From Zhongshania sp. (GTDB taxonomy: Bacteria; Pseudomonadota; Gammaproteobacteria; Pseudomonadales; Spongiibacteraceae): 63,171 bases of DNA. Below the pieces are notes generated by a model. That model was not told the DNA's origin. It was given only the letters and a program-made list of their open reading frames with translations, and did not search any database. How positions within the stretch are numbered: the first letter of the stretch is position 1; each line of letters opens with the position of its first letter. Of the stretch, positions 1 to 63,171 are shown in pieces. The stretch spans positions 1 through 63,171 of the forward strand of contig NZ_JARGNU010000018.1 of the NCBI RefSeq assembly GCF_029212375.1. Direction: 5' to 3'. The translations under genes were made by a program, and so were the position numbers.

Positions 1-125
1 AGCTACTGCCGCATAATTGGCGGCCGTAGGCAACGTGGGTTTGCCGGACGCTTACGAAATCCTGAGTTTAGAGTGGGCAGCTTGCCTTTAAAATTCCATT
101 GTCTCAGTTATTTGCGTGTTGGGTT

Positions 126-2429
126 TTAGGGCTGCTGCCAGCTTGGCTCCCATGTTTTAGAAAATGCGGGGCTTGCCCAGCCGACGGGGAAATTGGCCGG
201 CGTCATTTGCTCGCCGCCGGTAATAACATCGCCTTTTTCGTCTTGATACTTTAGCCATGTTACCGTGCGCTGCCACGCCAACGGACGTTTAGACCAATCA
301 CAAACGCCAGTCGCAAAGGTTTGCTCCAATACTAGCCAGTCGGCCTCTTGCCACAGGGTATTGCCCAGTCCGTAATTGTCGGTGCGGCTAAAGGGCTTCA
401 ATTGGCATTGTATTTGATCGCCATACTTATCGGCCCCTGCTTGGGTGCGAGGTGTGCCAAATACCGTCATCAATTCTTCTGGGCACATTTGGCCGGGTAC
501 GCCGCTGCACTGGTCCTGCACGCTTGCAGGTTTATTCACAATGATTTTTTGTGCTAGTGGCGTAACACTGGTATCCGCCTCAATGGCATCTAACCACGAG
601 GCCATGGCTACCAAAGATTGATTCATGTAATTAAGGTCGCCGACCAAGGCGGTGAGGCCACCCCAGTGAACAAAGTTGTCGCGGTGACCAAATTCACGTT
701 CAAGGCGCCAGCGCACCCAATAGCCGTGCACCGCGTCGTGCGCCGCGCCGGGATCTGGGCCAGTCATATTGATAATCGGCACGGTATCCATATTCACTAC
801 GGTATTCAAAATGCCGGTCCGGTAGGCATTGGGCAGCGCTGGGTAATCTGCCTTCATACGGCCTGCTGTCACATTCAAGCTCGGGTCTAAGCCGCCGATA
901 TTTGTGTTCAAGGCTAAAAATTGTGCAGGACTTATAGTGCCCTGTTGCAGAGGGACTAAGCCGTACTGTACGCCTTCGTTACCCAATGGGAAGCCGGCAA
1001 AACCATAGCCAAGATCTTTTTCAATTTGTGACCAGCGGTCGCTCAGCGGATCGGCAGCAGGGACGCGCTCGCGCTCACCAACCATATTTTCCATAAAGCT
1101 AATTACATCGCAGCGCACGCCGCCGGGATTGGTGTCTTGATCAAAGCGCTCTTCAGCGCTCACGCCGCCGCAGGCAGATGCGGGGTCTACTGCCTCGCCA
1201 AACAGCGCGGTGTCAGCCACCGTGGCATTAACAATACCGTTCACGTGACCGTAAATTTCGTTTTGTTGGGGTATAGCATAGACAGTGCCATCGCGAGAGG
1301 TTGGCGCCACAGGATTATCGGCGGTAATACCAAAGTAGCGCAGCAGCATATGGTAGTCGGCAAACTGGGTCGCGGTGCTCATTACATCAGGGTAAGTACA
1401 GGTGGTTAACAAGCCCTGATACAAGCCAGGGTATGCATTGGCAATCATGTTTTGGGTAATTGCGCCGCCAGAGCAACCTGTGCCTACGGTGTAACGCAAC
1501 TCGCCATACTGTTCAATAAAATGCTCTTTGGCCATCATTAGCGATTCTGCTTGATAGCTCAAATTGCAATTGTGCCCTAAGTTTAACTGCGCGGTAGAGA
1601 GTACCGACCAGCCCATGCTCAGGGCGGTAATATACGATTGTTCGATGAGCGGGTTGCCTGGAATCGTGCCGGCGTAGTCATCAGTGGGCGGCGAATCGGT
1701 GTCGTGGTCGCCTCGGCAATTGCCACCGTGGGTAACTAATAAGCGACGATTCCACTGGGATTGTGGCTGTATTGCGGTCCAGTCTTCACCAGTTTTGTGC
1801 AAAGTAAAAATACTGTACTGATCGCGCGCCTGATAGCCATTTTCCTGACGCACAATAAATGGCAGCGTCTCACCCGTATCAGTCGTGGTGGTGGCGACAT
1901 CGGCGGCTGGATTTTCGGGGTCATATGGCTGTAAGCCGCTTAGCGTCGGGTTGGTCGACTTGTATAGCCAGAGATATTCCACTTGTTGGTTGCAATCCTC
2001 GTCGTCAGCGCCATCTTGACACTTCCAAGGCTGAATATGCGGCCCAGTAAAAACAGGGCCACCCGAGGGGTGGTTGATTACGGTAATGCTATTGCCGATA
2101 TTTGCGCTGATAGTGTTTTCGCCGAGGCTTAAGCCTTCCACCAGGCCTAGTAAGCGCAGTGGGTTGCTTGTGGTGGCTTGTAGCGTGCTGCTTACATCAA
2201 CATTATTGAGGCGAAGGGTCAGATCTTCGGCGGCTTGAGCGTCCTTTAGTAGGACCTCAATTAATACATCGCCTGCCGATACGAGGTCGGGGCGGTTTGA
2301 GAGCACCTGCACGATCGCTCGATCGCTGGCCGGCCCCGTATGAGGAGGCTGAGCGCGGCTATTGCTTGAGCTGCCGCCGCAGGCGGCTAGCATTAGGGTG
2401 GCCGCAATGGCGAGAATTTTTGTATTCAC
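126..2429 (-). CDS. DUF6351-type secreted lipoprotein, putative serine esterase
   Basis: The 767-residue product starts at a GTG with a GAGGAG Shine-Dalgarno about 8 nt upstream. Its N-terminus is a lipoprotein signal peptide with lipobox LAAC and lipidated Cys17, so it should be an envelope lipoprotein. The body resembles the DUF6351 family as I remember it (the HPSGGPVFTGPHIQPWKC segment is typical). A nucleophile-elbow-like GTGCSGG near residue 320 and a VTHGGNCRGD segment near residue 231 suggest an alpha/beta-hydrolase serine esterase. Several Cys residues could form disulfides. The substrate is unknown; polyester oligomers or aromatic esters are possible but not shown. It stands alone, divergent from the XRE regulator at 2762. 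Confidence 0.75.
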   Translation of the reverse strand: MNTKILAIAATLMLAACGGSSSNSRAQPPHTGPASDRAIVQVLSNRPDLVSAGDVLIEVLLKDAQAAEDLTLRLNNVDVSSTLQATTSNPLRLLGLVEGLSLGENTISANIGNSITVINHPSGGPVFTGPHIQPWKCQDGADDEDCNQQVEYLWLYKSTNPTLSGLQPYDPENPAADVATTTTDTGETLPFIVRQENGYQARDQYSIFTLHKTGEDWTAIQPQSQWNRRLLVTHGGNCRGDHDTDSPPTDDYAGTIPGNPLIEQSYITALSMGWSVLSTAQLNLGHNCNLSYQAESLMMAKEHFIEQYGELRYTVGTGCSGGAITQNMIANAYPGLYQGLLTTCTYPDVMSTATQFADYHMLLRYFGITADNPVAPTSRDGTVYAIPQQNEIYGHVNGIVNATVADTALFGEAVDPASACGGVSAEERFDQDTNPGGVRCDVISFMENMVGERERVPAADPLSDRWSQIEKDLGYGFAGFPLGNEGVQYGLVPLQQGTISPAQFLALNTNIGGLDPSLNVTAGRMKADYPALPNAYRTGILNTVVNMDTVPIINMTGPDPGAAHDAVHGYWVRWRLEREFGHRDNFVHWGGLTALVGDLNYMNQSLVAMASWLDAIEADTSVTPLAQKIIVNKPASVQDQCSGVPGQMCPEELMTVFGTPRTQAGADKYGDQIQCQLKPFSRTDNYGLGNTLWQEADWLVLEQTFATGVCDWSKRPLAWQRTVTWLKYQDEKGDVITGGEQMTPANFPVGWASPAFSKTWEPSWQQP

Positions 2430-2761
2430 GGTAATACTCCTCTGAGCGCTAGCTAATCGCGGTTTTTATGCGCACCACAACTATGGCACTTTGATTAGTT
2501 TTTGTGTAGTTATAAATGTTTACACCTAAAACAAGTGTAGCTTGCTATTAACAGAGCGGCTGTGGTTAATGGCTGAAAGTGCATAACAAGTGATTTTGGT
2601 GTGGGGTTGGCAAGGCCTAAAAAGCCGTTGTTATAACGAGTCTGGTGAGCTGACTCTGGGGCTCAAAATTGCGCTAACCTTTTAGGTAGTATTTATTTTG
2701 AGTACGGTGCAATTTGATTCATTCTTTCAGATACTTGGTACAGTCAGTTCAAAAATATAAT
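2430..2761. other. Divergent intergenic region, no gene found
   Basis: This 332-base stretch separates the lipoprotein gene from the XRE-family regulator and must hold promoters for both. I see AT-rich sequence near 2690-2705 that could serve the regulator, but no convincing pair of -35/-10 elements, no terminator and no small ORF with a ribosome binding site. Confidence 0.5.
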
Positions 2762-3616
2762 ATGGAAAGGGTCTTGGCTAAGTACATAGGGAATGCTTTG
2801 TTTGGTGCAACGTTACGACAATGTCGAAAGCAGCGAAATTTTTCGCAGCAATTTGTTGCCTCAGCGGCGGGCATTTCAAGTCGTCACCTCAGTTTTGTCG
2901 AGTGCAACAAGACGGGTGTTAGCCGTAAAACTTTAGCGCGCATTTTTACCGTATTAGAATTGCCCCCGAGCCAAGAAGAGATGTTATTGCAATTGGCGGG
3001 CTTTGCTTCGCGGCAGTCAGCGTATAATGAAATAAATTTAAATGAAGCATTACCTCGGCCTATACAGCAAGTTTTAGATGTATACAGCCCGTATCCCGCA
3101 TATTTACTTGATCGGCAACTCAATATTGTGTCGATGAATACAGTGTCTAAGTTGTATTTGGAGTATTTTGAAATTAATTTAAAATACTTTAAAGGCAAAC
3201 CTAATTTATTGTTGTCGGTCGTTGACCAAAGTAGTCTCAAGCCTTATTTTTTTAATTGGCACGAAGTGGTTAAGAGCATGATTTGGCGCTTGCGCAATCA
3301 TGCTCGGCGGGCTCCAGAGGTCGAAGTATTTGAACATTTGGAACGCGAAGCTACAGCCAGTGAGGATGTGCGTGAGGCCTTGCGTCTTGAACCCAATGAA
3401 CGGGCGCTACATGGCATTAATAATATTTTAATTGGTGGTGCCGCAAGAAGTGTGGAGTTTACTCATATCACCAGCAGCTTTCACGGGCCGATTAGTAATG
3501 GCCATTCCCCACGGTTTTTTGTTGAATCCTTTATACCCTCTAACGAAAAATCCGCGCTGCTTTTTGAGCAGTGTATTGCGGATCTTCCGACGCGTACATC
3601 GAATAAGAAGTTTTGA
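2762..3616 (+). CDS. XRE-family regulator with MmyB-like ligand-binding domain
   Basis: The 284-residue protein has an N-terminal Cro/C1-type helix-turn-helix (about residues 14-70; GATLRQCRKQRNFSQQFVA then SRHLSFVE). A C-terminal MmyB-like domain follows (PYPAYLLDRQLNIVSMN onward), the fold that binds small hydrophobic ligands such as fatty acids in this family. ATG 2762 is preferred over an in-frame TTG at 2714, but neither has a clear Shine-Dalgarno. It is divergent from the esterase, a common arrangement for a local regulator, so it may control that gene (inference). It ends 18 nt from the convergent aceK stop. Confidence 0.75.
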   Translation: MERVLAKYIGNALFGATLRQCRKQRNFSQQFVASAAGISSRHLSFVECNKTGVSRKTLARIFTVLELPPSQEEMLLQLAGFASRQSAYNEINLNEALPRPIQQVLDVYSPYPAYLLDRQLNIVSMNTVSKLYLEYFEINLKYFKGKPNLLLSVVDQSSLKPYFFNWHEVVKSMIWRLRNHARRAPEVEVFEHLEREATASEDVREALRLEPNERALHGINNILIGGAARSVEFTHITSSFHGPISNGHSPRFFVESFIPSNEKSALLFEQCIADLPTRTSNKKF

Positions 3617-3634
3617 TTGAGCGGCTGGGTGTGA

Positions 3635-5368
3635 TTACAGCATTGCGCGCTGCTGAAACCGCTGCTTTTTCCGATAGGGGAATACATCGGCAACATAGCC
3701 GTTGCGAATTGTTTCCTGCAGGCCCTGCCAGTAGGCTGGGTCGTAGAGGTCACTGTGCAGCGAATCAAACACCTTCTTGGCGCGCTGGTTGCCAGAGAAG
3801 AATAGGCGAAACTCCTCAGGAAAAACATCTTCCGGATTAACCTCATACCAAGGCTGAGTCGCCATGGCTTGCTCATCATTTTTGGGCTCGGGCAGTTTTC
3901 TAAAATTACAGTCGGTGAGTGGGCATATTTCATCGTAGTCGTAAAACACCACGCGGCCGTGACGGGTTACCCCAAAGTTTTTCAGTAGCATATCGCCGGG
4001 GAAAATATTACCAGCGGCTAATTGTTTAATGGCATTGCCGTATTCGCCCATCACGCTTTCAAGCTGCTGTTCGTCGCAGTCTTTGAGATAGAGGTTGAGG
4101 GGCACCATTTTACGTTCTACATAGACGTGCTTGAGCAGCAATGCGTTGCCACTTACGCTGACTTTTGATGGCGCTTCTTTTTCTAGCTCGGCAATGAGTT
4201 CGTCGGAAAAGCGGCGGCGGTCAAAGGCGAGGTTATTAAACTCTTGGGTGTCGGCCATGCGTCCGCCGCGGTCCCAGCGCTTTACCAAGCTATAGCATTT
4301 GCGCACATGTTCTTGGCTCATGTCTTTGGGTGGCGTGAAGCGATCCTTAATAACCTTATATACATAGCCAAAGTCGGGGCGGGTAAATACCAGCATGACC
4401 ATACCCTTTATACCGGGGGCAATGATATAGGGCGACTCGCTATTGGCGGTCTCGTTGACGGCAAAACGGAAAAACTCGGTTTTGCCGTGCTTGGGCATGC
4501 CGATGGCAATATAGAGTTCAAAGATTTCTTTGTGGGGCATTAGGCGGTGTAAGAAAGCGATGTACTCAGATGGAATGGACGTGTCCACCATAAAGTAGCT
4601 GCGACTAAAGCTGAACAATATTGAGATGTCGTCGGGGTCGGATAGCACCGTGTCGACAAAAATCGAGTTGTTTTCGCTGTGCAATATCGGCAGTACAAAG
4701 GGCATGCTGAAATCGCCGCTCACAATGCGGCCGACTAAATAGGCCGCCTTATTGCGAAAAAACAATGACTCGAGGGTTTCAACGTAAATCTCTTTACTGC
4801 GATCGCGGATTTTGGGAATCAATTCGGCGTTTACCACGTTCATGATAAATCCAATATCGCGGTCGAGGTTTTCCCAAGGGATATTGAATTCGCAGTCATT
4901 TAACAGTGAGCGGGCGATGTCGGCGGCGTTGTCGCCGTCAAAACGGTAGCGACGAAGTATGGACTCGGTGGAGGCGGGGGTGCAGTGCTCTACTGAGCTG
5001 AGCGCAAACGTATGCACATCGCGAATTTTTTCATGTTTAAAGACATAGCAGTATATGGAGTTGAAGAATGACTGGGCTATTTCGTAGTTGTCGTGATTCT
5101 GGATTAGCTCAGCGTACTCTTGTTTGGCAATCTCCCAGTTATCGCGGTCTTCGACACTACCGCCGGTAATTGTGTAGGCGGCTTCGGCGACAATCGACCG
5201 TTTTTGTTTCCACAAATCTAGGCGATCGCGCATGGCTTTTTGGGCGCCGTGCCAGTCTGCCGCCTCGAAGCGCGCTTGGGCGCCAAGGGTGATGTTTTTG
5301 TATTCGGCAAAAAAGGCGTCAAAGCCATTGAGTATGGCCATTGCGAGGCGGCGGGTTACTGCGGTCAT
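3635..5368 (-). CDS. aceK: Isocitrate dehydrogenase kinase/phosphatase
   Basis: AceK reversibly phosphorylates isocitrate dehydrogenase and so directs isocitrate into the glyoxylate shunt on acetate. The 577-residue length matches the family, and the sequence reads as AceK throughout, with the kinase segment GNALLLKHVYVERKMVPLNLYL, the catalytic-loop-like FPGDMLLKNFGV and the metal-binding VFYDYDEICPLTDCNFRK. ATG 5368 has an AGGAA Shine-Dalgarno. Unlike the E. coli aceBAK order, it is separated from aceA (7957-9555) by three unrelated genes, though all lie on the same strand. No terminator is visible between it and the convergent regulator. Confidence 0.97.
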   Translation of the reverse strand: MTAVTRRLAMAILNGFDAFFAEYKNITLGAQARFEAADWHGAQKAMRDRLDLWKQKRSIVAEAAYTITGGSVEDRDNWEIAKQEYAELIQNHDNYEIAQSFFNSIYCYVFKHEKIRDVHTFALSSVEHCTPASTESILRRYRFDGDNAADIARSLLNDCEFNIPWENLDRDIGFIMNVVNAELIPKIRDRSKEIYVETLESLFFRNKAAYLVGRIVSGDFSMPFVLPILHSENNSIFVDTVLSDPDDISILFSFSRSYFMVDTSIPSEYIAFLHRLMPHKEIFELYIAIGMPKHGKTEFFRFAVNETANSESPYIIAPGIKGMVMLVFTRPDFGYVYKVIKDRFTPPKDMSQEHVRKCYSLVKRWDRGGRMADTQEFNNLAFDRRRFSDELIAELEKEAPSKVSVSGNALLLKHVYVERKMVPLNLYLKDCDEQQLESVMGEYGNAIKQLAAGNIFPGDMLLKNFGVTRHGRVVFYDYDEICPLTDCNFRKLPEPKNDEQAMATQPWYEVNPEDVFPEEFRLFFSGNQRAKKVFDSLHSDLYDPAYWQGLQETIRNGYVADVFPYRKKQRFQQRAML

Positions 5369-5504
5369 TTGTGGTTCCTAGGTGTGTTGCTGGTTGCTTG
5401 GTATGGCGAGGAGACGCTTGCCGAGAGACGGTAGATGCAAATGCTGCCAGATTTTCGCGAGGTCTTTGCGTTTCCTGTCTCCCAGTAAGCCTCTCCCGCT
5501 TCCA

Positions 5505-6539
5505 CTAAAGGAAACAATCCGCCATGACTTCCATTGCGTCGGGCTGCTGACAGTTTAACAGCATGGTATTAATTTCGCCTCGGCTAGATGCGGCATTCCA
5601 GTCTTTGGCGCGTTCGCGTATTCGCGCTTCGGGGCCAACAAGGGCAACTTCGTCAACAAGGGCGTCGGGCACGGCCGCGCGTGCTTCGTCCTTTTTGCCA
5701 GCTAAGTAAAGGTCTTGAATTTTTTCGGCGTCGTCGCCATAGCCCATTCGGCTTGCGTAATCGGTATAAAAGTTTTTGCCTTTGGCGCCCATGCCGCCGA
5801 TATACAGCGCTAGGAAGTCTTTGATAAAGGCGCGGCAGCCGTCGAGGTTGTCGTCCATAATGACGCCAACAAAGGGTGCGACGTCGAAGTCAGCTTTGCT
5901 GCGGCCACTTTTTTGCAGGCCTTTTTCAATGCTGGGTTCCAAAACCGAGTATTTTTCTGGGCTCATCCACACTGGAAACACGCCGTCGGCCACTTCGGCG
6001 GAAGCGCTCACCCCGGCGGGTGTGATCGATGCAGTGTAAATAGGAATGTTAGGGTCGCCGTGCAGTATCGATTTTAGTGGCTTGCCTAGTCCGGTAGCGC
6101 CAGGGCCTTTATAGGGCATTTGGTACATGCCGCCGTCGAATTCTACTGGGCCTTTGCGTTCGAAAATCTGTTTCATGATTTGAATGTATTCGCGGGTGCG
6201 AGTGACGGGTTTACCGTAGGGCACCCCATGCCAGCCTTCTACCACTTGCGGGCCGGATGCGCCGAGACCGACGATGAAGCGACCGCCAGAGAGTTGGTCT
6301 AAGCTCATGGCGGTCATTGCCGCCATGGCCGGTGTGCGCGCCGGCATTTGCATAATGGCGGTACCGACTTTGATTTTGTTGGTAAGGGCTAAAATCCACG
6401 CGGCAGGGGTAACGGCGTCGGAGCCATAGGCTTCTGCTGTCCACACCGAATCAAAGCCGAGTAACTCCGCTTGCCTAACGGCGTCCATCGGCAGCGCGAG
6501 CTTTGCCCCAGAGTAGCCCAGTAATAATCCAAGTTTCAT
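5505..6539 (-). CDS. LLM-class flavin-dependent oxidoreductase (F420/FMN type)
   Basis: The 344-residue protein belongs to the bacterial luciferase-like monooxygenase superfamily. The N-terminal MKLGLLLGYSGAK strand, LGFDSVWTAEAYGSDA, and GTAIMQMPARTPAMAAMTAMSLDQLSGGRFIVGLGASGPQVVEGWHG split over the next strands are the usual cofactor-site segments. Such proteins use reduced flavin or F420; the substrate cannot be told. Start ATG 6539 follows an AAGGAA Shine-Dalgarno. It lies 60 bp downstream of rraA and 136 bp upstream of aceK on the same strand and may be cotranscribed with them. Confidence 0.85.
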   Translation of the reverse strand: MKLGLLLGYSGAKLALPMDAVRQAELLGFDSVWTAEAYGSDAVTPAAWILALTNKIKVGTAIMQMPARTPAMAAMTAMSLDQLSGGRFIVGLGASGPQVVEGWHGVPYGKPVTRTREYIQIMKQIFERKGPVEFDGGMYQMPYKGPGATGLGKPLKSILHGDPNIPIYTASITPAGVSASAEVADGVFPVWMSPEKYSVLEPSIEKGLQKSGRSKADFDVAPFVGVIMDDNLDGCRAFIKDFLALYIGGMGAKGKNFYTDYASRMGYGDDAEKIQDLYLAGKKDEARAAVPDALVDEVALVGPEARIRERAKDWNAASSRGEINTMLLNCQQPDAMEVMADCFL

Positions 6540-6599
6540 TGTCTGTTCCTTATTATTGGTTTTCGACAGTGCTAAGTCTTATTAGACCCTAGTAGATTA

Positions 6600-7088
6600 T
6601 TAGCTATTTGTCAGGGGCTGGGCGGCCACAATAACGCCGCTTAGGTCGGCGTAGAGGTGCTCTCCTGGGCTGAGCGTGGTGCCGCCAAATTCGAGTGCAA
6701 TATTGCAGCGGCCGTCACCAAGCTTTTCTGTTTTGCGGGGTACGCTACCCAAGGCCATGATACCGATGGGCATATTGGCGAGCTCTTCAACGTCGCGCAG
6801 ATAGCCGTAAATTACGATGCCGCGCCAGCCGTTGTCGGCGGCCGCGCGGGCGAGGTTGTCGCCCAGCAGTGAGCGCCGTGGGGAGGCGCCGCCATCAACC
6901 ACTAGCACGCGATCTTTACCGGGTTCTTTAACCATCTCGGCGACTTTGGAGTTGTCTTCAAAGCATTTAATGGTCGCGATCTCGCCCCAGAAATGCTGCT
7001 TACCACCGTAGTGGCGGAAATTGCCTTCGAGTACGCGAACTTTGTCGCCATGTTCGTCGCAGAGGTCGGGGGTGGATATTGTAATCAT
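6600..7088 (-). CDS. rraA: RraA-family protein (regulator of RNase E activity A)
   Basis: RraA binds RNase E and the DEAD helicase RhlB and inhibits mRNA decay; some family members are instead aldolases. The 162-residue length, ISTPDLCDEHGDKVRVLEG start, FEDNSKVAEMV and RVLVVDGGASPRRSLLGDNLA segments match RraA closely. ATG 7088 is chosen because AGGAG precedes it by 6-7 nt and it matches the family N-terminus; the longer open frame to 7178 has no such support. Its placement next to the glyoxylate genes is not functionally explained. Confidence 0.9.
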   Translation of the reverse strand: MITISTPDLCDEHGDKVRVLEGNFRHYGGKQHFWGEIATIKCFEDNSKVAEMVKEPGKDRVLVVDGGASPRRSLLGDNLARAAADNGWRGIVIYGYLRDVEELANMPIGIMALGSVPRKTEKLGDGRCNIALEFGGTTLSPGEHLYADLSGVIVAAQPLTNS

Positions 7089-7188
7089 AGTAACTCCTAC
7101 TGTGCCTGATGGTGGGCGAACAATGGAAAAAGGGGAAACTGCTAAGCCTTTTTGCCTCTCGCGTCTAGCATTGGTCAAACGGGTTCAT

Positions 7189-7752
7189 TTATCCAGTAAT
7201 GATGTCTAGGTATGAAACATTAATATCGGTATTAAGATATGCCATACCTAATACATTTAAGTAGGCTAAGCGGTCGGCTGTCATTAGGTCTATATTGGGT
7301 ATGTCAAAACCACTTTCTTGATAAATATGGGCGAGATAAGCCATATAATCTTCACCTTCTTTTAGCAGCAGTAAGCTCGCGGCTCCAACATCAGGCTTTA
7401 CTTTAGCGTTTAGTTCTTCTGGCAGGTTTACGGCAAACACGACGGCGTGCTCGTCACCTTCAACGCGCACGCTGCGGTTTCGCACGGCTTGCAGGGCCCA
7501 GTAAAAAGCCAGCTCTTTGCTTTGGGTTAAAAATACCGGCTCTATCGATTCAGTGTAGCTATTGCCGATCGTGGCCATGGTCTTTTTTGCAGCGCGCTTA
7601 AGTACTTGGTCGCCAGAGCGTTTCAGGCCCTGTGCTTTGATTGAATCGACTAGCGCCGATGAGGTGCCGTGATACCAGACATTGCTTGAGGCAAAGCCAT
7701 GTTCATTTAACAACGCTTTAGCGTCTTTAAGATAAGCAGGTGTATCAGCCAT
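7189..7752 (-). CDS. Uncharacterised protein with possible ADP-ribosyltransferase (PARP/Tpt1-like) fold
   Basis: I do not recognise this 187-residue protein as a named family. The segment VWYHGTSSALVDSIKAQGLKR, then VFLT and ELAFYWALQ about 50 residues later, resembles the His of an ART/Tpt1 active site (YHGT) and the following strand-turn-helix. In that fold these bind NAD+. A third catalytic Glu or Arg cannot be fixed by eye. There is no signal peptide or membrane segment. ATG 7752 is preferred (GAGTGA 8 nt upstream) over an in-frame GTG at 7764. It lies alone between aceA and rraA, with the aceA terminator upstream of it. Confidence 0.6.
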   Translation of the reverse strand: MADTPAYLKDAKALLNEHGFASSNVWYHGTSSALVDSIKAQGLKRSGDQVLKRAAKKTMATIGNSYTESIEPVFLTQSKELAFYWALQAVRNRSVRVEGDEHAVVFAVNLPEELNAKVKPDVGAASLLLLKEGEDYMAYLAHIYQESGFDIPNIDLMTADRLAYLNVLGMAYLNTDINVSYLDIITG

Positions 7753-7855
7753 ATTCGAAATCACTCAATTGTTTGAGGTGGTAAGCATTTGGAATTCTAG
7801 CGTAAAAAGCTATTCAATACTTTTGCTAGGATCGTTAGCGGTCACTCTATTTCAG

Positions 7856-7896
7856 TTGTAAAAAAGGCGACACCTTTTGCAAGGAGTCGCCTTTTG
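7856..7896 (-). terminator. Intrinsic terminator of aceA
   Basis: A perfect 10-bp stem is formed by 7862-7871 (AAAAGGCGAC) and 7886-7895, with a 14-nt loop. On the minus strand the stem runs into TTTTTT, as expected for Rho-independent termination. It lies about 60 bp past the aceA stop. Confidence 0.88.
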
Positions 7897-7956
7897 GTAC
7901 TGCGATAACGGTGCCCTAGTTATACAAGTGTATTCACCAGGGTAACCGCTTGCAGC

Positions 7957-9555
7957 TTAGTTGAACTGGTTAGAGGTGTTCTTCGCGCCACCTGCTTTCA
8001 GTGCAAGCTCGCCAGCGTAGTATTCTTTGTGATCGTCACCCATGTCTGAACCTGACATGTTCTGGTGCTTAACACAGGCAATACCCTGGCGGATTTCTTT
8101 ACGCTGTACGCCGGCAACATAACCCAGCATACCTTGCTCACCGAAGTACTCTTTTGCGAGGTTGTCAGTAGACAGCGCCGCAGTGTGGTAAGTCGGCAGA
8201 GTGATTAGGTGATGGAACACGTTCGCTTCACGGGCAGTATCTGCTTGGAAAGTTCTGATGCGATCATCAGCAACGGCAGCCAATTCAGTTTCGTCGTATT
8301 CGGCTGACATGAGGTTCGCACGATCGTAAGCAGATACGTCTTTACCTTCAGCAGTCCAAGTGTCAAAAGTTTGCTGACGGAAGTTCAGTGTCCAGTTGAA
8401 AGAAGGCGAGTTGTTGTAAACCAACTTCGCATCTGGGTGAACTTTACGAACTTCGTCCATCATGCCTTTGATTTCGTGAACAGTTGGAACCGCAGTTTCA
8501 ATCCACAGCAGGTCAGCGCCGGCGTTAATAGCTTCGATACAATCGAATACGCAACGCTCGTGGCCAGTGCCTTCGCGGAATTGGTACAGGCCAGAAGGTA
8601 AGCGCTTAGGACGAACCAGCTTGCCGTTACGGTTGAAGCAAACATCGCCTTCAGCCATGTCAGCTACGTCGATTTCTTCAACGTCTAGGAAAGAGTTGTA
8701 AACATCGCCCTGATCGCCTGGCTCTTTAACAACGGCGATTTCTTTAGTCAGGCCAGCGCCTTCAGAGTCAGTACGTGCAACGATAACGCCGTTGTCGACA
8801 CCCAGCTCCAAGAAAGCGTAACGCAATGCGCGCAGCTTATTGTGGAAGTCGGCGTGAGGTACGGTCACTTTGCCGTCTTGGTGGCCGCACTGCTTCTCGT
8901 CAGCAACCTGGTTTTCGATCTGCAGGCAGCAAGCGCCAGCTTCGATCATTTGCTTGGCCATCAGGTAAGTCGCTTCAGCGTTACCGAAACCAGCGTCGAT
9001 ATCAGCAACAATCGGCACTACATGAGTAACGTGGTTGTCGATTTGATCTTGAATTTTAGCTTCTTCAGCGGTGTTACCGGCTTCGCGAGCATCATCTAGT
9101 GCGCGGAATAGGCCGCCCAGCTCACGTGCATCAGCTTGACGTAGAAAGGTGTACAGCTCGCGTACTAAGTCGGCAACAACCGTTTTTTCATGCATTGATT
9201 GGTCAGGCAGAGGACCGAATGAAGAGCGCAGTGCAGCAACCATCCAGCCAGACAGGTACAAGTAGCGACGATCGGTTTTACCATTGAAGTGTTTCTTAAT
9301 AGAAATCATCTTCTGCTGGCCAATAAAGCCATGCCAGCAACCCAGCGACTGAGTGTATTTGGTCTTGTCTTTGTCGAAGGCAGCCATGTCTGCACGCATG
9401 ATGTCGGCAGTGTATTTGGCGATGTCTAAACCCGTTTTGAATTTGTTCTGGGCACGCATACGCGCTGCGGATTCTGGGTTAATCGCGTCCCAGCTGCTGC
9501 CGCCGGTTTCTTTGAGTGCGGCAACTGCCTGGATGTCTGCTTGTAGAGTTGACAT
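7957..9555 (-). CDS. aceA: Isocitrate lyase (long, Pseudomonas-type)
   Basis: AceA cleaves isocitrate to glyoxylate and succinate, the first step of the glyoxylate shunt in the cytoplasm. At 532 residues it is the long Pseudomonas-like form rather than the ~435-residue E. coli form. The catalytic loop reads EKQCGHQDGKV (Cys near residue 222), and SLGCWHGFIGQQKM, VPIVADIDAGFGNAEATYLM and LWIETAVPT are the usual substrate and metal segments. The start ATG 9555 is preceded by AGGGA. It is divergent from glcB across a 371-bp region and followed by a strong terminator. Confidence 0.97.
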   Translation of the reverse strand: MSTLQADIQAVAALKETGGSSWDAINPESAARMRAQNKFKTGLDIAKYTADIMRADMAAFDKDKTKYTQSLGCWHGFIGQQKMISIKKHFNGKTDRRYLYLSGWMVAALRSSFGPLPDQSMHEKTVVADLVRELYTFLRQADARELGGLFRALDDAREAGNTAEEAKIQDQIDNHVTHVVPIVADIDAGFGNAEATYLMAKQMIEAGACCLQIENQVADEKQCGHQDGKVTVPHADFHNKLRALRYAFLELGVDNGVIVARTDSEGAGLTKEIAVVKEPGDQGDVYNSFLDVEEIDVADMAEGDVCFNRNGKLVRPKRLPSGLYQFREGTGHERCVFDCIEAINAGADLLWIETAVPTVHEIKGMMDEVRKVHPDAKLVYNNSPSFNWTLNFRQQTFDTWTAEGKDVSAYDRANLMSAEYDETELAAVADDRIRTFQADTAREANVFHHLITLPTYHTAALSTDNLAKEYFGEQGMLGYVAGVQRKEIRQGIACVKHQNMSGSDMGDDHKEYYAGELALKAGGAKNTSNQFN

Positions 9556-9926
9556 ATATGGTCCCTATTTTGTTGCGTTGGGGTGGTTTAATGCTGGCTA
9601 GTCTACGCGCGGCGGCTAAATTTTTCTAATTTATAGATTTTATGTCGATTATTTATTTTATGAATGCTGACTGCCTGATTGCTACTAGCAGCTTATCTCG
9701 CTACGTAATAATAGCCGTGATAACGAGGGGGTGTTGAATTTCAGCATTGCCATCGCGCAATTTAGATTTATTCATTCACATAAAGAATAGTAACGATAAT
9801 ATGGATAAATTTGCAGAATTATCCCTAGCTGCTAGGATGGTGGTCTACATTGAGGCTTAGTTCAAACAGTGATGCCTCAAATTGCAATGTCTTATACAGA
9901 ATATATTTAAATCATAAGGAGTGATT
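9556..9926. promoter_or_regulatory. aceA-glcB divergent control region with repeated CTAGCAGCT dyads
   Basis: This 371-base AT-rich region carries no gene and must contain the promoters of aceA (leftward) and glcB (rightward). Two dyads share the core CTAGCAGCT: TGCTA-c-TAGCA at 9680-9690 (core continuing rightward) and CCTAGC-t-GCTAGG at 9824-9836, where the core reads on the opposite strand. One near each gene suggests operators for a common regulator, but I cannot name it. glcB has a strong AAGGAG Shine-Dalgarno at 9916-9921. Confidence 0.5.
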
Positions 9927-12113
9927 ATGTCATCGCAGGCCAGTTCTAGGGTGCAGCACGCCGGCTTACAAATTGCCGATGTACTTTATCGTTTGGTCAA
10001 CGATGAGGTCGCTCCTGGCACGGGCATTAGCCCAACTCAATTTTGGGATGCCATGGCGGCAGTCATTAGAGACCTCGCCCCTAAAAACCGTGCCTTATTA
10101 GCTAAGCGCGAGCAGATCCAAGCTCAGATCGACGAATGGCACCGCGCCAATCGCGGTCAGTTCGACGCAGCTAAGTATAAAGCATTCTTAACAGACATTA
10201 ATTACCTGCTCCCAGAGCCGGCTGATTTTGCGGTTAGCACCGTGAATGTTGATGAGGAAATTGCCAATTTGGCAGGTCCTCAGTTGGTGGTGCCGGTAAT
10301 GAATGCTCGCTACGCCTTGAATGCCGCCAATGCGCGCTGGGGCAGCCTTTACGATGCGCTATATGGCACTAATGTAATTTCCGAGGCCGATGGTGCTGAT
10401 AAGGGTGTGGGTTACAACCCAGTGCGCGGCGCCAAAGTTATTGCTTACGCGCGCCAATTTTTGGATAGCAGCGTGCCTTTGGCCAGTGGTAGTCATGCAG
10501 ATGCCACCCTATATAGCGTTGTAAATGGTGCATTGGCGGTTAGCTTGGCCGACGGCTCTGTTACTGAATTGCAGCAGCCCGAGCAGTTTGTAGGTTTTCT
10601 CGGTGCTGCCGCCAGCCCTAGCAATGTTTTGCTGGTGAATAACGGTCTGCACATTGATATTCAAATCGACGACCAACACTCCATTGGCAAGGATGATCCT
10701 GCGCGGGTTAAAGATCTGGTACTGGAGTCGGCCCTGACCACTATCCAAGATTGTGAAGATTCGGTCGCGGCAGTAGATGCTGCCGATAAAGTTGAGGTTT
10801 ATCGCAATTGGCTGGGCTTAATGAAGGGCGATCTTCAGGAAAAGCTCACCAAGGGTGGCAAAGAGCTGGTGCGCACCTTGGTTGCTGATCGCGTGTTTAC
10901 CGCCGCCGACGGCAGTGAGAAAACCTTGCACGGTCGCAGCTTGTTATTGGTGCGTAATGTTGGTCACTTGATGACCAACGAAGCCATTATTGATGCCGAC
11001 GGCGTTGAAGTGCCCGAAGGCATTATGGATGCCATGGTCACCGTTTTGGCGGCGATGCACGATCTTAAGCAAACTGGCTCGCTGCGTAATTCGCGCACCG
11101 GCAGCGTGTATATTGTTAAACCCAAAATGCACGGCCCAGAAGAAGTGGCCTTTGCTGGCGAATTATTCTCGCGAGTTGAAGACGCTTTTGGTCTGCCGCG
11201 TAACACCTTAAAAATTGGCATAATGGATGAGGAGCGCCGCACCACGGTTAACCTTAAAGCGTGTATTGCCGCCGTTCCTGAGCGGGTTATTTTTATTAAC
11301 ACTGGCTTTTTGGATCGCACTGGCGACGAAATTCATACCAGTATGGAAGCCGGCCCGTTTGTGCGCAAGGCGGACATGAAAAAGCAGGCGTGGATTAACG
11401 CCTACGAAGATTGGAATGTTGATATTGGTCTGGCCTGTGGCTTAAGCGGCCGCGCTCAAATTGGTAAAGGCATGTGGGCTATGCCCGACGAAATGGCGGC
11501 AATGATGGATGCAAAAATTGCACACCCTCAAGCCGGTGCTAACTGCGCTTGGGTGCCGTCGCCCACCGCCGCTACCTTGCATGTTATGCATTACCACCAA
11601 GTTAATGTGAAGTCAGTGCAAGCGCAGCTGGCTAGCCGCCAACGCGCGGCACTTGACGATATTTTAAGTATCCCGGTTGCGCAGAACCCCAATTGGAGCG
11701 CTGAAGAAATCCAGCAAGAATTGGATAACAACGCCCAGGGCATGCTCGGCTACGTAGTGCGCTGGATCGACGCGGGTGTGGGCTGCTCTAAAGTGCCTGA
11801 TATCAACGATGTTGGCCTGATGGAAGACCGTGCCACCTTGCGGATCTCCAGCCAGCACATCGCCAACTGGTTGCACCACGGCGTTTGTACGCAAGCCCAA
11901 GTGATGGAAACCATCAAACGCATGGCGGCGGTGGTTGACCGCCAAAACGCCGGCGACCCGAGTTACACGCCAATGGCGCCCAATTTTGACGACAACGTGG
12001 CTTTCCAAGCCGCCTGTGAGTTGGTGTTTAAAGGCTGCGAACAGCCCAGCGGTTACACCGAGCCAGTCCTTCATCGCCGTCGTATTGAATACAAAGCTCA
12101 AGCTAAGGCTTGA
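9927..12113 (+). CDS. glcB: Malate synthase G
   Basis: GlcB condenses glyoxylate with acetyl-CoA to malate, completing the shunt begun by AceA. The 728-residue length fits isoform G rather than the ~530-residue isoform A. Diagnostic segments include [27 protein letters not shown]-like [18 protein letters not shown], the catalytic-region [17 protein letters not shown] and [23 protein letters not shown] 9927 is chosen over the upstream GTG 9921 because AAGGAG lies 6 nt before it. An intrinsic terminator follows at 12148. Confidence 0.96.
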
Positions 12114-12147
12114 TCTGTAAACGATTCCTTTCCTGTCAGTGAGGCTT

Positions 12148-12173
12148 GGCCCGGGTTTTCCGGGCCTTTTTTA
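12148..12173 (+). terminator. Intrinsic terminator of glcB
   Basis: Stem GGCCCGG (12148-12154) pairs with CCGGGCC (12160-12166) around a GTTTT loop and is followed by TTTTTT. It lies 35 bp past the glcB stop. Confidence 0.92.
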
Positions 12174-12186
12174 TTGCGAGGTCGGG

Positions 12187-12281
12187 TGTCGGAAGTCTGA
12201 CGCCAGACGAAGGTATTGCGGCCTTTACGTCCGACATCAGGCGTCCGCCGCCAGACCTAATTTGCTGCCGCTGGCAGCAAA
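12187..12281. repeat. Cluster of inverted repeats upstream of the LysR gene
   Basis: Between the glcB terminator and the LysR gene several dyads lie side by side. GTCTG-acgc-CAGAC spans 12195-12208. TGTCGGA at 12187 and GACGCC at 12199 have their complements TCCGACA at 12230 and GGCGTC at 12240, in alternating order. A perfect dyad has 9-bp arms TTTGCTGCC and GGCAGCAAA around gct (12261-12281), about 60 bp before the LysR start. The first part looks like a dispersed intergenic repeat; the last could be a regulator-binding site. Both readings are inference. Confidence 0.5.
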
Positions 12282-12338
12282 GCTTAAAAACGCCCATAAT
12301 CACGCAAAACTATTAAGCCCTGCGGAGTTATTCTTAGT

Positions 12339-13286
12339 ATGAATCTATCGCGAATCGACCTTAACTTGCTGGTCTACCTTGATGTGTTGCTGCGAGAAAA
12401 GAATGTGACCCGCGCCGCGGAGCAGTTGGGTATTACCCAGCCCGCACTGAGCAATGGTCTGCGCCGTTTGCGTGATTTGTTTAATGATCCGCTGCTGGTA
12501 CGTACTAGCGAGGGTATGACGCCTACTGAGCGAGCGTTGGAGTTGCAGCCTCAAGTGCGGACTATTTTATCTGCGGTAGAGCAGGCGGTACTGCCAGTTT
12601 CTGATTTTGAGGTCACGAAGAGTAGTCGTGTCTTTCGGATTATGGCCAGCGACTACGCTGAATCGACTCTGCTGATGCCGCTGCTATTTAAGCTGCGCGA
12701 TGAAGCCCCTAATATTACCTTGGACGTGCTTACGCCCAGTGATGTGACCTTTCAGGATTTAGAGCAGGGCAAAATTGATATGGCGATCAATCGCTTCGAT
12801 CGTTTGCCTCAGTCGTTTCATCAGGCCACGGTGTGGCGCGACAGCTTTTCTTGTCTGATGAGTAGTGATAACAAAGCGCTTAATAATTTTGATATGGACG
12901 CCTTTTTGGCTGCTCCCCATATTTGGGTGAGCAAGACCGGTATGGGGGTCGGTCGCGGTATGAGTCAGCGCGACAGCCAACGCTTGGGCTGGGTTGATGA
13001 AGCCTTGGCAGAGTGCGGTCACGAGCGCCAAATTAGGGTATTTACCCGCCATTACCAGGTGGCGGCGCTATTGGCCAAACACCCCGATCTTATTGCCACC
13101 CTGCCAACCCAAGTAGCCAATTTGTACGCCGATGACCCGCGCTTAGCGGCGCGTAAGCCGCCATTTATGATTATTCCTATTGAGCTTAAATTGGCTTGGA
13201 GTCCGCTCTTGCAGCACGACCCCGGTCATATTTGGCTGCGCAGGCGCATTGTTGAGGTGGGCGAGGGAATTTCTGGTCGCGCTTAA
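12339..13286 (+). CDS. LysR-family transcriptional regulator
   Basis: The 315-residue protein has the LysR winged helix-turn-helix at residues about 6-65 (LNLLVYLDVLLREKNVTRAA, LGITQPALSNGLRRLRDLF, then DPLLVR). A periplasmic-binding-protein-like effector domain begins near residue 90. The inducer is unknown; the class resembles NodD/PA0477-like regulators by eye. The ATG has GGAG about 11 nt upstream. It lies next to glcB on the same strand but behind a terminator, so it is probably expressed separately; a role in glyoxylate-gene control is possible but unproven. Confidence 0.9.
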   Translation: MNLSRIDLNLLVYLDVLLREKNVTRAAEQLGITQPALSNGLRRLRDLFNDPLLVRTSEGMTPTERALELQPQVRTILSAVEQAVLPVSDFEVTKSSRVFRIMASDYAESTLLMPLLFKLRDEAPNITLDVLTPSDVTFQDLEQGKIDMAINRFDRLPQSFHQATVWRDSFSCLMSSDNKALNNFDMDAFLAAPHIWVSKTGMGVGRGMSQRDSQRLGWVDEALAECGHERQIRVFTRHYQVAALLAKHPDLIATLPTQVANLYADDPRLAARKPPFMIIPIELKLAWSPLLQHDPGHIWLRRRIVEVGEGISGRA

Positions 13287-13338
13287 ACTCGGGCATGGCG
13301 ACAGATTGCCGGGGCTGGCAAGTTTCTCACTTGGGCGT

Positions 13339-13367
13339 CGATATTGATCGCTAGGCAGCGAATATCG
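13339..13367 (+). terminator. Hairpin after the LysR gene
   Basis: Arms CGATATT (13339-13345) and AATATCG (13361-13367) enclose a second pairing, CGCT with AGCG, around a 4-nt loop, with a 3-nt bulge. It sits about 50 bp past the LysR stop. No T-run follows, so it may be a weak terminator or an mRNA 3' end stabiliser. Confidence 0.4.
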
Positions 13368-13453
13368 CCAAATACGCAATAATTTTGCCGCTCGGCGTGA
13401 CCTCGTCGGCCAAAACTGTCATGCTTGTCGGCTTATTTTAACGGGAGGCTCCC

Positions 13454-13939
13454 ATGATTATTGCTAACGATTGCGTAGTGGCTTTTCACTACACCCTGAC
13501 CGACGAAGCTGGCGTTGAGATTGATACGTCTAAAGGTCAAGAGCCACTGGCCTATCTGCATGGTCACGGCGGTATTATCCCCGGTTTAGAGCGTGAACTG
13601 ACGGGTAAAACCATTGGCGATGCGATGAAAGTAACTGTTCAGCCAGAAGATGGCTACGGTGAACTGAACCCTGAATTGATCCAAGCGGTACCTCGTGAAG
13701 CATTCCAAGGCGTCGATCAAATCGAAGTCGGCATGCAGTTCCAAGCCTCAGGTGCTCAAGGCCAAGTGCAAACTGTTGTCGTTAAAGCGGTTGATGACGA
13801 GTCTGTTACTGTTGATGCCAACCACCCTTTGGCCGGTCAGGTATTGCAGTTTGATGTCAGCATTGAAGAAGTGCGTGTTGCCAGCGAAGAAGAGCTTAGC
13901 CACGGCCATGTTCACGGCGCCGGCGGTCATCAGCACTGA
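13454..13939 (+). CDS. slyD: FKBP-type peptidyl-prolyl isomerase SlyD
   Basis: SlyD is a cytoplasmic prolyl isomerase and chaperone that also handles nickel. The 161-residue protein has the SlyD arrangement: an FKBP half (VVAFHYTLTDEAGVEIDTS, LHGHGGIIPGLERELTGK), the inserted IF chaperone flap (PEDGYGELNPELIQAVPREAF), and the second FKBP half (DANHPLAGQVLQFDVSIEEV). The C-terminus is short and His-rich (HGHVHGAGGHQH), fewer metal ligands than in E. coli. Start ATG follows GGGAGG. A strong terminator follows. Confidence 0.95.
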   Translation: MIIANDCVVAFHYTLTDEAGVEIDTSKGQEPLAYLHGHGGIIPGLERELTGKTIGDAMKVTVQPEDGYGELNPELIQAVPREAFQGVDQIEVGMQFQASGAQGQVQTVVVKAVDDESVTVDANHPLAGQVLQFDVSIEEVRVASEEELSHGHVHGAGGHQH

Positions 13940-13954
13940 CTGCGAAGGTGTTTT

Positions 13955-13982
13955 AAAAGAGGCCTAGTGGCCTCTTTTTTTT
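13955..13982 (+). terminator. Intrinsic terminator of slyD
   Basis: Stem AAAAGAGGCC (13955-13964) pairs perfectly with GGCCTCTTTT (13969-13978) around the TAGT loop, continuing into an eight-T tract. It isolates slyD from the glucosylglycerate operon. Confidence 0.93.
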
Positions 13983-14155
13983 GCCTGTTGTTTTATCCCT
14001 CGGAACTACTTTCTCCCGTCTCACCCTAGGTGGCAAGAAACCTGCTTAGCTCATATTGGTATGCTTGGTAATGGGGCTTACTTGCGGTTGTGTTATAACT
14101 AAGCTCTTAAACAAACTACTTAAGAAGTAATTCTATAGGTTATAGGGGGTTTTCT

Positions 14156-15886
14156 TTGTCTAACGCGGACCTCGCAGCGTTTTTATTGCAGGAGCGTTTG
14201 CCGGAGCAGTATCGGCAGCAGATTCACGCCTACTTCATCCCGTTTATAGAGGGTGTGTTGCCGCGTATTCGCGCTGGCGATTTGCGGGTATTGGGTATTC
14301 ACGGCGCCCAGGGCAGCGGTAAGTCGACCTTGGCCGCGCTTTTACAGTGGTATTTACAGTGTGAGCACGGGATGACGGTTGCGGTGGTGTCCATCGATGA
14401 CTTTTATCTGCGTCGGGCTGAACGAGAGGTGTTGGCGAAAACCGAGCACCCTTTGCTCCTAACCCGCGGTGTGCCAGGCAGCCACGACGTGGCGCTTGCC
14501 AAACAGACCTTGGCGGCCTTATTGGCCCTCAAGTCTGGCCAGTCGCTGGATTTACCGCGCTTTGATAAATCCTGCGACGACCGCGCCCAGCGGTCAGCTT
14601 GGCCGCGAATCAGTGGGCCCGTTGACCTCGTTATATTTGAAGGCTGGTGTTTGGGTGCAGAGGCTTGCGAGCCCGCAGCACTGCTGGCGCCGGTGAATGC
14701 TTTAGAGTTGGCAGAGGATAGCGACGGGGCTTGGCGTCGTTATGTGAATACCGCGCTCGCTGGTCCGTATCGCGATCTTTTTGCCCAAATTGATTATCTG
14801 CTAATGCTGGCGGCGCCCAGTTTTGGCTGTGTGCAGGGCTGGCGGCTTGAGCAAGAACAAAAATTGGCGGCGAAGGTGGATGCGGGTTCCGCCTCGGCAT
14901 TAATGGATGCGCCGGCCATTCAGCGCTTTATTCAGCACTACCAGCGCATTACCGAGCAATGTTTGCGAGCGCTGCCCCTGCGCGCAGACTGCGTAATGAC
15001 GATGGCGGCGGATCGTCAGATTAGCGCTGCGCACTATCCACGGCAAGGCGATGACCATGCTGCTGAGACATGCCCAAGCCTTGTGTTTAGTGATTTAGAC
15101 GGCACCTTGCTCGATCACGACAATTACTCTTTTAGCGCAGCATTGCCAGCCTTGGCACGTTTAGCTGAATTGGGGGTGATTTGGGTACTCAATACCAGCA
15201 AGACCCAAGCGGAGTTGCATCAGTTGGCGGCGCAGCTGAATAATCCCTATCCCTTTATTATTGAAAATGGCGCGGCGGTGGTGGTGCCCGCCGGCTGTGA
15301 TTTGCTGGCCGATGTTGATTTGAGCATAGTAAATGGCCAGCGGGTAAAGGAATTTGCGCCACGCCGCGAACAGATTTTAACGCTATTGCACGGGTGGCGA
15401 GCACAGTATGGCTATCAGTTTTCCGGTTTTGCAGACCACGATGCACCAACTTTGTGCAAAATAACGGGTTTAAGTTTACAAGAGGCAGAGTTGGCTCTGC
15501 TGCGTGAATATTCTGAGCCTATTCGCTGGGAAGACAGTGACGAGCGCTGGCAGGCGTTTGCGGTGCTGCTGGCTGCGGAGGGCTTGCAGGCACTAAAAGG
15601 CGGGCGTTTTATCCATATTATGGGCGCCGCAGATAAGGGGCGGGCGATGGCGTGGCTGGCTTCTTGCTTATACCCATCTGGCCCTGCGCCGCAGCTGATC
15701 GCGCTGGGTGACAGCGGCAATGATATTGCCATGTTAGAGCGAGCCGATATTGCTGTGCTGGTGCGTTCACCACATCATTCGCCGCCGCAAATAGTGGCGC
15801 CACAGGGAGACTTGCATATTACCGAAGGTTTTGGTCCGGTGGGCTGGAATGAAGCCTTGTTGGATATTTTTGGCGCCGGCGATTAA
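14156..15886 (+). CDS. Fused D-glycerate kinase / glucosyl(mannosyl)-3-phosphoglycerate phosphatase
   Basis: The 576-residue protein joins two enzymes. Residues about 1-290 are a P-loop kinase like plant GLYK and yeast Tda10 (Walker A GIHGAQGSGKSTLA near residue 47, VVSIDDFYLRRAER, then LVIFEGWCLG), expected to make 3-phosphoglycerate from glycerate. Residues about 305-576 are a HAD-IIB phosphatase of the mannosyl-3-phosphoglycerate phosphatase family (FSDLDGTLLDHDNYSF; LGDSGNDIAMLE near the end). The start is TTG with a TAGGGGG Shine-Dalgarno. It is the first gene of an operon with gpgS and a GH13 phosphorylase, so the phosphatase half most likely acts on glucosyl-3-phosphoglycerate. Both catalytic motifs look intact. 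Exact substrate is inferred from context. Confidence 0.82.
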   Translation: MSNADLAAFLLQERLPEQYRQQIHAYFIPFIEGVLPRIRAGDLRVLGIHGAQGSGKSTLAALLQWYLQCEHGMTVAVVSIDDFYLRRAEREVLAKTEHPLLLTRGVPGSHDVALAKQTLAALLALKSGQSLDLPRFDKSCDDRAQRSAWPRISGPVDLVIFEGWCLGAEACEPAALLAPVNALELAEDSDGAWRRYVNTALAGPYRDLFAQIDYLLMLAAPSFGCVQGWRLEQEQKLAAKVDAGSASALMDAPAIQRFIQHYQRITEQCLRALPLRADCVMTMAADRQISAAHYPRQGDDHAAETCPSLVFSDLDGTLLDHDNYSFSAALPALARLAELGVIWVLNTSKTQAELHQLAAQLNNPYPFIIENGAAVVVPAGCDLLADVDLSIVNGQRVKEFAPRREQILTLLHGWRAQYGYQFSGFADHDAPTLCKITGLSLQEAELALLREYSEPIRWEDSDERWQAFAVLLAAEGLQALKGGRFIHIMGAADKGRAMAWLASCLYPSGPAPQLIALGDSGNDIAMLERADIAVLVRSPHHSPPQIVAPQGDLHITEGFGPVGWNEALLDIFGAGD

Positions 15887-15931
15887 GCCGAGCCACCACC
15901 ATGAACGTATGACAATAATATAGGGAAAGTT

Positions 15932-17155
15932 ATGGGTGATTTTTACCAGAACGGTATCATTACTACCTTACACAATTTAATTGACCGGCCGGTGAGTGAT
16001 ATTGAGGCTGAACTGAAGCAGTTTGCTAAGCAGCGGCCAATGGCGCTGATGTTGCCCTCGCTGTTTTCGGAGTTGGAAGGTCCGGCACTGGCTGCGATCA
16101 TTGATGAAATTGCCAAGGTCGATTATATCGATGAAATTATTATTGGTTTGGATCAGGCCGATGAGGCTCAGTATCGCTACGCCTTGAAATTCTTTAGTCG
16201 GCTACCCCAGCGTCACCGCGTGCTGTGGAATGATGGCCCGCGGCTGCGAGCCATTGATGCTCGGCTGCAAAAGCGCGGTCTTTCTCCCGAAGAGCCAGGT
16301 AAAGGCCGCAATGTGTGGTATTGTCTTGGCTTTATTCAGGCTTCGGGTCGCGCCGAGGCCATCGCCCTGCACGACTGCGATATTTTGACTTATGACCGTC
16401 GCTTGCTTGCGCAATTGTTTTATCCCGTGGCTAATCCGGCCTTTAATTACGAGTTTTGTAAGGGTTATTACGCGCGGGTTGCCGACGGCAAAATCAATGG
16501 CCGAGTGAGTCGTTTATTGGTCACGCCGCTGATTCGCTCCTTAAAGAAAATTCTCGGTGGCTCGGATTATCTCGAGTATTTAGACAGCTATCGCTACCCC
16601 CTGTCGGGGGAGTTCTCAATGCGCATGGATGTGTTAAATGATCTGCGTATTCCCAGCGACTGGGGCTTAGAGATTGGCGTGCTGTCGGAGATGTACCGCA
16701 ATTACTCCACCAACCGGCTGTGTCAGGTTGATATTGCAGATGTTTACGATCATAAGCACCAGTCCTTGTCGGCGGCGGATGACGGCAGTGGTCTGTCGAA
16801 AATGTCGATTGATATATCCAAAGCGATTTTTCGCAAATTGGCCACTAATGGCGTGGTCTTTAACAGCGAAACCTTCCGCACCATCAAGGCAACCTATTAC
16901 CGAGTTGCCCTAGATTTTGTCGACAGCTATCGCGCCGACGCGGTGATGAACGGCCTTGATCTAGATTTGCACCGCGAAGAACAAGCGGTCGAGCTATTCG
17001 CCCAGAATATTGTGAAAGCCGGCAATATGTTTTTAGAGAACCCCATGGAAACACCGTTTATACCGAGCTGGAATCGGGTAGGCAGCGCCGAGCCAACCTT
17101 GCTGGCCGATATGCTGGCCGCGGTGGAGGCTGACAACGAGGAATTCGCACAGTAA
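15932..17155 (+). CDS. gpgS: Glucosyl-3-phosphoglycerate synthase (GT81)
   Basis: GpgS transfers glucose from an NDP-glucose donor to 3-phosphoglycerate. The 407-residue length and fold segments fit the GT81 family: LMLPSLFSELEGPAL, VDYIDEIIIGLDQA, KGRNVWYCLGFIQASG, the metal-binding LHDCDILTYDR (DxD-like) and YPLSGEFSMR with WGLEIGVLSEMYR. ATG 15932 has AGGGAAA upstream. It lies 45 bp after the kinase/phosphatase fusion, and its stop overlaps the next gene's start (TAATG). Mannosyl-3-phosphoglycerate synthase is a less likely alternative. Confidence 0.87.
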   Translation: MGDFYQNGIITTLHNLIDRPVSDIEAELKQFAKQRPMALMLPSLFSELEGPALAAIIDEIAKVDYIDEIIIGLDQADEAQYRYALKFFSRLPQRHRVLWNDGPRLRAIDARLQKRGLSPEEPGKGRNVWYCLGFIQASGRAEAIALHDCDILTYDRRLLAQLFYPVANPAFNYEFCKGYYARVADGKINGRVSRLLVTPLIRSLKKILGGSDYLEYLDSYRYPLSGEFSMRMDVLNDLRIPSDWGLEIGVLSEMYRNYSTNRLCQVDIADVYDHKHQSLSAADDGSGLSKMSIDISKAIFRKLATNGVVFNSETFRTIKATYYRVALDFVDSYRADAVMNGLDLDLHREEQAVELFAQNIVKAGNMFLENPMETPFIPSWNRVGSAEPTLLADMLAAVEADNEEFAQ

Positions 17156-18939
17156 TGACGGAATTAGGTCCCGAGCAGCATTTACGCACGCGCTTAGCCG
17201 CCCATTTAAAGGTTTTATATCCAGACCTTGGTGGCGAGGTGTTAATTGATCAGATGATGGGTGCAATGGCGCTAGACCAGCGCTGCTTTATGCCTGAGGC
17301 CCATAAAAACCACTGGGACGAAAGTGATACATTGGTTATCACTTACGGCGACTCAATTCTGCGCGAAGGGGAGTGGCCGCTGCACACCCTGCACGATTTT
17401 TTGCGCAGGGAGCTGCGCGGGGTGGTGAGCGGCGTCCATATTTTACCCTTTTACCCTTATAGTTCCGATGATGGTTTCTCGGTGATTAACTACGTGGAAG
17501 TGAATCCTTCGCTCGGTGATTGGCAGGACGTGAGTGCGATTGCCCGTGATTTTGATTTAATGGCCGATTTGGTCATAAATCACTGCTCTAGCCGCAGTCT
17601 GTGGTTTGAAAATTTTAAGCAGCGCCGCGACCCCGGCCAAGATTATTTTGTAGAGGTCGATCCCAGTGTCGATTTAAGTGCCGTGGTGCGGCCCCGCACC
17701 AGCTCTTTGCTAAGCGAGGTGCAAACCCTCGACGGCAAGCGTCATGTTTGGTGTACCTTCAGTCATGACCAAGTTGACCTTAATTTTGAGAATCCCAAGG
17801 TGCTATTGGAGTTCATCAAGATTATCCGCCATTACCTCGATATGGGGGTTAGGATTTTTCGTCTCGACGCGGTGGCTTTTCTGTGGAAAATTCCGGGCAC
17901 CAGCAGTTTAAATTTAGAGCAGACCCACGAGGCGGTGCGCTTGCTACGCAGCTTGATTGAGCACGCGGTGCCAGACGCTATTATTATTACCGAAACCAAT
18001 ATTCCCCTGCGGGAGAATCTGGCGTATTTCGGTAATGCCAATGAAGCGCATATGGTCTACAACTTTTCGCTGCCGCCGCTATTAATTAACACCTTAGTTA
18101 CCGGTAGCAGCCGCGCTCTAAAAACCTGGATGATGGGTATGCCAGCAGCTCAAGATGGCACCACCTATTTTAATTTTATTGCCTCCCACGACGGCATCGG
18201 CCTGCGTCCGGCGGAAGGTTTACTCGGCGACGATGAGATTCAGGCCCTTGTTGGTGTGATGCAAAAAAGCGGCGGCAGAGTGTCGTGGCGAGCCTTGGCC
18301 AATGGCGAAAATCGGCCTTATGAAATCAATATCAGTTTGTTCGACGCCATGCGTCGGCGGCTTGATGGCAGTGATAGTGACAATGGTGGCGAGGATGGCT
18401 ACCAAGAGCAGCGGTTTATCTGTGCCCACGCCCTGATGTTGGCTGTGCAAGGGGTGCCAGCGTTCTACATTCACAGCTTACTGGCCACCGAGAACGATGA
18501 AAATCGGGTTTTGCACACCAGTCACAATCGCTCAATCAACCGCCATCAGTGGTCGGCGGATGATCTAGAGGAGCAGCTGGCGACGTCGAGCCACCACGCG
18601 CGCATTTTTACCGTGCTTAAAGAGCTCATCGCGCTGCGCTCAACGCAGCCCGCGTTTCATCCCAATGCTGCGCAATACCCGCTGCATCTTGGCGATCAAA
18701 TTTTTGGTATTCGCCGTGAGACGCGAAGCAAGGATTTACGGTCACCGCAAACCATTGTTGCCCTGTATAACATTAGTGCTGAAGCGCAAACTATTCCCCT
18801 GTCAGAGTTAAATCTCGATCCGCGTCTGCAGTGGAAGGATTTACTCAGCGGTGGCCAAGTAATAGGTGATGTGGGCAGTATCAAGCTGCCACCCTACGCC
18901 TATTGTTGGTTTCAAGCGTCGGGTGGCGATGGCCGCTAA
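17155..18939 (+). CDS. GH13_18 sugar phosphorylase, probably glucosylglycerate phosphorylase
   Basis: The 594-residue protein is a sucrose-phosphorylase-like GH13 enzyme: ITYGDSILREGEWPLHTL, VHILPFYPYSSDDGFSV, the nucleophile Asp in IFRLDAVAFLWK, the acid/base Glu in IITETNIPLREN, and FNFIASHDGIGLRP. GH13_18 includes sucrose, glucosylglycerate and related phosphorylases (E. coli YcjM type). Placement directly after gpgS favours glucosylglycerate + Pi giving glucose-1-phosphate + glycerate, which the upstream kinase domain could recapture. It overlaps gpgS by one base and ends 7 bp from the convergent acs stop. Confidence 0.83.
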   Translation: MTELGPEQHLRTRLAAHLKVLYPDLGGEVLIDQMMGAMALDQRCFMPEAHKNHWDESDTLVITYGDSILREGEWPLHTLHDFLRRELRGVVSGVHILPFYPYSSDDGFSVINYVEVNPSLGDWQDVSAIARDFDLMADLVINHCSSRSLWFENFKQRRDPGQDYFVEVDPSVDLSAVVRPRTSSLLSEVQTLDGKRHVWCTFSHDQVDLNFENPKVLLEFIKIIRHYLDMGVRIFRLDAVAFLWKIPGTSSLNLEQTHEAVRLLRSLIEHAVPDAIIITETNIPLRENLAYFGNANEAHMVYNFSLPPLLINTLVTGSSRALKTWMMGMPAAQDGTTYFNFIASHDGIGLRPAEGLLGDDEIQALVGVMQKSGGRVSWRALANGENRPYEINISLFDAMRRRLDGSDSDNGGEDGYQEQRFICAHALMLAVQGVPAFYIHSLLATENDENRVLHTSHNRSINRHQWSADDLEEQLATSSHHARIFTVLKELIALRSTQPAFHPNAAQYPLHLGDQIFGIRRETRSKDLRSPQTIVALYNISAEAQTIPLSELNLDPRLQWKDLLSGGQVIGDVGSIKLPPYAYCWFQASGGDGR

Positions 18940-18946
18940 GGGAGGT

Positions 18947-20884
18947 TTAGCGGTTTAGGCGGTGCTCAATAAGCTCCTCTACCACGCTGGGGTCGGCTAG
19001 GGTCGATATATCGCCAAGGCTGTCGAGTTCATTGGCGGCGATTTTGCGAAGAATCCGGCGCATAATTTTTCCAGAGCGGGTTTTGGGTAAGCCCGGTGCC
19101 CATTGAATTAAGTCGGGTTTGGCGATGGGGCCAATTTCTTTAACGCAAAGTGCGATCAGCTCTTTGATTAATTCAGGGCTGCCTTGGACATCGTGCATCA
19201 GTGTTACGTACGCATAAATGCCTTGTCCCTTAATGTCGTGGGGGTAGCCAGCCACAGCGGCCTCGGCCACAGCTTCGTGGAGTACCAGCGCACTTTCTAT
19301 TTCGGCGGTACCCATGCGGTGGCCAGAAATATTCAATACATCGTCAACCCGTCCGGTAATCCAGTAATCGCCATCGGCATCGCGGCGGGCGCCGTCGCCG
19401 GTAAAGTAGTAGCCGGGGTGGGTGCTAAAATAGGTTTCGATTAAGCGCTGATGGTCGCCATAAACACTGCGAATCTGGCCGGGCCAAGAGCGTTTAATAA
19501 CGAGCAGGCCTTCGCCTGGGCCGACGATTTCCTTGTCATCATTATCGAGCAGTGCGGGTTCAACGCCAAAGAAGGGTTTGGTTGCCGAGCCGGGCTTCAT
19601 GTCGATGGCGCCAGGCAGGGGTGTAAGCATGTGGGCACCGGTTTCAGTCTGCCACCAAGTATCGACGATCGGGCAGCGATGTTCGCCGATTACGCGGTGA
19701 TACCACTCCCAGGCCTCTGGGTTTATCGGTTCGCCCACCGTGCCAAGCACACGCAGGCTGCTGCGGTCGGTACCGTCCACGTACTCGTCGCCAGCGCCCA
19801 TTAAAGCGCGCAGCGCGGTAGGCGCGGTGTAGAAAATATTTACCTTGTGTTTGTCGACCACCTGCCAGCACCGCGAGGCGTCGGGGTAGGTGGGCACGCC
19901 TTCAAAAAGTAGGGTGGTGGCGCCGTTGGTCAGTGGGCCGTAGACAATATAGCTGTGGCCGGTGATCCAGCCGACATCGGCGGTACACCAAAACACTTCG
20001 CCGTCTTTGTAGTCGAAAACGTATTTATGGCTCATGGCCGACTGCAGTAAATAGCCGGCACTGGTGTGCATTACGCCCTTGGGTTTACCGGTGGAGCCGG
20101 AGGTGTACAAAATAAAGAGTGGCGTTTCGCTGGGCATGGCGACGGCGGGGCAGTCGCTGCTCGCACTGGCCATCTCGTCGTGATACCAGAGGTCGCGTCC
20201 ATCCTGCCAGTTAATCTCACCGCCAGTACGTTTCACTACTAAGCACTTTTCAATGCAGGGGCAGTGCTCCAGTGCTAGGTCGGCATTGGCTTTTAATGGG
20301 ATTTTTTTGCCGCTGCGCAGGCCTTCGTCAGCGGTGATCAACATTTTACAGTCGGCGTTTTGAATACGATCTTTTAGGGCGTCGGGTGAAAAACCGCCGA
20401 ATATCACCGAATGAATTGCACCGATGCGGGCGCAGGCCAGCATGGCATAGGCCGCTTCGGGAATCATCGGCATATAAAGACAAACTCGGTCGCCCTTGGT
20501 GACGCCTTGGGCTTTTAAAACATTGGCGAGTTTACATACTTCTTCGTGTAATTCGCGGTAGCTAATGTGTTTGGATTCACTTGGGTCATCGCCTTCCCAA
20601 ATGATGGCAGTTTGTTCGGCACGGGTTTCAAGGTGGCGGTCTATACAGTTGTAGGCGACATTGAGTTCGCCGCCCTCAAACCAGCTGGCTTCGCCCTTGC
20701 TAAAGTCGTAGCTGTTGACGGTGTGCCAATCTCGATCCCACGTTAAGAAGGCCTTTGCCTGATTTGACCAGAAGGTATCTGGATCCGCGAGGGATTGCTC
20801 ATACATGGCGTCGTATTGCTCACGGTTGATGTGGGCATCGGCTGCGAAATTATCTGGCACGGGGTGTACATGGACTTTACTCAT
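18947..20884 (-). CDS. acs: Acetyl-CoA synthetase (AMP-forming)
   Basis: Acs activates acetate to acetyl-CoA via acetyl-AMP. The 645-residue protein has the adenylation P-loop [15 protein letters not shown], the [12 protein letters not shown] core and [10 protein letters not shown] hinge. Its C-terminal [17 protein letters not shown] contains the Lys that is reversibly acetylated by Pat-type enzymes in this family. GAGAG precedes the ATG. It supplies acetyl-CoA for the nearby glyoxylate genes. A CGACT-aa-AGTCG palindrome lies about 110 bp upstream. Confidence 0.97.
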
Positions 20885-20993
20885 AGCAGAACTCTCAAAT
20901 GCGCGATTGTTATCGTTGGACGGCGTGGCGCGTCGAATAGCGGATTTTCAACTTGCAGGATAACGGCTTGGCGGCAGTGATTGAAGCCCCCTA

Positions 20994-21005
20994 CGACTAA
21001 AGTCG
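20994..21005. promoter_or_regulatory. Palindrome upstream of acs
   Basis: CGACT (20994-20998) and AGTCG (21001-21005) form a perfect dyad around AA, within a slightly larger TAC...GTA symmetry. It lies 110-121 bp upstream of the acs start, a plausible activator or repressor site. The regulator is not identified. Confidence 0.4.
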
Positions 21006-21107
21006 AGTAAGGATTTCGCTGGGAGTATTTGCTCGGTGGTATTAATAAATTTGGTGCAGGGGTGCCTAGCCATAACTTACTGGTAAATAGCGGGGCGGGA
21101 GGGGTGT

Positions 21108-21140
21108 GCGGGAGTCTCGGCTTGTGGCCGCAGCTCCCGC
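21108..21140 (-). terminator. GC-rich hairpin downstream of panD
   Basis: Arms GCGGGAG (21108-21114) and CTCCCGC (21134-21140) form a GC-rich stem-loop starting 7 bp past the panD stop. No T-run follows on the minus strand, so it is at best an imperfect terminator or a 3'-end stabiliser. Confidence 0.45.
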
Positions 21141-21146
21141 TCGGGG

Positions 21147-21527
21147 TCAGGCGACTTGAACGGGGATAGCGTTGCTGGCGTGGCTGACGGTATTGTCTGG
21201 GTTCATGTAGATCAGGCGCGGTTTGAAGTTGATAAGTTCAACTTCGGAATACGTAGCATAGGCGCAGATAATAATAATGTCGTCGACATTGGCCTTGTGA
21301 GCCGCCGCGCCATTAATCGAAATAATGCCACTATTGTCTTCGCCACGAATAGCATAGGTGGTGAAGCGCTCGCCATTGGTGACGTTGTAAATCTGAATCT
21401 GTTCGAACTCACGGATGCCCGACATATCGAGCAATTTACCGTCTATCGCGCAGGATCCTTCATAGTTTAGCACTGCGTGAGTAACGCAGGCTTTATGGAG
21501 TTTCGCTTTCAGCATAACGGACTGCAT
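21147..21527 (-). CDS. panD: Aspartate 1-decarboxylase precursor
   Basis: PanD makes beta-alanine from aspartate for pantothenate synthesis. The 126-residue proenzyme carries the self-cleavage site Gly24-Ser25 ([10 protein letters not shown]), from which the pyruvoyl cofactor forms, plus [20 protein letters not shown]. Start ATG follows AAAGGAA. It lies 33 bp downstream of panC on the same strand. Confidence 0.97.
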
Positions 21528-21560
21528 AACGCTGTTCCTTTCTCTTCGGTCGCTGCTGGC

Positions 21561-22445
21561 TTAATTAGTCGCTAGCATTCCCCAGTCGGCGCTGGAGTTA
21601 ACGTTCAGGGTGACGTTGTCAATCAGGCGGGTAGTGCCAAGTTTGGCCGCCGCCAGAATTACAACTTCCTCGGTGTCCGCTGTTACTGGACGCAGGGTAC
21701 GGGAATCGCAAATACTGAAGTAGTCTGCCTCTAAGCCGGCCTGGTTAAGGCTGGTTTTGGCGTGCTGCTCCAGTTTGCAATAACTGTCAAAGCCGCAGGC
21801 AATCGCCTCGCGACACTCCTGTAATACCTTGTGCAAAACGGGTGCAATTTGGCGCTGCTCGGCATTGAGATAGCCGTTGCGAGAGCTCAGTGCAAGGCCG
21901 TCGTCGGCGCGGGCGGTGGCAACACCAACCACGTCGATCGGCATGCATAAATCGCGCACCATTTTACGGATAACGCTAAGCTGCTGGAAATCCTTTTCAC
22001 CAAACACCGCGGTGTCTGGTTGCACAATATTCAATAGCTTGGCCACCACGGTGGCAACACCGGTGAAATGACCGGGTCGGCTTGCGCCGCAATGTTCATT
22101 AGACAGTTCTGGCACAGATACTTTGCTGTGGCTGTCCATTCCCTCTGGGTAGATTTCGTCTACCTGCGGAAGGAATAAAAACTGCGCGCCTTCGGCAAAC
22201 AATTTTTCTTTGTCTGCAGCGAGGGTTCGCGGGTAGTTGCTCAGGTCTTCGTTGGCACCGAATTGCAGTGGATTGACGAAAATGCTGACAACCACAATAT
22301 CGGCATGTTGGCGCGCTCGACGTACCAAGCGCAAGTGGCCTTCATGCAAATTACCCATAGTCGGAACAAAGGCGACGGTTTTACCGGCGCGTTTTCCCGA
22401 ATTAAGGGCGGCCCTTAATGCTGCGGCTGTGCTGTAAGTTTTCAT
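21561..22445 (-). CDS. panC: Pantothenate synthetase (pantoate-beta-alanine ligase)
   Basis: PanC joins pantoate and beta-alanine using ATP. The 294-residue protein has the HIGH-like MGNLHEGHLRLV, IFVNPLQFGANEDLSNYPR, GEKDFQQL and KMSKS-like SSRNGYL segments. The start ATG has a close AGGGG. Unusually for this cluster, 269 bp separate it from panB, and that gap contains several dyads, so panC-panD may have their own promoter. Confidence 0.97.
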   Translation of the reverse strand: MKTYSTAAALRAALNSGKRAGKTVAFVPTMGNLHEGHLRLVRRARQHADIVVVSIFVNPLQFGANEDLSNYPRTLAADKEKLFAEGAQFLFLPQVDEIYPEGMDSHSKVSVPELSNEHCGASRPGHFTGVATVVAKLLNIVQPDTAVFGEKDFQQLSVIRKMVRDLCMPIDVVGVATARADDGLALSSRNGYLNAEQRQIAPVLHKVLQECREAIACGFDSYCKLEQHAKTSLNQAGLEADYFSICDSRTLRPVTADTEEVVILAAAKLGTTRLIDNVTLNVNSSADWGMLATN

Positions 22446-22714
22446 ACCCCTAACTTCCCAATCTCATACTTCGCCGGTTGCGAAGGTAGTTTGCTGTGAA
22501 GTCAGTCCGCGCACACCGCGGGCTGGCGACCAAAACACTGGCGTAAAGCCTTTTAAAAAACACTGATGGATTGTTCATAATCTGATCAGTTTGGCCAGTG
22601 GCGGGCAAGTATGCCCGAATCGGAATGGCCGTTCAATGCTTTGGTAACAAAAAATTCACGAGATTGTTACCCCGTAAATTGTTCCTCAAGGTAACAGTTT
22701 ACACCTTTTTGCTA
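22446..22714. promoter_or_regulatory. panB-panC gap with GTTAC/GTAAC half-site array and hairpins
   Basis: No gene fits in this 269-base gap. Just after the panB stop lie three half-sites: GGTAACA at 22643-22649, TGTTACC at 22665-22671 and GGTAACA at 22690-22696, spaced 22 and 25 bp. A perfect hairpin CGGGCA-agta-TGCCCG lies at 22602-22617 and the palindrome CTGATCAG at 22582-22589. The half-sites resemble those upstream of the CbrB-type sigma-54 promoter at 26281. A clear promoter for panC could not be assigned. Confidence 0.5.
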
Positions 22715-23506
22715 TCAGTCAAAACTGTGCTCATCGGCGGGAAAGCTGCCGTCTGCTACGGCGTCATTGTAGCGGCCTAGCGCGTCGCCAATGCTACTGC
22801 TGCCTTCAGCAAAGTTGCGAACAAAGCGGGCGGTTTTCTCGGTGACGCCCAAGAGGTCGTGCATAACGAGTACTTGAGCGTCGGTTTCATTGCCTGCGCC
22901 AATGCCGATAACGGGGATTTTTAAGGCGCTGCTAATCTCGGCGCCTAATTTACGGGGCACGCACTCGAGTACCAGTAATGCGGCGCCAGCGGCTTCTAGG
23001 GCAAGCGCATCGTCGAGGATGGACTGGGCTTGGCTGTCTTCACGGCCTTGCACGCGGTAACCGCCTAGAACGTTGACCGACTGCGGGGTCAGGCCCAGAT
23101 GGCCGCAAACAGGGATGCCAGCGTGGTTGAGTTGGGTAATGCTAGTGCAGAGCCAGCTGCCGCCTTCAAGTTTGACCATTTGCGCGCCAGCGCGCATCAG
23201 TTGGGTGGCGTTGTTTAGGCACTGCTCAGGGGTGTTGTAGCTGCCAAAGGGCATATCGCTAATGATGAGCGGGCGCTGGCAACCGCGGCTTACGCAGGCG
23301 GTGTGATAAGCCATGTCGTCAACGGTGACGGGCAGGGTGGAATCGTGACCCTGCAATACCATGCCTAGTGAGTCGCCCACTAAAATGGCATCGATACCGG
23401 CTTTTTCGACCAATTTGGCAAAGCTGGCGTCGTAGCAGGTGACGACGGCAAATTTTTGCTGGCTTTGCTTTTTGGCTAGCAAGCTGAGGATGTTGACCTT
23501 ACTCAT
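22715..23506 (-). CDS. panB: 3-methyl-2-oxobutanoate hydroxymethyltransferase
   Basis: PanB makes ketopantoate from 2-ketoisovalerate and methylene-THF. The 263-residue protein shows [39 protein letters not shown] (metal and substrate site), [17 protein letters not shown] and [12 protein letters not shown]. Start ATG follows GAGG. It is 18 bp after the deoxynucleoside kinase gene and heads toward panC across the regulatory gap. Confidence 0.97.
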
Positions 23507-23524
23507 AGCGCGCCTCGACGGTGC

Positions 23525-24205
23525 TTAAAAAAAAGTGGGGTTAAAGTAATGGCGACCGCTGCGAATTTCCAGCAGATATTGCAATAACTGCTCATATTGC
23601 TGGTCATTATGGGCAAAATCAATTTCTGCGGCGTTAATAATGAGCAGCGGCGAGTCTTGGTAGGAGTGGAAATACTCGCTGTAGGCGCCGTTAATTTTCT
23701 CTAGGTAGTCTATATCGATATTGCGCTCAAAATTTACGCCGCGCTGGTGGATGCGCTCGCGCAGGGTTTTGGCCGGTGCTTGCAAATAAATCACAAGGTC
23801 GGGGGTGGGTACATCGACTTGGACCTGCTGGTAAACCTTGCGGTAGAGCTCAAGCTCGTTAGCATCAAGGGTGATTTGGGCGAATAGCGGGTCTTTTTGA
23901 AAGACAAAGTCGGCGACGTGGGTTTGTTCAAATAAATCGCTTTGGCGCAAATCGCTGAGCTGCTGGGCGCGCTGAAATAAAAAGAATAGCTGGGCAGAAA
24001 GCGCCGCGTGGCGTTGGTTTGCGTAAAAACGTGCCAGAAAAGGATTGTCTTCGGCCTTTTCTAAAAGCAGGTGGAAGCCTAGAGATTTGGCTAAACGGCG
24101 CGCTAAGGTAGTTTTGCCAACGCCAATTGGCCCCTCAACCGCAATAAAGCGGGGTGGTTTGTGAGGGTTGATAATCGGCTCGTTAACGAGGTTGTGATTC
24201 GTCAT
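23525..24205 (-). CDS. Deoxynucleoside kinase family protein
   Basis: The 226-residue protein has a P-loop FIAVEGPIGVGKTTLARRLAK, a substrate-site segment EKAEDNPFLARFYANQ, and the lid-like RIHQRGVNFERNIDIDYLEKIN of the deoxyadenosine/deoxyguanosine kinase family. It should phosphorylate deoxynucleosides in salvage; the base preference is not readable. The same gene sits between folK and panB in Pseudomonas as I recall. Its start overlaps the folK end by 23 bp, suggesting translational coupling. Confidence 0.87.
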   Translation of the reverse strand: MTNHNLVNEPIINPHKPPRFIAVEGPIGVGKTTLARRLAKSLGFHLLLEKAEDNPFLARFYANQRHAALSAQLFFLFQRAQQLSDLRQSDLFEQTHVADFVFQKDPLFAQITLDANELELYRKVYQQVQVDVPTPDLVIYLQAPAKTLRERIHQRGVNFERNIDIDYLEKINGAYSEYFHSYQDSPLLIINAAEIDFAHNDQQYEQLLQYLLEIRSGRHYFNPTFF

Positions 24206-24686
24206 TGCTGTTTAAAACCCACAGAGTATCAGTGTCTTTAAAGTCTAGGTTTAAGCTGTCGCCGAATACGGACTGTAACAGCTTTTGAGGCGCAATATCG
24301 CATAGCGGACGCAGCACAAAGTCGCGCTGATGCATGCGTGGATGAGGTACGCAAAGCAATTCATTATTAATGCGCTGCTGGCCGTAGAGTAAGAGGTCGA
24401 GGTCGAGGGTGCGTGGCCCCCAGTGTAATTCGCGGCGGCGCTGATGCAGGGCTTCAATACCTTGCATGGCGAGCAGTAATTGCTCGGCCGTTAAGTCGGT
24501 GTCGATAGCGGCGGCGGCATTGACGTAGTTGTCTTGCTGGCCCGGCCCGACGGCTTGTGAACCGTAGAGTTTTGAGTTTTCAATGAATTGGCAGTTGGGC
24601 AGGGCTGCCAATTCATTGAGCGCGCTTAAAACGTGCTGCAGCGGATTTTCGAGATTGCTGCCCAGGCCAATATAGCAACGAATCAT
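24183..24686 (-). CDS. folK: Hydroxymethyldihydropterin pyrophosphokinase
   Basis: FolK pyrophosphorylates the pterin precursor of folate. The 167-residue protein has CYIGLGSNLENPLQHV at the N-terminus, QDNYVNAAAAIDT, and the signature RRELHWGPRTLDLDLLLYG with HPRMHQRDFVLRPL after it. Its ATG overlaps the pcnB stop (ATGA), and its 3' end overlaps the kinase gene, so pcnB-folK-kinase-panB form a tight operon. Confidence 0.96.
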   Translation of the reverse strand: MIRCYIGLGSNLENPLQHVLSALNELAALPNCQFIENSKLYGSQAVGPGQQDNYVNAAAAIDTDLTAEQLLLAMQGIEALHQRRRELHWGPRTLDLDLLLYGQQRINNELLCVPHPRMHQRDFVLRPLCDIAPQKLLQSVFGDSLNLDFKDTDTLWVLNSNDESQPR

Positions 24687-26062
24687 CGCGGTTTGCGAGG
24701 TCCGCGCCGGCGACGAGGGTTGCTGCGGGGCTTTTCGCTAGCAGGAACTTGGCTGAGCATGGCGCCGCGGGTGTCGACGTGGGCTTCTTGGAATGCCAGC
24801 CACCACTGTCCGAGTTCGGGTTCTATTTCGCCGGCTTGCTCGCGCAGTAGTAAAAAGTCGAAGCCGGCGCGAAAGTAGCGGTGCTCCAATAGTTGCTCAG
24901 GGCGCTTGCCGGAGCGACGGGTTAGGCGGCACTGCAGTTCCCAGATGTCGCGCATGGGCAGCGAGAAGCGCTTGGGTATGGCAACGGTTTGCTGTTGCTT
25001 ATGGAGCACCCGCTCCGCGGCTTGATGCAGTGCGGCGATTTCGGGTGCGCCAGATGCCATTATCTCTTGGTGAAGGTGTTTTACCATTGGCCACAAGATA
25101 ACTGCGTAGATAAAGGCTGGGGTAACGGGCTTGCCTTCGGCGATGCGGGCGTCGGTGTTAATCAGGCCCTGCTTGATAATTTCTTCTGCCGCAGGCTCTC
25201 GCTGGTTGAGCATTTTTTGGGTGGCGGGGAAGAGCGGTGCAAATAAGCCATAGCGCTGCATTAGGGCGTAGGTGTGCAGGCCTTGACCCGACATAAACAG
25301 CTTGATGACTTCGTCAAACATTCTTGCTGCGGCGATATCGCAGAGCAGCGGCGCAAGGCGCGTAAGTGGCTCTTCGCTGTGGCGTTCAATATCGAAGTCA
25401 AGTTTGGCGGCAAAGCGCACCACGCGCAGCATTCGTACCGGATCTTCTCGGTAGCGGGTCTCTGGATCGCCGATAATGCGGATAAGCTTGTTCTTGAGAT
25501 CTTGCATGCCGCCGACAAAGTCGTAAACACTGAAGTCGCGGCTAGAGTAATACAGCGCATTGATGGTGAGGTCGCGGCGTGCGGCATCCTCGTCAACGGA
25601 GCCGTAAACATTGTCTCTGGTCAGCATGCCCGATTCGGTTTGCGCGGAGTGCTTATTGCGCTGGGGGTTGCTGGCTGGCGCGTCGTGGCTGCCGCGGAAG
25701 GTGGTGACCTCGATAATTTCGCGGCCAAAGCGGACGTGAACAATACGAAAGCGTCGACCGATGATGCGGCTGTTGCGAAACACGCCGCGAACTTGTTCGG
25801 GAGTGGCGTCGGTGGCAATGTCAAAATCTTTGGGCTGGCCGCCAAGGAGTAGGTCGCGCACGCCGCCGCCAACCAAAAAGGCTTCGAAACCTTCTTCGTT
25901 GAGTCGGCGGATGACTTTCAGTGCCGCATCGCTGATGTGTTTGCGCGACACGCAGTGTTCGTCGCGGGGAATAATGGCCACTTGGTGTGCGGAGCCTTGG
26001 CTGGATTTGGAAAATTTGCCGGTTAGCTTTTTCCACAGCCCGGTAACGGAGCTTGATGTCAT
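24683..26062 (-). CDS. pcnB: Poly(A) polymerase I
   Basis: PcnB adds 3' poly(A) tails that promote RNA decay. The 459-residue protein has the nucleotidyltransferase motif FLVGGGVRDLLLGGQPKDFDIATDA (split around residues 60-85), RRLTINALYY-like RRDLTINALYYS, and EDPVRMLRVVRFAAKLDF, followed by a basic Arg-rich C-terminus (NPRRRRGPRKPR). This longer, basic-tailed form distinguishes it from the CCA-adding enzyme. It has no obvious Shine-Dalgarno. An extended -10 promoter lies 38-46 bp upstream. Confidence 0.95.
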   Translation of the reverse strand: MTSSSVTGLWKKLTGKFSKSSQGSAHQVAIIPRDEHCVSRKHISDAALKVIRRLNEEGFEAFLVGGGVRDLLLGGQPKDFDIATDATPEQVRGVFRNSRIIGRRFRIVHVRFGREIIEVTTFRGSHDAPASNPQRNKHSAQTESGMLTRDNVYGSVDEDAARRDLTINALYYSSRDFSVYDFVGGMQDLKNKLIRIIGDPETRYREDPVRMLRVVRFAAKLDFDIERHSEEPLTRLAPLLCDIAAARMFDEVIKLFMSGQGLHTYALMQRYGLFAPLFPATQKMLNQREPAAEEIIKQGLINTDARIAEGKPVTPAFIYAVILWPMVKHLHQEIMASGAPEIAALHQAAERVLHKQQQTVAIPKRFSLPMRDIWELQCRLTRRSGKRPEQLLEHRYFRAGFDFLLLREQAGEIEPELGQWWLAFQEAHVDTRGAMLSQVPASEKPRSNPRRRRGPRKPR

Positions 26063-26099
26063 TGAGTTTAGGGGTCGGCCGTTAGTTTGGAAAGGCGGT

Positions 26100-26108
26100 A
26101 TTCTAGCA
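26100..26108 (-). promoter_or_regulatory. Extended -10 promoter of pcnB
   Basis: On the minus strand TGCTAGAAT gives an extended -10 (TG-n-TAGAAT) about 40 bp before the pcnB ATG. No strong -35 is seen, as is usual with an extended -10. It lies downstream of the RNA terminator at 26161, so pcnB need not depend on the RNA promoter. Confidence 0.5.
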
Positions 26109-26159
26109 CAGGGATTTAGGGTGTGCGGGAAATGCTCAGGGGGAATTTTCGGTGTTTCT

Positions 26160-26270
26160 AAAATGAAGAAGGGGAAAACAATGTCTTCCCCACCCAGGTC
26201 TCTTTGCTATTATATTATTATTATTGTTTCTCTTTTATTATTATTATTTTGTTTTCTTATTGTTGTTTGA
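26160..26270 (-). ncRNA. Candidate CrcZ-like Hfq-decoy small RNA
   Basis: Starting 12 nt past a sigma-54 -12 element, the predicted transcript is about 105-110 nt. Its first ~65 nt are A-rich triplets of the ARN type: AAC-AAC-AAT-AAG-AAA, then four AAT repeats plus AAA, then AGA-AAC and four AAT repeats. These give many overlapping AANAAYAA (CA) motifs, the class bound by the Hfq distal face. It ends in an intrinsic terminator (26161-26191). Pseudomonas CrcZ, a CbrAB/sigma-54-driven RNA that titrates Hfq and relieves catabolite repression, lies at this same position between cbrB and pcnB but is about 400 nt. No ORF with a ribosome binding site is present. Function is inferred from promoter, motif and synteny together. 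Confidence 0.8.
26161..26191 (-). terminator. Terminator of the candidate CrcZ-like RNA
   Basis: On the minus strand GGGGAAGAC (26191-26183) pairs with GTTTTCCCC (26179-26171), including one G-U, around an ATT triloop. A T-rich tail, TTCTTCATTT, follows. This defines the RNA 3' end well before pcnB. Confidence 0.75.
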
Positions 26271-26280
26271 CAGTAAAGAG

Positions 26281-26297
26281 AGCATATGCCGTGCCAA
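26281..26297 (-). promoter_or_regulatory. Sigma-54 promoter (-24/-12)
   Basis: On the minus strand TTGGCACG, four bases, then ATGCT match the RpoN consensus TTGGCACG-N4-TTGCW at all but one position, with GG-N10-GC spacing exactly kept. GG is at 26295-26294 and GC at 26283-26282, predicting a start at about 26270. It lies just downstream of cbrB, which encodes a GAFTGA-containing sigma-54 activator. Confidence 0.88.
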
Positions 26298-26370
26298 GTT
26301 ATGAAATTCGTTGTTTTTCAGTGTGTTAGGTATTTTCCCTGTTGTGGAAAGCCCTTACATATTTGTGAAC

Positions 26371-26419
26371 TGTTACCTTACTATACGCCCTTTGTTACAT
26401 TTCCTTGCTTGGGGTAACG
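26371..26419. promoter_or_regulatory. Putative activator-binding array upstream of the sigma-54 promoter
   Basis: Three half-sites lie between the cbrB stop and the promoter: TGTTACC at 26371-26377, TGTTACA at 26393-26399 and GGTAACG at 26413-26419. Core spacing is 22 and 20 bp, about two helical turns. They sit roughly 100-145 bp upstream of the predicted start, the usual place for enhancer sites of sigma-54 activators. I recall TGTTAC/GTAACA-type dyads for Pseudomonas CbrB but cannot verify it here. Confidence 0.6.
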
Positions 26420-26443
26420 ATGGGCGTAATGCTTAAACGGTAC

Positions 26444-27904
26444 TTAAGCATTGCTTCTAGTGGCTACCTTTTTGCGCGGAATTCCTAAGCGCTGACGACG
26501 TTCCCACAGGCATTTGCGGCTGACCCCAAGTTTTTGGGCAAGCTCGGTTTCGCTCATTGAGTCCTGATGTTCTAAAACAAAACGCTGGAAATAGTCCTCT
26601 AGCGACAAATCTTCGCTGGGATCATTATTGCTGCGGCTGGGTTTGCTGCGGCTGTCTTTGCGCTCTACGCCTGTGCTGCTATTGGTGGAGCGATTTGTGA
26701 ATTCACTGCCTCGGCCGCGAATTTGGCTGATATCGACAAGTTCTAAGTCGATATCAAGGAGCTCATTGTCTATTTCTTTGCTGTCGCAGAGTATGACTGC
26801 ACGCTCGATGGCATTTTCTAGCTCGCGAATATTGCCCGGCCATATATAGGTGGTGATGGCCTGAATCGCTTTGGGGCTAAAATGCATTAATGGTTTTTTC
26901 ATTTTCTCGCAGCGATGCTTAAGCAGGGTTTCGGCCAGCTCGAGAATGTCCTTGCCGCGCTCGCGCAGTGGCGGCAGCTCTAGCTTCATTACATTGATGC
27001 GGTAGTAAAGATCCTCTCGGAAGTGTCCGGCGTGGGCCATCTCTTTGAGGTCGCGGTGGGTCGCGCAGATCAATCTAACATTAACCTTGCTCGACTCTAC
27101 TGAGCCAATGCGGCGAATTTCATCTTCTTGTATAAACCGCAGTAGTCGCGCTTGGGCCTCTAAGGGCAGTTCGCCAATTTCGTCTAAGAATAAGGTGCCG
27201 CCATCGGCGGCTTCAATTAAACCGATCCGGCTGCTGTTAGCGCCGGTGAATGCGCCTTTTTCATAGCCAAACAGTTCAGATTCAATCAGTGACTCAGGTA
27301 TTGCCGCGCAGTTCACGCAGATGATGGGTTTGTTAACCCGTGTGCTTTGATTGTGAATAGCCCGCGCTACCAGTTCTTTACCGGTACCGGTTTCGCCGTG
27401 AACAAGGACGGTGGCATCGGTGGGCGCGGCGCGACGAATATGGTCGTAGAGTTGTTGCATGGCCTTGCAGCTGCCTATCATGCCGTTGGCGTCGGCAATT
27501 TGCTTGCGCTGGCTGCTGCTGGGCTCGGGGCTGCTACCGGCGGGGGGCTTTTCGCTGGCGGTGCTGTTAATAATGCGTTCTACAGTCTCGAGCATCTCGT
27601 CGTGGTCGAAGGGCTTGGCAATATAATCGATAGCGCCTTTTTTCATGGAGTCGACAGCTGATTTGAGGCTGGCGTAGCTGGTCATGATGAGTACCGGCGC
27701 GTCGGTTTTACTAATGAGGTCTGTGCCTGGAGCGCCGGGGAGCCGTAAGTCGCTAATAATCAGGGCGTAGTCGTTGACATTGTAGGTGCTTAGGGCCTTT
27801 TGAACAGAGTCGGCCTCGTCTACCTGATAGTCATTGCGTTCTAGCAGGCGACGTAGTGCGACGCGGATGACGTCTTCGTCTTCAACTAAAAGGATCTTGG
27901 GCAT
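26444..27904 (-). CDS. cbrB: Sigma-54-dependent response regulator CbrB
   Basis: The 486-residue protein has a receiver domain (ILLVEDEDVIRVALRRL, phospho-acceptor Asp in IISDLRLPG, KPFD), an AAA+ domain (Walker A GETGTGKE, the sigma-54-contacting GAFTGA, Walker B GTLFLDEIGELP) and a C-terminal Fis-type helix-turn-helix (ETELAQKLGVSRKCLWERRQRL). ATG 27904 is chosen over 27925 because GGAGA lies 6 nt upstream. It follows cbrA by 64 bp and precedes the sigma-54-driven RNA. In Pseudomonas CbrAB controls carbon and nitrogen source use. Confidence 0.92.
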   Translation of the reverse strand: MPKILLVEDEDVIRVALRRLLERNDYQVDEADSVQKALSTYNVNDYALIISDLRLPGAPGTDLISKTDAPVLIMTSYASLKSAVDSMKKGAIDYIAKPFDHDEMLETVERIINSTASEKPPAGSSPEPSSSQRKQIADANGMIGSCKAMQQLYDHIRRAAPTDATVLVHGETGTGKELVARAIHNQSTRVNKPIICVNCAAIPESLIESELFGYEKGAFTGANSSRIGLIEAADGGTLFLDEIGELPLEAQARLLRFIQEDEIRRIGSVESSKVNVRLICATHRDLKEMAHAGHFREDLYYRINVMKLELPPLRERGKDILELAETLLKHRCEKMKKPLMHFSPKAIQAITTYIWPGNIRELENAIERAVILCDSKEIDNELLDIDLELVDISQIRGRGSEFTNRSTNSSTGVERKDSRSKPSRSNNDPSEDLSLEDYFQRFVLEHQDSMSETELAQKLGVSRKCLWERRQRLGIPRKKVATRSNA

Positions 27905-27968
27905 AATTCTCTCCGTTGCTTGCATACGGCCAGCGCGTCGGCTTATTCAGCCGGACAACATAACGCGA

Positions 27969-30950
27969 TCAGCCGATTATTTCTAGGGTGGCCTTGGCCG
28001 CCTCGCTGTCGATCAGATTGAGATGGATATGTATTCGGGTGCCATTGCCGCCAAATTCGGGGACGGGGCTTTCAATGCTGATATCGCCGCCGAGATCGCC
28101 AATAATGCTGTACACCAGCGCCAAGCCAAGGCCAGTGCCTTTGCCTGGCTCTTTGGTAGTAAAGAAAGGTTCAAAGATTTGATCTTGCAGTTTTTCGTCG
28201 ATGCCAGTGCCGTGGTCAGTGACCATGATATGGGCTGAGTTGTCATCTCGCGTAGCGTCAATGGTGATCATGCTGTCTTCGGGGCTGGCGTCGCGGGCAT
28301 TCGATAGTAGGTTAATAAATACCTGCATCAAGCGCTGAGTATCACCGGCCACCACGATGTCGCTGGGGCAATTATTGTTGTAGTGAATATGGCGCGCCTG
28401 CTGATCTAGGCTGAGTAATTGCACTGCCTCCATTACGCAGTCGCGCACAGTGACCGCCTCAAAGGCTTGGGTGGGGTCTTCGCGGCCGGTGTGGGCAAAG
28501 TTGACCAAGCTGTGCACAATACTGCTGATGCGCTGGGTCTGTTTTACGATTTGCGAAGCCGCCTCTAAGGTGTCGGGGTTGTCGCTCTCAAAGCGCAAAT
28601 TCTGGGCAAGACAGGCGATACCCGTAACGGGATTGCCAATTTCGTGGGCGACACCCGCGGCAAGGCGGCCTATTGATGCTAGTCGTTCCTGATGGGTTAA
28701 CTCGTTTTCTAGCAGTTGGGTGTCGGTGATGTCTTCCACTACCACGATCAATTCGTCGCGGCCCAGCATTTGCGATTCAGTGCGGTGCAGGTTTAGCCAG
28801 CGCAGGCCTTTATTGGTTTCAACGCTAAATTTGCTGCGGTGTAAATCGCTGCTGGCCAAAAAACTGAGCAGGCAGTTTGCCCAGGGCTCGGGCAAGCCCG
28901 TTAATCGCGAGCCTGTAACGGTATTGGACTTTATTTTAGTAATGTCGGCCATGGTGGTATTCCATAGCAGTATCTCTTGGTCGCGGCCTAGTGCGCAGAC
29001 GCCAATGGGAAGGTCTTCCAGTGTTTGGCGGTGATAGCGACGCAGGCTATCTAAGTCTGCCGCTAGGCCGGTGAGATTGGTTTGATAGCGTTCTAAGCGC
29101 TCTTCAATGTAGGTAATGTCCTCACTGCTGCCGATGAGGTTGTCGGTATAGGGTAGGGCGCGGTCTATTACGCGGCGGGCACTGGATGGGCCGATGAGCG
29201 AAGATAAATTGACTTCAATGCGATCGCGGATTCGGCGCAGGGCGTATGGCCTCGTTTCTAATTCGTCGAGCTTTAGCTCATCGAGGGCGCGTTTAAATTC
29301 TTGGGCGGCGGCGCTGTCGCCCAAGACCTCTTGTAGGCGCAATCGGATTTCGCTGGCGTAATGCAAATTTAGGGTTTGGCGCGTGGGTCGGTTTAGGTCG
29401 TCGAGGGTGCACGCCTCGGCTGCGCGGCGCTCTTCGGGAGAGACATCGCTGAGCAGTGAAACAATAATAAAGACTAGGCCGTTTAACGCTAAGGATAGGC
29501 TTGTTACCACCACCCAAAACTGATCGTCACTTACGGGATAAATGTAAATATCTTTGAGGAAATTGGGTTGGCTGCCGGTGAACATCGGGACGACAAGGCC
29601 AATTGTCCACACTGTAAAACCGGCGCAGAGGCCGCCGATAAAACCGTTGCGATTGGCTCTGGGCCAATACAATACGGCCAGTACCCCAGGTAAAAACTGG
29701 AGGCAGCCACTGGCAGAGGTCATGGTTAAATTAGTCAGGCTCTGGGATTCGCCGATCAATTCATAAAAAACAAAACCAACGAGAATGATCACGCAGATTA
29801 AAAGCTGGCGGGTCATTAGCAGCCAGCGATAAATGTCGATGTTGCGACCTCTGGGCCGCAGCACTGGCAAGACTAAATGGTTTAAGCACATCGATGCTAA
29901 GGCGAGGGTGGTGATGATAATGGCACCGCTGGCTGCCGACAGGCCGCCGAGGTAGATCAATATCGTTAGCCATGGTTTGCCGATTTCCAACGACAAGCCC
30001 AGGGCATAGTAGTCGGCGGGAAGGCTGAGCTCGCTAGCGCTCCCTGCCCACAGAATCGGCAGGATGGGAAGGCTCATTATTAGTAGGAATAAAGGCAGCC
30101 CCCAGCTCGCTGTGGCTAGGTTTTTACTGCTGGGGTTTTCTGCGAACAGCATGTGAAATATATGCGGCATGCACACCGCAGCGGCAAAAAACATAATAAG
30201 CATCAAGCGGTTCACATCGCCAGCTTGGGGTTCGTTAAGGGGCGCTAAGGTCTCTGGTTTGCTGTCTAGCCAAACCTGTAAACCCTCAAAGCTGCCAAAC
30301 ACGACGTAAGTGCTGATAATGCCAATGAGCAGCACGGCAAAGACTTTCACCAAGGATTCAAAGGCTAGCGCGGTGACGAGGCCGCGATGGCTATCTTTTG
30401 ACGCGAGGTTGCGCGAGCCAAATAGAATGGTAAATACCGTAATAATGAGGCAAAACAGAAAGCCGGTGAGGTTTCGGTAATCACCGCTGCCGCTGTCAAT
30501 TGAACGGCCGAGGCTTAAAATGAGGGTGGATTCTGACACTGTCTGAATTTGTATGGCGAGCAGTGGCCATACAGCGACCGCCGTAAACACGGTGACTAGC
30601 GAACCTACCCAGGAGCTGCGAAAGCGAAAGCTAAGTAAGTCGGCCAGAGAGTTCAGTCGGTAGCTTTTGCAGATCCGGTGCAGTGGTGCCAGTAGTATGG
30701 GCAGTAAAATCATCGCAGCGGAGAGGCCAATATAGTAATTCAAAAAACTGTAGCCGTAGTGCTGCGCAAAACCTACCGCGCCGTACACCGCGAAACCACT
30801 TGCGTAAATGCCCAGCGACAAAACATAGGTGGCGGGATGGTTGATCAGCTTGGCAGGGAGAAGTTGGCGCTCGGCGGCATAGGCGATGGCAAAAAGCAGC
30901 AGCAGGTAGCTGATACCAATAAATAACAGGGTATTGATATCAAAGATCAT
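27969..30950 (-). CDS. cbrA: Sensor histidine kinase CbrA with sodium/solute symporter domain
   Basis: The 993-residue protein begins with an SSS-family transporter domain of about 13 membrane segments (residues ~1-500). A STAC-like linker (EIRLRLQEVLGDSAAAQEF) and a PAS domain (ETLPIGV-like EDLPIGVCALGRDQEILLWNT) follow. The kinase core has GVAHEIGNPVTGI with the phospho-His near residue 767, an N-box INLLSNARDASPED, and G-boxes DHGTGIDEK and GKGTGLGLALVYS. ATG 30950 overlaps the stop of the small ORF cbrX (ATGATCTTTGA), as in Pseudomonas; the frame is open to 30983 but lacks a better start. It should autophosphorylate and pass phosphate to CbrB. Whether it transports a solute (histidine in Pseudomonas) is unknown here. 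Confidence 0.92.
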   Translation of the reverse strand: MIFDINTLLFIGISYLLLLFAIAYAAERQLLPAKLINHPATYVLSLGIYASGFAVYGAVGFAQHYGYSFLNYYIGLSAAMILLPILLAPLHRICKSYRLNSLADLLSFRFRSSWVGSLVTVFTAVAVWPLLAIQIQTVSESTLILSLGRSIDSGSGDYRNLTGFLFCLIITVFTILFGSRNLASKDSHRGLVTALAFESLVKVFAVLLIGIISTYVVFGSFEGLQVWLDSKPETLAPLNEPQAGDVNRLMLIMFFAAAVCMPHIFHMLFAENPSSKNLATASWGLPLFLLIMSLPILPILWAGSASELSLPADYYALGLSLEIGKPWLTILIYLGGLSAASGAIIITTLALASMCLNHLVLPVLRPRGRNIDIYRWLLMTRQLLICVIILVGFVFYELIGESQSLTNLTMTSASGCLQFLPGVLAVLYWPRANRNGFIGGLCAGFTVWTIGLVVPMFTGSQPNFLKDIYIYPVSDDQFWVVVTSLSLALNGLVFIIVSLLSDVSPEERRAAEACTLDDLNRPTRQTLNLHYASEIRLRLQEVLGDSAAAQEFKRALDELKLDELETRPYALRRIRDRIEVNLSSLIGPSSARRVIDRALPYTDNLIGSSEDITYIEERLERYQTNLTGLAADLDSLRRYHRQTLEDLPIGVCALGRDQEILLWNTTMADITKIKSNTVTGSRLTGLPEPWANCLLSFLASSDLHRSKFSVETNKGLRWLNLHRTESQMLGRDELIVVVEDITDTQLLENELTHQERLASIGRLAAGVAHEIGNPVTGIACLAQNLRFESDNPDTLEAASQIVKQTQRISSIVHSLVNFAHTGREDPTQAFEAVTVRDCVMEAVQLLSLDQQARHIHYNNNCPSDIVVAGDTQRLMQVFINLLSNARDASPEDSMITIDATRDDNSAHIMVTDHGTGIDEKLQDQIFEPFFTTKEPGKGTGLGLALVYSIIGDLGGDISIESPVPEFGGNGTRIHIHLNLIDSEAAKATLEIIG

Positions 30951-31116
30951 TGCGGCGTTGCTGACGAAGGCTAAAAAACACAAAAAGAATTATGGCTAGC
31001 CACACCAAATGGTGGCGATACCAGAGATTGCTACCCGTGTAGAGCCAGCGGCCCAAGCTGGGCGCGTAAACAAAAGCAAAGGTAACTAATAAGAGCAGGG
31101 GAGAATGAATTTGCAT
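30940..31116 (-). CDS. cbrX: Small membrane protein CbrX
   Basis: A 58-codon ORF (MQIHSPLLLLVTFAFVYAP... ending ...SLRQQRRNDL) encodes two hydrophobic segments, one near residues 5-18 and one near 36-50, with a basic tail. Its TGA lies inside the first codons of cbrA, an 11-base overlap (ATGATCTTTGA). As I recall, Pseudomonas has an equivalent small ORF, cbrX, translationally coupled to cbrA. No strong Shine-Dalgarno is seen for its ATG. Function is unknown beyond likely coupling. Confidence 0.75.
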   Translation of the reverse strand: MQIHSPLLLLVTFAFVYAPSLGRWLYTGSNLWYRHHLVWLAIILFVFFSLRQQRRNDL

Positions 31117-31228
31117 GGCGACCGGAACGCGTTCACTGTCGGCTTGATGTTACTGGACGCGCGGGGAAACTGCAAAGAATGTGTCGAAAAGTGATGCTGA
31201 AGATTGGCGCGGGATAGTCGCGGGCGGA

Positions 31229-32104
31229 TCAGTGCGCGGGAATTTGCCGACCGGCGGGTATGTCTTGGAGCTGCCAGTGCCCAGCGGCCCAATTAAGTAG
31301 CTCGGGAATAGTGTTGATGTGATCAGGGGGCGGGGTTTGCTGCAAATAGCGCAGCGCTAAGCAAAGGTTGTTAAAGGCGTGGCTATCGTCCAATGCCGGC
31401 GCAAAGCTCTGTTTGCTGAGCTTGTGGCCATCGTCGCCGACGATCACTGGAATATGGCAGTAGCGAACAAGGGGAAGGCCGAGGGCCTTTTGCAGGTGGA
31501 TTTGCCACGCGCTGGCATCAAGAAGGTCGACACCGCGCACAATATCGGTAATGCCTTGTGCTGCGTCATCGACCACGACCGCGAGTTGATAGGCATATAA
31601 GCCGTCTTTGCGTTTTAGAATGGGATCGCCAATATCTGCCCCGCGGCGAATTTGCGGACCCTGCAGGCGGTCGTTAAATTCCACCGGCTGGTCGCCAATG
31701 CGCAAGCGGATGGCGGATTGTTCGGGTTGGCCTAGGTGGCGACATGCTCCGGTGTGAAGTCCATTGCTGGGCGCGAGTTGCCGGCGGGAGCATGCACACC
31801 AATAGGCGAGATTAGTGGTGAATAATTGATTAAGGTGCTGCTCGTAGGCGGCGCTGCGCTGGCTCTGCCAAAAAACATCGCCGTCCCACTTTAGGCCATG
31901 ATTTATTAGACTGTTGAGGATGATTTGCGCGGCACCGGCCTGCTCCCGAGGCGGATCTATATCTTCCATGCGCAACAGCCACTGGCCACGGTTGGCGCGA
32001 GCGTCTAAATAGCTGGCCAAGGCGGTAACAAGGGAGCCAATATGCAAGGGGCCGCTGGGCGAGGGGGCGAATCGGCCAATATAGGGGGTGCTAGGGAGTG
32101 ACAT
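31229..32104 (-). CDS. gluQ: Glutamyl-Q tRNA(Asp) synthetase
   Basis: GluQ attaches glutamate to queuosine at position 34 of tRNA(Asp). The 291-residue protein is a truncated GluRS catalytic core without the anticodon-binding domain: GRFAPSPSGPLHIGSLVTAL (HIGH region), a Cys zinc cluster (YWCACSRRQ...GACRHL), and the KMSKS-like DGHKLSKQS. It lies 38 bp after dksA, as in many gammaproteobacteria. Its ATG lacks a visible Shine-Dalgarno and follows a GC-rich hairpin. Confidence 0.95.
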   Translation of the reverse strand: MSLPSTPYIGRFAPSPSGPLHIGSLVTALASYLDARANRGQWLLRMEDIDPPREQAGAAQIILNSLINHGLKWDGDVFWQSQRSAAYEQHLNQLFTTNLAYWCACSRRQLAPSNGLHTGACRHLGQPEQSAIRLRIGDQPVEFNDRLQGPQIRRGADIGDPILKRKDGLYAYQLAVVVDDAAQGITDIVRGVDLLDASAWQIHLQKALGLPLVRYCHIPVIVGDDGHKLSKQSFAPALDDSHAFNNLCLALRYLQQTPPPDHINTIPELLNWAAGHWQLQDIPAGRQIPAH

Positions 32105-32117
32105 TGGGGGTGTTTGT

Positions 32118-32133
32118 GGGCGGCGAGCCGCCC
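32118..32133 (-). other. GC-rich hairpin between dksA and gluQ
   Basis: GGGCGG (32118-32123) pairs perfectly with CCGCCC (32128-32133) around a 4-nt loop, 14 bp before the gluQ ATG and 9 bp past the dksA stop. No T-run follows. It could be a partial terminator or limit gluQ translation. Confidence 0.5.
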
Positions 32134-32142
32134 AGCAAGATT

Positions 32143-32580
32143 TTAGCCGCGTTCTTGACGTTCTTTAATCTCGTCTAAGGTTTTGCAGTCTATGCACAGC
32201 GTTGCTGTGGGGCGCGCTTCTAAGCGCTTAATGCCAATGTCGACGCCGCAGGTATTGCAGTAGCCGTAGTCGTCTTCATCGATCAGATTTATGGTTGAGT
32301 CAATTTTCTTAATCAATTTACGCTCGCGATCACGGGTGCGGAGCTCAAGGCTGAACTCTTCTTCCTGTGTGGCGCGGTCGGCTGGATCAGGGAAATTGGC
32401 CGCTTCATCTTTCATGTGACTCACAGTGCGGTCTACTTCTTCCATTAGCTCTGCCTTCCAATTAAGCAGAATTTGGCGGAAGTGTTCCTTCTGTTTGTCG
32501 TTCATATATTCTTCGCCCTTTTTTTCTACATAAGGGACAAAGGTTTTCAAGTTTTCAGGTGTGCTCTGTTGTGCAGGCAT
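32143..32580 (-). CDS. dksA: RNA polymerase-binding transcription factor DksA
   Basis: DksA enters the RNA polymerase secondary channel and, with ppGpp, represses rRNA promoters and activates amino-acid genes. The 145-residue protein has the coiled-coil hairpin with the DPADRATQ tip (the DxxDxA acidic tip) and a C4 zinc finger ([19 protein letters not shown], then LCIDC). The N-terminal ~25 residues match Pseudomonas-type DksA. An rRNA-type promoter, a likely target, lies at 63102. Confidence 0.97.
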
Positions 32581-32797
32581 GGTTGGCCCTCTTTTTTACA
32601 AGCCGTTAACCGCAAACCGCGGGCATGCGCGGCGACGCTGTGCCGCCAAATCGGCAAAACTACCAGATATGGCGCTGTTGCGCCACACGAAATTGCGCTT
32701 AAAGCCCTGTTGCGGATATTCATTGGGCTGATGTGATGATGTTAAGGCTCCGTGGATAAAGTTACACTCCTGCTTTTGGATCATAGGAATAGTATAG

Positions 32798-33958
32798 GTG
32801 AGTAAATCCTTTGCGCGTCGTTTAGCCGATATTGAACCGTTTCGGGTGGTTGAGGTGCTCACTCGCGCCAAGGCGCTCGCGGCGGCGGGCCGAGATATTA
32901 TTCATATGGAGGCTGGTGAACCGGATTTTAGCAGTGCCGAGCCGATTATTCGCGCGGCAAAGGCCTCGTTAGACCGCGGTGAAACCAGCTATACCCCCGC
33001 GGCTGGCATTCCCGCGTTGCGCGAGGCAATCTCCAATTATTACCGTCAGGATTATGGGCTAGATATATCGCCGAACCGAATCATGATCACCCCAGGCGCC
33101 TCGGGTGCGCTGTTGTTGCTGGCGGGGTTATTAATTAATCCCGGTGACGGCATGTTGATGACCGACCCAGGTTATCCCTGCAATCGCCATTTTTTGCGGC
33201 TAGTTGAGGGCGAGGGGCAGCTGGTGCCGGTGGGGCCAGAGGATCGTTTTCAGCTCAGCGCAGAAAAAGCCGAGCAGCATTGGCAGGCCAATACCAAGGG
33301 CATTATGGTGGCCTCACCGGCGAACCCCAGCGGCGAAATTCTCACCGCGCCGCAATTGCGCGATTTACACAGCCTCTGTGAGCGCAAACACGGTCACTTG
33401 ATTGTGGACGAGATTTATCACGGCCTGAATTACGGGGTGGATGCGCCGAGTATTTTGTCGATTACCGATCAGGCCTTTGTGATTAATAGTTTTTCTAAAT
33501 ACTTTGGGATGACCGGCTGGCGCCTAGGCTGGTTGGTGGCGCCAGAAGAGGCGGTGCCGGAATTAGAAAAATTGGCTCAGAATCTGTTTATCTCTATGTC
33601 GACGATGGCGCAACACGCGGCGCTGGCTGCCTTTGCGCCAGAGACCCGCATTATCCTAAACGCTCGCCGCGATGAATTTGCCCAGCGCCGCGATTATTTG
33701 TTGCCGGAACTGCGGAGTTTGGGTTTTGACATTCCTCACTGTCCAGCCGGCGCGCTTTATCTTTACGCCGGTATTAAGCGTTTTAACATGAGTAGTCCAG
33801 AATTTTGCCGCTCATTGCTGGAAGACCACGGCATTGCCATTACCCCTGGTGAAGACTTTGGTCGCTACCGAGCCGATGAGCATGTGCGCTTTGCCTACAC
33901 CACCGGTATGGACCGTTTAGCCGAGGGTGTGGCGCGGCTGCGCAAGCTTTACGGCTGA
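32798..33958 (+). CDS. PLP-dependent class I aminotransferase
   Basis: The 386-residue protein is a fold-type I aminotransferase: EAGEPDFSSAEPI, TPAAGIPALREAI, ITPGASGALLLLA, VASPANPSGEI, LIVDEIYHGLNY and the PLP-Lys in NSFSKYFGMTGWRLGW. The start codon is GTG with AGGA about 10 nt upstream. An equivalent gene flanks dksA in Pseudomonas as I recall. The amino donor is not predictable. It is divergent from dksA and its 3' end overlaps the convergent haemoglobin gene by 10 bp. Confidence 0.9.
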   Translation: MSKSFARRLADIEPFRVVEVLTRAKALAAAGRDIIHMEAGEPDFSSAEPIIRAAKASLDRGETSYTPAAGIPALREAISNYYRQDYGLDISPNRIMITPGASGALLLLAGLLINPGDGMLMTDPGYPCNRHFLRLVEGEGQLVPVGPEDRFQLSAEKAEQHWQANTKGIMVASPANPSGEILTAPQLRDLHSLCERKHGHLIVDEIYHGLNYGVDAPSILSITDQAFVINSFSKYFGMTGWRLGWLVAPEEAVPELEKLAQNLFISMSTMAQHAALAAFAPETRIILNARRDEFAQRRDYLLPELRSLGFDIPHCPAGALYLYAGIKRFNMSSPEFCRSLLEDHGIAITPGEDFGRYRADEHVRFAYTTGMDRLAEGVARLRKLYG

Positions 33959-34389
33959 GGATTGCTGTAAATTTGCACACCAAGCTCGCCGCTACTGTCA
34001 TCGGCGCGTGCAGCGAGGGCACTTGCCATGGATTGCGCAATTGCTTGGGCGCGCTGTTTCATTGCCTCGCAGCGCGGGCCGCAGAATAAGCGGTCGATAC
34101 TGTTGTTGAGTAAATACAGCCAGCGGTGAAAGTGGTGTGGGCTCAGCGCGGCACGGTGATGGAGTTCTTGGTGGCGCTTAAATAATTCGCCTTGATAAAC
34201 CCGTTCAGACAGCAATTGCTGCACCCAGAAATCGGTGACCTTCGGCAGGTGATCTTCGAGTGAGAAGACCATTACGTCGGTAAAATAAAAGCCGATAATA
34301 TCGTCATTGAGCACGTGCTCGTAGAAATGCCTAAGCAGGGTTTCTATATCGCCGCGATTGCGGATGTCGTGATTGCTGTTGTTAATCAT
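33949..34389 (-). CDS. Group III truncated haemoglobin
   Basis: The 146-residue protein resembles group III truncated globins: an N-terminal IETLLRHFYEHVLNDDIIGFYF (B helix with Phe/Tyr), the segment LPKVTDFWVQQLL, the proximal-His region HQELHHRAALSPHHFHRWLYLL and a distal C-terminal helix. It would bind haem and O2, NO or CO in the cytoplasm. It lies 38 bp downstream of bcsC on the same strand and could be a trailing gene of the cellulose operon (inference). Its end overlaps the aminotransferase gene. Confidence 0.82.
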   Translation of the reverse strand: MINNSNHDIRNRGDIETLLRHFYEHVLNDDIIGFYFTDVMVFSLEDHLPKVTDFWVQQLLSERVYQGELFKRHQELHHRAALSPHHFHRWLYLLNNSIDRLFCGPRCEAMKQRAQAIAQSMASALAARADDSSGELGVQIYSNPQP

Positions 34390-34427
34390 ATATTGAATGA
34401 TTCGGCTCGTTTTGATTACTCGCGTGC

Positions 34428-37400
34428 TCAGTCGAAATTACTATAGAGAATAGGTGGTTCGGGCGGCGTCCAAATAGCCTGCCAGCGATCCTCCAAAGTG
34501 TATTTTGCGTAGAGCATAATATGATTTGGTTCGTAAAAATCGGCGCGCTGAACATCGGCAGCTAAGCCCAAGTACCACCGTTTGCTAATACGCTTTTCAA
34601 CCGCGGCCTCTGCCGCATAGCCAGCGCCCCCGCCGGAAGAGCTGTTCCCGCCCAGTAAATAAGGTGCATCCTCGCGTGACCATGATCTAGAGACCGAGGC
34701 ACCGATTAAATAGGACCAATCATCGTTAACGCGGCCGTAATAACGCACGGGAATAGACAGCGAGAGATAATTCTGGGGGCTAAAATAGGCGCCGTGCTGC
34801 AATGTGTATTCACTTAAATTTTTTCCGTATTGGAAATGGAGTAAGTTTAGGCCCACCCGAAACTTGCGATCTTCCTGATCAATTACACGATGATAGACGC
34901 CACCCAATATACCTAAGCGGGTGTTATCGGCGACGTTTTCGCCTGTCATCAGGTGGTATTGTAAGCTGGCCCAGTAACCATAGGCACCACCGCGATCGAT
35001 ACTCAGCCCGAGCTTGGCGCCGCTGCGAACGACTCCGCCCCACTCTGTACCTGCGTTGTTTGCCGTGGCGGGAACTTCCATGCCAACGTAGGACAAGGTA
35101 GTGCCCAGTTCGGGCCGACGCGACACCGCAAGATTCCAGCCCACCGTTGCTAGTTTGCCGCTAATGCCCGCGCCGCCTACTATATTGCTGTTCTGAAAAC
35201 CCAGCGGGGTAGTGCCAATATCGGCCCACCAGCGATCACTTAGCCAGCCTAGTCCCAGGGCTATGCCGTCGGCAGTGCTACTAAAGGGAATCCGGTTTAG
35301 GCTTCCACTTTGAGGGTCTAGATAATTTACGGTACCCGAGTCGACCTTAACAAAATCGGCCCGTGCAATAATATGACCGTCCAAGCTTGGAACCGGCCAT
35401 TTCACCTCTACTGGGACTTGGCTAGCCTGATCGCGCCCCGCGCGCTTTTTAAAATCTAGCCCGAAAGTAACATGGCCATCATTCCGGTCGCGCAGGGTAT
35501 CTATTTGTTGGCGCGCACTGCGTGTTAGCCAGTTGTCTGGCGCAGATTGGTATAGCTGTTTTTTTTGAGACTGCTTGTTTAGCGGCGTAGCAGGCGGTTT
35601 AGCGCTGGCGCGCAGCAGCACGTTGTAAGCAAGTGCTTCTGTTAATTCTGACTGGCTTTCTTTTGCGCTTAATAGCATCGCCTTGCGGATTTGCATGGCG
35701 CTCATATCGTCGCGCTCACGCAGTTGGGTAATGAGCTGGTGCTCAGATTCACGGTCGTTATTGTCGCTGAGTATGGTCAGCAATTGCATTGACTCTGCGG
35801 GAGTTAGGTCGGCGCTGATGGTGAGCAAGTTGGCTGCTTGCTGTTGAAATATGGCGCGTTCGTTTATTGCCGCGCTACTGCGGAGTAGCCCGAGTTTGGC
35901 CGCAATATAGTCGGGGCCAAGGGATTGGGCTGCGCGGTGATATAAGGAATAGGCGAGCATATGATGCTCATCTTGCTCTGCTTGTTTAGCCCGCGTCAGT
36001 TGATAGCGGGTATTTAATAAAGCGAATTGTTGTTGCGCTTGTGGTGATGCGGCGCGTAAGTTGCGGCCCGAATACCACACTGAAAAATCATTGAGTTGTT
36101 CAAGTGACAACATCAAATTGCCATAGGCTAATTGTCGTGCCAATGGCCAATCTTGGCTCGGCTTTAACGCGTGATATATCGTTAATGCTCGCGGCTTTTG
36201 GTCCAATTCCAACCACGCTTTTGCCAATCGAATACGGGCATCGTCGTCGTTTGAATAATGCTTTGTTAGTGTGTTGAGTTTGGTTTGTACATTGGGGTTG
36301 TCAATATCAATGCCCCGCAGGGCAAGATCCAGCTCCAAGCGCAATAAGTTTTGCTGCATTGCCTCGCTGCGTTGCTGCGGGGGTATGCTTCGCAGTTGCT
36401 CTACGGCGGCGAGACCTTGCTCTCGAAATGACAAATATAAGGCGTAAGCAAACGTCATCTCGGCAGAGGGTGTGGTTTGTTGCCAATCTGCCATTAACTG
36501 GTCGGCGCGCTGGGCTTGCCCCAGCTTGAGTAATTCTTTCGCGAGATCAGCGCGCTGCCATGGCGAGATTGGTTGTAAGGCTAGGGCTTGCTCCACCGCT
36601 TCTAATATTTGATCTGGGTCGCCACTCCGTTTAGCAAAGTCGACTTGGGCTTGTGCGATTTGTTGCTTAAGCGCTTTAACTTGTGGGCTGACTGTTTGTT
36701 GTTGGGCAGGGCTGAACTCGGCGGCAAGCCGCAGCGCGGCATGGCGCCCACTGCGCAGTTCGCGCAGAGCCAATATGCCGCGCAGGGCTTGCCCATTTTG
36801 GGGTGATAGTTTCAGTGCGTATTGGTAGGCAGTCTCTGCCCGCGCATACTGCTTTTGGGCTTTGGCCACATCTGCTGTTGCAATATGCACGTGAACTGAG
36901 TTTGGGCGCAGTGCTTGCGCTTCGGCCAGCGTGCTCTCAGCTTGGTGAAATTGTTCCAGCTCTAATAATTGATCTATTTGTTTCAGTAACTTCCAAAAGT
37001 GGGCGGTGTCGATCAGTCGCGTCCATTTACCGATCCAGTCTGGGTTTTGGTTGTGCTGTAGCGCCAGTTGGAAATAGCGCTCGGCGGCGGCACTATTGCC
37101 CGTTCGCAAATACAACACGCCGAGCCCTCCGAGCACCTGCTCATCGTCTGGCCGGCCTTTTAAGGCATACAGTAATTCTGTCTCGGCTTGGGTGTTGCGC
37201 TGCGCGTCTAGTGCAGCCAAGCCTTGCTTGCGCGCTCGATAATAGGGGTCTTTTAATTGCTGACGTTCGGTTGCTAAGCGTTCAGCTGCGTGCCGGTAGC
37301 TGTCTTGGATGCTGATGTCGGTGGGGTAGCGCGACGCGAGGGTAGCGTAATCGCGAAGCACCGATGCATCAATGGGTCTTTCGCCCAAAATGAGCAGCCA

Positions 37401-38165
37401 CGAGGCGGCGGCGCGTCTTCCCAAGCCGGGGCCTATTGCTAAGCGCTGAAAAATTTCCACCGCCTGTGGATCTTGTAAGCTGCGCCTGCTGAGGTGTTCT
37501 GCCAGCATGAGCTCTATTAGCGGAAAACCTTGGTATTCCTTGTTTAGACGTTCAAGGCTGTTTCGAATGCTGGCCCAGCGTTCAGGTATATGGCCCTCAA
37601 TATCCATTACCCGCAATTGCAGTCCTAGGGTGGGCATACCATTGGGGAACAGTTCTTTAAATAGCGTAACGGCCTCTTCGCGCCGCCCAGCTGTTGCCAG
37701 TAATTGCGCGTGCGACAGTAGCTCCTTTTGTTCTGTCATTGCCCGTAAATACTGTTGGAAATACTGGGTTTGTTTACTTTGAGGGTCGTGCTTTTGCATA
37801 TCTCGTAAAACAGCATCTGCGTCGTCAAAGCGCTGGTCGGCGATGAGTCGATAGCCGCGATAAAATTTAACGTCGGGATGTGACGGCGATATGGCCTCAA
37901 GTTGCGCTAAGGCGTGGTCGAGTAAATCCAAGCGATTTGCCGCTTCGGCGAGGTGCAGTTTCCGACGTAAAATAGTGGTGGCGTCTAGGGTGCCGGTGTC
38001 TATAGCCGCAGCTTGCGAGTCTGTGGTTTCAGAGAGCGTTACCGCCATGGCATTTTCGTTACTGGGCGTTGTCTCTATGTTGTCACGAATAAAGAAAAAC
38101 CAAAGTACAAACGCCAAGCCAATAATTGGCACGGCCCGTAGCAAGGTCATCCAGCTTAATTGCAC
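34428..38165 (-). CDS. bcsC: Cellulose synthase outer-membrane subunit BcsC
   Basis: BcsC exports the glucan through a periplasmic TPR scaffold and an outer-membrane beta-barrel. The 1245-residue protein has an N-terminal hydrophobic segment (LLRAVPIIGLAFVLWFFF), a long tract of TPR helices (for example EQVLGGLGVLYLRTGNSAAAERYF near residue 340), and the BcsC C-terminal barrel from about residue 880 to the end, which closes with LYAKYTLEDRW. GTG 38165 is chosen because GGGAGA lies 6 nt upstream; ATG 38150 and GTG 38180 are alternatives. It overlaps the bcsZ stop, so translation is coupled. Confidence 0.93.
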   Translation of the reverse strand: MQLSWMTLLRAVPIIGLAFVLWFFFIRDNIETTPSNENAMAVTLSETTDSQAAAIDTGTLDATTILRRKLHLAEAANRLDLLDHALAQLEAISPSHPDVKFYRGYRLIADQRFDDADAVLRDMQKHDPQSKQTQYFQQYLRAMTEQKELLSHAQLLATAGRREEAVTLFKELFPNGMPTLGLQLRVMDIEGHIPERWASIRNSLERLNKEYQGFPLIELMLAEHLSRRSLQDPQAVEIFQRLAIGPGLGRRAAASWLLILGERPIDASVLRDYATLASRYPTDISIQDSYRHAAERLATERQQLKDPYYRARKQGLAALDAQRNTQAETELLYALKGRPDDEQVLGGLGVLYLRTGNSAAAERYFQLALQHNQNPDWIGKWTRLIDTAHFWKLLKQIDQLLELEQFHQAESTLAEAQALRPNSVHVHIATADVAKAQKQYARAETAYQYALKLSPQNGQALRGILALRELRSGRHAALRLAAEFSPAQQQTVSPQVKALKQQIAQAQVDFAKRSGDPDQILEAVEQALALQPISPWQRADLAKELLKLGQAQRADQLMADWQQTTPSAEMTFAYALYLSFREQGLAAVEQLRSIPPQQRSEAMQQNLLRLELDLALRGIDIDNPNVQTKLNTLTKHYSNDDDARIRLAKAWLELDQKPRALTIYHALKPSQDWPLARQLAYGNLMLSLEQLNDFSVWYSGRNLRAASPQAQQQFALLNTRYQLTRAKQAEQDEHHMLAYSLYHRAAQSLGPDYIAAKLGLLRSSAAINERAIFQQQAANLLTISADLTPAESMQLLTILSDNNDRESEHQLITQLRERDDMSAMQIRKAMLLSAKESQSELTEALAYNVLLRASAKPPATPLNKQSQKKQLYQSAPDNWLTRSARQQIDTLRDRNDGHVTFGLDFKKRAGRDQASQVPVEVKWPVPSLDGHIIARADFVKVDSGTVNYLDPQSGSLNRIPFSSTADGIALGLGWLSDRWWADIGTTPLGFQNSNIVGGAGISGKLATVGWNLAVSRRPELGTTLSYVGMEVPATANNAGTEWGGVVRSGAKLGLSIDRGGAYGYWASLQYHLMTGENVADNTRLGILGGVYHRVIDQEDRKFRVGLNLLHFQYGKNLSEYTLQHGAYFSPQNYLSLSIPVRYYGRVNDDWSYLIGASVSRSWSREDAPYLLGGNSSSGGGAGYAAEAAVEKRISKRWYLGLAADVQRADFYEPNHIMLYAKYTLEDRWQAIWTPPEPPILYSNFD

Positions 38166-39298
38166 TGCGCATTCTCCCACGCTGGTAAGAGCGTGCCGTC
38201 GAGCGCAAAGCGGTAGCGGTGCTCAATCCAGCCAACACCAAATAGGCTTAGTACGGTGTCGTAATAGCCCCTGCCCCTTGGAATTTCTGCTCTAGCGAGC
38301 GCTACTTGCGCGGCTATTTTCGGTGCCTGCTGGTGATAAGTGGGCGACGAGGACATTAGTGGCAGTAACGCCGCCATAAAACCTACTGGGCCGTGTCCGG
38401 AACTGCGACCGTCGCGGGTGTCTACGGATTCTGGCGCAGCGCCATTAGCGATAGTTTTTGCTAGCATTGGGGCCATAGCCGTTATTAGATTCTGTTTGTG
38501 CGGATGGGTGTCGGCTAGCATTCCGGCCCATAAATAGCTGCGTATCGCTTCATAGCTTCCCTTGCCAGACGTTTGCTTGTCGGTGGCGACGCCTGTTTTT
38601 GACACGAGTAACCAGTCAGGGACAAAACCAGACGTTGAAACCATATGATTTAAGTTCGCTGTGGTGCTGGCAATCTCGGCCCAAGGTTGCTGTGGATAGA
38701 TTTTGGCGAGATAGTCGAGAATGTGCAACGGAGTGTAGCTTGGGTTTATGCGATATGTGTTTTCGGAAGGATTGCTTTTATGGGTAATAAAGCCTGATGG
38801 TGCCGGCAATAGTAAGCGGCCTAGGCCGGCAATATTGGCAGTCTCTTCACCCGCGATGCGTCGGGCCATAAGATAGCCAAGGCTCGCATAATAGTGAGAA
38901 TTCCATAGTCTTCCCGCTTCACTGAGCGTGTAGGCTATCCATAAATCCGCGTCAGCGGCGGCATTGCTATCAATGATGCCGTACTGACCGTTTGCCTTAG
39001 CACCCCATAACCACGAGGGCAGTTGGGAGCCTATATCGCCAGCCGCCAAATTTTGGTTGGTCCACATTAGCAATCGATCAAAGCTGTCGCGATCATTGGC
39101 AACTAATGCGAAAAACAAGCTGTAGGCTTGCCCTTCAGATGTGGTGATTGGTGTGCGGCCGCTGCGGTCAAGCACACGGCCGTCATCGATATAAGCTTCC
39201 CGAAACGCAAGCCAGTCCGGCCACGCGCAATTGCCGTCTGCTGCTTGTAGCTCCGATGCCAGCAGCATCAGCGTAAACGCCAGCAGAAGGGGTCTCAT
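38156..39298 (-). CDS. bcsZ: Periplasmic endo-1,4-glucanase BcsZ (GH8)
   Basis: BcsZ trims cellulose in the periplasm and is required for normal assembly. The 380-residue protein has a signal peptide (MRPLLLAFTLMLLASELQAA) and the GH8 catalytic Glu in TTSEGQAYSLFFALV, followed by WLWGAKANGQYGIIDSNAAADADLW. ATG 39298 is chosen because it starts the signal peptide and overlaps the bcsB stop (ATGA); the frame is open to 39391 but the extra residues are Cys- and Arg-rich and not signal-like. Confidence 0.94.
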   Translation of the reverse strand: MRPLLLAFTLMLLASELQAADGNCAWPDWLAFREAYIDDGRVLDRSGRTPITTSEGQAYSLFFALVANDRDSFDRLLMWTNQNLAAGDIGSQLPSWLWGAKANGQYGIIDSNAAADADLWIAYTLSEAGRLWNSHYYASLGYLMARRIAGEETANIAGLGRLLLPAPSGFITHKSNPSENTYRINPSYTPLHILDYLAKIYPQQPWAEIASTTANLNHMVSTSGFVPDWLLVSKTGVATDKQTSGKGSYEAIRSYLWAGMLADTHPHKQNLITAMAPMLAKTIANGAAPESVDTRDGRSSGHGPVGFMAALLPLMSSSPTYHQQAPKIAAQVALARAEIPRGRGYYDTVLSLFGVGWIEHRYRFALDGTLLPAWENAQCN

Positions 39299-41538
39299 TC
39301 GTCGTCGCCTTCCCGCAGACGGCGAGCGGCAACAACCGCTAACAGCCGCCACAAGGTAATGGATATGAGAACAACTAACAGTAGTGCACACGCTGCCAGA
39401 ATGAATGGATGTTTAGAAAAGTGGTACCAAATCAGTGTTTGCAACGGTAAGTGGCCAACGTAATAGGGTTTTCCCACGTTATAGCTGGCTACTGAGTCGC
39501 CGCGAAACAATGCCACCGATCCGTATATATAGGGCATTCTGCCAGGGGTGTTTAGGGAGCGGCTAACGTCGAGAAGGTCTTGGTCTCGGGTGCCGAGCAG
39601 CGCAACGATACTGCGCGAATCGTTATATGGCGATTGCATGCCTATTAGTGCGCCAAAAGCGCCGTTGGCATTCACGCTGACTTGTTCAGCGGTGGTCCAT
39701 GCCTGTGTCTTAGCTAATGGGGAGCGATGCGTGTTACCTAAGTGTTGCGGGCGATCAAAGGAGCGCTGGCTTTTTTTCCACAATAGCGCGGGCAGATCTT
39801 GCTCGGCTGATGAGGCGGCCATTGAGGGATCAACGCCGATTGTCAGAATATCTTTGTTCGCCAAGCGGGAGGGCTCCCAGTTATCTAGTAAGACCAAACC
39901 AATTCCCGGATATGCGGCACTCGCAGAGAAGTAACCAACGGTTTCTAATAGCGATTGAATTAAGAGTGGACTTGGTGATGGCGGTATAACCACGGCGGTG
40001 TCAGACAGGTCTGCCATGCGGGTAAATGGGTAGCCAGCAGTTGCAAAGACTTGCAGGTTGGGCATTTCGATATAGTGTGGGTAACCGCTAAAATCCAGTG
40101 TTGAATCTGCTTCGATTATGGCTCGAGGGCTTCCTGCCGGTATTGTCTGGCAGGCGCCTTCATTTACCGCCGCGAAGGCAAAACGAAAATTCATTTGATT
40201 CAGGCTACCTACTTGAAACGCTGGAATCCGAATTCGATCGCTGCCGCCCATCAAGCTATCGTCTAAGAGCGGCACTCTTACTCGTTTGGCCTCGCCGTTG
40301 ATTCCTGTGGTGGTTAGGCTAAATGCCTCTACAAACTGACCGTTGATTGACATGCTAAGGTTTGAATCGTCGCTGTTGCTGGCCGGCGGCGAATAACGGT
40401 AGCGTAAATCGAGCGGAATACCGCGGCTTTGCCATGTAAATAGATCTGGCGGAACACGTAAAGACACCGAAATATCGCTGGGCTTACGCCCCTCTACTTG
40501 CAGGTCCTTTGGGTCATTAACTAGCTCCCCTAATGTTACGGGGCGGTCGGTTCTAATCCAGTTTGGCGCATCATAGGGCTGGCGCGCTTGAATCTGTTCG
40601 GCATTTGTAATGGTCGCAATTGGGCCGCTCATTAATTCTGTGCCCAGTGCTAGTCCTCGTACGGCGGTTAGTAACTGCTCGCTGTCGCGGCCCTGAATGA
40701 GTAATAATTTGACATAGGGTTTGTCTGGGTGGTTAATAATTTGGATCGTTGGTTTGTCTACCAGCGGGTAGTCGGCAAGGAAGGCAGGGCGATTGTCATT
40801 GGTGAGCATTACGATTGCGTGCTGCTCAGGCGGCTGATTAATTAACACCGGAAAATTGACGCCCCGCCATTTGGCCTGCGAACCGAAATACGATGCTGCT
40901 ATTGTTGCCGCATACACGGTGTCGAGCTGATACTTTGGGCCAAACACAACGGGTAAGGTAAGTTTGCCAAAATCTCGGTGGTCAAAAAACGGTGCGGGCA
41001 AGATGCTTAAATCATTGCTTAGGCGCACTCGGCGGCTATTGAGCACTACCTCACTGGCCTGACTGATCTCAACCCAAATTGAAGGATCGCTGGGGTTCCA
41101 GCATTCTTTATCTAAATGGCCAACCAATTCTATTCGTAATTGATTGTAGTCACTGAGGTAGCGCGAATCTAATGGTAGCGTTACGCGGTGACGTTGGCCT
41201 TTGTTTTGTTCTGTAATTTGCACCGCGTGTTGCAGCTCACCATTTAAATATATCTTAAGGTGCGAGAGTACTTGGGTGAGTGCCGGTGAGCTGATGAAGT
41301 CTAATTTCAGTTCGGCGTCGGTAACCAGTCTATCTAAACGAGAGCCAAAGCCGAGGTAAATGCTGCTTTCACTGCCCTGTACGTCGATTGAATTAGCGAA
41401 GCCTAAGCTAGTGAAGGTCATGGTGTTGCTGACTAGGCTCGGGTCTATTTCCTCGGCTTTACTGATGTCCTCAGCAAAACAGAAAGGCGACAATATTATG
41501 AACAAGCCCAGTAGCGATAAAATTTTTGCGTTTAGCAA
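39295..41538 (-). CDS. bcsB: Cellulose synthase regulatory/periplasmic subunit BcsB
   Basis: BcsB is the membrane-anchored periplasmic partner of BcsA that guides the nascent glucan. The 747-residue protein has a signal peptide (LGLFIILSPFCFA), two carbohydrate-binding/flavodoxin-like repeats (QGSESSIYLGFGSR...; ...VPPDLFTWQSRGIPLDLRYRY), and a C-terminal membrane anchor (FILAACALLLVVLISITLWRLL). The start is TTG with GAGGG 8-9 nt upstream. It follows bcsA by 17 bp and overlaps bcsZ by 4 bp. Confidence 0.94.
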   Translation of the reverse strand: MLNAKILSLLGLFIILSPFCFAEDISKAEEIDPSLVSNTMTFTSLGFANSIDVQGSESSIYLGFGSRLDRLVTDAELKLDFISSPALTQVLSHLKIYLNGELQHAVQITEQNKGQRHRVTLPLDSRYLSDYNQLRIELVGHLDKECWNPSDPSIWVEISQASEVVLNSRRVRLSNDLSILPAPFFDHRDFGKLTLPVVFGPKYQLDTVYAATIAASYFGSQAKWRGVNFPVLINQPPEQHAIVMLTNDNRPAFLADYPLVDKPTIQIINHPDKPYVKLLLIQGRDSEQLLTAVRGLALGTELMSGPIATITNAEQIQARQPYDAPNWIRTDRPVTLGELVNDPKDLQVEGRKPSDISVSLRVPPDLFTWQSRGIPLDLRYRYSPPASNSDDSNLSMSINGQFVEAFSLTTTGINGEAKRVRVPLLDDSLMGGSDRIRIPAFQVGSLNQMNFRFAFAAVNEGACQTIPAGSPRAIIEADSTLDFSGYPHYIEMPNLQVFATAGYPFTRMADLSDTAVVIPPSPSPLLIQSLLETVGYFSASAAYPGIGLVLLDNWEPSRLANKDILTIGVDPSMAASSAEQDLPALLWKKSQRSFDRPQHLGNTHRSPLAKTQAWTTAEQVSVNANGAFGALIGMQSPYNDSRSIVALLGTRDQDLLDVSRSLNTPGRMPYIYGSVALFRGDSVASYNVGKPYYVGHLPLQTLIWYHFSKHPFILAACALLLVVLISITLWRLLAVVAARRLREGDDE

Positions 41539-41555
41539 AATTTAACCCTCATTGT

Positions 41556-44258
41556 TTAGTTTCGTGCCGTGGTTGATACACTGCGAGGCTGAAACGTAGT
41601 AAGCCCTCTCAGCATCCAGACCACGCCAGCGTATATTTGCGGTATTGGTTTTGGCGCATTAGTAAGTAATCTATTATAGCCGCGTCCGGCTGCGCCAATT
41701 ACTTGACCCATGCTAATCGCAGGGACATCCTCGTCGTAAGCTTCTTTCCAATTTACCCACGTATCAGCTTTGGCGAAGGTGCATTGCACATAGTCGATGG
41801 TTTGCTGAATCGACAGGGGTGGTAAGCGCGTGCCGACAACTCCGTTGCTGGCGTAAACGATATTTAGCGGAAAAATGAACTCTTCATTGGCGCGGCGCAA
41901 GGCCACGTTCAGTTCCGTTTGGTTCTGAAGTAGTTGGCAGTCGGCTATTTCTAAGCGTAAACCGTCAAAGGAAAAATCACGTACTTTTGCTTGAATGCGG
42001 TGCCCGCTGTGCAAAATCAAACTAACGGGGATAGATACCTCTACCCGAGGGGCTGTGCGCACTTGCTTGGCTTCGCCACCAACTGCCGCGGCGGCGCCTA
42101 GAATTAGCATGTTATAAAAAGTCCATGTCAGGTTAATAATAACAGCCGAAATTTCTTCGCTCGGTCCTGATACTATTCTGACAATCCCCCAGATAACGCC
42201 GGCAACGTTTAATAACACTAGGGTAATATAGGGTTTTGATATTACCCAATCGAAATAATCCCGCTCTATTACGCCGCCCTTGGCAGTGACATTAAATGTG
42301 CCCTTATGCGGCGCAAAAAGTGCGACGGTTGTGGGTCTGGCAACGTACCAAGCCAATACCGACTCATAAACTTCGCCCCAAAAAGAATAGCGATACTTTC
42401 CTTGAAGAATTGAGTTGACCGATGCGGCATGAACCATGTGCGGCACCACATACATTAGTAATACCAGCGCGGGGGCGTAAATAATGTACGTATGCAACAG
42501 CAAGAATGCGAGGGGCGCAGTAAGAAAGATAAGCCGTGGAACGCCGGATAAAAAATGTAGCATGGCATTGAAATAGCACAGCCTTTGTTGCCAGCGCAGC
42601 CCTCGCCCAGTGAGCGGGTTGTCTATACGTAAAATCTGAGCCATGCCTCGCGCCCAGCGTATGCGCTGGCCAATATGGGCAGACAGGGTTTCAGTGGCCA
42701 GTCCAGCGGAAATGGGTGCGCTGAGGTAGGCCGAGCGGTAACCGCGGCGATGCAGGCGCAGTGAGGTGTGGGCGTCTTCGGTAACCGTTTCCACCGCAAT
42801 CCCGCCTACTTCTTCAAGCGGCTTACGGCGCAAAATTGCGCAGGAGCCGCAAAAGAATGTGCCCCCCCAGAGGTCGTTACCATCTTGAATTAGACCGTAG
42901 AATAAGTTGCCTTCGTTGGGAATTTTTCTAAAGTTGGCCAAATTTCGTTCAAAAGGATCTGGTGAATAAAAATGGTGGGGGGTTTGTACTAGGGCTAATT
43001 GGGGGTCCTTCAATAACCACCCCATTGTTAATTGGAAAAAGGCCCTAGTCGGTATGTGGTCGCAATCAAAAATAGCGACATATTCGGCGTTGGTTTTGGT
43101 AAGCGCGTAATTAATATTCCCCGCTTTGGCATGGTTGTTGTGCGGTCGGCGAATATAATTCACGTTTACTTCGGCGGCGAAATCTCGAAAACTGTCACGC
43201 TTTCCGTCGTCAAGGATATGGATGTTAAGTTTATGTTGGGGCCAATCTATGCCCAAACTTGCATACACAGTGGCTTTGACAACATCCAAATCTTCGTTGT
43301 AGGTAGGAATAAAGAGATCGATTGTTGGCCACGTTTCTGGGTCGTCGGGGAGCTGCTGTGGCGTTCGTTGCAAAGGCCAGATATTTTGAAAATAGCCCAA
43401 TAATAATACTAGCCAAGCATAAAGCTCTGCGCTTAGTAATACTAAGCCTAAAATGAGCCCTGTAGTGCTGTCCCAATTCAGCGTGTTTGTGGTTCGCCAC
43501 CAGATATAGCGGGTTGAAACGACTAGCGACAGCACAATGAGTAGCATACTTGAAAAACGTCCCGGCATGCGCTGCAGGGCTCGTGCCATTAAATATAGTG
43601 CGCACACAAAAATAGCCTGAGCTTCAAGGCTGAAGGGAACAGTGATGCAAAGCAGGCTTAACAAGACAATAAGCAGCATGAGTAACTTGTCGCGCCATTG
43701 CATATTGTGCCAAAAGCTGGCCGCAAACTTGTTGTTTAAGTCGGCGTTAACCACCGCCTCTGTTTGGCGCTCATTAGCCTGTTGCCCCGAATCTAGCAGG
43801 GGCTTAAACCAGCCAAGAGACAGCGTCAATAGCTTTTGCGAGCGTTTGTTAACTCGGCGAATAGCACTGGCGGCGCCCTTTGCTGAGCGGCGCGCGGAGT
43901 ATGGTCTAATAAATAGTAACCAAAACAGCTGCACCACGGCACGCAGGGGGTCACCAATTCGAGGGCGGCTCAAATCAATATGCGGGAATAAATATTGTAG
44001 TAAACGCCAACTTTCGATGCCGGCAATGCGGGGCTTTAAGAATGTGAGTGCAAAGAGTAGCCATACGGTGACCAATACCTTGCCCGTTAAAGAGTAGCCG
44101 CCTGCGCCTTTTAGGCAGTTATATTGATGGTGCAATTCATTTTGCAGCCAAGGTTTAAAGAGCGGTGCTATTAATATTGCCCGCTGGGTGATGATGCCGC
44201 GTCGCCGGCGGAGAGCCTCCCTCACTCGGTTGCCTGCCGCAGCTGATTTGTACACCAC
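41556..44258 (-). CDS. bcsA: Cellulose synthase catalytic subunit BcsA (GT2 + PilZ)
   Basis: BcsA polymerises UDP-glucose into beta-1,4-glucan across the inner membrane. The 900-residue protein has an N-terminal cytoplasmic/membrane extension of the E. coli type. Its GT2 core has the D,D,D,QxxRW motifs: HILDDGKR near 348, FDCDH near 399, VTEDAH near 491 and QRIRW near 530. The C-terminal PilZ domain carries the c-di-GMP motifs RTAPR near 736 and DFSFDG. It should therefore be activated by c-di-GMP. The start is GTG and overlaps bcsQ by 37 bp. Confidence 0.96.
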   Translation of the reverse strand: MVYKSAAAGNRVREALRRRRGIITQRAILIAPLFKPWLQNELHHQYNCLKGAGGYSLTGKVLVTVWLLFALTFLKPRIAGIESWRLLQYLFPHIDLSRPRIGDPLRAVVQLFWLLFIRPYSARRSAKGAASAIRRVNKRSQKLLTLSLGWFKPLLDSGQQANERQTEAVVNADLNNKFAASFWHNMQWRDKLLMLLIVLLSLLCITVPFSLEAQAIFVCALYLMARALQRMPGRFSSMLLIVLSLVVSTRYIWWRTTNTLNWDSTTGLILGLVLLSAELYAWLVLLLGYFQNIWPLQRTPQQLPDDPETWPTIDLFIPTYNEDLDVVKATVYASLGIDWPQHKLNIHILDDGKRDSFRDFAAEVNVNYIRRPHNNHAKAGNINYALTKTNAEYVAIFDCDHIPTRAFFQLTMGWLLKDPQLALVQTPHHFYSPDPFERNLANFRKIPNEGNLFYGLIQDGNDLWGGTFFCGSCAILRRKPLEEVGGIAVETVTEDAHTSLRLHRRGYRSAYLSAPISAGLATETLSAHIGQRIRWARGMAQILRIDNPLTGRGLRWQQRLCYFNAMLHFLSGVPRLIFLTAPLAFLLLHTYIIYAPALVLLMYVVPHMVHAASVNSILQGKYRYSFWGEVYESVLAWYVARPTTVALFAPHKGTFNVTAKGGVIERDYFDWVISKPYITLVLLNVAGVIWGIVRIVSGPSEEISAVIINLTWTFYNMLILGAAAAVGGEAKQVRTAPRVEVSIPVSLILHSGHRIQAKVRDFSFDGLRLEIADCQLLQNQTELNVALRRANEEFIFPLNIVYASNGVVGTRLPPLSIQQTIDYVQCTFAKADTWVNWKEAYDEDVPAISMGQVIGAAGRGYNRLLTNAPKPIPQIYAGVVWMLRGLTTFQPRSVSTTARN

Positions 44259-44983
44259 AGCGCTAGTAAATGGAAATCTAGTGCAGCCGCGCTCTCTGGC
44301 GCGTAAGCCTTTAGGGCTTGGAGGTGGGCGAACGCCTCTGGCACTGAGGCATCATAATGAATGACATTTGGCGCTAAGCAGTGCTCAAATTCATGTCGCA
44401 TTACTAGGAGAAGGTCTTTTTGCAGCTCATTTTCAGTCTTTACTGAATTTAGCAGTAATTTACTGTCCATAAGTCGCTGGCTGTAAAGGGGGTGCGACAC
44501 AAGCAGGCGATAGGTTTGGGTGTCTGCTCGAGCAATTAGCAAGGAAAAATCGGCTATTTTCTGTAAGGCGCAGAGCTGGTTAGAAAAGCATCCTGTTATC
44601 GGCGAGGCCAAATCCAATAGTAAAAAGTCCAGCGGCTGGCCGTGCAGTGCTTGGCAGATAGCTGCAAGATAGTCGGGCTGCTTTTTGAGGGTGTCGGCTA
44701 ACTGCGTTAATGCTGCCTCGGTAAGCATTCCGAACGGCAGCACTCGGCTGCCATCGCTAGCTTCAAAACCGCTATCTGACCAGCTTTGCGAGGCCCGTGT
44801 GCTTGTAGCCCAGCCCGCTATGGTGTCGGTAGCTACGCCAAAGTGCAGCGCAAGGACGTTCTCTGGTGCGCAATCTATGGCGAGGCAGCGATGCCCAAGG
44901 TTTTGTAAGGCTGCCGAGAGGTTAGCGGTGACGGTTGTTACGCCACTTCCGCCACTGACTGAATGAAGCAGGATTATTTTCAA
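44222..44983 (-). CDS. bcsQ: Cellulose biosynthesis ParA/MinD-like ATPase BcsQ
   Basis: BcsQ is a SIMIBI ATPase that in E. coli forms a complex with BcsR and BcsE and supports synthase assembly. The 253-residue protein begins MKIILLHSVSGGSGVTTVTANLS, a P-loop whose usual GKT Lys is replaced by Val-Thr; E. coli BcsQ also deviates here (GGVGTT as I recall). Other segments are CLAIDCAPENVLALHFG and DFLLLDLASPI. The start appears to be TTG with no good Shine-Dalgarno. It is coupled to bcsA by overlap and lies 19 bp after bcsR. Confidence 0.88.
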   Translation of the reverse strand: MKIILLHSVSGGSGVTTVTANLSAALQNLGHRCLAIDCAPENVLALHFGVATDTIAGWATSTRASQSWSDSGFEASDGSRVLPFGMLTEAALTQLADTLKKQPDYLAAICQALHGQPLDFLLLDLASPITGCFSNQLCALQKIADFSLLIARADTQTYRLLVSHPLYSQRLMDSKLLLNSVKTENELQKDLLLVMRHEFEHCLAPNVIHYDASVPEAFAHLQALKAYAPESAAALDFHLLALWCTNQLRQATE

Positions 44984-45002
44984 TGTACTAACCGTTTAGT
45001 AT

Positions 45003-45191
45003 TCACCGAGCACTGGAAATAGGCGATGGCGTAGCAATGCTTGCAGTAGCATGCAGCTCAGCCAATAAGGGCCAGCGCTGCTTTATTTGCCGGTAGCGGC
45101 GTTGCTCAACCACTTCGATGTATTTTTGGTCCTCAATTTTGTAGGCTCGATAGATTGCCTGTACATCTTCGCATTGCTGGCTTGCGCCCAT
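45003..45191 (-). CDS. bcsR: Cellulose biosynthesis protein BcsR
   Basis: This 62-residue protein matches BcsR (YhjR) in length, position and its hallmark KQRWPLLAELHA, close to KRWPLLAEF in E. coli. BcsR partners BcsQ in the cytosolic regulatory complex. The N-terminal half (DVQAIYRAYKIEDQKYIEVVEQ) is the usual amphipathic region. ATG 45191 is preceded by GGAATAGAG. It is the first gene of bcsRQABZC and diverges from bcsE. Confidence 0.85.
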   Translation of the reverse strand: MGASQQCEDVQAIYRAYKIEDQKYIEVVEQRRYRQIKQRWPLLAELHATASIATPSPISSAR

Positions 45192-45244
45192 TTACTCTAT
45201 TCCTTGTAAATCAATTGGCATGTCCGGCACTTCAATTCCACCGA

Positions 45245-45262
45245 TGTATAGGGCACTATACA
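45245..45262. promoter_or_regulatory. Inverted repeat in the bcsR-bcsE divergent promoter region
   Basis: TGTATAG (45245-45251) and CTATACA (45256-45262) are perfect 7-bp arms around GGCA. The dyad lies 54-71 bp upstream of bcsR and 131-148 bp upstream of bcsE, beside a TATA-rich tract (45263-45270) that could be a -10 region. It could be an operator controlling both cellulose operons. The regulator is unknown. Confidence 0.5.
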
Positions 45263-45392
45263 GTATATATTAGGCTTAATAGGGGGCATTTTGTCGACCT
45301 ATTAATGTGTTTTCAAGACAATTCAGAATTCTCACCTGTAAATAAGTTGTATTCATTTGGTCGTTTTGCCCTGAAGGATTCACATTCACGCT

Positions 45393-47018
45393 ATGCACGG
45401 TATTCCCGAGCTTCCCGCGGAAGCATTCACCCTTCGCGAAGGCGCCTTTTATTGCGGCTTTAGTCCCGCTTTGCGAGACGCAGTTCCGGTGCTAAGTCGA
45501 ATTTTGGAAAGCAGCAAGCGCGGTGTTTTTGCGGCTGATTGTTTGGAAACAGAGCTTTTTTCCGAGCTAGGTTTGGATGTGCAAACGCGGTTAATTAATG
45601 CGTTTACTTCAGCGCAGCACACAGCCTATTTTTGGCATTCCGCTCCCGCTGTCGCCGAACGCCGAGATTTGGCGACGTTGTTGTCTGAATGTCAGCGTCT
45701 TCATGTGCGCAAGAATACGATGTTGGTCGTTGCCATTAGCGCGTTTAGTGTTGCTAATGGCACGGAGAAGCAGCGAAGCAATCAAATTAAACAGTGGGCT
45801 AAATGGGCGCGGGCAGAAAATATAACCGTGTTGCTGCTGATCTACGGCCACTACGAATCGCTTCGCCCTACAATGATAAAAGAGTGTAACCATATCGCGG
45901 GGATGCTGAGTCTGTTACCAGTAAGCCATCAGCAAATTGATGTTTGTATACATTATTGGTGTAGTGCAGTGGATGTTATTGCTGATCGCGAGTTTTTGCT
46001 CGCGCGCGCCGAGAATGGACATTTCGCGGTTATTGACAGCAGCGAGCAACACACCAGCACCGAGACTACCACCGCAGTTGACGAGGGCGACTTTTATATT
46101 GCGGCGCCCGCGCTACTCGGGGCCGATCAACGGCTTAATAATCATGCAATTGTGGATGCCGTTGTTACGCGCTCCTTCCGCGACAACCATCAACTGATGG
46201 ATTCTATTACCCACCTAGATGCGGCAACGGTGGTATTTAGCTGTTCTGTATCCGATGACGCCCGCGATGTTGCCGTAATGTGCTACAAACTTCGCACCAA
46301 GTATGGCGGTCGGCCTAAATTAGTTGTTCGCGAAGTTAGGCCCTGCCTGCGATACGCCGATACTCGATTTTTGCTGCGTGGGGGTGTTAGCTTAGTGGTG
46401 CCGCACTCTATCGCTTTTTCGGATTTCCTAGATCAAATTGATGCCCTGCAGGGCCAGGTGATGATTCGCAGCCTGCCGGCATCGCTGAGCTCAATGCTGG
46501 AGGCTTGGAAAGGTGTAACACAGCGTGGTTACTTTGAGCCGCAAGAGTTTGTTCGTTACGCCCAGCTGGCATTAGATGCCTCGCGGCAAACTGATCTCGA
46601 CTTGGTGTTGCTAATACTTACGCCCGCAGAAACCCTTGCCATCGAACATTGTTTAAGCTTGTGTAGCATGACGCGTGACGGCGACTTAGTGACGGTCTGT
46701 GATGGAGAACTCTACATGCTATTTAGAGCCTGCCGAGCTACAGACGCAGATATAGCGCTGCGCAATTGTTTTGCTTTGCCACCTAAAGAGATCTTTGCGG
46801 AAACGTTGCAATTTAGTGAAGTGGCCGATATTGAAGAGGCGGTTGCCAGTATTTTGCCTGCCCGCAGCTTTATTGCGGCTGAGCGCGGCAGGCAGCTGCT
46901 CAGTCAATCACCCACTCAAATGGGTGCTGATACGCTATTAATTAATGTTGCTAACGGAAAGCGGATTGTGGCAAAACCAGTGGCGCTATTGCCGCACCAA
47001 GATTCATCAATCAGTTGA
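45393..47018 (+). CDS. bcsE: c-di-GMP-binding cellulose regulator BcsE
   Basis: BcsE senses c-di-GMP through its GIL domain and scaffolds BcsQ/BcsR/BcsF. The 541-residue protein has a degenerate receiver/ATPase-like region, then LRYADTRFLLRGGVSLVVPHSI (typical of the REC-like half) and the GIL I-site RxGD, here RDGD near residue 427 in SMTRDGDLVTV. The ATG follows AAGGA. It starts the operon bcsE-bcsF-bcsG-bcsG, divergent from bcsR. Confidence 0.92.
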   Translation: MHGIPELPAEAFTLREGAFYCGFSPALRDAVPVLSRILESSKRGVFAADCLETELFSELGLDVQTRLINAFTSAQHTAYFWHSAPAVAERRDLATLLSECQRLHVRKNTMLVVAISAFSVANGTEKQRSNQIKQWAKWARAENITVLLLIYGHYESLRPTMIKECNHIAGMLSLLPVSHQQIDVCIHYWCSAVDVIADREFLLARAENGHFAVIDSSEQHTSTETTTAVDEGDFYIAAPALLGADQRLNNHAIVDAVVTRSFRDNHQLMDSITHLDAATVVFSCSVSDDARDVAVMCYKLRTKYGGRPKLVVREVRPCLRYADTRFLLRGGVSLVVPHSIAFSDFLDQIDALQGQVMIRSLPASLSSMLEAWKGVTQRGYFEPQEFVRYAQLALDASRQTDLDLVLLILTPAETLAIEHCLSLCSMTRDGDLVTVCDGELYMLFRACRATDADIALRNCFALPPKEIFAETLQFSEVADIEEAVASILPARSFIAAERGRQLLSQSPTQMGADTLLINVANGKRIVAKPVALLPHQDSSIS

Positions 47019-47056
47019 TCGATAGGTTTATGCATAATAGCCGGTGAAAATTCAGT

Positions 47057-47260
47057 ATGAATATAGAAAGTTTTTTGATTACGCTCTTGTTAGGCTGCGT
47101 TGCCGGCGGTTTTATTGGCTACTTTGTGCGCGATGTATTTGCCGCGCTTGCCGCGCTTATTTATAGGGTATATGCCAAACCTCGCTACTTTCGACCATTT
47201 GACCCCGAAAATATAATTAAAAACGTAGATGCCACCTCTAGTAACGAGCCTTCACAATGA
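47057..47260 (+). CDS. bcsF: Cellulose biosynthesis membrane protein BcsF
   Basis: The 67-residue protein has one N-terminal membrane segment (FLITLLLGCVAGGFIGYFV) followed by YAKPRYFRPFDPE, matching the FAKPRYVKP signature I recall for E. coli BcsF. BcsF anchors BcsE at the membrane. Its stop overlaps the bcsG start (ATGA). Confidence 0.87.
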   Translation: MNIESFLITLLLGCVAGGFIGYFVRDVFAALAALIYRVYAKPRYFRPFDPENIIKNVDATSSNEPSQ

Positions 47261-48858
47261 CCGATACGCCAGTGCCGCGCACCGTAGCTCTTAAAGGGCT
47301 CGGGTGGTGGAACCTTTATTTTATCGTTAAAATTTTCTTGTTTGCCCGTGGCCAAATTGATTTTCACCCGCTTGAAAATTTTAGCCTGTTGGCATTTCTA
47401 TTATTTCCCATTACCAACAAAATTCTCAATGCAGTACGCCATCTTGCTGCAGTGCCGCTGGCGCTGTGGTTGTTTCACTACGATTCTTTTTTACCGCCAC
47501 TGGAAAGGTTGGTTGCACAGTTAGATCAGCTGATGGCGTTTGAATGGTTTTACATGTTGGAGTTAGTCCTTCGCTTTATTCCACCCGCTACCTTGCTTGC
47601 AGCGGGGCTATTGGTGGCGGCGTATTATTATCTCGCGATGTTTTTCCGTATATCCGTTATTGTGGTGCTGGCTTGTGTTGGCGTGAGTTTGTATGGCGAT
47701 AATTCTGTTAGCAAGGTGGCCGATTCGCCCGCTTTGGTGGCGACTGCCGCCGACAAAACCACCGCGATGGGGCGTGATGATGCAAGCCTGAACAAATACC
47801 TTCAGCAGTTTTTGAGTAGTGAACGTCAACGTGTGGTTGACTTCCCTAAAGCGATTGGCGATGCCGCGCCCTTTGATATCTTAATGATTAGCATCTGTTC
47901 GCTGGCGTGGGACGACATGAGTATTGCGGGGGTTACTGATCATCCATTGATGTCGCAATTTGATATTGTTTTTGAACAATTTAATTCTGCCACCTCGTAC
48001 AGTGGCCCCGCGCTGATTCGACTAACACGCGCCAGCTGCGGTCAGCCGGCCCATGACGCGTTATATCAAGCGGCCGATCCCCAGTGTAGATTGTTCGATA
48101 ATTTACAGGCATTAGGCTACGGCGAAGCCTTAATGATGAATCATGATGGTGTTTTCAACAGTCTATTAGAGCGCACTCGCCAGTACGGTGGTATTGACGT
48201 TCCACTGGTATCTCAAGAAGGTCTAACAGTAAGCCAAAAAGCCTTTGCTGGCTCACCGGTTACCAGTGATTTGGAATTATTGCAGCGCTGGCTGGGTACT
48301 AGGCAAGCTAGCACCCAGCCCGTACTGGCACTTTACAATTCGGCGAGCCTCCACGACGGTAATCGTATTCTCAATAGCGAGCGAGTTTCTGGTACGGAAA
48401 GCTACTCTATACGCGTACACCGCCTATTTGATGATTTAAGCCAGTTTATGAAGCAGCTTAAAGAATCTGGGCGTAATGTTGTGGTGATCTTGGTGCCGGA
48501 GCATGGTGGGGGTTTACGTGGCGATAAAATGCAAATTCCTGGGATGCGCGAAATTGCGTCGCCGTCAATTACCCATGTGCCGGTGGCTATTAAGTTGATT
48601 GGGCCGAGCATTGAGCGCAGCGATAAGGTGGCTTACATTAAAAAGCCAAGCAGCCACATGGCACTGTCACAGCTTATTGCCAATATTATTACTAGCGATG
48701 TGTATCATGGCGGCGCATTTTCGGCGGCCAGCCTTACCGATAATCTTCCTCAAACGGCGGCCGTGTCTCAAAATGAAGGTAGCACCGTTATAAGCATCGG
48801 TGGCGAGCACTATATTAGTTTGGACGGGCAACATTGGAGTCTTTATCCCTCCAATTGA
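47257..48858 (+). CDS. bcsG: Cellulose phosphoethanolamine transferase BcsG (first copy)
   Basis: BcsG transfers phosphoethanolamine from phosphatidylethanolamine to cellulose in the periplasm. The 533-residue protein has about five N-terminal membrane segments (residues ~15-150) and an alkaline-phosphatase-like domain. Active-site segments match E. coli BcsG: ISICSLAWDD (zinc Cys region, near 213), SYSGPA (nucleophile Ser, near 248), LMMNHDG, SLHDGN and PEHGGGLRGDKMQ. It starts by overlapping bcsF and is followed by a second, related copy. Confidence 0.94.
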   Translation: MTDTPVPRTVALKGLGWWNLYFIVKIFLFARGQIDFHPLENFSLLAFLLFPITNKILNAVRHLAAVPLALWLFHYDSFLPPLERLVAQLDQLMAFEWFYMLELVLRFIPPATLLAAGLLVAAYYYLAMFFRISVIVVLACVGVSLYGDNSVSKVADSPALVATAADKTTAMGRDDASLNKYLQQFLSSERQRVVDFPKAIGDAAPFDILMISICSLAWDDMSIAGVTDHPLMSQFDIVFEQFNSATSYSGPALIRLTRASCGQPAHDALYQAADPQCRLFDNLQALGYGEALMMNHDGVFNSLLERTRQYGGIDVPLVSQEGLTVSQKAFAGSPVTSDLELLQRWLGTRQASTQPVLALYNSASLHDGNRILNSERVSGTESYSIRVHRLFDDLSQFMKQLKESGRNVVVILVPEHGGGLRGDKMQIPGMREIASPSITHVPVAIKLIGPSIERSDKVAYIKKPSSHMALSQLIANIITSDVYHGGAFSAASLTDNLPQTAAVSQNEGSTVISIGGEHYISLDGQHWSLYPSN

Positions 48859-48900
48859 TTGGTATTGTTTTGGGTAAGAATACGGAAATTTCTGAATATT

Positions 48901-50493
48901 ATGCGCGTCGGCAAGTTTAATGAATTGGGTATCTGGAGTAATTACTTCCTTATTAAGATTACCTTGTTTTTGTTGGGAAAAATGGAGTTTCATTTTCTCG
49001 GTAATCTATTGCTTGCCTTGTTGCTATTGCTGCATCTGCAGGGGCGCCCCGCACGGGTGCTTCGCCAAATTTGTGCTATTGGCATTGCCATTGTTTTACT
49101 TTATGTAGATGCAAAAATTCCGTTAAATGCGGTCGCTTTAGCGCTGATTAATTTGCCTGAGTACGAATGGTGGTACTCGCTAGATGTAGTGCTGAGGCTT
49201 CTTTCTTTGCAGGTTGTGCTGATTATTGCGCTGCTTTGCATAGTAAATTTCTATATTTCTCAGTATCTGGAAATTGGCGTTATTGTCTTTGTTGGTTTCT
49301 TGGCTATGGCGTTACTGAAAAGCGGGATTGCGACGCCGTTATTTGCGACCAATTACAGTATTGCATCGAACGTGTCTGCGAGTCATGGCGCTAGCGCTGT
49401 GCCGTTGCCAAACTCCGATCAAGCGTTAAATAGCTACCTTCAAAAATTTTTCCAGAGTGAACAAAGTCGCACTATTGAGATGACTAACACCAGTCAAGCA
49501 ATGGCACCCTTTGATATTGTTTTTATTAGTATCTGTTCTTTAGCATGGGACGACATTGCGCTAGTCGGAATGAATGATCACCCCATGTTCAATAATTTTG
49601 ATATTGTCTTTGAAAAATTTAACTCTGCTTCTTCGTATAGTGGTCCGGCAGTGACTCGGCTGCTCCGTGCTAGTTGCGGACAATCACCCCACGAAAAGCT
49701 GTCTGTTCGCGACGGTGTTGATCATTGTTTGGTGTTTCAGCAACTAAAGCATTTAGGTTACGAGCAGGCCTTGCTTATGAATCACGATGGTCGGTTTGAT
49801 GGCTTTCTTAATCAGTTAAAAGTTTACGGCGGCATCGATGCGTCCCTTGCCTCCCAAGTTGATATTCCGGTATGCCAAAAGGCATTTGATGGTAGCCCAG
49901 TTTTGTGCGATCGAGCAGTGCTGGATCAGTGGCTGAAAGCCCGCAATACCTCAAGCGTAGAAAGCCAAGCTGTTTTTTTTAATACGGTATCACTGCATGA
50001 CGGTAATCGCGTAGTTGGCGAAAACAGGCTCACAGGGCTCGCTAGCTATACGCGACGTTTACGTATTCTGTTGGATGACCTGCAGGGCTTTATCGATAAC
50101 CTCACACAGAGTGATCGCAATACATTGTTAATCTTAATTCCAGAACACGGAGCTGCGCTGCGTGGTGATAAAATGCAATTGACGGGCATTCGGGAAATAC
50201 CCTCACCCAGCATTACTCATATTCCCGTTGCGATAAAATTTATTGGGCCGCGTCTAAAACGCGTTGGCGGTCAAGTTAGTGTAGCCGCCGATAGTTCTTT
50301 CTTGGCTATTTCAGCATTAATCGCTAATGTTATGCAGCAGAATATTTTTGCGTCTAATACTTTTTCGCCTCAGTCAGTGGTTGACGGGCTGCCAAGTACT
50401 GCTGCGGTCTCTCAAAATGAAGGCAGTGCGGTAATTCATTTTGGCAGTAGCGACTATGTAACCGTGGATGGAAAGAGTTGGTCGCGATACTAG
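48901..50493 (+). CDS. bcsG: BcsG paralogue (tandem second copy)
   Basis: The 530-residue protein is collinear with the preceding BcsG and keeps the same catalytic segments: ISICSLAWDD, SYSGPAVTRLLRASCGQ, LLMNHDG, SLHDGN and PEHGAALRGDKMQ, with several N-terminal membrane helices. The two copies diverge in the membrane part (FNELGIWSNYFLIKITLFLLGK here), so this is not a recent identical duplication. ATG 48901 is chosen; the frame is open back to a TTG at 48859, directly after the first copy's stop, and no strong Shine-Dalgarno is seen for either. Both active sites look intact, so both may be functional. Confidence 0.9.
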   Translation: MRVGKFNELGIWSNYFLIKITLFLLGKMEFHFLGNLLLALLLLLHLQGRPARVLRQICAIGIAIVLLYVDAKIPLNAVALALINLPEYEWWYSLDVVLRLLSLQVVLIIALLCIVNFYISQYLEIGVIVFVGFLAMALLKSGIATPLFATNYSIASNVSASHGASAVPLPNSDQALNSYLQKFFQSEQSRTIEMTNTSQAMAPFDIVFISICSLAWDDIALVGMNDHPMFNNFDIVFEKFNSASSYSGPAVTRLLRASCGQSPHEKLSVRDGVDHCLVFQQLKHLGYEQALLMNHDGRFDGFLNQLKVYGGIDASLASQVDIPVCQKAFDGSPVLCDRAVLDQWLKARNTSSVESQAVFFNTVSLHDGNRVVGENRLTGLASYTRRLRILLDDLQGFIDNLTQSDRNTLLILIPEHGAALRGDKMQLTGIREIPSPSITHIPVAIKFIGPRLKRVGGQVSVAADSSFLAISALIANVMQQNIFASNTFSPQSVVDGLPSTAAVSQNEGSAVIHFGSSDYVTVDGKSWSRY

Positions 50494-50694
50494 GGCGCAT
50501 TCTGCGCTACTGGGTGACACTGGGAATAGCGCTCTTGTCGCTGCCAATGGAGGCTGTTAACCGAAAAGTATCGTCATTTCGGCGGCATAAGGTATTTTTC
50601 GGCAGCTGGCTATCGTACTCAATACCGCGTGGCGTGTGCGCCTTAGGGTATGATATGTGCTTTGGTGAGTTAGCAGGCCTGTTTTTATGTCTGC
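50494..50694. other. Gap between bcsG paralogue and Nudix gene
   Basis: I see no supported gene here. GGTATGATATG near 50647-50657 could be a -10 region for the Nudix gene. There is no clear terminator for the bcsEFG operon. Confidence 0.35.
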
Positions 50695-51309
50695 ATGGCG
50701 ACGAGGTGGGTATTGAAAAGAAACAGCGACGAGGCGCTTGCTTTACAGCAAATTATATCGCGGCTAGATGATTTTAAACCGCGTCAACGCTGGTGGCGGC
50801 GCTGGGTAAAACGGTCGGCCGTAGCGCTGATTTTGCGTGAGCTAGATGATCATATTGAAGTGCTGATGATTAAGCGAGCAGACCGCGAGGGCGATCCGTG
50901 GTCTGGGCATATGGCGTTTCCTGGCGGGCGTATGGATCGCCAAGATGTGACAGGTTTGCGCACTGCAATTCGCGAAACCGAAGAAGAGACTGGTATTTAT
51001 TTAGATAAGGCTGGGCACTGTATTGGGCGCTTGTCCGACATTGTGAGTCGGCCCCATTCCGGCCGGCAACCGATGGTAGTAACGCCCTATGTTTTTCGCC
51101 TGCATACCGCGGTGAGCATCGAGGCCAATCACGAAGTGGCAGAAGCGGTGTGGGTGCCGCTGCGGTTTTTAATGGACCACGGTAATCGTGAGACGATGAC
51201 GTGGGGGCGTGGCAAGTTGCAAATGAACTTGCCCTGCTATTTCTATGAGAAGCGTCGTATCTGGGGTATGTCGCTCAAAATGCTCGACGAGTTACTTGGT
51301 CTGATTTGA
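50695..51309 (+). CDS. Nudix hydrolase, CoA pyrophosphatase-like (NudL family)
   Basis: The 204-residue protein carries SGHMAFPGGRMDRQD, then RTAIRETEEETGI, a Nudix box with Asp in place of the first conserved Glu, and the flanking PWSGHMAFPGGR is characteristic of the CoA-pyrophosphatase (UPF0035) group. It likely hydrolyses CoA or related dinucleotides to phosphopantetheine and 3',5'-ADP. ATG 50695 is taken; a TTG at 50713 is possible. It ends overlapping the convergent gene by 18 bp. Confidence 0.86.
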   Translation: MATRWVLKRNSDEALALQQIISRLDDFKPRQRWWRRWVKRSAVALILRELDDHIEVLMIKRADREGDPWSGHMAFPGGRMDRQDVTGLRTAIRETEEETGIYLDKAGHCIGRLSDIVSRPHSGRQPMVVTPYVFRLHTAVSIEANHEVAEAVWVPLRFLMDHGNRETMTWGRGKLQMNLPCYFYEKRRIWGMSLKMLDELLGLI

Positions 51310-52044
51310 GTTGGATTCCGATTTCGCGGTTGGGTTCGCTAATTCTTCGTCGGCTTGCGCGGCGTCTAAGCCAGAGCGTAAATTTGGCCGTACGGGGCCA
51401 AACTCCTCGTCACTGCTTTGCTCTGGTTCGGGTAGTAAGTTGCGCTGGTCTTCCCACAGAAACATTTTGGTCTCGTTGAGTAATTTTCGCGCTTGGCTTT
51501 GGGGTCTAGCGGCTTCCGCAAGGGCCTCGTCGGGGAGCAATTTTTGCAGCCAAGCTTTAAACACCGCCATAATAACGGGGGTTTTCTTGGGGTCGACATA
51601 TTGCCAGCGCGAGCCATCAAGAATGTTGCCAGACACCCGTTCTTCTTTTACGGGTAACCAGTAAACCCCGCAGCTGGATAAACTGAAATCGTCTTGGCGA
51701 CCAAAGCTGATGTTGGCTTTAAAGGGGTTGAAGGCATCTGCCGGTGGATTGTCAATGCGGTGCAGGGCCATTATCCACTGGCTGCCAGGGGGAAAGTCCT
51801 TGGCCTCGGGTCGGCATAAATTGTCCTTTTTACCCCAAATTCGAATTTGCTCTCGGTACTCACTACCCTGAATGATTTCTTTGATACTTAAATCAAAGCC
51901 ATTGCCTTGGCCGCGCTCGACTTCGCCGTAGACAACAAGGTCGGCTTCGGTATAAACCGTTTTAAACGGTCCCTGCCACAGGCATTCGCAGGCGAGGGTG
52001 GTCGTACTAAATAACAGGCTGATAATGGTGAGCGCAATTTTCAA
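51292..52044 (-). CDS. Secreted Cys-rich protein, possible NTR/TIMP-like fold
   Basis: The 250-residue protein has a signal peptide (MKIALTIISLLFSTTTLA) cut just before Cys19-Glu-Cys21. The mature CxC start, followed by EADLVVYGEVERG and a second Cys pair (LCRPEAK, SSCGVYWLP), resembles the netrin/TIMP OB-fold group, but I would not call a function. The C-terminal ~60 residues are acidic and low-complexity (Asp/Glu/Ser/Asn). The start is TTG with a good GAGGAAAA. It is probably periplasmic. No operon partner is evident. Confidence 0.6.
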   Translation of the reverse strand: MKIALTIISLLFSTTTLACECLWQGPFKTVYTEADLVVYGEVERGQGNGFDLSIKEIIQGSEYREQIRIWGKKDNLCRPEAKDFPPGSQWIMALHRIDNPPADAFNPFKANISFGRQDDFSLSSCGVYWLPVKEERVSGNILDGSRWQYVDPKKTPVIMAVFKAWLQKLLPDEALAEAARPQSQARKLLNETKMFLWEDQRNLLPEPEQSSDEEFGPVRPNLRSGLDAAQADEELANPTAKSESNSNQTK

Positions 52045-52132
52045 TGGTTTTCCTCATGATGCTCGGTGGTGTTGGGCCGGGTAATTAGTGGCTAATCATA
52101 TACTGCTTAGAAAGGTATTTTAATGTTCTCAA

Positions 52133-52165
52133 TAAAAAAGGGTGCAGCCATCGCTACACCCTTTC
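52133..52165 (-). terminator. Intrinsic terminator of the outer-membrane barrel gene
   Basis: On the minus strand AAAGGGTG and CACCCTTT arms, extended by AGC/GCT with one mismatch, form a stem (52137-52164) followed by a T-run. It lies 22-50 bp past the stop at 52187. Confidence 0.88.
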
Positions 52166-52186
52166 GGGGTCTTGCTTAGTTGATCT

Positions 52187-52924
52187 TTAGATGTCGAGCA
52201 CGAGGCCTATGAAGTAGCCATCAACGGTGACATTGGCTTCTTCGTTGTCGTCTTCTAGCTGAACGTCAAAATTGCGGTAGCCGATTTCTAGGCCCAGCAC
52301 CCCAAGTTCATAGCCTAGGGCAAGGGTCATGTCGGTGACTTTATTGTCGCCATAGGCAATGACATTGCCAAGGCCAGAGGCATAAAGCCCTGTTAGTGGT
52401 AATTCAAAGCGGGCGTTTACATAAGCCATTGGGATTGGTGCGTCGATCTCGATAGAACCCTCCCCACTCGTGCCTCGAATGCTGACTTCGCCGTCAAACA
52501 TGCGCACGGTTACGCCCACGTCTAAGTTCACCCAGTTATCTAGAATTTCGTAGTAAAAGGTGCCGTCGGTATGCGTAAGGTCGGTTGTGGAATCAACCTC
52601 TTCACCGACGAGATAGCCCTTACCGTCGAAAGTATAAGGTTTTGTTAAGGTGCCCTTCTCGGAAATATCGAGGCTGGTGTGCTGTAGGCGAATATTTGGC
52701 AGCAGTGGCACGGGGTGCTCTAGGGCAACATAAAAACTCTTGCCGGTTTCGTCGTCGTAGCCGAGGTCGTCATTCATATCAATGCTTTGTGAGCCGGCTT
52801 TAACGTCACCGTCCCAGCTTTGTTTCCACATGTAGCCGCCAGCGGTGGCGCCTACAATATCTGCTTGGCTGCTTATTGATACGCTAGCGGCAAGTATTGC
52901 CAATGCGATAAGTCTTTTTTGCAT
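52187..52924 (-). CDS. TIGR04219-type outer-membrane beta-barrel protein
   Basis: The 245-residue protein has a signal peptide (MQKRLIALAILAASVSISSQA) and the ADIVGATAGGYMWKQSWDG start I associate with the TIGR04219 outer-membrane family. Alternating beta strands (FYVALEHPVPLLPNIRLQHTS; ALGYELGVLGLEIGYRNFDV) and an end in a hydrophobic residue (YFIGLVLDI) fit a small barrel. Function is unknown. It is followed by a strong terminator. Confidence 0.8.
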   Translation of the reverse strand: MQKRLIALAILAASVSISSQADIVGATAGGYMWKQSWDGDVKAGSQSIDMNDDLGYDDETGKSFYVALEHPVPLLPNIRLQHTSLDISEKGTLTKPYTFDGKGYLVGEEVDSTTDLTHTDGTFYYEILDNWVNLDVGVTVRMFDGEVSIRGTSGEGSIEIDAPIPMAYVNARFELPLTGLYASGLGNVIAYGDNKVTDMTLALGYELGVLGLEIGYRNFDVQLEDDNEEANVTVDGYFIGLVLDI

Positions 52925-53002
52925 GGTCTATTCCCCTAAGTGTTTTTAATGTTGTCATTCGCATTGCTTCAACCATAGTACCTGTCTATTACAGGGTAAA
53001 TA

Positions 53003-55305
<2,303 letters not shown>

Positions 55306-55378
55306 ATAAAGGCTTCTTGTAATCAATAAATGGAACTTGGCGATGAATGGGGGGCATTATCCCGCGCTGAGCGCTGGC

Positions 55379-55798
55379 TTAAAAGGGCTTTAAGACCGCA
55401 AGTAATACAATAGCGAACAATGCAAAAACCGGTGCCTCGTTGAACCAGCGATAAAATACGTGTCGGCGCTGGTTTTGGTCATTGGCAAAAATCTTTACCA
55501 AATGCCCGCAATACAGGTGGTAGGCGATTAGTCCCGCGACAAATACCAGTTTGACATGCAGCCACCCCGCGTGAAGATAGTAGCTGGGTTGCAGGCTAAT
55601 TAGTAAGCCACCAAAAACCACCGTTAATATGGCAAAGGGGCTAACAAAACGGTAGAGCTTGCGTTCCATGATTTTGAGCTGGTTGCGGGTGGCTTGGTCT
55701 TCGCTCATTGCGTGATAAACAAACAGTCTCGGCAGGTAAAAAATGCCGGCAAACCAGCAGATCACCGCAATAATATGGAAGGCTTTAAGCCAGAGCAT
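55379..55798 (-). CDS. hemJ: Protoporphyrinogen oxidase HemJ
   Basis: HemJ oxidises protoporphyrinogen IX in the inner membrane. The 139-residue, four-helix protein starts MLWLKAFHIIAVICWFAGIFYLPRLFVYH (with the conserved His and Arg) and has YLHAGWLHVKLVFVAGLIAYHLYCG, then FNEAPVFALFAIVLLAVLKPF. ATG 55798 is preferred over the longer open frame (55870), whose extra residues are not family-like. The hemJ-hemL-hemB grouping supports a haem-synthesis role. Confidence 0.92.
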   Translation of the reverse strand: MLWLKAFHIIAVICWFAGIFYLPRLFVYHAMSEDQATRNQLKIMERKLYRFVSPFAILTVVFGGLLISLQPSYYLHAGWLHVKLVFVAGLIAYHLYCGHLVKIFANDQNQRRHVFYRWFNEAPVFALFAIVLLAVLKPF

Positions 55799-55970
55799 GG
55801 GGCAATATCCTATTGAAGGCGCTAAAATTACTGTGTCGGTGCTGGGTGTACTAGGGTATTTAGCATACAATATCCCTTAGCCAAATGCGGCCCGCCGCAG
55901 GTTTTTTTCGTGCTGATTTTCATTCTGGGCATTTGTTTTCGCTCAACTGCCTGTACAGGCCGCTTATATA

Positions 55971-57386
55971 ATGACCACCAATAGTAAACGTGCCCGAACT
56001 GCTCGCAGGCTTCGTCTGTGGTGGGTTTTGGGTAATCGCCACACTCGCCGCCAGTTCGGCACCCTAGAAGACTGGAAAACCCGAGGGGTTTTTTGGGTGG
56101 GTGCTTTAACGGTTGGTTTAGTGATTCAAGGCTTTGCGTGGCTGTCTGAAGAGAGCTACGGCCTAACCGAGACCATTTTTGCCTACGATCCCTATTTGTT
56201 TTTACTGATAACCCCCTTAGGTTTGGCCGCGATTGTGTGGGTGATGAATAAGGGCGGCAAGGCGTCGCGGGGGAGTGGTATTCCCCAAGTTTTGCTCGCA
56301 CATAAGCAAAGCTATCACTGGTTACGCGGACCATTTTTATCGCTTCGGGTGGCAACGCTAAAGGTATTGCTGACCTGTGCTGGCTTGCTGGTGGGTGCAA
56401 CGGTGGGGCGTGAGGGGCCAAGCGTACATGTTGGCGCGGCAATCATGTATAAATTTGGCTGCTGGGCAAAACTAAAGCAGCGCCAAGTAGAGAGCAGTTT
56501 AATTGTTGCCGGCGGCGCGGCTGGGGTGTCGGCGGCTTTTAATGCGCCCTTGGCGGGTATTGTTTTTGCCATTGAAGAGTTGCAGCAGTCGATGGAAGCG
56601 CGCACCACCGGTACGTTTATTATGGCGATTATTCTGTCGGGGGTGGTGGTGTTGGCCTTTGCGGGTCATTACAGCTATTTTGGTGTGCCAGAAGTCAGTG
56701 CCATGCCCTTTGCTTATTACCCTTATATTATTGGTGTAAGTGTGGCCTGCGGTTTATTGGGTGGTTTGTTTAGTGTGCTTTTGGTTCAGGGTAATCGTGC
56801 GGTAGCGCCGCTGGTGCAACGCTGGCCGCTGCGTGTTGCCTTGGTTGTGGGCTTGCTGCTGGCGGTAATGGCGATATTGTCTGGCGGCTTAACCATGGGC
56901 AGCGGCTATGCTGAGGCGAGAATGCTGCTGGCGGGTGAAGATGAGGCAAGTTGGCTCACCGCTGTTGGTAAAATGTTGGCTACCTTGCTAACGTATTTTA
57001 GCGGCATTCCTGGTGGCATTTTCTCGCCTAGTTTGGCTGCTGGAGCCGAGTTGGGCTCGGCGATGGGATCGTTGTTTCCGCAAGTGCCTACGGTGTCATT
57101 GATTTTAGTGGGAATGGCGAGTTATTTCGCCGGCGTGGTGCAGCGGCCAATCACCGCCTTTGTGATTGTGCTGGAGTTGACGGGCAACAACCACGATATA
57201 CTGCCCGCGCTAATGGTGAGTGCCCTTACCGCAACGGCGGTGTCGAAATTAATTATGCCCGAACCGGTCTATCATGTGCTGGCCAAAGATTTATTGCGTG
57301 GCTGGGAGTATTTGCTCCGCGATAAAGAGGAGCCAGCGCCAACGGCGCAGCTAGACGAGGCTGGGCGTACTAACTCGAATCATTAA
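55971..57386 (+). CDS. ClC-family chloride channel/antiporter
   Basis: The 471-residue membrane protein has the three ClC signatures: GSGIPQV, GREGPSV with the gating Glu, and GIFSPSLAAGA, plus AIEELQ, whose Glu resembles the internal proton Glu of ClC antiporters. About 10-18 membrane helices are expected. It likely exchanges Cl- for H+. No C-terminal CBS domain is present. It is divergent from hemJ and precedes argC by 56 bp. Confidence 0.92.
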   Translation: MTTNSKRARTARRLRLWWVLGNRHTRRQFGTLEDWKTRGVFWVGALTVGLVIQGFAWLSEESYGLTETIFAYDPYLFLLITPLGLAAIVWVMNKGGKASRGSGIPQVLLAHKQSYHWLRGPFLSLRVATLKVLLTCAGLLVGATVGREGPSVHVGAAIMYKFGCWAKLKQRQVESSLIVAGGAAGVSAAFNAPLAGIVFAIEELQQSMEARTTGTFIMAIILSGVVVLAFAGHYSYFGVPEVSAMPFAYYPYIIGVSVACGLLGGLFSVLLVQGNRAVAPLVQRWPLRVALVVGLLLAVMAILSGGLTMGSGYAEARMLLAGEDEASWLTAVGKMLATLLTYFSGIPGGIFSPSLAAGAELGSAMGSLFPQVPTVSLILVGMASYFAGVVQRPITAFVIVLELTGNNHDILPALMVSALTATAVSKLIMPEPVYHVLAKDLLRGWEYLLRDKEEPAPTAQLDEAGRTNSNH

Positions 57387-57442
57387 TTTAAAATACACTT
57401 TTTAAGTGCTAAATAGCATTGAATAAACGAAGGAGAGTCGGC

Positions 57443-58483
57443 GTGTTAAAAGTAGGAATTGTAGGTGGTACAGGTTATACCGGCGTTGAATTGCTGCGCT
57501 TATTGTCGACTCACGTCGAGGCTGAAGTGGCGATGATTACGTCGCGCGCGGAAGATGGTGTAGCGGTAGATGAATTATTTCCTAGTTTACGCGGTGCGAT
57601 GGATCTGCGGTTTTCTACGCCAGATGTGGAAGCCCTCGCTAGCTGCGATGTGGTGTTTTTTGCTACTCCTCACAATGTAGCCATGAATATGGTGCCCGAG
57701 TTACTTGCGGCGGGAACACGTGTTATTGACCTGTCGGCAGATTTTCGTATTACTGACGCGGATTTGTGGACCAAGTGGTACCACGAAAAACATATTTGTC
57801 CAGATGTGCTGGCAACGGCTGTTTATGGCTTGCCCGAGCGCAATGCCGATAAAATTCGTCATGCTAAGTTGATTGCCTGCCCAGGGTGTTACCCCACGGC
57901 GGTGCAGTTGGGTCTGATTCCGCTGCTTGAGGAAAAACTGATTGACCCTAGTCGCCTGATTGTTAGTGCTGCGTCAGGGGTGAGTGGTGCAGGGCGCCAA
58001 GCCAAGATTGATAATTTGTTTACCGAATTGTCTGAAAGCTTTAAAGCGTATGGGGTGGATGGGCATCGTCACCTGCCTGAAATTGAACAGGAGTTGGCGC
58101 TCGCGGCGAACGGTCCAGTCAATTTAACATTTACACCACATCTTTTGCCGCAGGTTCGGGGTATCCATGCCACGATGTATACCGAGCTGCTAGATCCGGC
58201 AGTGTCCTTACATGAATTGCAGGCTATGTTTGAAAAGCGCTATGCGGATGCACCCTTTGTGGATGTGATGCCCCTCGGCAGTACACCTCAAACCCGCACC
58301 GTGCGTGGCAGCAATATGTGCCGTTTGGCGCTGCATCGCCCCCAGAATCGGAACACTATCGTCGTGTTGTCGGCAATTGATAATCTGGTGAAAGGTGCTT
58401 CAGGCCAAGCGATCCAGAACATGAACTTGATGTTCGGCTTACCCGAAACCATGGGTTTGCAGGGTTTGGCCCTAATGCCTTAG
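57443..58483 (+). CDS. argC: N-acetyl-gamma-glutamyl-phosphate reductase
   Basis: ArgC catalyses the third step of arginine synthesis. The 346-residue protein begins [21 protein letters not shown] (NADP-binding) and has the catalytic Cys in [15 protein letters not shown] and [11 protein letters not shown]. The start is GTG 57443 with AAGGAGA 6-7 nt upstream; the TTG at 57419 lacks one. Confidence 0.96.
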
Positions 58484-58534
58484 GGGCGCTTGCAATGTGG
58501 TCTAGGAAATACCCTAGTGAGACAGAGGTGGTTA

Positions 58535-58559
58535 ATTCTTGACTGATTTAGTCGGGAAT
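58535..58559. promoter_or_regulatory. IscR type 1-like binding site at the erpA promoter
   Basis: The core GACTGATTTAGTC (58541-58553) matches every position of the E. coli type 1 IscR core GACTRWWWYAGTC, with supportive flanks (ATTCTT before, GGGAAT after). It overlaps the -35 of the erpA promoter, so [2Fe-2S]-IscR binding would repress. Match is by eye; iscR itself is outside this window. Confidence 0.75.
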
Positions 58560-58567
58560 TGGATAAT
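58539..58567 (+). promoter_or_regulatory. Sigma-70 promoter of erpA
   Basis: TTGACT (58539-58544) and GATAAT (58562-58567) are 17 bp apart, a near-consensus pair. The predicted start is about 58574, some 43 nt before the ATG, and it overlaps the IscR-like site. Confidence 0.8.
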
Positions 58568-58577
58568 CACTCTATTT

Positions 58578-58597
58578 ACGGCACCAAGCGGTGCCGT
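58578..58597 (+). promoter_or_regulatory. 5'-UTR hairpin of erpA
   Basis: ACGGCACC (58578-58585) and GGTGCCGT (58590-58597) pair perfectly around AAGC, beginning only a few nt from the predicted transcript 5' end. It leaves the GAGG Shine-Dalgarno free, so it may stabilise the mRNA or block 5'-end decay. Confidence 0.6.
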
Positions 58598-58616
58598 TAG
58601 TTTGTGAGGTGGGCTT

Positions 58617-58970
58617 ATGTCTGCAGTTGAGCAATTTACCCCTACAGTGCTGACCTTAACGGATCGGGCTGTGGCCAAGGTAAAAAATTTAGTGGCCGAA
58701 GAGGCTAATGAAGACCTGAAATTGCGCGTATTTGTGACGGGCGGTGGCTGTTCCGGCTTTCAGTACGGCTTTACCTTTGATGAGCTGGCTGAAGAAGATG
58801 ATACGTTAGTGGAAAAAGACGGGGTGATTGTGCTCGTTGATCCGCTGAGCTACCAGTATATCGACGGCGCTCAGGTTGATTACACAGAAGGTTTGGAAGG
58901 TTCGCGCTTTATTGTTAGTAACCCCAACGCGAGTACTACTTGCGGTTGCGGTTCTTCTTTTTCGGTCTGA
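58617..58970 (+). CDS. erpA: Iron-sulfur cluster insertion protein ErpA
   Basis: ErpA is an A-type carrier that delivers Fe-S clusters to apoproteins such as IspG/H. The 117-residue protein has the three conserved cysteines Cys45 ([11 protein letters not shown]), Cys109 and Cys111 (TTCGCGSSF). An IscR-like site and a near-consensus promoter precede it. It lies beside anmK, the order I recall in Pseudomonas. Confidence 0.96.
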
Positions 58971-58991
58971 TTCTTTGACCCGCGTTGGTAG

Positions 58992-60113
58992 CTAGCTGGG
59001 GTAAATCGCACCCAAGATTCGTGGTCCTTTAGCGCCCGTTACGGCGGGCACATTACCCGCCAGCCCCGCAATACTCTGTTTTGCCAGCCACGCGAAGGCC
59101 GCGGCTTCAACCCAGTCGGGGTGGATGCCTAGCACTTCTGTTGTCGCTACCTTTTGGTTAGGCAGCAATATTTGAATACGCGAGCAAAGTGCGCGATTGG
59201 CGCTGCCGCCCCCGCAAATAAAAACGTTCCCACCGTTTTGGCTGCACTGGTCAATTGCCTCACAAATACTGCGCGCAGTAAGCTCTAACAAGGTCGCTTG
59301 GACGTCTGCTGGAGAAATGTCGTCCAGCTTTTTTAGCGTATTCAGTAAACCCGCTAAATTAAATTGCTCGCGGCCCGTGCTTTTGGGGCCAAGTGTCGCG
59401 TAGTAAGGATCTTCTAGCATTGTGTTTAAGAGTTGGATGTTCAGATTGCCGGTCTGGGCCCAGTCGCCATCACGGTCGAACGCTTGCCCATGGCAATGGC
59501 TAATCCAGCTGTCCATCAATACATTGCCTGGGCCGGTGTCAAAGCCAAGGATTTCGCCATTGGCTTTAAGCAGGCTGATGTTCGCCATGCCGCCAATATT
59601 AACAATTACACGCTCATGGCCGGTTTGACTAAACGCCGCCGCATGGAACGCTGGAACTAGGGGCGCGCCTTGGCCGCCGGCGGCAATGTCGCGGCGACGG
59701 AAGTCTGCGACAGTGGTGATGCCGGTAAGTTCGGCAATGGTATTGGGGTCGCCGATTTGCAGTGTAAAGGCGGTGTCGGCCGCGCGCAGCTTGTCTGGCG
59801 GTCGATGGCGGACAGTTTGGCCGTGACTGCCAATGGCGGTCACGTTGGCGGGAGGTACGTCAACAGCTCGACACAGATTAAGAGTGGCTTGAGCGAACAG
59901 GCAGCCCAATTCGCGATCGACTTGGCCAAGTAGTTCAATCTCGGCACTGGTACCAGCGCAAAGCCATAGTATTTGCGCTTTAAGGCTGGCTGGCAGAGGT
60001 GTAGACAGCGCGTGCTCTAAATGGATTTGTTCGTTGTGAATGCTAATCAGTGCTGCATCCACCGCATCTAGACTGGTGCCAGACATCAACCCGATATAGT
60101 ACCGTTTATGCAT
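58992..60113 (-). CDS. anmK: Anhydro-N-acetylmuramic acid kinase
   Basis: AnmK phosphorylates anhydro-MurNAc released during cell-wall recycling. The 373-residue protein has GLMSGTSLDAVDAALI, AIGSHGQTVRHRP, VADFRRRDIAAGGQGAPLVPAFH, GFDTGPGN and ICGGGSANRALC. Its ATG overlaps the M23 peptidase stop (TAATG on the minus strand), so the two are cotranscribed and both concern peptidoglycan turnover. Confidence 0.95.
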   Translation of the reverse strand: MHKRYYIGLMSGTSLDAVDAALISIHNEQIHLEHALSTPLPASLKAQILWLCAGTSAEIELLGQVDRELGCLFAQATLNLCRAVDVPPANVTAIGSHGQTVRHRPPDKLRAADTAFTLQIGDPNTIAELTGITTVADFRRRDIAAGGQGAPLVPAFHAAAFSQTGHERVIVNIGGMANISLLKANGEILGFDTGPGNVLMDSWISHCHGQAFDRDGDWAQTGNLNIQLLNTMLEDPYYATLGPKSTGREQFNLAGLLNTLKKLDDISPADVQATLLELTARSICEAIDQCSQNGGNVFICGGGSANRALCSRIQILLPNQKVATTEVLGIHPDWVEAAAFAWLAKQSIAGLAGNVPAVTGAKGPRILGAIYPS

Positions 60114-61462
60114 TAGCCTGCGTCGCTACCATTGGTGTAACTGCGTTGCGCGGCGTAGGTTCTTAGCTGCAGTTGCATGCCAGCAATCTGCGCCTTAAAT
60201 TCAGGCATGGCGCCAGCAGCGACTTTCTTTGGTGCGGGAAGTTGTTTGACGATGGTGGCAGGGTTGCGGTGCACGCCATTGAGCAAAAATTCATAGTGGA
60301 GGTGGGGGCCGGTTGCGTAACCAGTTGATCCCACCCAGCCTATGGTTTCCCGTTGTCGAACTCGATCACCCTTTGAAACTGCGCGCTTGTGTAGGTGCAG
60401 GTATTTGGTCATGTAGGCCTCGCCGTGTTTAATAAACACGTAGTTGCCGTTTGCCTTTGAGTAGCCTGCGGCCGCGACGCGGCCATCGCCGGCGGCGTAA
60501 ACTGGGGTGCCGCGGGGTGCGGCGTAATCTACTCCGCGATGGGGGCGCACTGTTTTAAATACGGGGTGCAGGCGTTTTGGGTTAAAGCCGGAGCTTATGC
60601 GTGTAAAGTCCAGTGGTGCGCGTAAAAAAGCCTTGCGCATGCTCTCGCCATTTTCAGAAAAGTAGTCAACCTCGCCTTGGGTGTTGACATAGCGGTAAGC
60701 TTCAAAGGATTTGCCTTGGTTAAAGTATTGGGCGGCAAGAATTTGACCGCTGCCAAGCATTTCACCGTTTAGGTAAAGTTCTTCGTATATCACAATGAAA
60801 TAGTCGTTTTTTCGAACGTCATAAACAAAATCTAAGACCCCGCCAAAGATATTGGCCAGCTCCATTATAATGCTTTGGTTTACGCCTGCGTCTTGAGCGG
60901 CTTTATAGAGCGATGAGGTGATAGTCGCGCTGGCAACTCGCTGGCGAATTTCTGGGGTTGCGGTTAGCTTGGTCGTGGTAAAGCCGTTTACGCCGCGTTC
61001 AAAAACAAGGCTGTTAAGCTTGTCAATTTGAAGGCTCATCGCGTCGAGCTGGCCTGTGTCGCCAATTTTAAACGACAGCTTTTGCCCTGGCCGAATCTTG
61101 TTCAGTTCCTTTGTCTTGGCCGAGCTGGTTAATAGCTCGTGAAGATCTTGGGGTGACAAGGAGGCACGGCTAAAAATAGCCGATAGTGAGTCGCCGTTTT
61201 CTACGGGGATCTCTTTCCACGCCTGCTCTTGTTCAATAGGCGGCTCTTCGTGAGTACTTACACTTACGCCGACTCTGCTCGGTGTTAATTCGAGATTTAG
61301 CGGAATGGCCGTGCGCTTGGCTTCTGCATTTTCGCCAGGCAGCAGAAGTAAGGCGAGTCCGAGGGCGATCAATGTTGACGCCGCGAGTGCGAGATGACGG
61401 CGAGGAAATTTGCCGCCTGAGGTTCTACGCACGGCATGCCGTTTAGGGATCCAGTTCTGCAT
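60113..61462 (-). CDS. M23 metallopeptidase (MepM-like), probable peptidoglycan endopeptidase
   Basis: The 449-residue protein has an N-terminal membrane/signal anchor (HLALAASTLIALGLALLLL), an OapA/LysM-like region (VENGDSLSAIFSRASLSPQDLHELL, IRPGQKLSFKI) and a C-terminal M23 LytM domain with zinc ligands in RPHRGVDYAAPRGTPVYA (HxxxD) and GPHLHYEF (HxH). All ligands look present, so it should be catalytic and cut peptide cross-links. An extended -10 (TGTTATACT, minus strand at 61502-61510) lies 40 bp upstream. It precedes anmK. Confidence 0.93.
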   Translation of the reverse strand: MQNWIPKRHAVRRTSGGKFPRRHLALAASTLIALGLALLLLPGENAEAKRTAIPLNLELTPSRVGVSVSTHEEPPIEQEQAWKEIPVENGDSLSAIFSRASLSPQDLHELLTSSAKTKELNKIRPGQKLSFKIGDTGQLDAMSLQIDKLNSLVFERGVNGFTTTKLTATPEIRQRVASATITSSLYKAAQDAGVNQSIIMELANIFGGVLDFVYDVRKNDYFIVIYEELYLNGEMLGSGQILAAQYFNQGKSFEAYRYVNTQGEVDYFSENGESMRKAFLRAPLDFTRISSGFNPKRLHPVFKTVRPHRGVDYAAPRGTPVYAAGDGRVAAAGYSKANGNYVFIKHGEAYMTKYLHLHKRAVSKGDRVRQRETIGWVGSTGYATGPHLHYEFLLNGVHRNPATIVKQLPAPKKVAAGAMPEFKAQIAGMQLQLRTYAAQRSYTNGSDAG

Positions 61463-61596
61463 AATTTCGCTACTTCATACCTTGCTGGTGATTTTTTGCT
61501 CAGTATAACAAATGTACAGGGCTGCTGAAGCCCGTATAAACCGAATGTTAATGTAGATTCTAGCTTGTAGACGTCGAGCTGTCAGCTTTTCGCGGT

Positions 61597-61624
61597 TTGC
61601 ATTTCGGTTAGGTTGTTGTATCTT
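61597..61624 (+). promoter_or_regulatory. Probable tyrS promoter
   Basis: TTGCAT (61597-61602) and TATCTT (61619-61624) are 16 bp apart, about 85 bp before the tyrS ATG. Match is moderate. Confidence 0.4.
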
Positions 61625-61708
61625 GCCGCCTTCTTAATCAGTTTTCCAATATAGCAAGCGCCCTGTATGGTGGCGGTTTGCGCTTCTCAAATGATGAAGG
61701 TCGACGGT

Positions 61709-63010
61709 ATGACAGCGGTAAATGCAGAATTGCTCACGGAATTAGAAGCTCGAGGCCTCGTGGCGCAAATGACCGGAGAAAATGGGCTGTCGGAATATTT
61801 GTCCAGTGACATGCGTACCCTCTATTGTGGCTTTGATCCGACTGCAGACAGTTTGCATATTGGTCACTTGGTTCCGCTATTGGCCCTGCGCCGGTTTCAA
61901 CACGCGGGTCATAAACCGATCGCCTTGGTAGGTGGTGCAACAGGCTTAATAGGTGATCCAAGTTTTAAGGCGCAGGAGCGTCAACTAAATACCCCTGATA
62001 TCGTTGCCAACTGGGCTGGTCGCCTCAAGGAGCAAGTGTCGCGCTTTATTGATTTTGATTGCGGGGTAAACTCTGCGGAGCTTGCTAATAATCTCGACTG
62101 GTTTGGCGCGATGTCGGCACTGGAGTTTTTGCGCGATGTCGGCAAGCACTTCACTATTAATAATATGATTGCTAAAGAGTCGGTTAAGCAGCGTCTTAAT
62201 AGAGAAGGTTCGGGAATTTCTTTTACTGAGTTCAGTTACTCTTTATTGCAGGGCATGGATTTTTCCGAACTGTATAAGCGTAACGGTTGTACTTTGCAGT
62301 TAGGCGGTTCGGATCAGTGGGGCAATATTATTGCGGGGGTGGATCTCACTCGTCGCCAGCACGGCGCTGCGGTGCACGGCTTAACGATGCCTTTAGTAAC
62401 GAAGTCTGATGGTACTAAATTTGGTAAAACCGAGTCGGGTACGGTTTGGCTCGACCCAGATAAAACCTCACCCTATGCTTTTTACCAGTTCTGGCTGGGA
62501 ACGGCAGATGCCGATGTTTATAAGTTTTTGCGTTATTTTACGTTTTTGTCGCTGGTCGAGATTGATGCGATAGAGCAGGCTGATAAAGAGGCGGGGCGCC
62601 CGATTGCTCAGCGCATTCTCGCTGAGCAAATGACGAGCCTTATACATGGCGACGAAGAGTTGGCTGGCGCGCAGCGTATAACCGAGGCCTTATTCTCCGG
62701 TGACTTGGCTGAATTGTCGGCAAGTGATCTTGCGCAGCTGCAGTTAGATGGCTTGCCCACGGCTATATTAGATAGGGGTGAACTCGTTGATCGGCCGCTT
62801 ACTCAGCTTTTAGCTGATGTCGGAATGGGCGCGGGCAAGCAAATTAAGGATGCCTTGGGGCGTAATGCGGTTCAGGTAAATGGTTCGCCTGTGGGTTTAG
62901 CTGACAATATGGCCGCTGAATCGGTGTTTGCGGCGGCTAATGCCTTGTTTGCAAAGTACTACGTTATCAAGCTCGGCAAGAAAAAATATCAGATGCTGGT
63001 CTTTAAGTGA
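61709..63010 (+). CDS. tyrS: Tyrosyl-tRNA synthetase
   Basis: TyrS charges tRNA(Tyr). The 433-residue protein has [21 protein letters not shown] (HIGH), [13 protein letters not shown], the KMSKS-like [13 protein letters not shown] and a C-terminal S4 RNA-binding domain ([28 protein letters not shown], split). ATG 61709 with AAGG upstream is preferred; in-frame ATGs at 61667, 61691 and 61694 would only add residues not typical of the family. It is followed by an rRNA-type promoter, as tyrZ is in Pseudomonas. Confidence 0.94.
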
Positions 63011-63101
63011 TCAGTTCTTGACCTTAAATGTATGATTCTCAACCATATTGTTCGAAAAACATACGTCTTTGTAAGTATTTCAAAATGATTACAAAAGAGT
63101 G

Positions 63102-63129
63102 TTGACTCCCAAGCTAGCATCTCTATAAT
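63102..63129 (+). promoter_or_regulatory. Strong rRNA-type promoter at the window end
   Basis: TTGACT (63102-63107) and TATAAT (63124-63129) are 16 bp apart, with a GC-rich discriminator (GCGCCTCC) typical of stringently controlled rrn P1 promoters and an A/T-rich UP-like tract upstream (63040-63100). No gene follows before the window ends; the leader probably belongs to a 16S rRNA operon. The discriminator suggests control by DksA/ppGpp (inference). Confidence 0.75.
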
Positions 63130-63171
63130 GCGCCTCCTCAACTGCTGACGCGGACTTCACCGAGGTGAGGG

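Follow-up and report, generated by a model that had tools for sequence, protein, structure and literature searches.

The gap between cbrB and pcnB on the minus strand of a Zhongshania contig (NZ_JARGNU010000018.1, positions 1 to 63,171; this whole stretch of 63,171 nt is the window) raises the question of what kind of element it holds and how this element is related to CrcZ, the RNA found at the same location in Pseudomonas, which titrates the RNA-binding protein Hfq and in this way relieves carbon catabolite repression. An earlier note had placed a compact, CrcZ-like RNA gene in this gap, and this position is borne out by the domains encoded in the window and by all 22 loci of the family. To judge from its sequence, the element is a real, conserved RNA gene of about 100 bases that occurs in marine bacteria beyond the Pseudomonas family. 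The explanation favored here, with a probability of about 0.8, is that the RNA is a short CrcZ orthologue of about 100-110 nt, activated by CbrB and titrating Hfq(-Crc).

Read along the minus strand, the locus comprises a cbrA-like sensor kinase gene (27969-30983; 1004 aa from a predicted start codon; HisKA, HATPase_c and PAS matches), cbrB, which encodes a sigma-54 dependent response regulator (26444-27925; 493 aa; Response_reg and Sigma54_activat), the predicted non-coding RNA (26160-26270) and the poly(A) polymerase gene pcnB (24683-26062; TIGR01942 above its cut-off). Compared with the Pseudomonadaceae genome G281, the CbrA-like protein shows 46.7% identity across 980 aa to the product of the gene preceding cbrB, and CbrB is 61% identical to its counterpart. 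CbrB has the receiver and the sigma-54 activation domain by which it is recognized, and its gene adjoins the cbrA-like one. In CbrA, a histidine kinase is fused to an SLC5 transporter domain; the kinase domains are found here, and Pfam gave no SLC5/SSF match at E up to 1. The genome also encodes Hfq and RpoN, both above their family cut-offs. The cbrB-pcnB gap holds a CrcZ-type unit composed of boxes, a weak IHF-like site, a promoter, ARN blocks and a terminator. The anatomy is larger than first described, as the CbrB-type boxes and the IHF-like site have been added upstream.

The sigma-54 promoter of the GG-N10-GC type that had been reported, TGGCACGGCATATGCT, was found again at 26296-26281 on the minus strand (GG at 26295-26294, GC at 26283-26282), and its class is conserved in relatives. 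With the start placed 12 nt past the -12 element, the reanalyzed promoter gives the same predicted +1 as before, near 26270. Counting both strands, the window contains three sequences of the TGGCACGGCATATGCT promoter form. Two other TGGCAC-N6-TGC sigma-54-like sites lie on the minus strand, at 43588 and 1290. Upstream of the promoter there are three CbrB-type boxes (26372-26418, minus strand), GTTAC at 26418-26414 and GTAAC at both 26398-26394 and 26376-26372, which sit -122, -102 and -80 from TGGCAC; three boxes occur at all 22 family loci, at -122/-123, -102 to -104 and -80 to -82. For crcZ and crcY of P. putida, one study describes a forward CbrB subsite (TGTTAC) and two reverse ones, with an IHF site separating them from the sigma-54 promoter, and the order of the boxes in the window is the same as that of F1, R1 and R2 in this text (PMC6296734). 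The box spacings of 20 and 22 bp are common to the window and G281. An imperfect IHF-like site (26318-26328, minus strand) matches a relaxed regular expression for the IHF consensus, and the pattern is found at -32 in 20 of the 22 family loci. At the sequence level, the locus has the sigma-54 promoter with upstream CbrB-type boxes that is expected of a CrcZ gene, and transcription would be expected to depend on CbrB, RpoN and IHF.

The body of the RNA carries the blocks expected of an Hfq ligand. The description of this tract as ARN-rich, with Hfq-type motifs, stands, but it is not near-continuous as had been proposed: three blocks are split by short non-ARN stretches. On the minus strand, block 1 (26253-26267) has five triplets, block 2 (26231-26248) six, and block 3 (26214-26234) seven, the last overlapping block 2 by 4 nt in a different phase; counted without overlap, the three blocks comprise 16 triplets. 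Over both strands of the window there are eight ARN runs of at least five triplets, three of them within the RNA, and three AAN runs of that length, all within the RNA. To allow for the A-rich composition, every RNA body was compared with shuffled versions of its own sequence. The window RNA has 16 triplets in runs of at least four, where 500 dinucleotide shuffles average 5.4 (p 0.002), and the same test gave p ≤ 0.042 at all 22 family loci and ≤ 0.01 at 19 of them. Repeats of n ≥ 4, as expected of CrcZ, form three blocks in 21 of the 22 loci and two blocks in the other.

The RNA ends in the tail GACCTGGGTGGGG... (26160-26201, minus strand), which contains the intrinsic terminator already noted, a stem-loop at 26191-26171 with a T-rich end reaching to about 26160. 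Three terminator-like sites were found in 701 bases, two of them the RNA's own, where shuffles gave 1.0 ± 1.1. Taken as a whole, the RNA folds no better than its composition predicts (z -1.54), and the pairing of the stem has no covariation support because the stem hardly varies. A coding origin of the RNA was considered and dropped for want of a conserved start codon, ATG being present at scattered positions in 12 RNAs of the 22 in the family.

Conservation within the Spongiibacteraceae is strong. PcnB was found in all 21 family genomes, at 22 loci since one genome has two; cbrB adjoins the pcnB gap at every one, the contents of the gaps are alike, and boxes, promoter, ARN blocks and tail are kept throughout (the alignment A1 comprises 21 of the 22 loci and omits L025, the second locus of one genome). 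The earlier note had named two changes as arguments against a functional RNA, a tract that is not conserved and a decaying promoter; neither was seen among these relatives. The mean majority identity over the 22 loci is highest in the tail (0.95; 29 of 41 columns invariant), followed by the sigma-54 promoter (0.86), the ARN region (0.83), the CbrB boxes (0.78), the IHF stretch (0.71) and the pcnB promoter stretch (0.70), with 0.39-0.64 in the remaining spacers and leader. The motif GACCTGGRT (26201-26192 in the window, minus strand), which is not part of the strongest stretch of the stem, hardly varies within the family and is also present in the tails of several other families; its conservation exceeds what a terminator needs.

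To follow the RNA beyond the family, a covariance model (R1) was built from 21 family sequences and matches were counted at E ≤ 0.01. The model matches the window at 26160-26298 with 157 bits, its training set including the window sequence, and at no other place in the genome. Among 390 genomes drawn evenly from the order, 108 were matched (94 of the 351 of good quality), and 18 of these 108 belong to the window's family. R1 leans to the short form: with a Crc identity of 85% or more as the mark of Pseudomonadaceae, 17 genomes were recognized, and it matched only G281 among them. In a class-wide draw, 2 of 369 genomes were matched, the window's own and G474, and the match in G474 lies near neither cbrB nor pcnB. 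The view that the element is a coding remnant, or intergenic DNA that is A-rich by chance, has in its favor that A-rich DNA yields some ARN triplets by chance, as the shuffle mean given above illustrates. Conservation and synteny through the order contradict it, as do the single match besides the own genome in the class-wide draw, away from both genes, and the lack of a conserved start codon; the probability of this explanation is negligible.

Of the matched loci in the order outside the family, 59 were fetched (40 + 19), and cbrB and pcnB both flank 49 of them. One flanking gene was seen at eight: five of these (L070, L080, L089, L100 and L279) sit at contig ends, L101 has no pcnB in the fetched stretch, and in L093 and L094, both of family f8, the RNA precedes pcnB with cbrB not found in the approximately 2.3 kb upstream. 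In L094, a gene that by eye resembles a TPR/retropepsin-like one occupies the usual place of cbrB. Neither gene was present at the two remaining loci, L068 and L095. The units there consist of promoter, ARN blocks and terminator (L068:2360-2497 and L095:2440-2576); one is downstream of an RND-transporter-like gene and one adjoins a ferrochelatase-like gene, both named by eye.

An alternative to a separate RNA is that the element acts as a pcnB leader or attenuator. In favor of this, it precedes pcnB on the same strand, and read-through is possible. However, the terminator stem closes the RNA, and only then does an extended -10-like element precede pcnB (TGTGCTAGAAT, 26100-26110, minus strand), which was read from the sequence, is also found in relatives and went unreported by a sigma-70 scan; it is probably pcnB's own separate promoter. 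The gap between tail and pcnB also varies in length and sequence among relatives, and the two orphan copies are away from pcnB. A leader is accordingly a very improbable reading, and a separate RNA is retained.

The tail alone proved specific. A tail-only pattern without protein information was searched in 84,980 species genomes and matched 89 stretches, 80 of which were listed as loci. Among these 80, 72 lie between cbrB and pcnB, three adjoin only pcnB and three only cbrB, so that 78 adjoin one or both genes; the other two, in Kallipyga and another member of the Bacillota, are near neither. Viral contigs gave zero matches to the pattern. Named records include Zhongshania, Spongiibacter, Litorivivens, Dasania, Haliea, Halioglobus and Luminiphilus, and among the loci listed the closest named PcnB to that of the window is from Zhongshania antarctica (92%). 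One record (L129), a metagenome-assembled genome titled Verrucomicrobiaceae, carries cbrB, the RNA's tail and pcnB, and is therefore probably mislabelled. Such specificity, together with an identity and a number of invariant columns, including bases outside the stem, that go beyond terminator needs, might indicate that the near-invariant tail (GACCTGGRTGGGGAAG...) is the functional part, for example a base-pairing seed or a protein site, and that the ARN blocks only load Hfq, as they would in an ordinary trans-acting sRNA. This is improbable in view of other families, where tails vary or differ (L090, L098, L265, L083 and L097) and ARN blocks and promoter persist.

Predicted lengths of the RNA were taken by script from the predicted start to the end of the stem, and the values for L062 (388 nt), L063 (426 nt) and L088 (293 nt) and for all rows without a T-tail call were set aside. 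The shortest forms are those of families f47 (74-85 nt, two tandem units), f14 (73-141 nt, two or three units per gap) and f40 (Halieaceae type; 79-84 nt, two blocks), followed by f1 (98-103 nt), f11 (107 and 135 nt), f5 (208 nt), f8 (210-213 nt), f16 (251-400 nt), f2 (349 nt) and f34 (357-360 nt); the gap RNA of G281, of the long CrcZ type, measures 365 nt. In the tandem loci L063, L064, L065, L071, L078 and L079, there is a separate box set for every unit. Three gaps of the Halieaceae type (L082, L085 and L087) have a second ARN-plus-tail unit downstream without a visible sigma-54 promoter, which may use another promoter or read-through.

The comparison with the Rfam CrcZ model (RF01675), which the earlier note had suggested, did not place the RNA in that family: it scores 18.3 bits versus a cut-off of 95 (E 0.01, 701-base search), and a scan of the window gave no CrcZ match at gathering level. 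Membership was rejected on this score and on length, about 100-110 nt being predicted where CrcZ is near 400 nt. The score climbs with length, from the window RNA to f8 (45-49 bits), f34 (66) and f2 (102.5, above the cut-off). Among 14 further loci, six reached 22-27.5 bits and eight fell short of E 0.1; weak RF01675 matches are also found elsewhere in the genome, and low-score matches in 9 of 14 control genomes. A PcnB tree joins the long forms of f2, f8 and f21 (fork 82/81), with an arbitrary root, 16 of 59 forks open, and length labels that carry the terminator errors of the script. The earlier description as a compact CrcZ-like RNA holds for position, promoter class, ARN blocks and short length. 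Its term "analogue" is better replaced by "short orthologue", because the RNA is in the same place, has the box spacing of G281 and belongs to a length series that extends up to 365 nt.

The genome encodes two relatives of Crc, L026 and L028. The former is 41.6% identical to P. aeruginosa Crc, has intact nuclease residues, and its best PDB match is the putative exodeoxyribonuclease 2jc5, ranked before Crc. The latter is 40.7% identical to Crc and lies between rph and pyrE (NCBIfam), as does its counterpart in the relative G014 and in G281, whose Crc and the P. aeruginosa protein share 87% identity; in another relative, G001, the Crc-like gene adjoins pyrE, and the fetched stretch showed no rph. 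In L028, three of the four positions taken as catalytic, E35, D148 and D245, are changed and N150 is kept, with the active relative L026 as reference. The ExoIII fold, the loss of nuclease residues and the rph-pyrE synteny by which Crc is recognized are all found in L028, for which the NCBIfam name would be exodeoxyribonuclease III. Among 45 Crc-like rows from 33 genomes, a set outside which L028 falls, 28 have lost at least two of the four catalytic residues and kept K139-R140-R141. L028 keeps K135, K139, R140, R141 and R162 among the contacts of Crc with RNA or Hfq and differs at R138, K155, W161, R196, R229 and R230; these contacts are listed for P. aeruginosa in the available part of PMC6422490, according to which R140E abolishes repression. 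Two earlier ideas were given up: that Crc is absent and L026 its sole relative, which was overturned by L028 between rph and pyrE, and that long RNAs go with Crc and short RNAs without it, which was dropped in view of second paralogues in relatives and of L028 itself.

By its anatomy, the RNA should work like CrcZ. CbrB bound at the three upstream boxes would switch on the sigma-54 promoter; each of the three ARN blocks could then occupy the distal face of a separate Hfq hexamer, and Crc would stabilize the Hfq-RNA complex. On poor carbon, the presumed signal, the RNA might sequester as many as three Hfq(-Crc) units and relieve Hfq-mediated repression of the genes so freed. Published work on CrcZ offers a parallel, in that a fragment of the first 151 nt, which includes three A-rich stretches, gives three shifted bands with Hfq, binding that needs the distal-face residue Y25 (PMC4063720).

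The candidate targets were approached through the start sites of 717 ORFs (-30 to +12, simple start calls, 838,518 bases or 22% of the own genome). ARNx4 occurs at 10 of 717, which is no excess over the 14.8 ± 3.1 of the shuffles, and at 5 of 715 control regions taken upstream; ARNx5 occurs once versus 2.2, and AANAANAA 20 times versus 22.7. AAYAAYAA was found at 9 of 717, versus 4.6 ± 2.1 in shuffles and 3 of 715 upstream. One further pattern, for a very long motif, had zero matches in the own genome and is too strict to inform. The test has power, because the positive control G281 (400,000 bases, 340 ORFs) is enriched both for ARNx4 (16 of 340, versus 3.5 ± 1.7 in shuffles and 2 of 339 upstream) and for AAYAAYAA (6 of 340, versus 1.2 and 1 of 339). 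The enrichment that a Pseudomonas-like regulon would show is missing despite a working control, which counts against such a role; the Zhongshania regulon would be smaller, rely on shorter motifs or work differently. In this sense, the RNA might be a general, CbrAB-controlled Hfq sponge that lowers free Hfq and so tunes sRNA networks, instead of releasing a set of catabolic mRNAs with ARN at their start sites. That a strongly conserved decoy lacks an ARNx4 excess speaks for such a sponge. Yet the test relies on simple start calls in 22% of the genome, AAYAAYAA exceeds both the shuffles and the upstream controls (9 at starts versus 3 upstream), and a Crc-like protein is retained, which makes the sponge rather unlikely beside a short CrcZ orthologue acting on Hfq(-Crc).

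A broader and more tentative proposal, which we consider possible though doubtful, is that the RNAs form an undescribed order-wide family, in which the number of ARN blocks and of separately promoted tandem units sets the decoy dose. In Zhongshania the RNA would mainly be a CbrAB-controlled sponge that adjusts the level of free Hfq, the near-invariant tail would have a second function, and the long CrcZ would be one branch and not the model.

In the parts of the literature available, the CbrAB system with CrcZ has been called exclusive to Pseudomonas and Azotobacter in a review (PMC8871633), and CbrAB exclusive to pseudomonads in a research paper (PMC6296734). CrcZ and Halomonas co-occur in some publications, as far as their accessible text goes, and the available part of a mesopelagic metatranscriptome study reports CbrA-CbrB transcripts with the host not named (PMC5073097). 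No publication linking CrcZ with Marinobacter or Cellvibrio was found in a search that covered few subscription journals; for this reason, it is a fair guess that the compact RNA is undescribed. According to the genomes, many further families of the order have the CbrAB-CrcZ circuit, with RNAs from about 80 nt and tandem arrays. The natural length series can address the number of Hfq sites required in a decoy, makes it possible to follow the evolution of CrcZ and provides minimal RNAs for structural work. That a decoy is conserved and yet has no obvious set of targets at start sites poses a testable question on what such RNAs regulate.

Compared with known systems, the RNA shares with CrcZ of Pseudomonas (RF01675) its cbrB-pcnB location, sigma-54 promoter, forward-reverse-reverse boxes, ARN repeats of at least four and intrinsic terminator. 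Unlike CrcZ, which according to the available text has 407 nt and six ARN repeats of n ≥ 4 (PMC4063720), it has about 100 nt and three blocks, as well as a different, near-invariant tail and a low Rfam score. The presence of several decoys of the same kind per genome, as in CrcY and CrcX, the CbrB-dependent decoys of Pseudomonas and Azotobacter, is paralleled by the tandem units of relatives and the two orphans; unlike CrcY and CrcX, compared by description only, the extra units of relatives are mostly tandem in the same gap. RNAs of the RsmY/RsmZ and CsrB type bind RsmA/CsrA via GGA motifs. With these the RNA has in common that repeated protein-binding motifs would titrate a post-transcriptional regulator, a parallel drawn in the accessible part of PMC4063720, and it differs from them in that its motifs are ARN for Hfq and not GGA for RsmA/CsrA.
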